Shown here piece by piece: positions 1 to 64,000 of a stretch of 64,000 bases of DNA. The stretch comes from Owenia fusiformis. Taxonomy: Eukaryota; Annelida; Polychaeta; Sabellida; Oweniidae. A model generated the notes under the pieces. It was not told the DNA's origin. It saw only the letters and a list, made by a program, of their open reading frames with translations, and did not search any database. Positions within the stretch are counted from its first letter, which is position 1. Every line of letters begins with the position of its first letter. The translations under genes were made by a program, and so were the position numbers. The stretch is from contig CAIIXF020000011.1 of the NCBI GenBank assembly GCA_903813345.2, positions 23,605,754 through 23,669,753 of the forward strand, in the 5' to 3' direction.

Positions 1-2
1 CA

Positions 3-905
3 AAGAACTGTCTGTTAAAGAAGGTGTCTGCTAAATGGGTGCCGCATGACTTGACACAGGAGCAGAAAGACCGGCGTGTTAAGGCTTCAAGGGACTTTCT
101 TGCAAAATATCGGAGAGATGGAGATGACTTTCTTAACAAGATCATTACGAGTGACGAATCATTGCTATCATTCTACATCCCAGAGACCACGCAACAAAGT
201 TCATCGTGGAAACATGACAACTCCCCAACACCAACCAAGCCTAAAATAGTACCAGGAATTCCACAAAAGAAACAAATGGTTGTGACATTCTTTGACATTA
301 GAGGAATGGTGTTAACCCATTTTGTTCCCATTGGCCAGAGAATTAATGCCGTTTACATTGCAAAGGTAAGATATCATTTGTTCTAATAATACATCATACT
401 GTGAATTTTATTTTTAAATTAAAGTATTTAAATGTTGTTCACTGTCAATATAATTATAACTCCATGGCCATGATTCAAATCCAAATCCAATCAATGAAAC
501 AACTGGTTTAACAACCATTAAACATTTGTTTTTCAGGTTCTGAAGCGTGATCTTCAACGTTCCCTGAGGAAAAAGCGTCCCGGACATCTGCAGCAGTTTA
601 TCTTGCATTGGGACAATGCCCCTACGCACACTGCAATCCTGACCAGCAACACAGTCCAAACACTTGGATTTCAACAACTTGAACATGCCCCTTATTCACC
701 TGATCTTGCCCCCAGTGACTTTTATTTGTATGGGGAACTAAAAAGAAACCTTAGTGGAAATAATTTTCAATCCTGTGAGGAATTGAAAAATGCCGTAGTA
801 CTAGCCCTACAAGGAATGAGTTCTAATGGATTTAATTCTGTGTTCAAGGAATGGGTATCCAGACATGAGAAATGTGTTGCAAATGGTGGCAATTATGTAG
901 AATGA
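3..905 (+). CDS. Mariner transposase, partial at 5' end, interrupted by an intron-like segment
   Basis: Cut-and-paste transposase of the Tc1/mariner superfamily. The reading frame enters open at the window edge and contains the family motif WVPHDLT near the start. Exon-like part one ends at 365 after YIAK. Part two starts at 537 with VLKRDLQ and runs to TGA at 903-905; joined, they are in frame (phase 0). The catalytic aspartates are visible: TSDES, HWDNAPTHT and YSPDLAPSD. Exactly 34 residues lie between the second and third Asp, the mariner D,D34D signature. The C-terminus NGGNYVE is typical of the family. There are no stops or frameshifts outside the 366-536 segment. Whether it is active is unknown because the N-terminus is not in the window. 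Confidence 0.85.
366..536 (+). other. Intron-like insert inside the mariner transposase
   Basis: A 171-bp AT-rich segment begins GTAAGATATC and ends in a T-rich tract plus CAG. It carries in-frame stops (TAATAA shortly after the donor). Removing it fuses YIAK to VLKRDLQ without loss of a codon and restores the family alignment. Canonical donor and acceptor make a spliceosomal intron the simplest reading. Confidence 0.7.
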
Positions 906-1211
906 ACTATTATTAGTAACTGTGCAATAGTATGATTTATATTGTTGTGAAATAAAATGTTGAGGATATAACAATTTCAGATCTTGTTGATATTTTGAGA
1001 TTACGCATTACACGTTAAGTAATTTGCCCCGGGTTACGCGATATCGGGTTACTATAGCAACCATAATTTCAACTAATGAAATGATTGAATTTCAATCTTT
1101 GAGATGGTAACTCAGAAATGTTGTGGGTACATGTATACCAAATTTCATGAAGATCTGATGAATACTTTTGAAATTACAACATCTTTGACGTTACTTCTGG
1201 ATCACCCTGTA

Positions 1212-2566
1212 TATTGGCACCCCTGGGAGCCAATCTTCCTCGATCTTATGCCATTTCAGGAAAACATGATTTTGTTTACGTCATGTACAGACGTTATTTG
1301 ACAAATATGAGAAATAATTTTAAAATACTTCATTGCCTTTCGTACGAGTATGACATGGTCCCGAAACTTTTAGTATTCAGAATGATTCCATCTCTCACCA
1401 ACTACTTTGTAGCTTTAGTCTCCGTTTAACCACATGTTTTGTCAAATATAGAGAAGTTCTTCCAAAAAATTCAAAAAAGGTTTTCAAATTAAAACTCCTT
1501 GCGAGATTTCAGATGTATTTCATGCGTGTGAAATTATGGGATGTTTTGTAAAACAGTAGAAATCCAAAATTTGTCTGGAAATAAACTGTAAATAGATAAA
1601 TTCCTGGTCAAAAAGACTGCCAGCAAGGGTACTGTCAGCCAGGGGGTTAGTAGGAAGCAGATGGCCCAAACCAAGTGGACAATGGTGGAAGTTTGGTAGT
1701 TCTCATAAAAATACTAATAAAAAGTCATACTATTTCTAGTAATTTTTCAAAAAAACTTGCCGTTCATACTAGTATTGTTTTCCTGAGGATCTGAACCTCT
1801 GATCCTATTTTCACAAAAATATTTTCTCATAAATAATTTGTTGAGCATCTTGAGCCATAAAAAATATTTTGAGCCTACATTATTGGAGCGAAATGTACTT
1901 CTTGTACTAACGTTACTTATTGCTGTAACAAGGTTACTTTTCACATTTTTTTTCTATTTCATTAATTATGGTCGCATTCAGACTTAAATGTCAGATTACC
2001 TGCAGTAAATTAATAATAATTTCTTTAAGGATGTTAAAAATATCCTGATCGTCAATGTGTAGACGTCATATTTATTGGTTAATTACGATCATAAAAAAGC
2101 AATTTCATTCATAGATTAAAATACAATGCTTTATTATATTACTAAGCATGAATGATTTTGATGTACTTTAGCAGTAAGGCTAACATATGATTATTTCATT
2201 GACATTTACATTAGTCTAAAGTTATAAGTTAAAAGTATTTTTGCAGGTATTCTCTAGGAACAATATTTGACCAAGGCTTGCCTATTCTACTCTAATTCTG
2301 TCTTATATTTTCCTAGATTATTCTCAATGAGGAAGTAAAATCTCATAATTATTCTGGAAGATTCCTGATAAACACGGATGTATAAAAAATAAGTTTTTGA
2401 GTTTTTATAAGTAAGCTGTTAAATAGTTTTTATTTACACTTTTCATTTCTTCATAAACTAGTATCATATATATATAAATGCAAAAACACTAAGAAACATA
2501 GATAAATAGTTATCTACTAGACAATAAGTTTTATCAGAAATATATCAATCTTTTGTTATTTTCCAG
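1212..2566. other. Non-coding stretch upstream of the FRS2-like exon
   Basis: AT-rich DNA between the mariner 3' end and the splice acceptor of the FRS2-like exon. Only short ORFs occur and none resembles a known protein. It is probably intron of the FRS2-like gene, because the coding exon is preceded by a splice acceptor. Confidence 0.5.
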
Positions 2567-2596
2567 GATTTGAGGAAGAATGCTGTTGCTATAGTG

Positions 2597-3964
2597 ATGG
2601 GGTGCTTCTACTCTACCCAGAATGCCAATGATACGAACCCACGGATGTTCCGTGTATTTAACGTGGATTCACAAGGACAGGAACTTAATCCAGGGAACAT
2701 CGAAATCACAGACAATGAGCTGATTTTATATCAACGTGGGAAAGAACCAATCAGGTGGCCTTTAAGATGCTTAAGACGATATGGATTTGATGCTGATTTG
2801 TTCTCATTTGAAAGTGGACGCCGTTGCCCTACAGGGCCAGGAATTTATGCGTTTAAGTGTCGTAGAGCGGAAAATTTGTTCAATGTTCTGCAGGAGGCTA
2901 TACAGCGTGCAGGACAGGAGGAGAATACTAGGCCCTCTATGTTGTTTGAAACAGCATCAACGAACAGTCGGCCTGGGTCGATGATTGAATTAGAACAACA
3001 GCAGCATCTGAATGGAGCCTTTGTATCGTCAGAATCCCCCGCTAATGGTAATGTTGGCTACATGCAGCCTCAGAACACTACACAGCCATCATCCCCCCAT
3101 TATGTAAATGGGCATGTTGGTACCACACCAGCTACAACCGCAATCAACCACATACAATCCAATCACATGAATCCAACTGATTTAGATGGCCCCGGACATG
3201 AATATATGAACACTGCGCCTCTACCCATTGCCCAGAAAAACTGGCCAGCTGCTAGGCCTAATGGAAATGGTGTCTCTGCTACTGAAATACTTGTTGATTT
3301 TGCAGAAGAGAATGTACGTGAGGTTCAATCTGACGTAAGGACAATTAATTACGCCATCTTGGATTTACCTCGGAGTACCGAAAATTTATCCTCAACAGGA
3401 GGTGCTACAAAGGATTTACAATATGCTGACCTTGATCGTGACGTGCTTTCTGGGGCAGCAGCCACGTTACCAAAACCAAATACACCGCCAACTGGATCCA
3501 AAAGTTTAAATTACGCTGATTTGGATCACAGTTGTGATGAGGCCGTGGGCCCAACATATGTTAATATAGGAAGTGATGTGAAACCATTGAGTAAAAAACA
3601 GCAAAGAGTTGAGCCTGGGAAAAAATTGACATTGCCACGGCAACAGTCAAGTGACGAACAGCATAGTTACGCCAATCTTGAGATAATCGCATCCAATAAT
3701 ATAAAAAAGGAACAGGGCTTGAAAAAAGTCAACTACATTCAACTAGATCTTGAAAAAGCCAATGATAGTCAGTCAGTTGGACCGAGCACAACACCTACAT
3801 CACCCAAAAGTATGACTTCGGGGCTAGAATCCCCTAGTCGGCGTACAGAAATGTACACAATGATTGATTTCCACAAAACTGAAGCTTTGTCAAAAACCCA
3901 ACGGCCACAAGGTGATGATGCTGGTGCCCGGAAAACACGTCACAATAGTACTGTTGGAATGTAG
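2597..3964 (+). CDS. FRS2: FRS2/FRS3-type fibroblast growth factor receptor substrate (docking adaptor)
   Basis: Membrane-anchored adaptor linking FGF receptors (and relatives) to Grb2 and SHP2. ATG at 2597 gives MGCFYSTQN, with Gly2 and Cys3 suited to myristoylation and palmitoylation, as in the family. An upstream TTG-initiated extension is excluded because a splice acceptor (TTTTCCAG, ending 2566) lies in front. The product is 455 residues. Residues about 15-107 are the IRS-type PTB domain with the family blocks ELILY, CLRRYGFD and FSFESGRRC. The tail is low-complexity with tyrosine motifs: Y169 (YVNG), Y203 (YMNT), Y321 (YVNI) and Y358 (YANL) are YxN Grb2-type sites; Y380 (YIQL) suits an SHP2 SH2 domain; Y252, Y276 and Y306 are repeated NYA-x-LDL-like motifs. 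The C-terminus RKTRHNST matches vertebrate FRS2/3. The coding region has no introns; a 5' non-coding exon must lie upstream. Confidence 0.93.
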   Translation: MGCFYSTQNANDTNPRMFRVFNVDSQGQELNPGNIEITDNELILYQRGKEPIRWPLRCLRRYGFDADLFSFESGRRCPTGPGIYAFKCRRAENLFNVLQEAIQRAGQEENTRPSMLFETASTNSRPGSMIELEQQQHLNGAFVSSESPANGNVGYMQPQNTTQPSSPHYVNGHVGTTPATTAINHIQSNHMNPTDLDGPGHEYMNTAPLPIAQKNWPAARPNGNGVSATEILVDFAEENVREVQSDVRTINYAILDLPRSTENLSSTGGATKDLQYADLDRDVLSGAAATLPKPNTPPTGSKSLNYADLDHSCDEAVGPTYVNIGSDVKPLSKKQQRVEPGKKLTLPRQQSSDEQHSYANLEIIASNNIKKEQGLKKVNYIQLDLEKANDSQSVGPSTTPTSPKSMTSGLESPSRRTEMYTMIDFHKTEALSKTQRPQGDDAGARKTRHNSTVGM

Positions 3965-4440
3965 GCGATATTCAGTAATGACTGATGAAATGTCTCAATA
4001 TTCTTGAGTGTAGTCAATATTCAGTAATGACTATTGGAATATAACTCAATATTTATGAATGTAGTCAATATTTGGTAATGACTTGGAATATAGTCCATAT
4101 TCTTGAGTGTAGTCAATATTCAGTAATGACTATTGGAATATAACTCAATATTTATGGATGTAGTCAGTATTTGGTAATGACTTGGAATATAGTCCATATT
4201 CTTGAGTGTAGTCAATATTCATTAATGACTATTGGAATATAACTCAATATTTATGGATGTAGTCAGTATTTGGTAATGACTTTGAATATAGTCAATATTC
4301 TTGAGTGTAGTCAATATTCAGTAATGACTATTGGAATATAACTCAATATTTATGGATGTAGTCAGTATTTGGTAATGACTTTGAATATAGTCAATATTCT
4401 TGAGTGTAGTCAATATTCAGTGACTACTGTTAGAATGTAT
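3965..4440. repeat. 99-bp tandem repeat in the FRS2-like 3' UTR
   Basis: The block beginning TTCTTGAGTGTAGTCAATAT recurs at 4001, 4100, 4199, 4298 and 4397, an exact 99-bp period for about 4.4 copies. It starts directly after the stop codon, so it lies in the 3' UTR if the transcript extends that far. Each unit carries several short GTAATGACT / AATATTC motifs. Confidence 0.9.
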
Positions 4441-4639
4441 TCAGTAATTACAATCAAGCAGATTGTAAAGAAATTCCATAGCATAAGAAACATAATTCGA
4501 TTATAGAGAGTAATTTTATGGGAAATGCCTCACAAGAGAGACATTAAGGTGCTGTGCGCTAAATAAGCATAAACCTACGTAAACCTCAGTTATATCCTAA
4601 AACCACCATTTTTAACTCAAAGGCTTCGATAGTGTGAAA
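4441..4639. other. Non-coding region, no feature recognised
   Basis: Likely remainder of the FRS2-like 3' UTR. I see no canonical AATAAA here. Confidence 0.4.
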
Positions 4640-5580
4640 AGTCTTATTTTTTTAGCTCACATGTTGAGCTATTGCAGTCACTCACTTGTCCGTCTGTCTG
4701 TTTGTCCGTCCGTCTATCTGTCCGCCCTTCTGTCTGTCCCTCTGTTAACAATTGGCCCGTTTTAAAACCTCTGTCAATTGGATTCCCGTTTTACAATATT
4801 TTTGTTCAACATCAATATAGAAAAGCCCCTATGACTCCTGGTTCAAAAGCTCGCCTATTTTGAAAATGGCTGCCATTTTTGTCTTGCGAAATTCACTTTT
4901 GGACCATTTCGTCTAAAACCTCTGTCGATAGTATTCCCGTTTTAAGCTTTTTTGTTCAACATCAATACAGAAAACTCCCCTATGACTCCTGGTTCAAAAG
5001 CTCGCCTATTTTCAAAATGGTCGCCATTTTTGTCTCGTGAAATTCACTTTTTGCCCATTCCCTAGCTTTACGAATAATTTCAGGTGTCCTGCATTGTAAA
5101 AAGCCATGTCACTGTAAGGAGTAGTTGTATAAAATAACTTTGTTACAAAAAATTGGCAATCATCTTTCAGCCATTCATATTTTCAGCCATTTTAGTTAAC
5201 ATTGATTTGTCCATCTGTCTCGTGAAATCCACTTTTGGACTATTTGCTTTAAAACCTCTGTCGATAGGATTCCTGTTATAACTTACTTTTGTTCAACATC
5301 AATACAGAAAACTCCCCTATGACTCCTGGTTCAAAAGCTCGCCTATTTTCAAAATGGTCGCCAATTTTTGTCTTGCGAAATTCACTTTTGGCCCATTTTC
5401 TAGCTTTACAAATAATTTCAGGTGTCCTGCATTGTAAAGAGCCATGTCACTGTAAAGAGTAGTTTTATGAAATAATTTTGTTACAAAAAACAGCAAAAAA
5501 TTATATCTGTTTTTTTTAAATTTCCTGCCATTTCAACTATCATTCACTTTTGAGCAACACCATGTGAGCCCCCAGTACCC
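4640..5580 (+). repeat. Interspersed repeat with AGCTCA head and GTCC-rich microsatellite
   Basis: It starts with TTAGCTCACATGTTGAGCTATTG followed by a CTGTCTGTCCGTCC-type microsatellite (about 4680-4745). Three diverged internal repeats follow (about 4750-4890, 4905-5060, 5215-5390), each containing CCCCTATGACTCCTGGTTCAAAAGCTCGCC and an AAAATGGTCGCCATTTT palindrome. It ends near CACCATGTGAGCC. Elements with this head are abundant in bivalve and other lophotrochozoan genomes; the class is uncertain. Confidence 0.65.
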
Positions 5581-5844
5581 AAGGTACTATTTATTTCTTT
5601 ATTTTTAATGGCAATTAATCTATACATTTATTAGTGCAAATATTTGAACTAACAATACTATACTGGCCAGTGGCTAGTGCAAATAATGAATGGTCTGTAA
5701 TATATTTTATAGGATTTACTAACAATTATAATGTGTAATACTGTCATATGTCCTTCTCCTATTGAGTTGGACAAATATACAAATTAAGGTGTAATGAACT
5801 AAGTTAAAGTCTTCAGTGTTATTCTATGTTCGATTTGTGATATT

Positions 5845-5985
5845 GAGACCTAATATCACCAAGGATTGTGGGAAATTAAAAGTCATTGATAAAAATGTTT
5901 TATTGTGAAAAAGATGACTCCCACAAGACCTTATATCATCAAGGATTGTGGGAAATCAAAAGTCATGGATGAAACATATTTTATT
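5845..5985. repeat. Two-copy diverged direct duplication of about 86 bp
   Basis: The block AAGGATTGTGGGAAATTAAA followed by AGTCATTGAT recurs about 86 bp later with a few changes (AAGGATTGTGGGAAATCAAA followed by AGTCATGGAT). No coding potential. Confidence 0.6.
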
Positions 5986-6224
5986 GGCACACATAAGTTC
6001 TCAAAATAATATTACACTTAGTTATATAGCCTTCAAAATAAGGTGGCATATCCAAAGCACAGGATGGGTCAAATAACATCCATATTTGTAATATTTGACA
6101 ATAACCTTTTTAATAATTCATATAGAAGCATTAGTACGGTGCAAGTTGAGCCCAAAAATTATAGAATTTGTACAATTATTGAATTTATTGAAATACAAAT
6201 ATGATTTAAATAATAGTAGTTAAT

Positions 6225-6538
6225 TACAGTAAATTGCTTGAATTTGACAGCCATTTTAATTTGGCTGAATTGGCAGACTGATACAAACCGCCAAATTAAG
6301 TCTTAAGCCAATATTTTGAAAAAATCAATGGGACCTTAAGTCTCATTTTATTACATTTTAGCTCATACATGAAGGTAAACCTCCCTTTGTCACCCAATAG
6401 TAACCTGGTCATTTGGCTTCCTAGCGTACCCTTCAATATCTATATTTTATTGATGGGTCAATCCACCAAATTAAATAGCAGCCAAAATTTGTCCAATCTG
6501 CCAAATTAAATAGCACCAAATTAAAGCAATTTACAGTA
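6225..6538. mobile_element. Palindromic MITE, family A copy 1
   Basis: Terminal inverted repeats TACAGTAAATTGCTT-AATTTG (left) and the complement of AAATTAAAGCAATTTACAGTA (right) flank a 314-bp element. The interior repeats CCAAATTAA blocks in both orientations. No ORF. A related copy is at 47962-48224. Confidence 0.7.
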
Positions 6539-9500
6539 TGACATTTTGGCGTCGAATGTATAATTAATTGCTGCATTTCCTGAAAGAATATGTTTGATAT
6601 CTGTGCATTATAAAAAAGATATTGCAAAATAAAAATATGGATTTTTGGCCCACCCTGTAGAAAAGTGGCTGTATGAATTGTAAACATGAGAAATCACGAT
6701 TTACATCAATAATAATGAGAGGCAGTAATCCTATGGGGTTAATTTGTTAGACTCTCCATATGAAACTAGTAATAAACTTAACATTGTGCAATTTCTAAGA
6801 ATCAATACTTTCAATATTAAATTTCTAGGAATCAATTTTTGTCATATTTGCAATAACTGATTAAATATGACAATTTATCGAGCAATTTGGAATGGAATTG
6901 TCAATTTCCTTCCTGCAGATAATCTGCCATTTGGTAGATCTATGTAAAACAGTGCAAAACGGTTACAGCAAAAAGTGTCACAATTTGTTCCAATAATCAT
7001 GAAAAAACAGTGACTACGAGGTTTAACCACTCTTAATGCACACATTTGAGAGTTGAACATACTGTGCAAAGATGATGGTATTGTTTCACCCCCATCTACT
7101 ACCCAACTGTATTAGACAGAGATTGAGGGAGGAGGTAGCTTTATGCACTCCTCTCAATATCAAATATTTGCATATGATCAATAATCTACTTTTCTTTCTG
7201 CGTTGAGGAAATAATAAGGGGTTACTAAAACCTGGTTAAGCTGACATCTGCAGGATTTAATAAATATCATAAAGTATCATTAGACGCAACTATGCAGGAT
7301 ATTGATTTGATTCACATCAAGGGACCGCTATTTTGTTTTCATATATCTTGTTGCTGTTTCTTTGCGAGCTCATATACTATGTAATATGTCTTACAGGGTA
7401 ACACAAAATCCAACCCAGTGGTGTCTACATCCTTTACTTATATTGTAAGTAACTGTCTTGTGAAAATGGGGCAATACTCATACTACCTATATTTCTATCA
7501 TGAATGGTCTAAATAACGGAGTGATTTGACAAAATATTTTTGTTCTCTGGGATTTGCTCCTCTGGGGAGATGCTTCTTTATATCTAGTTTGCGCAATTTT
7601 CACAGTTCCAATTATGAAGAATTCTGAGAATATCTGAGCGGTGCTAACTATCTGTTACCCAAGATACTTTTACTATTTTTGAACATTATGAGGTAGAAAT
7701 AGTCAGAAAATAGTTTTATTGTGATGATGTTAGGCGATTGGCATCCACCAATGGTCAATGTCATAAATGGCAGGTGGTGACTTATTGCATGATAATGTCT
7801 TGTTTCAAAATGCCAGGAGTTAGCAATTTATTCACAAATGATCCAATTTACAAAGATCAAGAATTTGGGGTCTAATAACAATACTTCTGAAAGCTGGTTC
7901 ACTTCTGCTTATTAAGTCTTCAACTGCTTCCTTATTTGATCAGACAACTCTAATTTCTTTTCAGATATAAACAGGAGATTGTGAGGGACAAAATGCATTA
8001 TTTTGAACTAAATCCCAGTTTCATTTTTCTAGTTATGTTGCAACCACAAGTGGTGACATATTGTTATCAACTTTTTGTGGACAGTGTTTAGCGGTTGATG
8101 ATCTGTGTTTAGCATCTGTAACAAATGGCAGGTAGTGACATTTCGCATTTTGCCTTGTTATTAAATAAATTTTGCCTTCAATATTACGCACTACAAAATT
8201 AGAGAAATACTATATGACATATGTCATGCTCTAAGGCATAACAGGATGTGTTTCCTCCAATAACACATTACATCTAGAATACTTTTAAGACATATTTAAA
8301 TAAAATACAGTGTTATTCTAGCTGGCATTATTTCTCCAATCATGAATTCAAATACTGTGTACAGTGAAACTTTCAAGTGGGACTGTACCTTTATAATAAT
8401 TAGAATGCTTTTCACAGTCTTGTGACCTGTTGACTAATTGTAAGACAAGGCATTAATGTGACAAAATGTCACCACCAAGTTTGAAATTGCAAATGGTTAC
8501 AAGTGTGACTAGATAACAGCAACGCCAAAGCGTAGCAAATCCCATCGAACAGCCATGGCTGGAATTTTTACAAACAAAGTATATAGCAAAAATTGCAGCC
8601 ATTTTTCAAAATGACCACCTTCTACCACAAGTGACAGACAGTGTGCAGTGCTTATATTCACATACCAAATATGAACAGAATCGCTCCACTACTTTTTGGG
8701 TTATAGGATAAAATGGCGGCCCTCCGAACTTCGTTTGATGGGATTACAACAGTTACGGAACCAAATGCTGGGCACCCCCAACAGTCACAAACAAGGCACT
8801 AAAATGGAAATTGTTGCACATTGTATGTGCAAGAAAATCTGGCAACAACATTTTTTATACATGTGAAGAATATATTTTACTTTTAAATAGTTACATAATC
8901 AATTAACTTTGGCTATTTACAATAATATTTACATGAAAGCCAATGTGCTCTTACATTCATATTGGCCCATTATTTGTCATTCTTTGGTATGTTGCACATT
9001 TTCTCTTCAAGGCTGAAACCCCTTAAAATTGAACATTGTTTTTACAACTGTTTATAGTCTATAACTTTTTTGTTGTCTGTAACAACTGGCAGCTGTTGAT
9101 ATTTTACATGTTAATGCCTGGTTTCCTTTTAAATTAATATATATACACATGTCGGATATGTTTATGGTATATCTGATTTTATATCTATGTGCATCAAGTC
9201 ATGTTACAATATTAATGTGTGAAAATTATCCATTTTTTTACTTCACTTTTTTGCTATAACATATGTTGCTACAGGCACGTGGATTTCAAGAAAATATGAG
9301 ATTTAACTTGAATCTGGATTTTGAAATGCTGATTGCGATTGCCACGACAACTGTGATAGTGATAATATCGCTATAACAACAGCCCACAACATATCCCACT
9401 GGTGGTTTTATAAAAACTAAACCTAAATGAGATATAACAAAAACTACAGTACAACAGATTTACATTATTATTTACAATATACTGATTCAGTATATACAAT

Positions 9501-10502
9501 ATAATACTTTTGTACAGTAAGAGTAATCATTTTCATCAATTCAGTTTATGTACATGTGTCTCTAAACTGTTGAACTGGTTCTCATTCGTAAAATTATTTA
9601 AATAAATAGATGTCACCGAGATGATTCATGTGCCCCAGAAAGGGGTACTTTTATTGGGATGTCATTTTTGTTACTTATACATTCAATATTTTTTAACCAA
9701 AATTCACGCTCAATGAAATTGCCTTGATCAGTACTAACACTCTTTATCAAAATTATTGGGACTAGTATTAACTATATAATGGCAAGCCAATGTGTAGGAA
9801 ATCCCACTGAACGTGTAATACAAGTCAGATTAAATTATATACTGTTATTAAATTAAACTCAAACTAAAACAAAAAAGCCAATAATGGCACATATGATCAT
9901 AATAAAAATTGTCTCCATTTTTCAAAATGGCTGCCTTATTGAGCAAATTGAGAAAATGTTTCATGCTTCAAACTAACTGAATCATCTGTTACTTTTGAAG
10001 TTATAGCAAAAATGATATCACAGGGACCTCCCCATGTCACTTTTAGCCACCTGGAGATATCGCGAGCGCTGCTTTTTTCAGACTTTGCACCCATTTTTTT
10101 GGGGGGGGAACACTGCATTATGTGATATTTGTGGCCACCATTTTTCAAAATTAATGTAAGTTGTCAAAAAACGTATCTAAGAAATTTGTAACAAAAATAC
10201 TGTAAAATGGACACTATTAAAAATAGCAGTTATTTTTAAACAAATAGCCATTTTGAAAATCAACTTTCAGCCAGAGCTTGTACTCACATGGCATATTATG
10301 TACATCATATCAAAAGTTTTGGGCTGACAGTGTTTGAGTTATTGCAGGACAGATTGCATTCTCTATATTCCCCAAATAGACAATGTTCAATGGGATAAAT
10401 TCGATATTTTCCAAGTCTTTATTCCTTGGTGTTAAGCATTCTAGATCAGCCTTTAATATCAGATATTAACAGATACTATCATGACTATCGCCAACAGTTC
10501 TA
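6539..10502. other. Intergenic repeat-rich region between FRS2-like and cryptochrome genes
   Basis: No coding sequence recognised. It holds four diverged pieces of a dispersed repeat (7765-7806, 8040-8160, 8442-8480 inverted, 9055-9133) with the core AAATGGCAGGTGGTGACA and TTAATGCCTTGTTT. Two stretches (about 8510-8750 and 9770-10150) resemble each other, with phrases such as TTTTTCAAAATGGCTGCC and ACCAAATATGAACAGAATCG. Confidence 0.5.
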
Positions 10503-10508
10503 TTTATT
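10503..10508 (-). terminator. Candidate poly(A) signal downstream of the cryptochrome gene
   Basis: AATAAA on the minus strand (TTTATT on plus), below the 117-bp repeat array. Each repeat unit also contains AATAAA, so the site actually used cannot be decided from sequence. Confidence 0.35.
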
Positions 10509-10639
10509 TTCCACTTGATAAAGTGATGTCCAGCTCCTATATCACTTAAGAGGGTTACTTTCACCCCTAATGAGCAACCATCACATTCAACCCTGCTGTG
10601 GAATTTAAGGGCCATATCTGCCATATAGAATCTGATTTT

Positions 10640-11221
10640 AGCACCAAATGGGTCACTGATGTAGATTGTCCCATGCTAAACTGGCTGGTATGTTTGTTTA
10701 TTACTGGTACTCCCTCTGGGTAGTTCAGCCCTAGGGTCAGGGTGTTCATCATATATAGCACCAATTGGGTCACTGTTGTAGATTGTCCCATGCTAAACTG
10801 GCTGGTATGTTTGTTTATTACTGGTACTCCCTCTGGGTAGTTCAGCCCTAGGGTCAGGGTGTTCATTACATATAGCACCAATTGGGTCGCTGTTGTAGAT
10901 TGTCCCATGCTAAACTGGCTGGTATGTTTGTTTATTACTGGTACTCCCTCTGGGTAGTTCAGCCCTAGGGTCAGGGTGTTCATTACATATAGCACCAATT
11001 GGGTCACTGTTGTAGATTGTTCCATGCTAAACTGGCTGGTATGTTTGTTTATTACTGGTACTCCCTCTGGGTAGTTCAGCCCTAGGGTCAGGGTGTTCAT
11101 TACATATAGCACCAATTGGGTCACTGTTGTAGATTGTCCCATGCTAAACTGGCTGGTATGTTTGTTTATTACTGGTACTCCCTCTGGGTAGTTCAGCCCT
11201 AGGGTCAGGGTGTTCATTATA
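10640..11221 (-). repeat. 117-bp minisatellite (about 5 copies) overlapping the cryptochrome stop codon
   Basis: Nearly identical 117-bp units run from inside the last coding exon into the presumed 3' UTR. The first unit on the minus strand encodes the last cryptochrome residues ([13 protein letters not shown] to TYQPV-stop). Every later unit repeats that text with its stop. Each unit contains AATAAA (within the SNK codons). Read in another frame, the whole array stays open for 216 codons with a 39-residue repeat; this is a by-product of 117 being divisible by 3, not a separate gene. Confidence 0.92.
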
Positions 11222-14200
11222 TATATCTTTCTGTTGAAGCATTTGAGCTGAAAATAATAAAAACAATTATGGTAAATGTATTTTCATGGAGCTTATAACT
11301 ATAACAACCCTCAACAGGGACCTCAATTACACCAAAATAAAATTATTTATAGCGGCATATTATTTCCACAATTGATATACTTTTATACAAACCTTCTTTT
11401 CTGTAATGTATAAACCATGAGTACTGGCTGTTGGGTATGGCAGAGGCCATTATTTCTCCTTACAGCCATAAGGAATAGTTTATATTACTCAAAACCCTCA
11501 CTGACTCTTGTGAAAGGTAAATGATCCATTTAAGGCTGTACTATTCTTACCTCTTTTCTTCATAAACTGTACTTGAACTGTGTCCTGAGACGTTGCAGTA
11601 GAGCCTAGAAAATAAAAGACACACACCAATGAGGCAGATGGAAATTACTTTGAAAGAATACTATCGCCCATGGGATGAATCTAGACTACTGGATATAAAC
11701 TGTAATGTTCAAACAAATAATGTTTTACTGGAAATTCTGTGTCTGACAGGTCTTGCATTCTGTGATAATTTGGTCCATTCTGATGGCTCAGAGTATTAAA
11801 GAAATCAGATTACTTTTTACCCGTAAAAGGAGAAAAACATATGAAACCATATCATAAGCAGATTTTGATGTAAAACTTAATTATTTTAAAACGATAAAAA
11901 TTTTATTAAATTATGAAAAAATTTAAAAACTTACAATTTGCTTTATAAGTGACTTGTTGATAAACCTGCTTCATTCTCTTTAGGTTTATTGTACTGCTAT
12001 GTACATGGTTGACCATAGGGAGGGGGTAGTCTTGTCCTACGATACATTTAGCTGCCTTTTGAACCTGCATTGGAGCTGTCCAGGGCTCATATATATACTG
12101 CGCGGAATAACCTCGTAAAATTGGTAGATAGCGCCTGAAAATAAATAAATGGATATTTTTGTAACCAGTGGAAAATATCATATTTTTGGCAAATTTTCAC
12201 CAGACAACTGAATATGGCACCTTATCCAATGGTTGACAGATTGCTCTTAAATTATAGTATGACCTCGACATTTCAGGCAACAATTGAGGTATACATTGAA
12301 AAATCACTGTCATAAATGTGTAATTGAATAAACACATTCCTTTTCATTGACATTATTTTATTGAAGATCGTATAAGAGAAATGACAAAGCCAGGTTTAAC
12401 AAATTCCATTAAACAAAAAATAAACAGCCATGTAAAGATGGCAGTCATTCTCAAAATCCCTTCACCATTAGAACTCGAAACATTAATGTGCTATGCTTGT
12501 ATGAATTTGCCTGTAAAAATTTTCAAAAGCATCACTCTCATACTTTACATTAAGTTATCCTAAATTGAATTGCATCGGTCTCTTGCTTTTGATATAAATC
12601 TAGAAAACTTGAATTATAAAGTGAAACTTACTTTATGTAGTCTCCATTTGGATCTGCACGTTTGCCAAAGTTGACGGGACAATAGCAGTGGAAGAATTGC
12701 TGGAAGAATGAGCTACAAGAAAGCCACATCCACATGCCAGCATTCACACTCCAGTCTGCATCTAACAGCAGTTCATCAAACACCTATAAACAATAGAAAT
12801 CAATGGAAGAAATGACGGAAACCTCAAACACTAAGACACTAATACTGTTCGAGGGAAGTAATTTGAATGTGATGTCTGCATTGGCTCCCTAGAGCATGTC
12901 ATGACATATCTAAAATGTGAGATGCAACAATAAGATTTCTGTCACATGTCAATTCTCTCACATGCAATGGAAAAAAGGCTAAAGTAAATAATTCCATGTT
13001 TAGCATTTCAAATCACATTTATTTACAACTACATAATAATAAAAAAGTAACACATGGCATTTATGGTAAATAGTAAAAGGTTCAAGAGACAAAAACCAAA
13101 ACTCTCTAATTTATGGCCCAATATGCGACTGGTTATTTTTCTGATTATAATTGTAAAAGACCAAAGTTAAAGCAATAGCAGTCTAACCAATGAATAGAAC
13201 AAAATCTAATGTTATATATTTGATATAAATAATAGAATCAAGGATTTTGTTATGATATGGTAAATTGGCATTCAAAATTGGAGATAGAAATCCAATTTTA
13301 ATAAGCATAATGCCTTCAGACTCTCACCTTCATTCCATCTTCCCAGCTAAGCCAGAGGTCACCGCGTGTCAGGAAACATGCCACTGCATGACGTGCCAGA
13401 TGATGAATCCACCCTTCTTGCCTCAACTGACACATGATGGCATCAATCCATGGAAACCCTGTCTTGCCCTGTAAAATAAATGTGGAAATGCCAAAGATGT
13501 ACAGTGAAACCTGTAAAGTGGAACACCTTTGTAAGTGGAATACCTTTGTAAGTGGAACACCTAAGACCAACTGATTTAATGTTGAATAAACCTCTATAAG
13601 AGGTACACCTCCCAAATGAAACTTTTTAGAGGTACCAAAGATGTTCAACTAAGACAGGTTTTACAGTATATCCTATATATGCTTTTAAGCAACACCTCAA
13701 AATGTCCAGCTCAATTCATGTGGAATTATTTTTTCACTTAAAGAACTCACTCACTTCATTCAGACAACTGACAAGAATAATATGATATAAACGTTTGGTT
13801 CTTAAGTAGAAAGTTTCTAGAAAGAAATGAACTTCTACTTTGGAGACATGAAATAAAGGCTACGATATTCTTACATATTTTGGTCAATCGTGCTTGAATA
13901 TTTAATTTATTTTGCTTTGTGAATATTCCTAATGAAAGTAAGATCTACCTCGGCCCACTTGGCAAAGGCCTCTGGATTCCGATCCCATGGTATCTGTACA
14001 CATATAGGGTTTCCAACCATCCTATCAAAATATGGATTTTGTGTGGCTATGGTGTAGAAAAATTCCCGCCAAAGTAGCTGCCCATGAAGCGAAAGTGGAG
14101 GATCTTGCCGTTTTTTCACCTACAATTAAAAAAATGAAAAAGTGATCGTAAAATTTGTATATTTCAACATATTTTCAGGTGGTTAATGTCTTAAACCGAC

Positions 14201-17200
14201 TCTCCAGGTTTATACGCAGTGAAGGACTCACACTTGTTTCTCCGAGGTACTAACCACCTTTCTGTGTATCCATGTTAAAAATGTAACGATGCATCGCCGA
14301 TGTTTATAAGAAAAAAAATTTCAACTAAGTGCTTGATAAAGGAAAACATTGAAGGGTTTGTAGAAAAAACCGGGTACTGGGAACCTGGTAGTAAATCCTC
14401 CATGCTGGGTTTAAACTTGGTACCCGGAACCCGGTCGAAAAAACCGGGTACCCAAAAAACGAAAAATACGAATATATAACATAATTAGATCATAAGAAAA
14501 CTTGTAAGATTTGTTTTGAGTATACAAAAATGTATGTAACTTCCTTCAAAATTTGTATATTCGTATTTTTCGTTTTTTGGGTACCCGGTTTTTTCGACCG
14601 AGTACTGGGTACCAAGTTTAAACCCAGCATGGAGGATTTACTACCGGTACCCGGTTTTTTCTACAAACCCAACATTAAAAAATCAAGACAGATCTTAAAA
14701 ATTATGCAAACATAAAATACTCTTATATGATATGATCATTAATGGAAGAGGAGAAATTGAACTTCAAACAGAAAAAATAGTAAAAATCAAATCTCCTTCA
14801 AATCTCTCCTCAGTCTCCTGATATCTCAAATGATATCTCAGTTCTTCAAAAATAAGAAGATTAATTATGGTGAGCAAAAATGGGGGTGGAAGATTTAATT
14901 AGACATGCAACGATACATGTAAAATCATACATCAGTAGTGGGAATATAAAATGGATCAATTTATTAACAGATGACAATTATTATGAAGAAATGGTTAAAA
15001 ATATGCCTAACAGGAAATTGGATGTAACCTGGATATATCATCTTGAACAAACTAATCAAGAAATACAAAACTTGAAACTAATATCACTGATCAGAGTATA
15101 TAGCCTATAGTGAAGCACGACCTACAGAAAAAAATCAATACAAACAAACAGAAAGTCCTTGACAGATGTCACAGTGGTACAACAGCAATATTACTGCAAA
15201 TATAAGTCATTTTCTTACAAAATCTGCCAAGTAAATAACATTGACATTGTATGATTATTAGAGATAAAAATAATATGATGCAACTTACTATGAAATCATT
15301 TATTGTGAAAAGTTAAAATGGAATAAGGGGGGAACCATCAAAGACACACGGAAAGAGAAGGAACAACATACTGGACTAATATAACAACACAAACATTATA
15401 TTACCATTTGCATTCGTCTGACTTAGCTTCATATACCAGTATACAGTTTGACATTGTTGACCAAAAAGTGACAAATATTGACATCAAAATAATCAAATTA
15501 AAAGCATTCTTTCTGTTCACTGATTGGTTGAGAAAATCTTAGTATGTTGGGATTAAATTGATTCATGACTCGAACCTGCGCTTGAGGTCGCATTATAACA
15601 TAAAACATAATACACACATAAATAAAGCACGGAATTGTATATACTTTACAAAACATTGTAATCGCAATGAAGATCACTAAATATGTAGCATGTAACAAAG
15701 GAATTTCATCCAAATTTACTTTATCGTTAAATAATCACATATATTTTGACTCGACCCATTAATTAGTTCATTGAATATTTGAAAAAGACCCAGTGAATAA
15801 ACTGAATGAATTATTTTTTTCATTTTTCAGCTTATGTAACAACATTTACCACCCAGCCACTAAGGAAGAGTGATAACATGTAGAAGTTAGTGTGAAACAT
15901 AGACACTGCCTTGTACCTTTCTGTACAGCTCCGTAAGTTTCCAATAGAACTGTCTTGCTGATAGGCATCCAAACCTTAAGTATGGCGTGAGACCTGTTTG
16001 CGTCGCGAGTAGAGATTGTGGCGCCATCTTTGGCTTCTCAAAACTTGCTACCCATGCCTGAAGTCAAATATAAAATATAATAGTATGAATTTGCATCAAT
16101 CTCTTGTTAATAGGACACGGTAATATATCATGGGTAATTTTTTCAACTTTCTAGTTTTCCCACAGAATATTTTCATGTGGACATAAATAATGGATAGGAA
16201 TATTTTGAGGTTCCTCATGTCACAAATGTTCATGGGCGTTTTAAAAGTACAAAAAAAGCGTGAAGTGTGATTAATAATCAAGAGATAATGTAAAACTTCA
16301 AAACAATATAAAGAACTCAATCAGAAGTGATTTTAGCTCTTAAGACCCTATACTCCCATTATAACTTGCTTTAAACTACTTCATATATATCTGCCATTAA
16401 ACAGAATTTTGTAGCAGTGAAAAAAAATTGAAACACAATTTGGAAATGACCCATAGGTCTGTATATTAGATATAATGCAATTGCCTTGTACCTTTCGTTC
16501 TAAATGGCGATCCAACCTTCGCAAGGCTTCTTGCTCCCCTCCTCGCCACACTAGAGGATAAAGCAGTTCAGTGTCAAAACCTGAAATACACAGTGTGTGA
16601 TAAGAAAACATAGCATTCAATGAAAATGGGTGAGTCTTGCAAAAATTCATGTATTAAAGCCTACTGTATTATACAATGCATCTTTGTTTCATTCTTAACA
16701 CAAAGAGTCTTTCCTGACCATATAAACAATAAACGTTGACAATTACCTAATTCTTCAAGTGTTGGCACACTAAATTTGTCTTCATGATCTGCGCCTATAG
16801 GTGTCGTCGCCCCAGCAACATGTTTTAATGTGACAGCCTCAATGGGATATTCTGGTGGTTTAATTGTTTCTAGAATTTTCTGGAACTTTTTGTATGTCAA
16901 TGGTGGACATCCATTATTTCTGTGCATTATTCTGAAACAGGGATATAAACACAGACACTTAAACTATGGGTGTCCTTTTTGTGTTTTTAGCATGTCTGAC
17001 ATTATAAAATATTTCTTATTGGATGCATGGATGCACAGCTGCCCTCAGATATTTCAATGTGAGGAGAGCATGAGATATATGTATTTCTTAGGAATTATTT
17101 CATTTTATAGCCATTACAAACATACATCATTCAATATTAGTATCTCTCTTTCAATCCAAATGAAAATATCAAGAATAGTTTAAATCCACTTACGTGTTTA

Positions 17201-19030
17201 GGTCATATAGGGTATGAGATATACGTATTATAACTTCCACCATAGCTTCACGAGCCATCAAACATATTGCACAATCCCGTTCTCGTCCATATGGCTCCGG
17301 GTCCTGTTCAAACGATAGTGTCGTAATATTCCATTCCTGGAAAAAGGGGTTTATTCAATGAATAATACAAGGTACATTTTAAAACTTTCTATGAACATAA
17401 CTATCATTATTATAAACTAGTCCTCTATCTCTTATATTTTTTCATTTACTCCTCAACATTTCCCAACTTGGTATAGCAATAGAATAGAACTAGAAAATAG
17501 CAATTCCATTAAGAGACAAATTCCAATTATGCATTGTGTCAACAGAACCCTGGCCCATGGTTTTATTTTATGAGTTATTTCACTTCATAGATAACTTTTA
17601 AATTCTTAAGTATTCCTATTCTTCATAATTTAATTAAAACTGACACTTATGTTTTTAAATGATTTTTTTAAAATCAATCAATTAGTAATGTTGTTCATAT
17701 ATTTTTGCTAAATATTGGAATAAATTCACATATAAAAAAATAGTTCCTGAAATATTCAAACTCTTTTGAATTTCCATTTATTTATGGAGATATACAACTT
17801 TCACTAGAAAAATTAAAATACAGCATTTTTATTGTTTCATCATATAATTTGTCCTCCTAATTTATGTATATTGAATCAATATTTAATTGAGTTTATTCTT
17901 AACAAGAGTTAAAGTGCCACAAGCAGAAACTCCAGATTATCCATTGATATTATACTTAAAAGTTATTTAATATATTTGCAAGGGTTACACTAATTAATTC
18001 ATTTCCTTTATTGTTTAATTATCAAAATTAACTAACAGAAAGAACTTAAACAACCCAAATAATCAAGATTTAAATGTCAAAGTAATCTACCCTGAATAAT
18101 TTTGGGAAAACATCTGCTGGTTGTCCTCTCACAACAAAGAGTCTTGAGTTGAGATTCCTAAGCCCTAAATCTAAATCCTCTAAGCACTGCAGGAGAAACC
18201 TACAAAGCACAAAAAACGTTGGATTAATAAATATAAAAGAAGCATGTACATACAGTATATATAGATCCATCCTTTGTGCTTATTATCTTGATCCAAAATT
18301 TGAACCCAAACTTTGAAAATTTAAGGCCTATTCTCTTGATAACCTAGCCAAAGATAAAAAAATAAGGCCAAAAAGGCCCAGTAATCCCCAAAAAGGCCCA
18401 TAATAAGGGCCCTATTATATTCTTTTTCTGGACCCTCCCCCTCCTTGTGTAGCTTCTGGATCCACCAGTGAGTGATGATAAAATTGAAATTACAAGAATC
18501 AGTATTGCACCCTGGGCATCAGAATATCTTAGGTTTATCCCTTTGATGCAACTTACACCATAGTAGTACCCTCAAATACAAAGTCTGATGCTCTACCACC
18601 GCTGAGATAGTAGCAATCCCACCAGCGGATCTAGACGGGGCGTGGGGTCGCATGCCCCCCCCCCTAAAAAGCCGGAAAATTTGTGTTTTGCCTCATTGCT
18701 TTTTACAAAATTTGAATCTTTTTTTTTAATTCACTCACAGTTATCATCACACGCCCCCCCCCCCCCTTAACACAAAATCCTGGATCTGCCCCTGTTACAT
18801 TTAGGTAGCATTAGCATTTCACTGTCTTACATGTAGCTTATGAACGGTTCCTACCTCCATTTATTAATTCCGACTTGAGAGTAACCTGCAAACCATGGAT
18901 CAATAATATAAACACATCGAAAGGTGTCTGCGTCTTTCAAAGAATCCATCAAAGAGGGATTGTCGTGTAATCTAAGGCCCTTTCTGAACCAATGCAGCAC
19001 ATTTTTCGGCTTCTTAGTCTTGGTCTCCAT
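11144..19030 (-). CDS. CRY: Type II animal cryptochrome (vertebrate-like CRY)
   Basis: Photolyase-fold flavoprotein; this subfamily acts in the nucleus as the circadian repressor of CLOCK:BMAL1. Twelve coding exons (minus strand): 19030-18855, 18199-18091, 17336-17194, 16931-16747, 16580-16492, 16057-15917, 14119-13949, 13468-13328, 12783-12632, 12134-11935, 11604-11551, 11247-11144. All junctions have AG/GT, phases match, and the sum is 1665 nt (554 residues plus stop). Residues about 12-170 are the N-terminal alpha/beta domain ([31 protein letters not shown]). Residues about 205-495 are the FAD domain with [39 protein letters not shown] and [41 protein letters not shown] and RISHTLYDL favour repressor-type CRY over (6-4) photolyase. 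The tail after residue 500 is short; its last 27 residues are encoded by the 117-bp repeat unit. Confidence 0.95.
13501..13660. repeat. Short degenerate repeat in cryptochrome intron 7
   Basis: The motif GTAAAGTGGAACACCTTTGTAAGTGGAATACC is partly duplicated in tandem (about 13513-13562) and followed by related AGGTACACC text. Non-coding. Confidence 0.4.
14354..14670. repeat. Fold-back element in cryptochrome intron 6
   Basis: Two arms of about 120 bp are near-perfect inverted copies. The left arm runs GGGTTTGTAGAAAAAACCGG to AAAAATACGAATATA. The right arm mirrors it, ending GGTTTTTTCTACAAACCC. A loop of roughly 80 bp separates them. Arms repeat the motif GGTACCCGGTTTTTT. No ORF. Confidence 0.88.
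18545..18606 (-). repeat. tRNA-like SINE relic in cryptochrome intron 1
   Basis: On the minus strand, CTCAGCGGTGGTAGAGCATC followed by AGACTTTGTATTTGAGGGT resembles the D-arm to anticodon arm of tRNA-Lys, including an A-box (TGGTAGAGCATC). No convincing B-box or acceptor stem closes it, so it is a SINE head or tRNA relic, not a tRNA gene. Confidence 0.45.
18613..18797. mobile_element. Short non-autonomous element with C/G homopolymer tracts
   Basis: The left end reads CAGCGGATCTAGACGGGG. The right end is the complement of CAGGGGCAGATCCAGGATT, giving imperfect inverted termini. Long C runs sit at about 18654-18663 and 18754-18768. Resembles hAT-type MITEs; no ORF. Confidence 0.45.
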
Positions 19031-20043
19031 TATAGCTTTTTATATTATTATGTTTTTACTAAGTTACAGTCGTAATAGTGTTTTTATCACCGTTGTATGT
19101 TCTTTGTCGCTATGTATAGGTCTTTGTTCTATCAATTGTTATGCTAACCTATATGTTATGGTATCTCTTTTCAAGTTATGGGGGATCTTCTATGATTACC
19201 ACCAGCATTTTATCAGATCTTTATTCATAGACTAACCCTAAGACTACAGTTATCAGTTACTGGTAGTCTAAGTCTCAGCTTATTTACATAAAATCTATAT
19301 TGAATTCCAATAGGGCTATCTGCCTCAGGTCTTCCTTGTCTTACTTTAGTCTGCCACTAGCCTTGGGTGCTTCTTCAAATTCTCTTTTCTTTTCTTTTGC
19401 AATCCTTGATTATTGCGTTTAGTTACGTCCAGATTTTGATGAAGCTGCGGGTGAAAAACATTACAGTGATTAGTCTGTGTTTTCTCTGCATGGTTTTCAA
19501 CGTGACTTGAAAATTCTAGCCCTTTGATTGGCCAAAGTAGTCACGTTACCAAACAGCAGTCACGTTGCAAGTGGCATGGGAGTGTGCACGACTACACGGA
19601 TTAATAAATTAAAACTTTTGGCAGAATTTTGAAATAGTCAATAGTTTAATGTCAGTAATTCAACAAAATTAGTCATAAAACAGGCCTTGGCTAAGACTCT
19701 AAACATGTAAAAGTCTTTTGATAAAATAATTTCGTCTTTTTCTTTGCGATTGTTATTCCAAGGGTCGATTATAGACTGTCAATTTTACAAACGTGTTATT
19801 TAAAGCGGTCGCAATTTCCCTGCAGTATGAAAGCGGAATTTCCCGAACGCTTTCCGGAAATAACCGAAACCGCCATGTTGTAATGTGAAGCAGAAATTAA
19901 CAATTTTCACTTTAGTTTTAGGTGAATTATTTTGAATAAAACTTTGTGTTTGTGTTATTTATTCTTCGGTGGTATACAGTAGCTATTGAAGCTACATTGT
20001 TACTGTATTTTAGACATATTTGTTGCAGCATTTTGCAGAAATT
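19031..20043. promoter_or_regulatory. Head-to-head intergenic region, candidate bidirectional promoter of CRY and CSTF3
   Basis: About 1 kb separates the two divergent start codons. Three CACGTT-type (E'-box) hexamers lie at 19499-19504 (as AACGTG), 19542-19547 and 19561-19566. An inverted CCAAT (ATTGG) is at about 19527-19531. Sequence near the CSTF3 side is locally richer in CG dinucleotides (about 19790-19880), as in promoter DNA. No TATA box is placed with confidence. CLOCK:BMAL1-type factors bind E-boxes in clock gene promoters; binding here is inference. Confidence 0.55.
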
Positions 20044-23000
20044 ATGGCTCAAACCTCACTTCCCACAGAAGTAAGTTCTAATTTTCTCATGTTTTCTTTC
20101 TCATCTTTCAACTTTATTTTATGCTATAGGCTATTCAACGAAACGAAATAGAGAAACTCCATACATGCCTAATTATATGCTGTGTTTACTATTATTGTTT
20201 AGTCTTGACTATGTTGATGCAGTGGCATAGCCAAGAGACAAGGTGAAAATGTTTCCAATAATTTTCACAAGCGCCTCATCCTGGCAAAGTCAGCACCATC
20301 TCATGAAATAATATCTAAATAAAAAGGAAAGTCCGATCATGCCATTTTGGTAAAAATTAACAGATACCCTCAGGGCTCTCGCCAGGCTTTTAGACTGTGG
20401 CGCAGCACCACACTCTATTTAGCTCCCTCCACACCCTATTGGCAAATCATGACTGTTTCCAGTCTAAACTTGACTGAATATATAATAATAGCATGTAAAA
20501 AGGATAAAACATAATATAAATATGATTTATCACGATTGAACGGTTATTCTGAAGATGTTAGCACCACACCCTAAATATTTCCTGGTGAGAGCCCTGACCC
20601 TACTTTTCAAACTAAGAATATTCGACGTTTCCACACAAGTATTTCTCTATTTTTTTAGTGACGTAGGTCCAAAAGATACCAAATGTTCATAAAAATGAAA
20701 GTCCATACCTCAAATAACGTGGAGATAGTAGAAAACAGTTAAAATGTGCTCATTATTCACAAAATGTTTCTCAACTGTATCATCTTGCTAAATCTTGTTG
20801 CAATCGGTCAGTGTAAAATCATATCCTCTAGCCCAAATCCCAGGAAAGTAATAATTACCTGAAGTAAATGCGCAAGATTCCATTATTTTGGTTCGGTTTA
20901 TGGTGCATGCGCATTAAACTCAGTGATCTGATTGGTTCAAGTCATCATGACGCGTGCTCAATCAATACAGGAACATTTAATTTGAGATAGATGTCACTTA
21001 CGTTCATTATTTCACAGCAGTTCCTACCTATAATGCACCATATATTGCGGAAATATTTTTGTTTAGTGTCAAAACAAAAAGTATGTACCCAAAACAAATG
21101 TAATGATATAATGTCAACCTGCCCCGGATTCGTTTGTTGTACAAACTTAAACCGAACCAATGGCAGAAAAGCACTTTGAATCATGGGAATGAAGTACTTC
21201 CCTTAATGAAAAACCAATCCAAGTAAAAACTGAACCTCGTGCAGATTGCCCCGACTCCACTGTTTCCACCAACAGTAAATATTCGGACATTTAGTTTTCG
21301 GACTTCTCTTTACTAAAGTAGAGTATACCATTGATAGTGCTGACTTTGCATCCTGGCTATGCTACAAATATGAAAGCGAAGTTATACTTCAAAACACCAT
21401 TAAATATGTACTTAGTTGGATGATGGCAATAGATTAATAGAAGAATATGATGATAATAGAGGGACCATGACAATGCGGTAGCCAGACAGCCAGAGATCAT
21501 CTCAGTGTATGTCAACATTGGGGGACTTCCAAGGGGGGTACACGTAGACTATATCCTCTAGTCTGAAATTCTTTTAAATTTGGAATGAAAATATTCAGAC
21601 TATAGTCCACATATGCTTAAATCTGAGATTGAAAAATATTTGTTTATATAGGAAGTGCCATTCAAAATGGCAGATGGAATAAATTAATTTGCACATTTGT
21701 TTCTTTACCTAGCTTTATTTCCATTTGACAACATGCTGTGTTACTTTTATAGTATTTAATTGTACTACTTAATCTGTTAATTGAATTGTTATAATGTTTA
21801 TTTTTGGGAAGTGAAGCTTCCTAAAATTGATAATTTTGTGTACAAAATGTCCTGTTTTTTCCCACAGGAGAGACATGATGATCAAAAGACTGAATTCTCA
21901 GGATATTCAGTCTATTGGATATAGACTAGGGGTACATGTGTTATAACTTATAACACATGTAGTATGTATCCAACATACTGAGTAGAAGTCGGTCTGTTAT
22001 GATGGACTACCGTCCTGTGGAAATTGCAGTGAATTTTTTGCATAAAATTATCAATTTGAGGAAGCATTAGTTCACAAAAATAAACATTATAACACTTCAA
22101 TTAGACTTAGGCCAGGGTGCATGTTCGGAATTTTGCTGCATTCCTCAATTGAGTCACATGTTATTTTTCAAACAGCAATCACTCCTTCCCCACATTGTCT
22201 ACATCTTCCAGTTTTGCACAAAGAGTGCACTTATGTGCCTAGAAAAGACTGGTGAGAAGATAATAATGTAAAATGTATAAAAAAACGAGAAAATTCAATG
22301 AAAAAAATTTCTGAATATTTTACTGAATTTTCTTGTTTTTTATACATTTTATTAAAACATTCTTCTCTACATTCTTTTCTCGGCTGTTTTGAGGGATAAC
22401 TTCATTTTAAAAGCATTTTTCACCGAAACGCTACCTTTTTGTTCATTTTGTCAGCCGATTTGCTTTGTATCAACATAATAATACGTCAGTAAAACATCTT
22501 TCCAATGTTACATTTATTACTACAATGTAGTTAAGAAATGACACTTACATATTTTAAGAGATCAAACTTAAAGAGTTCAAGCTGACTCTCCCAAACTTGA
22601 GTTCAAGCTGACTCTCTCAAACTTGAGTTCAAGCTGACTCTCTCAAACTTACGAGTTCAAGCTGACTCTCACAATGTTCTTAAGCGTTCAAACTTAAAGA
22701 ATTCATATTGACTATCACAATGTTCTTAAGCGTTCAAACTTAAAGAATTCATATTGACTATCACAATGTTCTTAAGTGTTCAAACTTAAAGAATTCATAT
22801 TGACTCTCACAATGTTCTTAAGCGTTCAAACTTAAAGAATTCATATTGACTCTCACAATGTTCTTAAGCGTTCAAACTTAAAGAATTCATATTGACTATC
22901 ACAATGTTCTTAAGCGTTCAAACTTAAAGAATTCATATTGACTATCACAATGTTCTTAAGCGTTCAAACTTAAAGAATTCATATTGACTCTCACAATGTT

Positions 23001-26000
23001 CTTAAGCGTTCAAACTTAACATCAAACTGATACTCATAATGTTAAAACTAGTGCTGTAGTATTGACCTAAAATTTCTGTGCCCAAAAAACGGAAATATTT
23101 TCAATTTTTGTGTCCTCTGAATTTTTTTTGTGTCCTTAACATGTATGGGATGGAGTTAATATGAGCCCTGGCGTACAATTTTTATTAATTTAGTGTACAA
23201 TTAGATTCATAACTTATTGTCAGATTCATAAGAAAAATGGAAATTAAGCATCATAACAAACTTGAAATCACTTTATGTCTTATGTCATATGACTACTTAC
23301 TGTAAAAATAGTGAAACCGCACCCCCTTTGGAAAATGTGTCTGATTGGCCTGCTAGAATAAGAAACATATTGTGATTGTACTATATTAGTTCTTTGAATC
23401 AATTTTCTTATTTTTTTGGTATAAGCACTAACAGAATAGTGTGGCCTTTAGATAATTCATCTATTTTACATGTTTTTTTTACATGAATTAAGAAACAAAG
23501 CATGAAATGTTTCATGATCTCTTATTTTTAGGATATTGGTTACATACCTAATAAGTTATACAAGGCAGAAAAGCGGTTGGAACAATTTCCATATGATACA
23601 GAGTCCTGGAGTGTGCTGATAAGAGATGCACAGGTATATGAGTATAGAGGTTGAGAGTAGACATGAAATTTGGAATAGCACCATTTTAGTGAAAAATTAA
23701 AAATCTTATGGAGCTAACCTTGTTATAATGTTGTATCATGCCAAATATTTTTGAAATGTATTTAGAGAATTTGATTGTTCCTAAAATTTAATACAGGGGG
23801 TTTCAGTATTGGGCGAAAAATGCTTGTTATTATATATATCATAATCACCCTTTTAATGAAATTTTCAATATTTTCCATGTTGAAATTATGATAACCAACA
23901 ATTTTTCATCATTTGCTATCAGAAATTGTATTGAAATTATTATTATCAAATAATGGGACTTACAAAATGTCAAAGAAAATTCAATGTTTTTTTCAGAATA
24001 AAAAGATTGAAGATGCAAGGCCATTGTTCGAGCGATTGATTGCACAATTTCCCAATAGTGGGCGCTACTGGAAGCTTTATATTGAGCAAGAGGTTAATAT
24101 GAAATTCAATATTTGATTATTCTATCCAAAATACTTCTTGAGACGTCATGCTAATTCCTTTGTTTCCACTAAATGTTGATTCTCAAGACAAAGCATGACT
24201 GATAAGAAGTATTTTTGTGGTTCCATGCAATGAAAGTACAATGAAACTTGTATATCTGAACACCTTGATGTGAACACTTTTTTGATCTTATTTGTTTGAA
24301 TTAGACAGGTTTCTTGCAGTTCAATACTAGTAATTTATGCACATCCATTACTCTATTTTTCAATATGCATTAAGTTAGAAAGTAGCATACTTTGATTATA
24401 CATGTACCATGGGAAAACTTGTCTGAAGTATATGCTCATAGGATGGCTAAGCATATTTCATATTGATTTGATACAAGGGAATGAATATTGTATCAGAACT
24501 GGAACCAAAATGTGTTCACATTTCAGAATGTTCAGTTTCAAAGTTTTCACTTATTCATATTTTAAATCACAGGCTATACATGTATAATCAGACCAGTAGC
24601 CAGGGGGAGTGGATGGAGCGGCCGCTTCCGGCTACGGGTCTGATAATTAGCAGATTTGAAAGCTATTGCATGGTTTCACTATCATTGTTACATTTGGTTC
24701 ATTAAAGTATGATAAATCCTAATACTTACTTTACATTTGAACTTATTATTATTATTATTTATACTATTATGGATACCCAGTTTAAAGAGAAAGTTAACAA
24801 ACGTCAATTTAAAAAATAGGATTTATCAATACACACTATGTTTGATTTTACATAATCAACAGCCAAATGCTAATATTTCAATTGATTTTTGTACAACTGT
24901 AATACAGTATAGAAATCACTTCATTTATGTGAATCATGTCAATTTGAGACAAGTATTTTCACATTAATATTGTACATATCACACCAGGTAAAATTTAAAT
25001 TGAAAAATGATGGACTTAAAAGTGAGGGTTGACGAAAAATATATTTGGGACACTAGTGGAAAATAAAACACGTTAGTTACCACTGTGTCTCACTATACAA
25101 CGTGTGGTGTCATTTGATGTGTTACATTTATTCCTAGTTGTGTTCATTTCTTTTCTAGTTGTGTTATTATGAAATGCTGGAAATATTTTTAAAACATGTA
25201 TATCTGATGCTTAAGTAACAACGGTACATTATTTTGTATTACAAGAGCTATTTTTATTGTCAAATGACTGTGTGAATGTATGTGTGGGAAATGATAATGA
25301 TATGATCATGGTAATGATATTTGGTAGTGTATTCTCTGTTCTGTACTAAAACTTTCAAAATCTTCCAAAATATACCACATTTTTCCTATATAGCTATGGT
25401 TGAAATGCCACATGTACCCACAACAGAATGATAGGTAACGTGTGTGCATATATAATATACCATTTGGTTTATTTTTGACAGTGACAGTATAAATGTTTGT
25501 GTGAAGGCACTTTCAAAAATGACATATGTTGGTTGAATAATACAAGAAGTGTGCTTTATACGTTTAACATTTGGGAGAAGTTATGAAACATATTTAATGA
25601 CCTATTAATATCCACTCTCATTACAAAACAAAACAAAACACTTGCCCTTATATACCCACTCTTTTATAACCAAACACAAGATTTTAGATTCTCTAGGTTT
25701 TCAGTTTTTATATACCCAATTGGATTAACAGGGTGTAGATGAACAGTAACTGTATGATTGAATGATACTAAATTAATCAATTAATTAATGTACTGCAGTT
25801 TGATATTTGAATATGGAGAGCGTTTGAGAATTTCTAATATATCTGAATATGTATGGGTTATAAAGGTTAACATTATATATGTGTACTGTTTCATAACATT
25901 GCTATGACGATGACCAGTTTGACTATGTATAGCCTACTCCAACTTGGACATAATTAAGAGACCTTAAGACTGTTTCTATGTGGGCAGGAAAGTGCAAATT

Positions 26001-29000
26001 GTTTCTTGAGTGTCATTTCCTCATTTTGCATCTCAGCCTAATTGAATTTTTGTGATTTGTACTTCTTTTAAAATATCCATATAGCCTATATAACTTGTTA
26101 TATAATACTATTGTAAAGCAAAGTTGTGTGTGTTTGACAGACATTACAGTTAATCCTTAACAGAATCCCTTAAAATCTACAAGCAATAGAATACACAATA
26201 CTATCCCTTTAAATGTGTTACTATGCAAAATGGCCAGTGACAGCTAGCTGTTTGGTGAAAAACTAGGAAAAGCTTGATATCTAGGTTTAGATCAAGTTGA
26301 AGGCAGTGATATTTGGAATAGACTTCTCATCTTGAAAAGTATATTAATTTGAAGGTGGGAGGCATTAATTAGGTTTTTCACCATCGGGGAAAATAGCATG
26401 AGAGGGTTTCATTTTCTCTCCCGATTTCCTGTTTTACATCAAAAATATTATTACATGTATATATTTCATGGTTTTAAAGTTAGATAAAGTAGTTTTCCAA
26501 GTTTTTCACCAAATTTTGTCATAGCTAAAATTGAAATTTTGATACACTACCATGCTGTAAGCACATCCAAAGTTATAATTACTAAGCTTATGATTGGAAT
26601 TAATTCTACTAGAAATTCTACTGCAAGTTAATTGACGTTCATGGGTATTTATAGTAGGCATATTTACGTCACATGAGAGTTCTTGAAAAGGTTCATGTAA
26701 CAAACAATTTCAGATGATTGTCGATTAAATCTTGGGATTATGACTATTTTCTGACTATGAAGACAGACCTGTATATCTTTTAGTTCCATTCATTGCCTCA
26801 AAGAAAAGTATATACAATGATAGTAAAGTCAATCAGAATCAGATATTTTTTAAACTGTCAATCGTCCCATCAACATACTTTTTCAAAGATGTTGACCTCA
26901 TTTTCACCAAAAAAGCAATCATTTTTAATGTACATGGATTGTTTAATGCATATTCTCTATTTTGATGAATCAATTAGTTCTTGAAAGGAAAACTGAAATC
27001 CTTTTAGATTAGTACAACATGTTCCCCATTGAAAAATCTCATGCTATCCATTGGTTTCAGCTCATTTTGGTCATCCAAATTCAATATCTATAACTCCCTG
27101 GGGGAATCCACTTTCCCTTTCAGGAAAGAAAAAATGTTTCAAAGCACATTCTAATTATGCATTCAACATTATAATATAAGGTTGCATTTTAGTGAAAATT
27201 AGGTTAACATTTTTGAAAAAGTATAGTCCATTGTCCCTTTAATATCATGTTTGGTTCATTTAATTCATTACTTTTCTTGGAGATAATGAATGGGTCTAAA
27301 AGATACACCTGTGTTCATGATCAGAAAATATTCATAATTTAAGTTATGATCATTTGAAATTGTTTGCGATAACCTACCTGCTCCTTTGTAAATATCAATC
27401 AATCAATGAAAAATTGTTAAATGCTATGAAAGCCTATGATGGGGTCAGCCTTCTTCGGAGAAAAGCCAACGAATGGTGAGCATCGTACAATGAGTTTTGG
27501 AGCTGTGTAACTATGATGCATTGTGCAGCAATCTTCAAACAGTGAGTGTCGCCCAGTTGATGTAGGCCATTCTGAATTCCCACTGGTTATAAGGAATATT
27601 TTATTTTGTGCACTGACAGAACTTTGTATGCTTCTATTGTCACTAATTTAATATCTCTGAGTAATACCTCTGATCAATGGTTGTACTGAGCATGTTATTA
27701 TGATTACTGGTTGTATTGAGTATGTCACTGTGGTCACTGGTTGTGGTCACTGGTTGTACTGAGTAGGTTACTATGGCCATTAGTTGTACTGAGTATGTTA
27801 CTATGGCCACTTGTTCTACTGTGTTTGTTACTGTGGTCACTTGTTGTATTGAGTATGTTAACTGTGGTCGCTGGTTGAACAGAGTATGTTACTATGGTCA
27901 CTGGTTGTACTATGTATGTTACTGTGGTCACTGGTTGTACTGAATGTGTTACTGGGGCCACTGGTTGTACTGAGTGTGTTACTGGGGCCACTAGTTGTAC
28001 TGAGTGTGTTACTGGGGCCACTGGTTGTACTGAGTGTGTTACTGGGGCCACTGGTTGTACTATGTATGTTACTGTGGTCACTGGTTGTACCAAGTGTGTT
28101 ACTGGGGCCACTGGTTGTACTGAGTATGTTACTGTGGTCACTGGTTGTACTATGTATGTTAATGTGGTCACTGGTTGTACTATGTATGTTACTGTGGTCA
28201 CTGGTTGTACTGAGTGTGTTACTGGGGCCACTGGTTGTAAGTATTATGTTTCTGTGGTTACTGGTTGTACTGAGTGAGTAACTGTGGTCACTGGTTATAC
28301 TGAGTATGTTACTATGATTACTGGTTGCACTGAGTATGTTACTATGATCACTGGTTGTACTTTGTATGTTACTATGGTTACTGGTTGCATTGTGTGTGTC
28401 AATGTTGTAACTGGTTTTACTGAGTATGTTACTGTGGCAGTGGTTGTACTGAGTATGTTACTGTGGCCACTGGTTGTACTGAGTATGTTGTTGTGTCCAC
28501 TGGTTGTACTGAGTATGCTCTGTCATCACTGGTTGTACCGAGTATGTTACTGTGGTCACTGGTTGTACTGAGCATGTTTCTTTGGCCACTGGTTGTACTG
28601 AATATACTTCTGTGGTCACTGGTTGTACCAAGTATGTTACCATGGTCACTGGTTGTACTGAGTATGCTCTGTGGTTACTATTCTACTGAGTATGTTACTA
28701 TGGTCACCTGATGTAAGTAAATAGTATGTTACTGTGGTCACTGGTTGTATGGAGGAAGTTACTCTCGTCACTGGTTTGTATTATGTACATGTATGATACT
28801 GTGGTCTGGTTGTATTGTGTATGTTACTTTGTTCACTGGTTGTGCTATGTATGTTACTCTGGTCACTGGTTGTACTGATTGTGTTACTGGGGTCACTTGT
28901 AAGTATTATGTTCCTGTGTTTACTGGTTGTACTGAGTATGTTACTGTGGCCACGGGCTGTACCAAGTTTGTTACTGTTGTCACTGGTTGTACTTTGTATG

Positions 29001-32000
29001 TTTCTATGGTCACTGGTCGCACTGTGTATGTTACTATGGTTACTGGTTGTACTGTGGATGTCAATGTTGTAACTGGTTGTACTGAGTATGTTACTGTGGT
29101 CACCTGATGTAAGCACATAGTATGTTACTGTGGTCACTGATTGTACTGAGTATGTTACTGTGGCCACTTGTTGTACTGAGTATGGTTCTGTGGCTACTGG
29201 TTGTACTGAATATACTTCTGTGGTCACTGGTTGTACCGAGTATGTTACTGTGGTCACTGGTTGTACCTAGTATGGAACTGTGGTCGCTTGTTGTACTGAG
29301 TATGTTACTGTGGCCACTTGTTGTACTGAGTATGTTTCTGTGGCTACTGGTTGTACTGAATATACTTCTGTGGTCACTGGTTGTACCGAGTATGTTACTG
29401 TGGTCACTGGTTGTACTGAATATACTTCTGTGGTCACTGGTTGTACCGAGTATGTTACTGTGGTCACTGGTTGTGTATTGAGGATGTTACTGTGGTCACT
29501 GGTTGTACTTTGTTTGTTACTGTGGTCACTGGTTGTACTAAGTGTGTTACTGTTGTCACTGGTTGTACTATGTATGTGACTGTGGTCACTGGTTGTACTG
29601 GGTGTGTTACTAGGGCCACTGGTTGTAAGTATTATACTCCCGTGGTTACTGGTTGTACTGAGTATGTTACTGTGGCCACTTGTTGTATTGAGTATGTTAA
29701 TTTGGTCACTGGTTGTACTATGTATGTAACCGTGGTCACTGGTTGTACTAAGTGTGTTACTAGGGCCACTGGTTGTAAGTATTATACTCCCGTGGTTACT
29801 GGTTGTACTGAGTATGTTACTGTGGCCACTTGTTGTATTGAGTATGTTAATTTGGTCAATGGTTGTACTATGTATGTAACCGTGGTCACTGGTTGTACTA
29901 AGTGTGTTACTGGGGTCACTGGTTGTAAGTATTATGTTCCTGAGGTTACTGGTTGTACTGAGTGTGTTACTTTGCCCACTGGTTGCACTGTGTATGTTAT
30001 GGTTAAGGGTTTTACTGTGTATGTCAATGCTGTAACTGGTTGCACTCAGTATGTTACTATGGTCACTGGTTGTACTGAGTATGTTATTATGGTCACTTGT
30101 CACATAGTATGTTACCATTATCACTGGTTGTACTGAGGATGTTACTTTGACCACTGGTTTTGCTGAATATGCTATTGTTGTGACTGGTTGTATTGAGTAT
30201 GTTATTGTGGTCACTGGTTGTACTGAGTATGTTACTATGGTCGTTGGTTGTACTGAGTATGTTTCCTTGATCACTGGTTGTACTGAATATGCTACTGTTG
30301 TCACTAGTTGTGCGAATAATGTGGCAATTTCACTGGTTGTACTAAATTTTGTCACTTTGGCCACTGAACTTCATCGTTTGAACTAACCGTTTCGTGAATA
30401 CTCTGCATAGAACTTGTGAAATTATACAGAAAAAGACATATCATATCGCATGGGCTGTGTCTTTGTTTCTGAAATTGATCCATTTCCGTATCCAGTTTAA
30501 AGAGTCCCATCACATTGACCCTGCCTCACAGCTTCTCTAGGCTAGGCTAATTAAAGAAAAATACATATAGGCTATGAACAACCATTCTTCAGACCATCTT
30601 TTGCCTTGCATTCTGGACAGTTGTGATGATACATATACAGTAAAACATGTATATTGAACACATTTTGACGAGAAAAACATTCAATCAGTATTGTTAATTG
30701 TAATGAATACATTAGTCAATAAGAGCAGGAGGGAAGCCAGGATTAACCAACTTCATTTGTAATGCCCCTGTCAATTTTTGTAATGCTGGAATCTTTTTGA
30801 ATGCATGGGCAATAAAACTTGATGGTCTTTACAAAAATGTTCATATGTTTATCATACCTTCAAATGCAAGGGAAGATATTGTTAGAACTTCAATGATAAA
30901 ATAGTAAATAATCGTGCAATGAAACTTGCTTTGAATATTACAGTAGATGTATATTACATATTTTAAGATGATACATGATGTCATAATGACTAAACAATTA
31001 ATTTGCTGGTCTAAAACCGCTTAATTTCATAAATGCAATTTAACAAAGACCGCAATACTACATATTTATGGCAAATATGACCTTAGATTTTATATTGGAA
31101 AAGTTTTGTCATTCAAAGCGCATAACACAAGGCTACTCCACGTGTTTTGTAAAGGAATTAACTGCAATGTCACCATGATACCAGCACGTTGAACCATTAT
31201 AGTGCTGGGCAATATTTTTGGCTTTTATTTGAAAACATGTTTAAGAGTACGTTTTTATTTGGAGAAGATAGAAAAATAGACCATTGGAGTTTCTTGCTAA
31301 TATTCGGATTCTCTGTCAATGAAAAGGGGCATATATTCCAATATTGTCATGCTAACCCAATTAAAGTACACTGCCAAATACATCAAACAAAGTACAACCT
31401 GTCAATTATAGGCCATTACCCATCAATCAGGAGGGATACCTCTCAAGGTAAGGGTTTACCAACTGTCAATTATATGGTCTATTTTGATGAAAGGACACGC
31501 CTTTCAATTAAAGGACATTCCTGTCAATTATAGGGTGTATCAATCAATAAAAGGACACACCTGTCAATTAAAGGGCATTCCTGTCAATTATAGGGTATAT
31601 CAAACAATTAAAGGACATTCCTGTCAATTAAAGAGCATATCAAACAATTAAAGGACACACCTGTCAATTAAAGGGCATTCCTGTCAATTATAGGGTATAT
31701 CAAACAAATGAAATTCCTGTCAATTAAAGAGCATATCAATCAATGAAAGGACATACCTGTCAATCAATTAAAGGGCATTCCCGTCAGTTATAGTGTATAT
31801 CAATCAATGAATTGAGTCGGGGACACACCTGTCAATTAAATGGCATTCCTGTCAATTGGCATATCAATCTATTAAATAACACACCTGTCAATTTTAGGGC
31901 ATTCCTGTCAATTGGCATATCAATCAATGAAAGGACATACCTGTCAATCAATTAAAGGGCATTCCCGTCAGTTATAGTGTATATCAATCAATGAATTGAG

Positions 32001-35000
32001 TCGGGGACACACCTGTCAATTAAATGGCATTCCTGTCAATTGGCATATCAATCTATTAAATAACACACCTGTCAATTAAAGGGCATTCCTGTCAATTGGC
32101 ATATCAATCGATGAAAGGACACACCTGTCAATAAAGGGCATTCCTGTCAATTATAGGGTGTATCAATCAATGAAAGGACACATATGTCAATTAAAGAAGG
32201 GCATTCCTGTCAATTATGGGGTATATCAATCAATGAAGACACACATGTCGATTAAAGGGCATTCTTGTCAATTATAGGGTATATCGAGCAATGAAAGGAC
32301 ACACCTGTCAATAAAAGGACATTCCTATCAATCTATATAGGGTATTTCAATCAATGAAAGGACACAGCTGTGGATTAAAGGGCATTCCCATCAATTCTAG
32401 GGTATATTAATGAATGAAAGGACACACCTGTCAATTAAAGGACATTCCTGTCAATTATAGGAAAAATCAATCAATGAAAGGACACACCTGTCAATTACAG
32501 GGCATTCCTGTCAATCATAGGGCATATCAACCAATGAAATGACACACCTGTCAATTACAGGGCATTCCTGTCAATCATAGGGCATATCAACCAATGAAAT
32601 GACACACCTGTCAATTAAAGGGCATTTTTGTCAATCATAGGGCATATCAACCAATGAAAGGACACACCTGTCAATTAAAGGGCATTCCTGTCAATCATAG
32701 GGCATATCAATAGCTGTCAATCAGTATGCATAACCCTTCAATCAAAACGGTATAACTAGTCAGTCAATAAAAAAGTAGTTTAATCCGGTAGCCGACAGCT
32801 GTTATTTCCATTCACAAATACAAGTTTAACCGAGACAGTAGTCAGTTTGGTGATGGACTCTTTATTAAACCCGCACATTGCTCTTAAACGCAATATTTCG
32901 ACATACATTATATATCTATATTTTCATACAGCCAACAAGATTACTAAAGCTCTAGTGTAGGGTTTGACTTGATTAAAAGCTGTTTTTCTGCGTTATATCA
33001 AAGCACAAGCATTTTAGAGTTAAAAAACAAAAATAAATTCCCGGGTAGGACGCCCACGGCAGGCATTCTACCATAAGACCAACATCAGTCTATGAATACT
33101 AGAGAGTAATTTATGCTACTACATGTACTAAATATTGAACGTTCTAATTCAGTTGTGAGGTCACATTCTAAATAGGCCTATAGAAACCTTCCAAAAATAA
33201 TATTGTCGACGACAATCGAAACAATTCAAAGAACAATCCTCATAATGACACATTTATCGTGAGTATTTTTAAACAAGATTTCCCCCATTCGCTCACCAAT
33301 GTATTTACTTTCATTAAAGCTAAAAATCTTACAGTTGGCTCTTGAACAACCAAAGATTGTGTTCTAGAGCGATGTGCAGCTTTAATATTGAGGACAATAC
33401 ACAATAATATAAGAACTGCACAGAGATGGATCAAATCAATCACTGAATCTCTAAGACACTCTAACCACCAATTATTATCTAATTTAAACCTTGGTATTGT
33501 ATGATCAATCTACAACACTGTCTACAATAACCTCCAATTAAAGAAACATAAACATTGATATATTCACGTTGACTGAACTACTATTATGCATTGAGAAATT
33601 AAGGCTTAATTAAGGTTTTATAAGACTATAATTACACACTATAGAATTTTTTTGATTGTCAGTTGCTAAGTATGTTTTTGTTAATGCTGATTGTGCCCAG
33701 TATGTTACTATTGGTATGGATTGTGCTAAGTATGTTTTTGTAAACACTGATTGTGCTGAATGGTTGCTCTTGTTATTGATTGTGCCAAGTATGTTTTTGT
33801 TAGCACTGATTGTGCCCAGTATGTTACTTTTAGTATTGATTGTGCTAAGTATGTTTTTGTAAACACTGATTGTGCTGAATGGTTGCTCTTGTTATAGATT
33901 GCGCCAAGTATGTTTTTCTTAACACTGTGTCCAGTATGTTACTTTTAGTATTGATTGTGCAAAGTATGTTTTTGTTAACACTGATTGTGCCCAGTATGTT
34001 ACTATTGGTATTGATTGTGCCCAGTATGTTTTTGTAAACACTGATTGTGCTGAATGGTTGCTCTTGTTATTGATTGTGCCAAGTATGTTTTCCTTAACAC
34101 TGTTTGGGCCCAGTATGTTACTTTTAGTATTGATTGTGCTAAGTATGTTTTTGTTAGCATTGATTGTGCCAACTATGTTACTATTGGTATTGATTGTGCC
34201 AAGTATGTTTTTTTGTTAACACTTATTGTGTCAAGTGTGTTACTATTGGTTTTATGCCGAGTATGTTACTATTGGTATTGATTGTGCCAAGTATGTTTTC
34301 CAAAACACTGATTGTGCCCAGTATGTTACTTTTGGTATTGATTGCGCCAAGTTTGTTTCTTTTGTTAACACTTATTGTGTTAAGAATGTTACTATTGGTA
34401 TTGATTGTGCCAAGTATTTTTTCCCTAACACTGTTTATGCTGAGTATGTTACTTTTAGTATTGATTGTGCAAAGTATGTTTTTCTGAACACTGATTGTGC
34501 TGAATGATTGGTCTTGTTATTGATTGTGCCAAGTATGTTTTTGTTAACACTGATTGTACCACTGTGTATGCTCTTATTGGTATTGATTGGTTTTCCTTAA
34601 CACTGATTCTGTCGAGTATTTTACTTTTGGTATTGATTGTGCCAAATATGTTTTCCTTAACACTGATTGTGCTGCGCAAGTTACTATTTGTGTTGATTGT
34701 GCTAAGTATGTTTTTGTTAACACTGATTGTACCACATGTGTTAAGTTATTGCTGGTTGTACTGATGTGTATCATATTATGTTCTACTTTATTTCTAGATG
34801 AAACACAGAAACTATGAAAGAGTAGAAAAGGTAAGGTATGCTTTTGTACATTTGTCTATTTGAAATTGCAGAAAGAAAGCCAACAGTTGTTCATTTCTAG
34901 CCACTGTCTTTCATAAGAAGTACAAAGCCACATCAAAATTAACTACAGATTTTCTGATAACTCAAATACTGGTGATAGGATTTAGTCCAAAATTTGTAAG

Positions 35001-38000
35001 CTGATAGCCTACCTTATGGGACAAAGGATCCTTACTTAAGAGGTAAATCCTAACAAAGGTCCTCTACTAGAGATGTGAATCATAATTATGGTGTCATATA
35101 ACATCATGAGTTTAGAGTTTGCTAAAAGAGAACAATACTAACTCTGTACTGCCTGGTTATGTCTATCATAAAATGTTCCAAATGACAAGTGATTTGATAA
35201 AATATGTTTTGTTTGGTGGGATTTGCTACTCTGGGGATTTGCTTTTGTTTTAGTTGATTTTTTTTTGTTTCAGTTGTTTCAGCGATGTCTTATAAAAGTA
35301 CTGAACATAGATCTCTGGAAGACGTATCTGAACTACATCAAAGAAACAAAAGGTTCCCTCCCTTCTTATAGGTGGGTAGGCCCTCATTAATTTTAGCTTT
35401 AGAAACTTTGAAAATTATCAAGGTGATACTGTGTAATACTATAGCCAACTACAAAGTCTTAATATCAATTGTTTCTTTTGTTTGATGATTACTGTAAAAC
35501 AGGTAATTTTGACACTGGGAAATTTTAGCGATTTTTCAATTTTAGGGGGTTTTAGCGCGGGAAATTTTAGCGAAATGAAGATTAATCTTTAAAAGATCAA
35601 ATTAGAGAAATGCATTAGAAATTTTATCATTTATGGCAGAAGAATGAATAACGGACATGACAGAGAAATTATCAAAATGTAAGACTTCTAACGCACATGG
35701 TATTGGTCAAAACTGGATGGATGGCTATTTATCCTTCAGATATTGAAAGAAACATACGATTTAAAAATATTTACCTTTTTCAAATTACAAACCGGAAGTT
35801 GAGCACTGAACGAAAAGCTCCTTAAATACTAGTATTCATGTAGTTTCCCGGGAATTTGCAAATTTTAGCACCCGGTTTATTCTAACCCCGGTTTATTTTA
35901 GCGAATTGAATTTTTAGCGAAACTATAGCGATCGCTAACAATCGCTAACAATTACCCCTCGCTAACAATACCCGTTTTACAGTATATATCTACTCTTAGA
36001 CTATATATCTACTGTATGTTATTGAGCAAAAACCTTTTTGAAATCTGAATGTCCACATTTACATGTAGATGCATGTCATGTAATATTGAGGTCTATGTAG
36101 TCTTGCGTCAGGCCTGCACCCCCCCCCCCCTTTATCACCTTGTGGAGCCGAGATTTAAAAGGGTGGTGGGAATTTACAAGGGCTTGATTGATAATAAGTC
36201 TGTTCTTATATTTCAGGGAGAAGATGGCCCAAGCTTATGACTTTGCATTGGATAAAATCGGCATGGATATTATGTCCCTTCAGATCTGGATTGACTATAT
36301 CAACTTTCTCAAATCAGTGTAAGTAAATTCTGTATGTGAGTTTGGCCAAGCTAGAAGGGTACAGTATTAGCATTTACCCATAGGGCAATGTTTGGCCCTA
36401 GGACAATGTCCAGTGACTTTTATTATGGGCCAGTTGATTTAATTTCCGTGTGTCCAGGAAAAAAATGGTTCACAATTCATTTTTGAACAGCAGGTCATGT
36501 TGTACAGTAAGTTGCATGGTAACCCAACTTTTTTTGTGGACAATTTATACATATGGATTAGGGGTACCGCGAGCGCACGAGTGCTTGAGTGCTGGAGCAA
36601 TTCACCTCAAATACAAGCTGTATCGATACATAAAATGAATATCGGTCATATCGTTTTTTGACCGGAAGTCCCTTCTTACTTACCCAAAGGAAGAGAAAAA
36701 CTCAGAGCTTAGAGATGACAGACAGTCATAGTTACGTATCTGGCTGGCCACCTTCGTTTGCCCCGCTAGTTCCCGAATACCAAACGTCATTAAAATGTTT
36801 TAATCGATGTTAGCATATTTTACACCTTTCTTTGTCGTGATGTGAAATAAACGTAATCCGGCTGAAGTACTTCCGGCTTTACAAGTTTGAAAATTTAGAA
36901 TAAAGTTCAGTTTTACTTCAATTTACGCTGTATCATTGTATCGTATCGTGAGGTCAGTATCATAGATACATATTGATATTCAATTTCTCGTATCGTGGTA
37001 CCCCTAATATGGAGCACAGATGATGAGAATTGCATTACAGTACATCATGAACAATTTATAACTCCTGAGTGTTGTAACACAAACTCACAATTATAGCACA
37101 TCGAGATCATGAGTTATAAATTACAAAATCATAATTTAGCAGGTTTTGTGTAATTTAAAGATTGTGTGTGTATTGCAAAGTCACAATTTTTATCAGGCTA
37201 TTATTATCATTGCCCAGAAAGTCAATTTCAAGACGTGCCAGTTTTAATTTAATTTTATAATTTGATTTAATTAGATTCTCATTTTGGCTGAATTACTTGT
37301 TGCACTTGTATTATACATATAGTAGTGATCAATCAAACAAATGTTTTCTTATATCTCAGGGAAAGTTAACACTATCTCATAAAATGTTACAGCTTTGAAA
37401 TACCTTTTACGTCACTTCCAGAAGTGGTAACATTTTGTTATAGTCTCCAATTTTTTTGTGGATGGCATTCTGTGTTTGGTGTTTGGCAGTCTTAACAAAT
37501 GGCAGGTGGTGACATGTTAATGCCTTGTTTTTTATCTGAAAGGGCCAATGTGCTTTTGGAAAATATCCAAGAGAATGATATACTAAGTATGATATGATAC
37601 AAAGATTGCTATCTTTGATTCTGCCTTATAGGCGACTTAATCAACAAGGCTTCTATTAAATGTGATGTATTAATTATTTATAGAATGTCTGAAGGTAACA
37701 GCAGTATAGATTGGAATCTTGTAGTTATAATCACTGGAGATCAATTTCAACCATGAACCTGTATTTATGTTATTTCATTTAATGAGGTGGCAATTGAAGC
37801 AATTATTTGCAACAATGTCAAGGGAAACACCTCATTATACAAGTATACAATACAAGGCATTTCAAAAAATTTAACCCATATTTAACAATGCATATCTTTT
37901 TATTAACCAATGAAGCTTGAAAATGTAAATGTACACCAGTGTGAAGGAAACAGTGAAATTATCTCTTCAAGATTATTGATTTAAGAAAAACAGAAACAAA

Positions 38001-41000
38001 GAGGTTTCCTTTGCCCCATGTATAAGCGTTAACCTTGTGTATGCTATTTTACACCACAAAGGTAAATTGGATCCGACAAAATCTCAGTAAGAGAGTAAAC
38101 TGTCCCTGTGCATACTGTCCCATTGAAGTCCCATAAGGCATAAACTTATGAGATAAATGATACTTTCAAAAGCAAGGTAGAACATAATAAATTTGAACAA
38201 TTTTTATGTTATATACTTGGGTGCATCAAAAAGTTTTGCAATTTTGACACTATCTCAAGTTCTACATTTAACTTTGCTTTGGAATTTGGCACAATTATAG
38301 ATCATATATCTATACATAATGTGTCATGATTTGTATGCTCATCTGTGATTAGTCAAAAAGATATGGTTGCTATGGTAACTGGACCCTAGGGTACTCGGTT
38401 CCACCTAAAATATGTTAATTTTAAATTCTATTATATTCTGTTATTATTATGATTCAGTCACCAAAATTACAGATTTGTGTGTCTTTTCATTCCCATTTTC
38501 TATTTCTTATTGTTCTGATGACACAACACAAGACTTATGACATATGGATTTACATTGTGATGTAGATTGTGGGGAGAACTTGTAAATTCTGGCAGCCATT
38601 TTGTTTCAAGTATATTTTTGGCTACAAACCCCACTTCAATATGGACAACGCAAGGCCCCATACAAGTAGGGTGGCAATGGATGCTCTAGAGGACCTAGAT
38701 TGAGAGCGTGTACCAAAGGTAGCTTACTCCCCAGACACATCACCCTGTGACTTCTTCTTGTTCAGTCATATGAAGAAGGGATTGAGGGGCATGCGCTTTG
38801 ATACCCAGGAGGAACTTGCCGCAGCCGTGAGGAAGCGATTTGCTGTTTTATCAGCAGGGGGATTTCAGGCTGTCTTCAGAGACTTGGTCCACAGACATCA
38901 ACAATGTTTGGCAGCTGGGGGCAATTATTTTGAATAATTTGAGAACAATGTTTGCAGAAAATTGATAATAGGATTTTGAAAACAATATTTTAATATGCAG
39001 AAAATTGTTAATATGAGACTAAACAAGGTGTTGGCAAATTGATGTCATTTATTCTTTTTATTGCGTAATAATAAATTTGCATGGAACCATAAGGTCGCAT
39101 CTTATGTTGCTATGACAACCATATTTTCTTAAAAAATGAAGATCCGGTCTCCAAATTTTACATGTATGTCCAAAAATGTATGATCACTGTATGTGCCAAA
39201 TATGATGACATAACTCAATATAGTTATTGCGATAGAGTCAAAATTGCAAAATTTTTTGATGCACCCAAGTATATGTTTTTATTAATAGTGTATCTCAAGA
39301 CTCAAAATAACAGTAGAAGTGATGTCATATTGCCTTTGTAAATCAGAAATTTTTGTTGGTTTCAAGCTTATACATAAACCAGTACTACCTATATTTCAGA
39401 TAACATTGAAAATCTACCAATTCATGAATTCACAAAGTTGGCTTATACCACCTATATAACTTCAGGTGACATTGAAAAAATTGCTTGAATATTAAATGCA
39501 CTTGCAAAAATATTATATATACACTTTTGTAAGCGGTCCAAAAATGTCAAGTCCTGCTTCTTATTTTACAGCGAGGCAGTGGGTTCATATGCGGAAAACC
39601 AGCGAATCACTGCAGTTCGTAAAGTCTACCAGCGTGCGGTCATCAACCCTATGATAGGTATAGAGCAAGTCTGGAAGGAGTACAATCAGTATGAACAGGT
39701 AATAAAGCAATATCAAAAGTAAAACAAATATGTTAAGAAAGAGCTTTATGGAAATGTTTGAAGTGACATCGTCGTAGTGATATCTTCAAGGCTAACCAAT
39801 TAAGCGTGGCGTATTCTCCTCTTTGAGGGGAGGCGCAACATCAATATCCTGTATGCCCCTTATATGTTTGATTGGTTAAAAGACACTCTTTGTCAAAGTA
39901 ATAAAATTAACAATTTTGGCATCACCAAGTGTTTGTTCTCCAGTTTATGCTTTTTTGTTTGTTTTCTGAAAAATTGCCTCATTCAGAAGGTTGGTGCCAT
40001 TAAACATATATCAAACTTTGAAAGGCCAAATGTTATAAAAAGCAATATTAAGGGTTGTATTCTCTCCATTAAATGCACAATTTACTCCAGTGATCACATT
40101 CATTCTTTAAGAAATAAATAAATTTTTATTATTACTGTAGGCCATCAATCCATTAATTGCCAAGAAGATGGTAGAAGACAGAGGGAAGGCTTACGCTAAT
40201 GCTAAGAGAGTCTCTAAAGAATATGAAAATATGACAAAGGGCCTCCAGAGGAATCTACCCTCAATCCCACCCACCAATACACCGGAGGAAGCCAAGCAGG
40301 TACATTTGAGCATTGACTGAAATTAACATAATATATTGTCAATCCTGTATATCTGAACAACTCTCTAATCCAAACACCTCTCAATGTGAACACTTTTTCA
40401 GTCCAATTTTTATGTCACCTTCAGAAGTCACCAACTTTTTGTTGACTGTGTTCAGATGACAGTGTTCGGCAGTTGTTGTCAGGCATGTGGCAGTCAGTTG
40501 TGTCTCAGATAGCAGGTGGTGACATTTTGCATGTTAGTGCCTTGTTTAATCTGCCATAGACTTCCATGTTAAAAAACCTTAAAATGTAAACATCTGAAAA
40601 TCTGAAAAGCTTTTTGCTGCTCCCTTTGGCATTCGGATTAGACTAGACAGATTTTACTGTCAATTCTTTCTTGGAGTTCGTAACTCAAGTTAAAAACATT
40701 ATTTCTACAATTTATCATATTAAGTCAACAAGTATTTCCAGGTCTACCAAGTACATCGCCAGTCAGGCGACTGTTAATTTGAACCCTGTGGATTTCCACC
40801 TCTTACTAGTCCACTCATAGGAAATCCAAAACTTTTGTGTTAATGTCATTTTACATGCCTATTCTACTTTCAAGATTATTATGCAGAGTTAGCCATACAA
40901 AGTGTCAAGCTCTCTTAAAATGTAACAAACTAAATCTCAATTCATCAAAAGTGATCCACCTTGTATTAAAATCCTGTTATGATACATGAATGAATGTTAT

Positions 41001-44000
41001 ATTTAAAGCATTATTTTGACATTTTTCAGGTTGAACTTTGGAAAAAATATATCAGTTGGGAAAAGAGTAACCCTCTGAGGACAGAAGACCATGCGAAGAT
41101 GACAACGAGGGTTATGTTTGCATTTGAGCAGTGTCTCCTCTGCCTTGGGCACCATCCTGATATTTGGTATGAGGCTGCTTGTTACTTGGAACAATCAAGT
41201 AAATTACTCACAGAAAAAGGGGTATGTAGCATACGTCCATTGATTTAACTCTATAGCAGTTTTTCAGTAATTCAGTAATAAATTTTGCTGACTGTACTAT
41301 AGTAGTGTACCTGGTACTTCTCCGAAACACATGTTATTGTAAAAAGGACTACATTTCCAAATCCAATGAAATGATCTCATAAACTAGGAGTTAAAAAAAA
41401 CAACACTTATTTTTGATTTATTCACTGCATCTGAAAATATAACGATTTTTAAATTCTTGGCAGTGTGAGATGTACTTGTACTGTACATTGTTTTTTAGTC
41501 TAAATATCCAGGTTCATGCAGTGCCTACATATACATCAAAATGTATCTTATGTATCTCTCTTTACAAGTCAATTCCAGATCAAATTTACTCATAATGTAC
41601 ATCCTCATATTAAAAAGCTTTAGCCCCAGGTTGGACTTCAGTTTGAGCTACTGATTAAAAGTCAAATTCTCTATTTCTAGGACCAGAACTCAGCTAAACA
41701 ATTTGCAGATGAAGCTGCCCTGATCTATGAACGTTCCACCTCTACACTCATGAAGTCTAATATGTTACTCTTCTTCGCTTATGCAGACTTTGAGGAGGTT
41801 AGTAATAGTTAGCCAGGCTCTGGTGGTGCAATATGTTGGCACCTCACATATAACAGTGGCGTAGCGTGGCAATTTTACTAGGGGACGCAAAATTCCAAAA
41901 TTGGGATGGGGGGGGGGGTTTACCCGACACGCATTCATTTCCACTTGAAATTTACTCATAAGTACTCATTATAAGTCTTGTAGAAATTCAAGCAAAAATA
42001 TTTAATGTATCGTTAAGAATGAATGGAGAAATCTAGCTAATTTATTTAGGATCCAGGAAGTGCAATTTACGTTATCAAACGTTGTAAAAATCTTACCTGA
42101 ATAATTTACACTGAACAAAAAGATGTCTGCAGCAGACAGCACTGTTGATTACTCTTATTCAATGTCTTCCGATAAGATTTATGGATGAAAGGTACAGCCA
42201 AATCTTGCTTGAATATTATTATAGTATATAGATATTAGCGTAATTGATTAACTATCCCTAATCATTAAATTCAAAAGATACTTACGCCAAAACTGGAGCT
42301 GGATTCGGCACATGAGCAGTCATTGTGTACTTAATACAGGGAGGTCATATGAATTACATAAGAGTATTCACGAAATTATGAGAGTATAATTTGAACAATG
42401 GCTTTGCTTATTAAAACTTGAGAAATTTAGAATTTCCAAATATTCAGATAAACATTGGATTGTTCCAGTGGACGCATTTGCGTACTTTGCGTAAACGACG
42501 CTACGCCACTGTATAAAAAATACAAAAATAAATGTTGGCACCTCACAGTATATTTGTCTAATTCGGTATGCTTTGATACAAGACCAAACAAAACTCCAAA
42601 ATCTGTTGGACCCATATGAATTTAGGCTTGAACAAAAGTGAGATTATTAGCTTGGATTATAGTACAATTTCAACTCAAATTAGTCATGAACGCTTTGTCG
42701 TTCATTTGTTTAAATTTGAATAAATTTAGTCCATTTTTAATTAGGATAACAAAATAAAATAAGATATTAGATTTTTGTTTCTCTTTAGTCTTGATTTAAT
42801 GACCTTTTGCCTCAGCCCAACAAATGGGAAACTATTTCATTGCAATAACACATAGGACTTATTCAATTTGTATTTCTAATTGTAGGGTCGAATGAAATAT
42901 GAAAAAGTTCACAGTATTTACAAAAAGGCTCTAGGGTCACAGGACCTTGATCCAACATTAGTAAGTATAACACAAATGTCAAAATAAAAGTGACATATAT
43001 AAGTTATATTGTACAATGTAATATCAAATGCTCCTATACTTGATGAAATTGCTCTGACAACAAATTCAGACTAGACAATTGCTCTGACCAGCATATAGCC
43101 CTGACAAGTCATGCAAATCTAAAGAAGAGCCTGACATGGATGTTTGAATACTGTATAAGTGGTAATTTTGCCTAATCATTTAATTTGCCTATTTCCTAAT
43201 TTTTGCCAGGTTCGGAAAATTAAATGTCGGAAATATAGTCTAGTTTATAATGTTATCCAATGGGAGGTTTCTTGTCATTAGGAAAATTAAAATTAGGAAA
43301 ATGATGAAATTTGACCATTCGGAAAATTAACCACTCGGATTAAATACCACTTATACAGTATTCTGTCTCTTATTTTCATAATAGCTTTTACACTTCATCA
43401 TCAGCAAACACATAGGTATTTAGTATTATGATCCTAAATACTAACTCAGTGCTTAAGAAGATGTGCAATCTAATTTTCTTTTTTCAGGTTTATATCCAGT
43501 ATATGAAATTTGGGAGAAGGGCCGAGGGCATTAAATCAGCAAGGGCATTATTTAAGATGGCCAGAGAAGATTCTAGATGTAAATACCATATTTATATAGC
43601 AGCTGCCTTAATGGAATACTACACTAGTAAAGTAAGCTATATATCTTATTAGTGTCAGCTTTATTTTTGTGTTCCAATTTTATTATTGGTATATGGAGGT
43701 CAGTATCTCCATTTTTGTATTCCTGTCTGTAGCAAATGCATCACTTGTAAATGCAACCAGTGGATGACACAGTGTCATGTTAATGTCTTGTTTCCATTTT
43801 TTCACAAAGTAGCATACCCTTCTCTAGAAACCCCATGTTAAGAAAGGCATATTACCATATCTTCATTTCCAGGATTAATTGCTGCATAATATTCATAACA
43901 TGTGTTACTCCCTTCTTTTCAGGACAAAAGTGTTGCATTTAAAATATTTGAGCTTGGGCTAAAGAAGTATGGGAGCATTCCAGAATATGTACTTGCATAT

Positions 44001-47000
44001 TTAGAGTACATGTCTCATTTAAATGGTAAGTCCAGTATCAATGTGTCATTTCTCTCTTCTGAACCCTAAGCAGGAATGAACAGGCATGAACCAATATATT
44101 GAAATATTCTGGTTTTGAGATATTTTAAGTTAAATTACCCCTGCACATTATATAAATGGAGGGATACATTTTTTCAACAACAGTCTCATAACAGGATATA
44201 TGATATGAGACTTGTATGTACTGGTAATTTTGGATTCAAGGTTTATCCCAAGCAAAATATGTTTATATCATGAGATTACACAAATTCCCCTGTATTCATT
44301 TTGTAAATGTCATAATTTAATAAATCTAATTTTCAGAGGAAAACAACACTCGGGTGCTTTTTGAGAGAGCACTCTCTTCGGGTGCTTTGGAGGCAGATAA
44401 GGCAAAGTTAGTATCAAATTACATAGTCCCCCAAGAATTATTTATCAACTGGGTGTGTAACTCTCATATTATCTATTATTACTATTAGACTATCACAACA
44501 TTTCATGATTATGTTTTAATTTAATGGATAAAGGATTTTGAAGAGTAGTGAATGTTTGAAATTCCCATTTGATGCAGTACTAGGTTATTTAAATACTGCA
44601 ATCTGTATGGAAACCCTCTTTCTACTGCATTATATATCTTCTGGTGTCTCATTTAAATTGAAATTGTTCTTTAGAAAAAAACAAATCCTAATTGAAGCAT
44701 TGCTAGCTTGTATAAAGGTCAGATCAACTGTATTGATCATTGCCATGTTTCTTTCGATATTTACTAGCTCGAATCTTTACTCTCTTATATCAACATTCTC
44801 TGATTTCAGTGAGATCTGGGCCACATTTCTTGAGTTTGAGACTCAGATTGGTGACCTTGCCAGTATACTGAAAGTGGAGAAGCGCAGGGCACAGTTATGT
44901 GAGGGAAAGGTAATAGGGCATTTTGTAGACTGAAAAAGATGCTAGTGAAAGTTGTATATTTTACAGCCAGTTTAACAGTAAATTGATACGACTCAAAATT
45001 TTATGCCATGTTTTGGTTGATCTAAGGGTTGACGGGTGGAAATATGATTACCACAATTAAATATGTTGGCATTCAGTTCTTTACCCAATTAGTAACCAGT
45101 TAGTAAGTCCAATGCCAAGAGCAAAAATTGATTGCCACTGGCAGTCGGGCAGCTTTGAATTTCTAAACCTTGTTGAACTGATAAGTTGTTTTTGTGATTT
45201 CAGTTTGGCAGTGAAACAGCTTTATTGGTTGACAGGTACAAATACATGGACCTTTACCCTTGCTCCAATGCAGAACTCAGGGCTTTGCAATATAAAGTAA
45301 GTTTGCTGAAAATATAGACTTACTTTCTGTCTCACCCAAATCAAACAAAATTTGACATGTTAACTTCCCACAGTCTGTCTTATAAATGTGAGGATCTTTC
45401 TCGATTTCAAGAGAGTTATTTCCTCACATATGTTTTTTATGTGGCACACACAGGTCCGTAACATTTGACTAATTTGAACTGTGAACATACGAAAATGTAA
45501 ATACCTTCAGTAGAACTCCTTGAATTGAAAAATACTTCTTTATTTTTGGAAAAATATTTGAATCATTAATATTCCTTGCTATTTTCCAAAAAACTTGTAC
45601 AAATGAAGTTGAAAAGTGTTTTAGGGTTTTCAATTAAGATGAGTGGTACGCTGGCTTCATCAAATTGGACAACAGAATAGCAAAGGACAAGTCTCATTTA
45701 AATCTACAATATGTAAAAATATCAAAATTGTCCAAAGCAGGCGTAACGTGCAGTTGACTGATGAACTTCTTTCTTCAAACCGAGGCTAGTCTTTTGACAT
45801 TTGGGTTACATGATTGTCTTGTATTTGCTCATTTCTTATTCCTATGTGTTTTCAGGATTTATCACGTCAGGCTAAAACACCTGGTTTCCTTAGCAACACA
45901 CCTGAACCAATCAAGACTGAAGCAGAGGAGAAGTCTACTACTGAAGTTAAGAAATCAAGTGTATACCCAAAGCCAGATCTCAATCAAATGATACCATTTA
46001 AACCCAGAAAAATAGTCCGTAAGTATGAAGAAGGGTATTATGAAAATCAATCCTGTCCACTTTTGTTTCTTTGTCTGTGTTTTCCCAGCGGAATGTGACT
46101 TACAGAATTATTAAAAGCTGCTAACTCCATCGATTCATTCTTCAACAGACACTTTTCACCTACTCATTCCTCTTTATAGTTAATGAATTAGTTAATGAAG
46201 TTAATGAAAACACAATGAAATCCTGTGCCAAGGGCTGATGGTCAGTTCACCCATGTGGGGATCAAACCCACGACCCCTCGCTTGCCGGCCAATTGTTTTA
46301 CCACTGAAACATTATACTCAAAATTATAAAGGTTAATAAACAAATTAAAAATAACTCTTCACTTTTGGAATGTAATGACACAATATGAACAATATGTTTT
46401 TGTTCGCTTCATCATTCACAAAAACATGTTCTACTCTCCCTTGTATATCGATGTGAGGATTGAAAATATGAAAAATTCTATTTTGCAGCTACAGGCAACC
46501 ATCCCATTCCTGGTGGAGTTTTTCCCCCACCACCCGCTGCATCAGAACTCTTGTCGAAGCTACCACCACCTACATCTTTTAAAGTAAGTGTATGTTTTTA
46601 GAGGTCTTGTCTTGAGTCTTATTTCATGTATTTTAAATCCATTTCTGAATCGTAATATTTTTTCCAATTATCATACCACTGGGATACAGAGAAAATGTCC
46701 ATTTTTGTCTCCATATTTGTTTGATCATCTGTCGTAATTCTTCAGTGTCCATGTCCAAATAGATAGTACCAGTGATTACTGTACAGCAGCAATGATAACT
46801 AATATACCATATGTGTTCTCTTTTCATTTTTTGACATAAGTTCAGTGATTTATTTTGAGTTTTTTAATGTATTTTCAGGGTCCCTTTGTTGTCATGGACA
46901 AATTTATGGAAAATTTTGCGAAATTGGCACTGCCAGATGGTAAGTAAATACTGTAAAACAATATATGTGCTCTGATCACCATAGTATTGAAACAATTGGT

Positions 47001-47566
47001 TGACACAACCAGCTGAGATTATGGAAATGCGCTTGCACCCATCTGAAAACCTTTTTTTAACCAATTAAAAGTAGAAAAATTAAGATGTATTTTTGACCTG
47101 CTGGACACCACTGTAAAAATTTGAATTGTGCCCCACACTGAAAATAGTTATCTTAAGTGGTTAGTCTTATTTCAAAACTTTTGAACCATTAATTCAAGCA
47201 AAATATTGATTCATTTTATATTTCCATACTTACAGAATTGAAGTCCCGTATATGACCCATTAAAGTAAATAGTGACAGTAATAAATGAAAAAGCACACAG
47301 AGACTATACATTATTGCTTCAAAGGAAGAAAGATATTAAATGGAAAATTCCCCTTTTCCTTTTCAGGTCCAGTAGTAATAGAGAATGGAGTAGATGAATC
47401 TAAAATGGACTTGGGTACCCGGTTTTCATTGGACATTGCATCAGGGGCGAGAAAACGAAAGATTTTAAATTTAAAAAATGAAAATGAGGAGAGTGATGAT
47501 GAAGAAACAGTGGCGCCACCTGCGCATGATATTTATAGGGCAAGGCAGCATAAAAAAACTAAATGA
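20044..47566 (+). CDS. CSTF3: Cleavage stimulation factor subunit 3 (CstF-77, suppressor of forked homologue)
   Basis: Scaffold subunit of CstF, which binds GU-rich RNA downstream of poly(A) sites during pre-mRNA 3' end cleavage in the nucleus. Twenty exons: 20044-20070, 23532-23633, 23997-24092, 34798-34830, 35274-35371, 36217-36318, 39572-39698, 40141-40299, 41030-41221, 41681-41797, 42886-42960, 43488-43631, 43923-44025, 44337-44406, 44810-44909, 45204-45296, 45856-46018, 46489-46583, 46879-46939, 47367-47566. They join in frame to 718 residues plus TGA, close to the vertebrate length. Residues about 10-546 form the HAT (half-TPR) array, with blocks [71 protein letters not shown] and [11 protein letters not shown]. 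The C-terminal part holds [14 protein letters not shown] and ends [13 protein letters not shown]. All introns are GT-AG; the donor of intron 3 (GTTAAT) is the weakest. No broken exon. Confidence 0.97.
20220..21366. mobile_element. Possible hAT-like element in CSTF3 intron 1, with a nested MITE
   Basis: The left end CAGTGGCATAGCCAAG and the right end (complement TAGCATAGCCAGGATG) are inverted. A second inverted block (GGCAAAGTCAGCACCAT against TGATAGTGCTGACTTTGC) lies just inside each end. The far right tip is degraded and no clear target duplication was found. The interior has no transposase. Confidence 0.4.
20371..20596. mobile_element. Short hAT-like MITE with CAGGGCTCTC termini
   Basis: 226 bp bounded by CAGGGCTCTCGCCAGG and its inverted partner CCTGGTGAGAGCCCTG. 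Subterminal GTGTGG/GCACCACAC blocks also pair. Flanking 8-mers do not match well. Confidence 0.65.
21777..22106. repeat. Fold-back element, CSTF3 intron 1
   Basis: Arms of about 95 bp (21777-21872 and 22008-22106) are inverted copies sharing TTATAATGTTTATTTTTG, GCTTCCT-AAATTGATAATTTT and a CACAGG end. The centre holds a smaller palindrome, ACATGTGTTATAACTTATAA followed by CACATGT. No ORF. Confidence 0.75.
22232..22390. repeat. Second palindrome, CSTF3 intron 1
   Basis: Left arm AAAATGTATAAAAAAACGAG plus AAAATTCA pairs with TGAATTTTCTTGTTTTTTAT plus ACATTTT. Pairing continues outward through AGAAG/CTTCT and CTAGAAAAGA/TCTTTTCTCGG. A stem of roughly 70 bp with mismatches is possible in the transcript. 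Confidence 0.7.
22562..23020. repeat. 46-bp tandem repeat (about 7 copies) plus short variant units, CSTF3 intron 1
   Basis: The phrase GTTCTTAAGCGTTCAAACTT then AAAGAATTCATATTGACTCT then CACAAT repeats with a 46-bp period from about 22675. A leading block (22570-22670) has three shorter units around GAGTTCAAGCTGACTCTC. Confidence 0.88.
24093..24116 (+). promoter_or_regulatory. Weak 5' splice site of CSTF3 intron 3 with immediate in-frame stop
   Basis: Exon 3 ends GAG and is followed by GTTAAT, lacking the G at +5 and the purine at +3 found in most other donors of this gene. If not spliced, translation reads VNMKFNI and stops at TGA 24114-24116. The vertebrate gene splits at the same protein position (after the IEAE-type sequence). 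Confidence 0.7.
24588..24647. mobile_element. Minute inverted-repeat element (about 60 bp)
   Basis: CAGACCAGTAGCCAGGGGG on the left pairs with the complement of CCGGCTACGGGTCTGA on the right around GCGGCCGC. Typical of end-to-end remnants of hAT-like MITEs. Confidence 0.45.
25062..25175 (+). terminator. Candidate intronic poly(A) site in CSTF3 intron 3
   Basis: AATAAA at 25062-25067 is followed by GTGTGGTGTC at about 25102, then GATGTGTTAC, GTTGTGTTC and GTTGTGTTATT within 110 bp. This is the arrangement of a poly(A) signal with GU-rich downstream elements, the RNA feature bound by CstF. Use would give a short mRNA ending in intron 3. Other AATAAA hexamers occur in this intron (for example 30811). 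Confidence 0.5.
25176..27640. other. CSTF3 intron 3, unique-looking non-coding DNA
   Basis: AT-rich intron sequence. Only short ORFs occur and none is recognisable. No exon consistent with CSTF3 is missing here, since exons 3 and 4 join in frame. Confidence 0.6.
27650..30370. repeat. 30-bp minisatellite array 1 in CSTF3 intron 3 (about 90 units)
   Basis: Consensus of one unit: GTATGTTACTGTGGTCAC then TGGTTGTACTGA, 30 bp. Register is kept for long stretches, with higher-order blocks (for example about 29601-29750 is nearly repeated at about 29751-29900). A 30-bp period leaves reading frames open on both strands, producing long artefactual ORFs with [10 protein letters not shown]-like repeats. 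The transcribed strand is GT-rich. Confidence 0.95.
30371..31384. other. CSTF3 intron 3, spacer between arrays 1 and 2
   Basis: No gene recognised. Contains an AATAAA at 30811-30816 soon after array 1. Confidence 0.5.
31385..32715. repeat. 60-bp minisatellite array 2 in CSTF3 intron 3
   Basis: The unit reads CACCTGTCAATTAAAGGGC, ATTCCTGTCAATTATAGGG, then a TATATCAATCAATGAAAGGA-like end. The most regular part (32461-32700) has an exact 60-bp period; earlier units have indels. Each unit contains two CCTGTCAATTA half-units about 20-30 bp apart. Confidence 0.92.
32716..33654. other. CSTF3 intron 3, spacer between arrays 2 and 3
   Basis: AT-rich non-coding DNA; nothing recognised. Confidence 0.5.
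33655..34765. repeat. 30/60-bp minisatellite array 3 in CSTF3 intron 3
   Basis: A 60-bp higher-order unit made of two 30-bp halves: AAGTATGTTTTTGTTAACAC + TGATTGTGCC and CAGTATGTTACTATTGGTAT + TGATTGTGCC. The 30-bp half GTATGTTACTATTGGTAT-TGATTGTGCCAA matches the array 1 unit at about 21 of 30 positions. It ends about 30 bp before exon 4. Confidence 0.92.
35490..35984. mobile_element. MITE with TACTGTAAAAC termini, CSTF3 intron 5
   Basis: The left end TACTGTAAAACAGGTAATTTT and the complement of the right end TACTGTAAAACGGGTATTGTT form inverted termini. The interior is built from GGAAATTTTAGCGA and CTAACAATCG motifs. 495 bp, no ORF. Confidence 0.7.
36559..37006. mobile_element. hAT-like non-autonomous element, CSTF3 intron 6
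   Basis: Inverted termini TAGGGGTACCGCGA and (complement) TAGGGGTACCACGATACGA. Flanked by near-identical 8-bp sequences ATATGGAT (36551-36558) and ATATGGAG (37007-37014), a size typical of hAT target duplications. 448 bp, no ORF. Confidence 0.78.
37410..37534 (+). repeat. Dispersed repeat copy, GGCAGGTGGTGACA family
   Basis: Contains CACTTCCAGAAGTGGTAACA, TTTTTTTGTGGATGGC, TTTGGCAGT and AAATGGCAGGTGGTGACATG then TTAATGCCTTGTTT. The same word order occurs at 8040-8160 and 40412-40550, and partly at 7765-7806, 9055-9133 and 43728-43793. Confidence 0.6.
38216..39269. mobile_element. Internally deleted mariner element, CSTF3 intron 6
   Basis: Termini CTTGGGTGCATCAAAAAGTT then TTGCAATTTTGACACTATC (left) and the inverted equivalent at the right end are about 40 bp long. 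TA is present on both sides (38214-38215 and 39270-39271). At 1054 bp it carries only the C-terminal part of a transposase gene. Confidence 0.88.
38641..38937 (+). pseudogene. Mariner transposase C-terminal remnant
   Basis: Reads MDNARPHTS, an in-frame TGA after EDLD, then [15 protein letters not shown] and ends AAGGNYFE at TAA. The spacing between the Asp of MDN and the Asp of CDFF is 34 positions, the mariner signature. The stop codon and lack of the N-terminal two thirds make it non-functional. Confidence 0.88.
40412..40550 (+). repeat. Dispersed repeat copy, GGCAGGTGGTGACA family
   Basis: In CSTF3 intron 8: ATGTCACCTTCAGAAGTCACC, TTTTTGTTGACTGTGTTCAG, GCAGGTGGTGACATTTTGCA then TGTTAGTGCCTTGTTT. 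Aligns by eye with the copy at 37410-37534. Confidence 0.6.
41854..42511. mobile_element. hAT-like element with CAGTGGCGTAGCG termini, CSTF3 intron 10
   Basis: Starts CAGTGGCGTAGCG and ends CGCTACGCCACTG, perfect 13-bp inverted termini of a type widespread in animal hAT elements. 658 bp with no transposase. A word ATGTTGGCACCTCACA occurs on both sides (about 41833 and 42532). Confidence 0.8.
43146..43363. mobile_element. MITE with 19-bp perfect termini, CSTF3 intron 11
   Basis: GAATACTGTATAAGTGGTA at the left and its exact complement at the right flank 218 bp rich in GGAAAATTAA and CTAATT motifs. No ORF. Confidence 0.8.
46175..46320 (-). repeat. tRNA-derived SINE, CSTF3 intron 17
   Basis: On the minus strand, AGTGGTAAAACAATTGGCCG (A-box-like) is followed by GTGGGTTTGATCCCCACAT (B-box-like), then an unrelated body and a (TTAA)-rich tail at 46180-46217. 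This is the layout of a tRNA-headed SINE. The gap between the boxes and the missing acceptor stem exclude a functional tRNA. Confidence 0.6.
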
Positions 47567-47679
47567 TGAAAATTGTTTTCATCATGTATTTGAGAAATTA
47601 GTTATTTTTTTAAATGTAGAATAATAAGATTGCAATAGCTTTTATCTGCATGTACATGAAATTTCAATTACATATTTTA

Positions 47680-47685
47680 AATAAA
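47680..47685 (+). terminator. CSTF3: CSTF3 distal poly(A) signal
   Basis: AATAAA 114 bp after the CSTF3 stop codon, the first canonical hexamer downstream. Confidence 0.6.
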
Positions 47686-47961
47686 ACAATGATCTAATTA
47701 GTAATCAGCGCGCATACTTCACTGACTTAATATGAATTTATAAATATGAACGGATTGTTAGCAGGTAACTTATCATGGTTTTATGGGCTGGGGACAAGGA
47801 TGAAAATTTTGTTGGAATCACACAAAATACATTATATAAGATCAATATAATACATATTTTTGAGGGGAAATCACAATTGCCATCAAATCTACACATTTAG
47901 TATGTGAGTTATTCATGAGAAGCATATTTTCTTCGAGCTATTTAATTCCAAAATAAGGCAA

Positions 47962-48224
47962 TGTAAGCTGCTTTAATTTGACCACCATTTTAATATGGCA
48001 GATTGATGACAACCACCATATTAAGTCTCGGCAATTTTTTTAATAAATTCCGGGGATTCCCTTGCAGGATAAAAACATTTGTCGAAGATCTAGATCCATT
48101 GCTGGTTATTTTTTGAAAAATGAGAGCATTATTTGCATCATAAACCCTCTAATATCCACATTTTACTGATGGGTAAATCCGCCAAAATAAAGATTGCCCA
48201 ATCCGCCAAATTAAAGCAGCTTAA
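47962..48224. mobile_element. Palindromic MITE, family A copy 2
   Basis: The left end GTAAGCTGCTTTAATTTG and the inverted right end (CCAAATTAAAGCAGCTTA) match the family at 6225-6538. Shared interior phrases are CCATTTTAATATGGCAGATTG-like and TTTTACTGATGGGT. 263 bp. Confidence 0.7.
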
Positions 48225-48570
48225 AATATAAGGAAATTAGAGTGTTATCCAGTGGCCCAGTGTAAATGTAAAGCCTAGTATGCATTCTTGTGAATGTCTG
48301 TAAATTGCAAATACTCAAATAAACATAGATGCCATGAATCATGGATGTGCAAAAAACGAATAAAATCATAATAAATTAAGCTTGAATTGAGTTCAATGAA
48401 TTATATAGCATAAATAGAAACCTTGTGACTTTGTTTGGAATTCCTAAAATTCATTGTTCTCTGACTCTGACATCATTTATCTACCACAATTCTGTTAGGA
48501 ATTCTGATTATTTAAAGTTGGGGATGTTGAATTTCATAGTTTATGTAAATGTAAAGATGTCAGAATTGCA

Positions 48571-49285
48571 TAATAGGCTAAGCAAATGGGCTCATAAAAG
48601 GCCCAAACATCCCAAAAATTGCAACAGTTTTTAAATTAGTCTTATATTATGTATTGATATCAGTTGAAAAACATATCAAAAGTATAGAAAAATGTATGCA
48701 GTGGACAAATATGAAATTTCACTTCCTAGGTACCCCCTACAGCCCTACCCCAAAATTGAGTATTGGTAGGAAACAATTTTTTCTTCCCAAATGGAATACT
48801 TTAGTCAAGTATTCAAGCTTTATTATGATAGATAACATATTCACAAATAATTAAAATATTATTTTAATCATTTTTGAGACCAGTAATTGGTCATTTGACC
48901 CCAAAGTATAACAAAATAGGCACAAAACAGGCATGTTATCACATATCTATTTAGATATTTTAGGATCAGTTTGTCAGAAAAACATGAAAAAAATCATGGT
49001 GTTACATATTCATATGAACTTCATATTTGGAGAGTGTCAGAATTCTAACGTGTATACTTAGGAAGAAAAAAATTACTTCATTTTCATAGTTTTGCCCCAC
49101 CCACTATAGGGGAGACTATAGTTTTTATGACTAACTCCCACAATGCATCACATTTGTGTTAGAGTTGACATCTAAATCGTTTATATAGGCTTGTCATCAT
49201 CTAAAATACAAGTTTTGTGAAGGTTTATACCTTATTAGTATGAAAAATAGGAATTATTAGTTGCACCAGGTGAAATGTTAAGGTG
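48571..49285 (+). repeat. Left arm of a 4.3-kb inverted duplication
   Basis: Shares with the complement of 52148-52848 the words GGCTAAGCAAATGG, CATCCCAAAAATTGCAACAG, TCAGTTGAAAAACATATCAA, GCAGTGGACAAAT, AGGTACCCCC and later CCAGGTGAAAT. Diverged by substitutions and small indels. No ORF. Confidence 0.8.
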
Positions 49286-49638
49286 ACCTCACTTTTATTT
49301 GATGAATAATTACAAATCACCACTTTGATATTAGGGTATTAGGGTATTTGATAACTGCTATACTAGGCTTATCTAAATAAATAATGTAAGTTGTAGTTTC
49401 TGTGCAATTTAATATTGTTTAAATTAAAATTATTAATTACAATCCGCAATTACAAAATTTGCATATATTTAAATCCATCAGATAAATAAATCATCACATA
49501 GGAGTACATTACTATGGAACTATCAATTGGATGTATAATGCTGTAGAAACTAATTTATGGTTATTAAACGGAATTTAAACTGATAGAGCACATTTAAATC
49601 TCAGATATCTGGGGAGTCTTTCATTAATATAATTTCAG

Positions 49639-50001
49639 TGCGTAGGAATGATGGTAATTCTGTCTGTCAGGTTGGAAAACATTGAGTGTGCATGTGCTAC
49701 ATTCAGAATCGGATGCAGATATTGTGATTGTGAAAACTGTAATCCAAAGTGTCCAAACCTCAAATACAGTTCTCATACAGATCTCTTTGTGTACACAAAC
49801 TTCAACATTTTCCTCAAACCTGAACCAAAAGCAGTAACCCAAGAAACAAAATGTTGGAATATAAATGAAATAAGATTGTCTTTTGTTTATCTTTTCTGGG
49901 GTGTGACACCGCATTCTGTTTATACCTGGCATAGACAAGAAGCTATCATCGAGGCAGATAAAAAAGATAGAGTTCTTGAGAAAACAAGCGGTTGTTTTTA
50001 A
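49639..50001 (+). CDS. Orphan cysteine-rich ORF, possible terminal exon
   Basis: Not recognised. A TTTCAG ends at 49638, and the frame is open from there to TAA at 49999-50001 (ATG at 49648 gives 117 residues). The first half holds clustered cysteines (CACATFRIGCRYCDC then CNPKCP). The second half is hydrophilic with aromatic patches and ends KTSGCF. No partner exon was found upstream, and the opposite strand is also open for 104 codons, so chance cannot be excluded. It lies between the arms of the inverted duplication and just before a palindrome. Confidence 0.3.
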   Translation, partial: CVGMMVILSVRLENIECACATFRIGCRYCDCENCNPKCPNLKYSSHTDLFVYTNFNIFLKPEPKAVTQETKCWNINEIRLSFVYLFWGVTPHSVYTWHRQEAIIEADKKDRVLEKTSGCF

Positions 50002-50022
50002 ATTACCAAATGGGTCGTTTCG

Positions 50023-50465
50023 GTAACAAAATGTCTAAACGTCGAAGGTACGATTTTTCTTTTTTCTTTTTTTCACGCGTTATAGGCAGAATCCCCACGA
50101 TGTTTTTTCTTACCATCGTGATCGTGTATCAGTATCATATGTTTTAGAAAATGTACATGTTTGCGCAAAAATAGCTCAGAAGACAACAGAATTGTTGATT
50201 TAATTCCTTACTAAGTTACATAAACGATTTGGGTCAAAAGTGCAGATCTTAACTGTTTATCGAAATACCGTTTATGTAAATAAAGTGAGGAATTAAATCG
50301 ACGATTCTGTTGTCTTCTGAACTATTTGTTCGCAAATATGTACATTTTTTAAACACATAATACTGATACAATTTTGTGATAACAATGTTGTGGAAATTCT
50401 GCCTACAACGTGTGAAATAAGGAAAAAAGAAAAATCATACCTTCGATGTTCCGACATTTTGTTAC
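50023..50465. repeat. Large imperfect palindrome (fold-back element)
   Basis: The left arm starts GTAACAAAATGTCTAAACGT and includes CGAAGGTACGATTTTTC, CAGAAGACAACAGAAT and TTAATTCCT. The right arm carries the inverted partners, ending ACATTTTGTTAC. Arms of about 190 bp surround an AT-rich centre containing CATAAACGATTT / AAATACCGTTTATG. Confidence 0.85.
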
Positions 50466-50706
50466 AACGTAATTAAGTGGAAACCAGTGAAATGCAAGCA
50501 ACTCTGTCATTGCAGAGGAACATGCTCTTTTGTCAATTTAAGGTGGAAAAACGGTGAAACCCTAACTGAACTTAGGCTTCAAAAATTCTATTAAAAGAGA
50601 ACAGCAAGATCTGAATTATTGCAGCCCCGTGTTCTTCCTCCAATTTCTGATATTTGTGCAAATACCTCCATTACTGATTATGAAAATAATGGTGACTAAA
50701 TAATGA

Positions 50707-51092
50707 ACACTGGCGGATCTGGGGGCCGCGCCCCCCCCCCCCCCCCCCTTGGGTTACCCTTTGCATTCGTTTGACTTCACTCCTTAAAAGAGAGCTTCGT
50801 CTTCGTCTGTAGTTTAACTAGACTCTGCACGCAGGGTACCCTTGGGTGGGCCCAGAAAAAAATAGGGCCTGAAAAAGGCCTTAAGGCCCCGAAAAGTGGG
50901 CCTTTTTGGTCATTAGTGGGCCTTTTAAGGCCTTATTTTTTAATTACAGGCCACATTTGAAGATAATGGGCCTCAATGTTTCAAAATTTAGGGTTTTAGG
51001 GGCCCAAATTTTTTTTCCCGCGCAAGCCCAGATGTTTTTTTCTCAGACCTGAAATTTGCCCCCCCCTTGTTGGTTCCCAGATCCACCCTTAA
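50707..51092. mobile_element. Possible non-autonomous element with poly-C tract
   Basis: The left end CACTGGCGGATCTGGGGG and the complement of the right end (AAGGGTGGATCTGGGAACC) are similar inverted termini. A C run lies at about 50731-50748. The interior repeats GGGCC / GGCCTT words. Similar in style to 18613-18797. Confidence 0.45.
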
Positions 51093-51410
51093 TGAAGTTT
51101 GGTGATAGACAAGTTTGTAACTGATTGTTGCCATATATGACGGTTAAGATTACAAAATTAAGGCAGCTTTTTGACAATGAACATAACGTAATCGAACCAT
51201 GCCCTGTATAAAGACCCCGATAAAGACCAGGGATTTACTTTGTGTTACACTAGTTAACTCAGTAGGATTTATTAACGTAGAAACCTTTTCCTCATTAATT
51301 ATTGAATTTCATCTTGAAATCCAATTCTTCAGTTGAACTTCTTCATTTCATTTCTCAATATCACTGTGTGGTTAAGAACACCTTAGTCAAAAGTAACAAT
51401 TTTTCCTTAA

Positions 51411-51958
51411 TACAGGGCGAGCCAAAAAGGTAACCCAAACAAATCTTAATAACTCAGTCCAGTCATCCTGCATGAGTTGAGTCTTGGTCAATGTATTATC
51501 AATCTACCCAATCTCAGTGGTCTATCTCTAGTGGTCACGATTTTATGGCCATTTTATACCATGCCATGAAATATGGGTGTCATGCCTGGAGGCCAACTTG
51601 AACGTATCGTGCGTAGTTGTTCAAATCAAGAGCATAAAAATCTTGTGTTATGGCTCTCATCTTCATTCTTATCTCTTGTTTTAATGTTTCAAGTGTTGCT
51701 AGTATAGAAGAAAGGTCCACAGATAAAAAAAAACTTGACTTGGCATTGATGTCCAGTCAGTTAGGCACATTTCGATATTTTGAGCACAGTTTGTAAATGG
51801 CCATAAAATCGTGACTATTAAGGATAGATCAATGACACTAAGCAGAATGAAAGAACATTGAACAAGGTAATTGTGCCAAATATGATGTCAAACCCATGCT
51901 GAATGACTGGGTTATTAACAAACATTTGGTTGGGTTACCTTTTTTGGCTCATACTGTA
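51411..51958. mobile_element. Mariner-type MITE
   Basis: Termini TACAGGGCGAGCCAAAAAGG then TAACCCAA and the inverted TTGGGTTACCTTTTTTGGCTC then ATACTGTA, flanked by TTAA/TTAA. Subterminal inverted blocks (GTCACGATTTTATGGCCAT and its complement at about 51794-51814) make it largely self-complementary. 548 bp, no intact ORF. Confidence 0.75.
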
Positions 51959-52147
51959 TTAATAAACTGATGACAGGGACAGGGATATTTAACATTTTGT
52001 TGCCTTTTCAAGGATATTTTTAGACCACTGATTCTACTTAATTTCTAACAAATCGTTCTCTGTTCTACCAGAAAAGGTATATTATATATCAAATTGAATT
52101 TAAAGGGAAAAACATTTGATAATTTAGCAGTTATCAACTAAAAGTAG

Positions 52148-52848
52148 GGCTTCCCCTATATTTCACCTGGCATTTGCTGTTTTTTTTACTTTTTTTACAC
52201 AATTCTTTCCTGAAAACATCAAAAAACTGATTTCAGGACAAAATAAGCCTTTACAAATAATTTAGTTGTGCTATTGAGTTCAAATATGACATATCTTTGA
52301 AGTAATTAATCAAAAGTAAGGTCACCCCAAAAGTGGGTGTGGTAAAATATTGAAATTTCAAATATTATTTTCACCCTTAATATTCACTTAATGACCCTGA
52401 TACTTATCAAATACAATGGTCAGGTGTACAATAACCTCCTTGATTTTTTTCATGCAATTCAGATAAATTGATACAGAAATAGATACATTGTTAAATTAAA
52501 TACGGGCTATTTGATGGCCTATTTTCGGATAATTGGGGCTAGAAATGCCAATTTTTGCACTCAAATAGTTGGTTAACAATTTTTAGTTGCTCTTATGTCA
52601 GTAAACTATCATAATATTACTCGTTTAGTTGACAAGAGTATTCTATTTTGAAATAAAAAAATATTTACAATCCCATACTCAAATTTGGAGGGGGGTACCT
52701 AGAATGTGACATTTCACATTTGTCCACTGCATATATTTTTCTATATTTTTGATATGTTTTTCAACTGGTATCAATATACAATATAAGCCTAATTTAAAAA
52801 CTGTTGCAATTTTTGGGATGTTAAACTTCCATTTGCCTAGCCTATAAG
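52148..52848 (-). repeat. Right arm of the inverted duplication
   Basis: Complementary partner of 48571-49285. Best conserved part is 52680-52848; homology weakens toward 52148. Confidence 0.8.
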
Positions 52849-53036
52849 TTGATATAAATGTCTGAATGCAACAATACTTGGCTGTTTGTATGTTTATTTG
52901 TTGTGATAACAATGAAGTAGGTTTGAACCTGGTGATCAGTTTTGATCTGAAATATCATTGATAAGATTCTGAATAATCACTATTTGATTGATTGACTTCT
53001 AACATTTCCCAATCTTTATGCAAGCAGTTGAATCTG

Positions 53037-53215
53037 CAGGCCCATAGCCGACATAGCTAGGGGGTAGCCGTGAGCTCCCTGGCTAAAAATGTATTCAAAA
53101 TCTTGTAATTTTCAGCATTTTGAGCACTTTTCAAGTGATTTTGGACCAAAATTGTCAAATTTGAACACCCTTGGATTATTTAACCCCCGCTTGGCAAAAG
53201 CTGGCTATGGGCCTG
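53037..53215. mobile_element. MITE with CAGGCCCATAGCC termini
   Basis: CAGGCCCATAGCC at the left and GGCTATGGGCCTG at the right are perfect 13-bp inverted repeats around 179 bp. ATCTG flanks both ends. A related piece begins at 63623. Confidence 0.75.
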
Positions 53216-53523
53216 ATCTGACAAAAATGTAGTCCTTTTAAAATTGGTTTTAGACATTCAGTCTGACTATCCTAAAATTTCTCGATGGGACATTTTTGGC
53301 ACTGAAAATTGGCAAATTGTATTAAGTATTTGATTTATTAGAGATGTGCAAACAAACAAAATTCTTTAAAATAGTTCATCCAGTAGGGAGTTCAATAGTA
53401 CAAGTAAGTCATGAAAAAATTGTATATACAGTACATGTACATGTTTAATTACTTAGTGCACTTTTAGACATGAATGGCACTATTAAAAAACAAGGCACAG
53501 GTCGGTATATTGTGTATAATGTG

Positions 53524-54352
53524 TGTAACGACCCGCCGTAGGCAGGCGTAAGGGGTTGGATAATTAAAGTGTGTTGGAGAAAGTTAATTGTCGGGAAATG
53601 AATTTAGAAAGTAATTAAGGGAGTTTGACTCAAATATGATATAATAAAACAACAAAATAAATATGTAAGGTTATATAAATCAAAGTCTCTTTAATGCACA
53701 CTAAAACTATTTAATACAAAGATGTGTTCACAAACTTACAATAAGACAATACCAGCCATTTAATACACATGTACTCTGAGACATATACACAATAAGACAA
53801 TGAATCAATGCAATATGAACAATCAATCAATTAATAACTCACCAATACTTCAGTGCACTAACGGGTTCTGTGTAATATATCCTATTTCTAAATGTACTCT
53901 ATGTATCCTAAACTATCCTAACCTATGAGTCTGCTGATTAGCAATTGAGAGAGGCGGAAACGCGAAAACCGGCGGGCGCAAGACTGATGTTTCTGAGGGT
54001 GGGGGCACTTATATACTCCCCCAGAGACAAAGTAAGGGGCAGGGATTATCCCAAAAACAGAGACATCAGACTTGCCCATTGGTCAATGACACGTGGCTAG
54101 CATGTCAAAATATTATTTATGACCTAAAGACTGACGGTGGTGCCCATAACAGTTAAGCATTACAAATTGAACATATATGATTGGATGTACAATATTAATA
54201 TAAGTGTGCCACTGACTAAAAGCCATCAGCTACTGTAAGAGTAAGAACTGGAACTAATTACACAATTGTGACTGATTGGTTGACAATGATACAATACTAG
54301 ATCAAAATAAATAAATGACATTTGTAGCATATAAGGACCCAAGTCCGTCACA
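53524..54352 (-). repeat. 3' LTR of the retrotransposon
   Basis: On the minus strand it runs TGTGACGGACTTGGG to GGCGGGTCGTTACA. It matches 61452-62280 in length (829 bp) and, by eye, in sequence. Confidence 0.93.
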
Positions 54353-54371
54353 CCACATCCCTCCTTTCGCC
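54353..54371 (-). other. Candidate polypurine tract
   Basis: The minus strand reads GGCGAAAGGAGGGATGTGG directly before the 3' LTR: purine-rich at the place expected for plus-strand DNA priming. Confidence 0.5.
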
Positions 54372-57020
54372 TTAAGATCGACCCCGATCTTACAATATAT
54401 AAAAAAAATGAAACACAATATCAAACACTAAACTAGCTACCTTAATGTTCATCTAACTATTTAAGTATAAGTAAAACCATATAAGTAATGTAATATAGAT
54501 GGCATTACAATCAATTACAGTAGTGTCATAGTACAAACGAAAATAGATGTCACCTGTGCAACATATATAATAAACTGAAGGAACAACCATTATACAGTTA
54601 GGTATCGGAACAACAAAAATAGATTTCACATAAGTGTAACAACATTTACCAAGGTATATATAAACAAACATGAAACAATAAAATTTTTAACAAAGTACAT
54701 AGAATGCAATATAGCTACAATTGTAATAAAATGTAAATGCAAAGATGTTCACAAATAATAAATCATGTCAGATATAACCTCCCCAACATCCACAATCTGG
54801 CAAGATTGTAAAATGAAATGCCCATCAAGGCATTACAATAAAAATGTACAAACTAAAGTCTGTACATTAGAAAAGTATTAGCCATAAAGACATAATAAAA
54901 TGTCAACATGTAATTAAAAAATAAAGGTAATATATGAGATTGTCCAGTATAATAATACAATATATCAGGGTCACCTGCACTCGGTATCAACAATAACAAA
55001 TCGTAGTACATTCCATAGTGAACAGGTAAAGTCAGCTGGCATAATTAGCATAAGTAAATAAATGTCCATCAGTATAAGCAGCATCAAGATGAATGAAGTC
55101 TGGAGACCCTGATAATATTCTTGAGGTTGTTCACTGAAAGGATCGATTTGATCAAGAGTTCAATAAAAGGTCACGAAGTATAATCCAATCAATATCACCA
55201 AGTCACTGCGTAAGAGAATTGTTCCATCTGTTTATCACTCTATAACAAATTATGTAAGTCAGAAATTGTTTAAACTTGGTTCACCAGGCCCTCTAGTAGT
55301 CTATAATTGTGGTTGTGCTATATCCTTTTGTGGCTGTGCTTCTTGGTATGATTGTGCCCCTGGTTGTGTTTGGTGGTCCTTGGGTTGTTCCCGTTTCTCT
55401 TCTGGTTGTGCTTCTTGTTGGTCCTTGGGTTGTCCCCCTTTTTCCTCTGGTTGTTGTCATCATTGTATAATAGGTAAGATATAACATACGCCACCTGCCT
55501 GTCGTCGGAGGCGTTGTTGAGAACAAGTGTGACATGTCAACACTGTCTACTTAATGTTTCACTTTATTCAATGTCATTTTCACAAACAAATTATCGTATG
55601 CATGAACAAATATAATTTGCGTATCAGTGATACAAATATCTCATAGTGCATATTCTCGGCGGCAATCTACGAAAGACTAAATCGCATATAATTATATTAA
55701 TACCACCAATCATCGGTTGCATATACTTACTACAATCGCAGATATATATTTCTATTAATTAAAAGATATATAATTAATTTAACCAGCGGCACATATTAAT
55801 TGCGCAAATGTTTTCAGACCCCAAAGTACTGATTACTTATGGACGCATACACTTTTATTCATCGCATTCTTTTTAACAACTAACAAAATAACGTTCAATA
55901 ACTTTCAATTTTACGTTCACTTTCCGATATAACTTGCGCAACACTAATCGTTAAATATACGATAATTAACTCTACAACCTTCATGATTGAATATAGAGTC
56001 TAAACCAGCACTATAAATTGATAATAAAACATTTAAACAAGTTCGCAAGTGCAACGATTTCACTTTCTTTGTTTTACTTAAGTGTGCCTACGATTTCGAA
56101 TTAAATCACGTTCACTCGCTCAATTTATTTCTAATATATTAAGTCAACATCTAATGATGTACCAATTTCACCATCGCTTTCCCAGTTTCAATATTGTTTA
56201 CTTTGTCAACATCGGCCGCGTTTACATTCACCATTTAATTTGGTAATTTGCCGAAACATTGCACCTGGGAATATTCCAATCACTAGAACGGTAAATTTTC
56301 CAAATACAATGTCTGACTTGCAATTTGTAATACACCATTTCGTCTCTTTAGAAATCGCATTTTCAAGAGAATAAACGTACCTAACGATACTACACTGGAT
56401 CATCTCTAGATCATTAACAGATTAACGCATAAATTTAGATACAATCCCTCGTGAATTAATCATCTTCACATTCGCATACATTGCCGGGTTCTTGGACAGA
56501 ACTCAATTTTTCGCCGTCTAACGCTCCACAATTTTCGAATCTAAATATTCTTCACAACAGATATCCATTTCAATACATGTATCGTTTACGCGGAGAGGAG
56601 TGACAACATCCGTTTCTTTGTCATTTTTACTTATACCTGAACTTTCTAAAATACTAAACGTGGTTGCTGATGACGTACTATCGATTTTAATACTTTCCAA
56701 AGTAAAACTTTTTCCGGCGAAGTTTTTCAAACCATCATTATGCATGTTGAACTCATATTTGCTTTAGTTTACACTTGAATATCATTCGAATTCAACAATG
56801 TTACCTACGGGGCTGTTACCATAAAAAAATATCAGGTGAGGGCGGAGTATTCGATTGGTTGATCATTCCAAAGATACAATTATCCACACCGTTCAAGTTA
56901 CTGGTACGCACCGAGTTAACCACCTATGATCGACCGTCACAAATTGAGTTTTAAAGCTAAACGATGCAAGAGAAACCCCGCTGGAGCCCAGGTGGCTCTT
57001 TAATTTACGTGTACAACCTG
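54372..57020 (-). other. Retrotransposon internal region without pol
   Basis: No protease, RT, RNase H or integrase motif was found in either strand. Short minus ORFs (for example 56518-56745, 75 residues, ending EEYLDSKIVER) have no recognisable relationship. About 55300-55480 is a degenerate GGTTGTGCTTCTTGG-type simple repeat. Confidence 0.6.
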
Positions 57021-57029
57021 GCATTCTTA

Positions 57030-57535
57030 ATTCTCATTTTCTACGTTCCGCTTTTACTACATTACACTTTTACTACGTTCGCTCTACTAAGTGTATGTTT
57101 ACTACGTTTCGCATTTTACCTCGTTTCGCTTTACTACGTTCACTTTTACTACGTTCGCTCTACTAAGTGTACGTTTACTACGTTTCGCATTTTACCCCAT
57201 TTCGCTTTTACTACGTTCACTTTTACTACGTTCGCTCTACTAAGTGCACGTTTGCTACGTTTCGCATTTTACCTCGTTTCGCTTTTACTACGTTCACTTT
57301 TACTACGTTCGCTCTACTAAGTGCACGTTTGCTACGTTTCGCATTTTACCCCGTTTCGCTTTTACTACGTTCACTTTTACTACGTTCGCTCTACTAAGTG
57401 TACGTTTACTACGTTCAGCTTTTTACCCCATTTCGCTTTTACTACGTTCACTTTTACTACGTTCGCTCTACTACGTTCAGCAACCCGTTCTCGTTTTATC
57501 TCGTTTTAATTTTACTGCTTTTACTTTTTATGTCC
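57030..57535. repeat. 77-bp minisatellite inside the retrotransposon
   Basis: Units contain TTTTACTACGTTCGCTCTAC, TAAGTGCACGTTTGCTACGT and TTCGCATTTTACCCCGTTTCG. Starts of equivalent frames are 77 bp apart (57167, 57244, 57321). About six units, the first and last degenerate. Confidence 0.9.
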
Positions 57536-57771
57536 TGTAAATACGACAAACAATGAACACGATTTCAAACATTTGACTCTATTGACAAATGAGTTAACTC
57601 CGCACTCAATACATGTACTTTTGATTAATCCACTACGATTTCGTTTTCACCCATTTTTATTTAAATACACTTATTTTCATTTTTATTTGAATTCTAACCA
57701 CATTTCCGTTTTCATTGTTATTCTGGTTCAATTATAACTCATTGGCAATGCACGCATACTATCACAAGGTT

Positions 57772-59724
57772 CTAGTTTATCGATCGCTGCGCCCTTGCGA
57801 AACCATTGTTACTCGGATTTTCTGGACATTGTTTTATGAGATGATTTTCACTTTTGCATATAAAGCATACTCTGTTATGTTGGCACTCTAAAAACGCGTG
57901 GCCCCATTCGCCGCAATTTTGACAAGCCGTTTCGTGTTTACCTGCGTATACCCTGGATTCCCACCCTTGAGAGTTACTGTGAACTGAGCTAGGGACACGT
58001 GGTACTGTCGGATAACGCCTCGGATTTTGGAATTGTGTGCCATGATTATTTTGGGGGTTGTAATATACTGGTCTGGGAACGTACGTGTTTGGTTGCATGA
58101 ACTGCCCACGCGGTGGCATCATTTGGTTAACCGATCCGGAACCTTGAATAACATGATTTTGACCTATTTGTTGCAATTTTTGCTCAATTCTGTCTAACCT
58201 ATTATCCGTATCTTGATCAAGCGAGGCCTGCTTTACCGCATTCAAATTACCCGCGCCTTTCCGACCTTCATGAAAAATCTCATACTTGACTGCCATTTGC
58301 AAAGCCTCATTTAATGTTACGGGATCTTTCTCAAACACATACCATTCGATTGTTTGGTCGTTAAGTGCGTCTTTAAAACTTTCCAATGCCTTCCTTTCCC
58401 TTTCTTCAAAGGAAGCGCTTGGGAAAGCCAGACGTACCAATCGTTTAATATCATATGCGAGAGCCATAACATCTTCATTTCGCTGTCGTTTTCGAGATTT
58501 CAACTGATTTCTGAACTTTTCATGTTTGTGTTTGGGTTCAAATCGATCATTCAGTGCGCTAACTAGTTCATCATAAACGAGAATTCCACCGGCCGGAAAT
58601 AATTCTGTTAAAACACTAAGTGCTTCGCCCCGCAAATTGGATGCTAACTGTGACAACTTAGTTTCGTCATCCCACCTGTTACACTGTGAAACGATCTTGA
58701 ATTGTGTGAAGAAATCATTAAAGCTGGAAGTTCCGTCATAAACACCGATTTTCGCGTCCTTTCTGAACTTTTGTGGCTCACTCTTATTTGCGTTTATTGA
58801 CTGAACTCCTGGCGTTGCAATTTTTGAATTATTTGGTACAAATGACCACTTTCCCTCGGGAACGGTTACCTCATGAGGAGCATTAATAGGGAGCGGGGGA
58901 AAGAATGGAACTTCGGGGCTTGTCTGATTAACAGAGTTAAGTGATGAATCGGACACACTGGGAATCTGGGACAATTGATTTGGGCCTGAATAAAGTGACG
59001 CACCCATGGGCGGCGGACTCTGATTTCTACTTTTATGTGTCACTCGAGCTCCCTCGTACGATGGCCTATCGGCCCCGCTATATAACCGACCACTTGTTGA
59101 TTGGTAGCTTGGCTTGAAATCACGACTGAGCTCTGGTTGCAACCTCGGAACATTTGTTTGATACTCAGACAACCGAGTTTGTGGAACACCTGTATTAACC
59201 ATTGGTTGGGAAAATTTTGCATTTTCATGGCCCTGGTAAAGGTCAAAGGGTACGCTAGTGTTTGATGCCGGCGGAGGCAAACCTTGCCTCGGAATACTAC
59301 CATATACCTGATTGACAGAATTTTCATATGTGCGGCTATCATTTTGCATTTGTTCTGCCGTCTCATTAAAATGTAACCTCTGTTTCAGAGTTTTCGAACG
59401 AGCACCTTGATCTGTGAACCCTTGTAATTCACCACCGTCTACTTGTTTACCACTTGGCGGTTTCAACACATTTGTATTTGACGGGTTTTCGGACTCATTT
59501 CCCGCAACTTCTGTTTTATCCAGATCAAGGTCAAAATTGGACGTTATACGGACGGTTGAGTCAAGGGGCTTCAATGTAGACAACCCACTGTCAGGTGCAC
59601 CGCCAAAAGATACCTCTGTATCTTTATACCTTAGAAGACCACTACCTCGACCTCTACCTCTACCTGCAAAGTGGGGGAGAGGCGCACCCGGTTCTACGCC
59701 TTCCGAAATACCTTTTTCCGCCAT
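57772..59724 (-). CDS. Retrotransposon Gag polyprotein
   Basis: 650 residues from ATG (59722-59724) to TAG (57772-57774), no interruptions. Residues 1-320 are polar and low complexity with an RG stretch (GRGRGRGSG, 21-29). Residues about 325-490 fit the retrotransposon gag/capsid fold: GVYDGTSSFNDFFTQF, KLSQLASNLRGEALSVL, LNDRFEPKHKHEKFRNQL, EALQMAVKYE. Residues 503-524 could form a short coiled coil. Two CCHC zinc knuckles follow: C601-x2-C604-x4-H609-x4-C614 and C620-x2-C623-x4-H628-x4-C633. It ends after the second knuckle with no protease. Its role would be particle formation and RNA packaging, with enzymes presumably supplied in trans. Confidence 0.92.
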   Translation of the reverse strand: MAEKGISEGVEPGAPLPHFAGRGRGRGSGLLRYKDTEVSFGGAPDSGLSTLKPLDSTVRITSNFDLDLDKTEVAGNESENPSNTNVLKPPSGKQVDGGELQGFTDQGARSKTLKQRLHFNETAEQMQNDSRTYENSVNQVYGSIPRQGLPPPASNTSVPFDLYQGHENAKFSQPMVNTGVPQTRLSEYQTNVPRLQPELSRDFKPSYQSTSGRLYSGADRPSYEGARVTHKSRNQSPPPMGASLYSGPNQLSQIPSVSDSSLNSVNQTSPEVPFFPPLPINAPHEVTVPEGKWSFVPNNSKIATPGVQSINANKSEPQKFRKDAKIGVYDGTSSFNDFFTQFKIVSQCNRWDDETKLSQLASNLRGEALSVLTELFPAGGILVYDELVSALNDRFEPKHKHEKFRNQLKSRKRQRNEDVMALAYDIKRLVRLAFPSASFEERERKALESFKDALNDQTIEWYVFEKDPVTLNEALQMAVKYEIFHEGRKGAGNLNAVKQASLDQDTDNRLDRIEQKLQQIGQNHVIQGSGSVNQMMPPRGQFMQPNTYVPRPVYYNPQNNHGTQFQNPRRYPTVPRVPSSVHSNSQGWESRVYAGKHETACQNCGEWGHAFLECQHNRVCFICKSENHLIKQCPENPSNNGFARAQRSIN

Positions 59725-59735
59725 TTGTTTACACC

Positions 59736-59740
<5 letters not shown>

Positions 59741-59775
<35 letters not shown>

Positions 59776-60879
59776 TCATCAAACATAAAATGTATACATA
59801 TAGGTGAAATATTATACAAGTCACTCCATTACCCATTCATTCACATTCTCCACTCATACCATCATACTGTTAAAATCCATTTTCATTTTTAAACAATAAT
59901 CTAAATATGCCTTAAAGTTGTAATAATTTGGAGGCTCTTGTTGCATTTTCTTATTATATAAGTAGTACTTTCCTATAATAATTACCATATTTTCAAAATC
60001 ACTCCATTTTGGGCTACCAAATACTACTGTAAGCAGAGAAAAATTTTCGAGATCTTTTAATGTATTATCTATTATTGATTTCCAAAACTGTTTCGTATAA
60101 TCACAATTAAAGAAGATGTGGTCACAAGTTTCTATGTTCACATGGCAAAACTCACACATTGGTGAAGGTGTTATTTTGTATTGAAATAGTTCACTGTTTG
60201 TATACAAAATATTGTTTATGAGCTTATATTGAAATGCCTTATGTTTTGAATATGTCAGGGTTTTATGAAAGTGTTCATAGTAAAATGGCCAATCTTCTTC
60301 TTTAATATGATATTTATCTGATAAAGTGTGTTTTGCTGTTGGATATTCTGCAATAGCTTCCAGCAATATTTTATAAAATTCTCTAGATGTACATTCTAAA
60401 AAGTTGACTTCTGTATCGTTTTTTATTACCATTATATTTTCTAGAGATACCTGGTCATTCATATTTCCATTCGGTACTCTTAACCAATCTGATGGTATTG
60501 CCTGAATGAGGCCAAACCATTTTAGCATATAATTGTGTGAGAGTCCAGTTTGCATTTTGACCTGATTCCATGATTTAACCATTCCATTAAGCATAACATC
60601 TTTGATTCTTAGAAAACCTTTATCATAAAATTCCTTCCAAAATATTGATTTATTTCTGATGACAATGTTCTCATTATTCCAAATTATTTCATCCAATGTA
60701 TTTTTCTTTGGTCTCCTTAAAAGCTTATATGCCTTTAAAATATTATGATAAAATCTTGGGCTAATTGCATTTAGTTTATTTATGTCAAAATTGCAGTTTA
60801 GTAAAAGTAGAAGCCCGCCATATTTATGGAGATAATGATTTGGAATAATTGTCCATTGTGATTCCTTTTTAGTATCCTA
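59741..60879 (-). mobile_element. 5'-truncated L1/Tx1-like LINE inserted in the LTR element
   Basis: The insert begins (plus coordinates) with a long T run continuing to about 59773, the LINE poly(A) tail on the minus strand, and carries the end of an ORF2. The host word TGTTTACACCGTTTT occurs on both sides (59726-59740 and 60880-60894), a 15-bp target-site duplication; T content makes the left edge approximate. Confidence 0.88.
59854..60876 (-). pseudogene. LINE ORF2 C-terminal fragment
   Basis: The open frame reads on the minus strand to a stop at 59854. It has the post-RT region of L1/Tx1-type ORF2 (FWKEFYDKGFLRIKDVM, LIQAIPSDW) and the terminal zinc-binding motif CEFCHVNIETCDHIFFNC (C-x2-C-x7-H-x4-C). 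The reverse transcriptase core and endonuclease are missing because of 5' truncation. The clearly open part starts at about 60696; upstream text (YKLLRRPKKNTLDEIIW) continues the same frame. Confidence 0.82.
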
Positions 60880-61419
60880 TGTTTACACCGTTTTACACCG
60901 ATACACAACGAACGCAATAATAATATTTTTACGTTCCTATTTGATTAGGAACGGACGCATAGACAACGAAACCTAATATTCACAATTTACTCGGACTCGA
61001 CTACCCTGATTTTAGTCGGAATCCAACACGGAATTGCGCAGAATACAACCAAATAATTACATATAGTTTTTAACAATCAATTACGCTTATCAGACGGTGA
61101 CTGATATTTTTGTACGGCCTATACGGAATCGACTACCCTAGTTTTAGTCGAAAACGAAAACGGAACTACGCTGAACACAACCAAGTTATTACATATAATT
61201 TCTACCAAGTAATTACGCTCATAATCGACGATGACTGATATTGTTTTACGCGAAATCAACTACCCTAGTTTTAGTCGATATTTTTATACCCGCGCTGAAT
61301 AATTGTAAACACATCAATGATAAATCAAAATGGTTCAATAGTTACTTGGAAGTAACCGCAAAAAGTGTTTTTGACTTGAAAATAAAAAAATAGAAACAAA
61401 TCAACCTTGACAAACACAC

Positions 61420-61446
61420 TTTTTATATCCTGCCGACTGCGCCAAA
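61420..61446 (-). other. Candidate primer-binding site
   Basis: Just inside the 5' LTR the minus strand reads TAAATTT then TGGCGCAGTCGGCAGGA. A TGG start a few bases from the LTR is where a tRNA 3' end would anneal. The matching tRNA was not identified. Confidence 0.4.
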
Positions 61447-61451
61447 ATTTA

Positions 61452-62280
61452 TGTAACGACCCGCCGTAGGCAGGCGTAAGGGGTTGGATAATTAAAGTGT
61501 GTTGGAGAAAGTTAATTGTCGGGAAATGAATTTAGAAAGTAATTAAGGGAGTTTGACTCAAATATGATATAATAAAACAACAAAATAAATATGTAAGGTT
61601 ATATAAATCAAAGTCTCTTTAATGCACACTAAAACTATTTAATACAAAGATGTGTTCACAAACTTACAATAAGACAATACCAGCCATTTAATACACATGT
61701 ACTCTGAGACATATACACAATAAGACAATGAATCAATGCAATATGAACAATCAATCAATTAATAACTCACCAATACTTCAGTGCACTAACGGGTTCTGTG
61801 TAATATATCCTATTTCTAAATGTACTCTATGTATCCTAAACTATCCTAACCTATGAGTCTGCTGATTAGCAATTGAGAGAGGCGGAAACGCGAAAACCGG
61901 CGGGCGCAAGACTGATGTTTCTGAGGGTGGGGGCACTTATATACTCCCCCAGAGACAAAGTAAGGGGCAGGGATTATCCCAAAAACAGAGACATCAGACT
62001 TGCCCATTGGTCAATGACACGTGGCTAGCATGTCAAAATATTATTTATGACCTAAAGACTGACGGTGGTGCCCATAACAGTTAAGCATTACAAATTGAAC
62101 ATATATGATTGGATGTACAATATTAATATAAGTGTGCCACTGACTAAAAGCCATCAGCTACTGTAAGAGTAAGAACTGGAACTAATTACACAATTGTGAC
62201 TGATTGGTTGACAATGATACAATACTAGATCAAAATAAATAAATGACATTTGTAGCATATAAGGACCCAAGTCCGTCACA
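61452..62280 (-). repeat. 5' LTR of the retrotransposon
   Basis: Same 829-bp sequence as 53524-54352; promoter for the minus-strand element transcript by position. Confidence 0.93.
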
Positions 62281-62284
62281 TGTG

Positions 62285-63352
62285 TAACAGGTTTTCAGTA
62301 CAGTCTCCATCATTGATCTTGGATAGGGGAAATAAGGAATCTAGTCTAGCATCAAGTTTCTACCCCTCCCCCCCCCATTTACCCATATTGTTTCTTATAC
62401 ATTTAAACTTGATGCAGAGATGTTGTCAAAATGCAAAAACCATCATGTCAGAATTTGACAATATTGAGTTTGAATATAAGCCTGTCTCTTTTCATCAAAT
62501 AAGTAAAATCTTGTAAAAACTTGATTATTCAATGTCTAAGATATAAAGTGCAAATGTCGAAAAAGCACTGAAAATGCCTTTGTATGAATGAAATGAACAT
62601 GTAGAAAAAATTCTACCTTTTATTTCATTATATTTAGTTACAAAACAACTATATGTTAGTACTGGATAACAAAATGGTTATCAAATGGTACACCCATTTT
62701 ATCATCATACGCAACCCACCCAAGAAGCATGCTCTATTAACAAATTAAGTTACATATTTAAGGACTGAGGGGACAATGCGTACCATCTAAATGACACAGG
62801 CTTGTTTTTCCCTCACAAAATGTTATAATGCTTAGCCTATCAGATAATTTAGTTATTGCTTATTTTTTGGCGATGCTGTTCAATTGACAATATTTGTAGA
62901 AGTTCCAATGTGAGAGGAATGGATAAATGGCAATTTCAAAATTGATTTTTGCCAACCCCAAAAAAATAATAAAAAACAATCAAATGCTGTAGTAAGGGGA
63001 ATCTAGTGAGACAACTTACTGATTGATCTATTTGCTTTACCTATACATAAAGTATAGTATGGCATTTCTACAATGCTTTCCATTTACGTTTTGATGATGA
63101 TATGTTCCTTGTATTCCTTGTAATTAATAGTTTAAAGCCATATCATATCAGCCCCTTAAACATTCTTTTTTATCATAATATTTCACAATTTTGTTAAAAA
63201 ATTTGTATATTGATTATTTGATGAAAGGAATGACCTTGAATTTTAATGCAGAGAAGGTATTTTTCTAATGTTGTAAAAGGAATCATAATCACCAATACTC
63301 TTACATAGAGACTGACATTGGTATCAAATGAATGGTCCCTAAAAAGTTTACA
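62285..63352. other. Non-coding region, no feature recognised
   Basis: AT-rich sequence with short ORFs only; a C run at about 62371-62379. Confidence 0.5.
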
Positions 63353-63424
63353 AGATTTTACAAGATTTTACTAGATTTACTAGGTTTACTAGATTTACGA
63401 GATTTACTAGATTTACTAGATTTA
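63353..63424. repeat. Short tandem repeat TTTACTAGA
   Basis: Degenerate units of TTTACAAGAT and TTTACTAGA, 9-12 bp, repeated about seven times. Confidence 0.8.
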
Positions 63425-63622
63425 CAGTCTACCCACTTGGCAAGGGGTTTGTAGCAATGTTGGGAATAGTTTAATGTTTGACAGGTTCTTACTTTGGTTA
63501 AAAATTAAGCAAACAGTATTGTCACATTTGAATAGGTTCATGTGTTTGATATTTAGATATTTTACTGACCTAAACTTTATGTAGTCTGTAGCCATTGACT
63601 CTATTGAATACAAAATTTATCA

Positions 63623-63895
63623 CAGGCCCATAGACAGCATTTGCCAAGGGGGGGGGGGGGGCACTTTTTAAAAATTCCAGGGGGGTTCACTTTTGACAAT
63701 ATAAGTCCAAAAATGACCAAAATCACTTAAAAAGTGTTCAGAATGATGGAAAACTGAATGATTTTGAAAGAATATTTGGCCAGGGGTTTGCTCCATGAAT
63801 AACAGTGGGCAAACAAACCAGAATATATCATAACCTTTAAATGCTTGGGTTAGCAACTTACATATCTTAGGGGCTTGGATTTTTCATGAGCCTAT
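63623..63895. mobile_element. Fragment related to the CAGGCCCATAGCC MITE
   Basis: Starts CAGGCCCATAGACAGCATTT, then GCCAAGGGGGG and AGTCCAAAAATGACCAAAATCACTTAAAAAGTG, which resembles the interior of 53037-53215 in inverse orientation. The right end is unclear. Confidence 0.4.
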
Positions 63896-64000
63896 TTTGT
63901 ACCAATAAGTCACTTCATGGGGGTATTCCTTTTGGCTATGTCCCAGAGTTTGCTTAAATTCTAACAGGGCTTGTTCTCTCTATTAATGCAGGCTGAACAC

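Follow-up and report, generated by a model that had tools for sequence, protein, structure and literature searches.

Does intron 3 of the CSTF3 (CstF-77) gene in this DNA carry a vertebrate-like poly(A) switch? In vertebrates, according to the part of Luo et al. 2013 that deals with the gene (PMC3708835), CSTF3 has a poly(A) site in intron 3, the intron is long, its 5' splice site is weak, and the arrangement gives feedback. These facts had been stated correctly in a preliminary description of the window, that is, of the whole stretch of 64,000 nucleotides analyzed here, in which positions are counted below. In the published account, the feedback sites in the CstF-77 genes of flies and of vertebrates are treated as separate inventions. 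The vertebrate layout in a lophotrochozoan makes this issue testable, and, if the switch is real, a homeostatic circuit of mRNA 3'-end processing would date to the bilaterian ancestor.

The coding part of the gene lies as follows.

20044 to 47566, + strand: CSTF3 (CstF-77) coding region, 20 exons, 718 aa, from start to stop codon

The model consists of the coding exons, and untranslated exons are outside its scope. It was found by eye and checked by script: all 19 introns have GT-AG ends, and the 20 coding exons join into a single continuous frame of 718 aa. The human CSTF3 chain (PDB 6uro_E) aligns to residues 11-716 with 1047.5 bits. In the genome (498 Mb, 525 contigs) there were 8 matches to Pfam Suf, every one of them at the CSTF3 locus. 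When 551 of the 718 residues were used as the query for relatives in the viral and the prokaryote contig collections, each collection gave two pattern matches and none was confirmed. Judged by its sequence, the gene is the CSTF3/CstF-77 orthologue, and the frame and the human alignment agree with the name and the coordinates that had been given to it at the start. For introns 2-7, a splice-aware protein aligner without a donor-strength model placed the borders at the same bases. The other 13 introns are based on the frame, the GT-AG ends and the match to the human protein.

The kind of animal was judged from its Hox genes, COX1 having given no match in the assembly, which is no proof that it is absent. 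The Hox query gave 25 genome matches, nine of which are grouped in some 450 kb of one strand of contig C1 (18.02-18.47 Mb) and look like a single Hox cluster. In a Lox5 homeodomain of this cluster (L015), KLTGP stands directly behind the domain, at positions 64-68 by count. The section of PMC5431905 that treats this Lox5 peptide describes it, at 64-68, as a mark of lophotrochozoans and platyhelminths that was unseen in ecdysozoans and deuterostomes. Most likely, therefore, we are dealing with a lophotrochozoan, and the comparison with vertebrates spans the protostome-deuterostome split.

The surroundings of the gene hold several other items. At 2570-3961 there is a 464-aa frame with an IRS-type PTB domain, FRS2-like by look only. 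Retrotransposon remnants occupy 57775-60696 on the - strand: one frame, of 650 aa, has a zinc knuckle and matches gag at a score under the Pfam cut-off, and another, of 280 aa, contains a reverse-transcriptase-associated zinc-binding domain. Two look-alikes of mariner-type transposase ends were seen by eye, one at 603-905, where the Pfam scan gave no match, and one at about 38600-38960 inside CSTF3 intron 6.

Whether intron 3 is the intron of the vertebrate switch depends on its position and phase. The exons and introns concerned are these.

23532 to 23633, + strand: exon 2, ending in phase 0 after residue 43, donor CAG/GTATAT (the slash marks the exon end)
23634 to 23996, + strand: intron 2, 363 nt, short, as in human CSTF3
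23997 to 24092, + strand: exon 3, ending in phase 0 after residue 75 (...WKLYIEQE)
24093 to 34797, + strand: intron 3, 10,705 nt, longer than each of the other 80 introns mapped

The human protein aligns to residues 11-75 without a gap, and 40 of the 65 residues are identical. The account of the human isoforms in PMC3708835 gives predicted lengths of 103 aa for isoform 2 and of 44 aa for isoform 3, in which intron 2 is kept; human exons that end after residues 43 and 75 would be compatible with these published lengths. In the present gene, retention of intron 2 would add VYEYRG, followed by a stop. We take the tail of human isoform 2 to be 28 residues that begin with VTIL, and 75 plus 28 fits the 103 aa; a literature search for this tail turned up no paper. 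The preliminary description had placed the exon 3 boundary at the vertebrate protein position, and residue 75, phase 0 and the ungapped alignment agree with this. The vertebrate intron 3 seems, from the alignment and the isoform lengths, to stand at the same protein position and in the same phase.

The length of the intron also resembles that in vertebrates. Intron 3 is the longest both among the 19 introns of CSTF3 and among the 81 mapped in the genome, and the view that it is by far the longest is well founded, the next longest of the gene having 3,461 nt. The sizes of introns 1, 2 and 3 are 3461, 363 and 10705 nt, an order of large, small and largest that is also the order in human CSTF3 as given in PMC3708835. 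Part of the length is made up of repeats.

27671 to 30311, + strand: minisatellite 1, 30-bp unit, about 85 copies, 2,641 nt
31490 to 32711, + strand: minisatellite 2
33664 to 34730, + strand: minisatellite 3

These three arrays make up 4,930 of the 10,705 nt. Without them the intron has 5,775 nt, which is still above the next longest intron of the gene. The first array contains 94 TGTA on the sense strand. UGUA is the motif bound by cleavage factor I, and in RNA such a TGTA-dense array may be a decoy, or its density may be a mere chance of the repeat unit. In the part of PMC3708835 on poly(A) elements, UGUA is named as an upstream element.

The strength of the donor is central to the question.

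24090 to 24098, + strand: weak donor GAG/GTTAAT of intron 3, with T at +3 and A at +5

The donor-blind splice-aware protein alignment placed this donor at the identical base. In order to rank it, we used 81 donors, namely the 19 of CSTF3 and 62 from chaperonin, PP2A-type phosphatase, RACK1, GSK3 and CK2 genes. The 62 introns were mapped with the donor-blind aligner, and 11 of the 73 proposals outside CSTF3 were dropped (2 of 27, 1 of 6 and 8 of 40 in the single runs) where they fell at template ends or in stretches of protein mismatch, as judged by eye. Four introns near template ends (two in CCT4, one in CCT6 and one in CK2) were kept, and the residues behind them fitted. We scored the donors with the genome's own matrix, with a human-type matrix, and by U1 duplex energy, which is also among the methods given in Luo et al. 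2013 (PMC3708835).

The result differed with the measure. On the genome's own matrix, 11 of the other 80 donors were weaker than GAG/GTTAAT, 4 of the other 18 in the gene among them. With the human-type matrix, 1 of 80 was weaker overall and none of the 18 in the gene; by U1 duplex energy, the values were 5 of 80 and 1 of 18. In a smaller set of 49 of these donors, the weaker ones numbered 6 of 48 (own matrix), 1 of 48 (human matrix) and 4 of 48 (U1). Thus the statement that the donor is the poorest of 19 holds on the human-type matrix but not on the other two measures. Among the 15 introns longer than 1 kb, the donor CAG/GTACAA of a 2,286-nt RACK1 intron was weaker on the own matrix, and the donor AAT/GTTAGT of a 1,788-nt CCT5 intron paired more poorly with U1.

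T at +3 alone is nothing unusual, as 8 of the 81 donors have it. The other seven of these carry G at +5, so that GAG/GTTAAT is the single donor in the set to combine T at +3 with a base other than G at +5. One of the dropped donors, TTA/GTTCAT, at the last residues of its template, is also of this form, and if it is real the count changes from 1 of 81 to 2 of 82. The human intron 3 donor, deduced from the tail VTIL that we assume, would presumably be GTNACN, which likewise has no G at +5. We conclude that the intron 3 donor is weak, that how extreme it is depends on the measure, and that an extremity like that of the human donor, placed at the 0.7 percentile in the splice-site section of PMC3708835, finds no support here.

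When intron 3 is not spliced, the frame of exon 3 ends early.

24093 to 24116, + strand: codons VNMKFNI, read on into the intron and closed by TGA, for a short product that would have 82 aa

The stop after seven codons had been pointed out before and is indeed there, but little weight can be placed on it. In the first 3.5 kb of intron 3, a stop occurs within 8 codons at 43% of positions, and we rejected the early stop as a meaningful signal.

A strong 3' splice site, such as the human gene has, was not found at intron 3: its acceptor scored 8.5, in the lower quartile of the 81 acceptors (median 10.2). For the acceptor of human intron 3 the percentile is 94.3, and weakening it had a minor effect only, according to the experiments of PMC3708835 on this site. 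We therefore regard the strength of the acceptor as a trait of the human gene that is inessential to the switch.

The signal for polyadenylation in intron 3 consists of the following.

24971 to 24974, + strand: nearest upstream TGTA, 91 nt ahead of the hexamer, where CFI might bind
25062 to 25067, + strand: poly(A) hexamer AATAAA, 969 nt from the start of intron 3
25078 to 25137, + strand: UGU/GUG-rich stretch, downstream-element score 11

No other AATAAA of the intron comes before the hexamer at 25062, which is preceded by an ATTAAA at 24701 with a UGU/GUG score of 0. Cleavage would be expected at about 25080-25100. No TGTA was found within 60 nt upstream of the hexamer; beyond the nearest one, others lie at 24890 and 24898. 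In order to judge the signal, we surveyed the AATAAA sites in 306,752 bases of both strands, consisting of 13 genome pieces and of the window, in which the arrays were masked. Scoring covered 60 nt downstream of each hexamer; those of 25062 contain 11 TGT and GTG, which is the top value of all 417 AATAAA sites, and the next-best scores were 9 and 8. A site with a score of 11 was found in 1 of 280 1-kb windows, namely its own, and the score was reached in 3 of 2000 first-order Markov trials of 1 kb. Among all AATAAA and ATTAAA in the 19 introns of CSTF3, 25062 has the highest score and the runner-up has 5. The first signal past the stop codon of CSTF3, at 47680, scored 0. The AATAAA with a dense GT tract, as first noticed, was thus confirmed, and a hexamer with a U-/GU-rich downstream element, as in the vertebrate type, is present at 25062. 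The UGU/GUG score was picked after the GT richness had been flagged, and its values should be read with this in mind.

That the signal is the end of a transposon was rejected, since the six non-self genome matches, of 42-64 bp, all fall at 24223-24296, more than 700 nt from the hexamer. A search of the genome, which skips simple repeats and very common words, found no second copy of the hexamer region.

These results have to be weighed against chance. It is conceivable that the signal is an accidental string in a long AT-rich intron, silent or producing noise, and that position and length match those of vertebrates only through the age of the intron and a length that it has by chance. AATAAA occurs at 1.36 per kb per strand in the surveyed sequence. 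When the downstream sequence was scored by a broader U/GU count (TGT, GTG, GTT, TTG and TTT), 25062 scored 15, a value reached by 15 of the 417 sites, itself included, that is, by 14 others, and in 140 of 2000 first-order Markov trials of 1 kb. On this count, the AATAAA sites at 39900 in intron 7 (23) and at 21678 in intron 1 (16) of the gene itself are higher. The UGU/GUG scores of 9 and 8 belong to sites in chaperonin loci, so that a good score is no proof of use. The minisatellites account for part of the growth of the intron, the early stop is ordinary, and the donor is not extreme on the own matrix. Against this explanation stands the co-occurrence of the longest intron, a weak donor and the top UGU/GUG signal of 417 at the vertebrate position. 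We regard a chance origin as unlikely, though not lightly to be set aside. Of what had been noticed at the start, the coordinates, the length of the intron and the AATAAA with its GT tract hold good, while the rank of the donor varies with the metric and the early stop is an everyday occurrence.

Between the donor and the hexamer there are three further sites of interest.

24320, + strand: first base after the acceptor-like GGTTTCTTGCAG, score 9.6 (median of the 81 acceptors 10.2)
24527, + strand: first base after the acceptor-like TTCACATTTCAG, score 9.9
24985 to 24993, + strand: U1-like site CAG/GTAAAA, duplex energy -8.3, GT at 24988, 74 nt upstream of the hexamer

They allow two variants. 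In one, exon 3 would be joined to the acceptor at 24320 or 24527, the transcript would end at 25080-25100 as a skipped terminal exon, and the weak donor would matter less. Both acceptor-like sites score above the 8.5 of the intron's own acceptor, and about 0.5 such sites are expected in this stretch at the background of 0.48 per kb per strand, although two of them are not very rare. This variant would still need the donor GAG/GTTAAT to be spliced, to a nearer acceptor, and in vertebrates it is exon 3 that runs on into intron 3, as the relevant part of PMC3708835 describes. We think the skipped exon very unlikely.

In the other variant, the poly(A) site would be a cryptic one that is normally silenced by U1 at CAG/GTAAAA, that appears only in U1 shortage, and that has no role in feedback. 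With -8.3, compared to -4.2 for the real donor of intron 3, this site pairs with U1 better than any other match with GT in 24080-25300, and it is a possible decoy donor or U1 suppressor. Sites of -8.0 or better occur at 0.45 per kb (97 in 214,389 bases), and the present one is maybe due to chance. Moreover, silencing by U1 is compatible with a regulated switch, the vertebrate site being U1-controlled as well in the account of PMC3708835. As a full explanation, we give the cryptic site little credence.

The reading that we put foremost is that intron 3 holds, as in vertebrate CSTF3, a poly(A) switch with a composite terminal exon, the use and feedback of which we infer. We adopt it because the intron is the same one, is the longest, has a weak donor and contains the top UGU/GUG signal of the 417, and we hold it with about even confidence. 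What is observed directly comprises the orthologous gene, the position and phase of the intron, its length, a donor without a purine at +3 and without G at +5, the stop, and the UGU/GUG-rich AATAAA. The switch could work as follows. When CstF-77 and its partners in 3'-end processing are high, or U1 is low, the nascent RNA would be cut at about 25080-25100 before intron 3 is spliced. This early cut would give a short mRNA with a frame of 82 aa and less full-length CSTF3. When the processing activity falls, splicing would win and the full-length mRNA would rise. It is a weaker suggestion that the switch was present in the bilaterian ancestor and that the fly has come to a different arrangement.

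On this last point, the preliminary description went too far. It had cited Drosophila su(f) in favor of an early origin of the switch; in the discussion of PMC3708835, the fly and vertebrate sites share no common surrounding sequence or exon-intron structure and are taken as convergent, and no such site was found in C. elegans. Its account of the vertebrate gene stands, and the present gene agrees with that account in the position, phase and size pattern of the intron and in an intronic poly(A) signal that looks strong. What may speak for antiquity is instead that a lophotrochozoan has this intron in common with vertebrates; one genome is insufficient to separate inheritance from parallel gain. 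That the fly arrangement is a relocation and the absence in C. elegans a loss, contrary to the published convergence, is a doubtful suggestion that we make tentatively.

Conversely, the shared intron might be old and a vertebrate-like switch might have arisen in it independently, in keeping with the separate origin that Luo et al. propose for the fly; the convergent su(f) and the lack of a C. elegans site, both in the part of PMC3708835 just mentioned, agree with this, and so do AATAAA in place of the AUUAAA of vertebrates and the differences in acceptor strength and in UGUA. A separate origin would have to reproduce the same intron, the same phase and the large-small-largest pattern, as well as a donor without G at +5, which the human gene presumably has too. 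We find it rather improbable.

For lophotrochozoans, no case of a CSTF3 intronic poly(A) site was found among the open-licence papers listed, including the portions of PMC8934653, PMC11275414, PMC5707805 and PMC7471841 that bear on the subject. Among known systems, Drosophila su(f) is, like the present gene, an orthologue of CstF-77, and one of its introns has a poly(A) site; it differs in that the site is in another exon-intron context and the short transcript has no in-frame stop, as the section of PMC3708835 on the fly states. PCF11, which is regulated by its own premature termination (PMC7471841, in the part on autoregulation), is likewise a 3'-end-processing factor that limits itself, but it is another gene and a vertebrate case. 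The nearest system is vertebrate CSTF3. The hexamer there is AUUAAA (PMC3708835, in its description of the site), in contrast to AATAAA here. Compared to the human gene, the donor here is weak without being extreme in its own genome, and the acceptor is ordinary. There is no UGUA close upstream, and the intron is swollen by minisatellites. The read-through tail has 7 residues, whereas that of the human protein would have 28, a number that fits the 103 aa. The likeness between the two lies in the gene, the position and phase of the intron, the order of intron sizes, the weak donor, the in-frame stop and the GU-rich downstream element.
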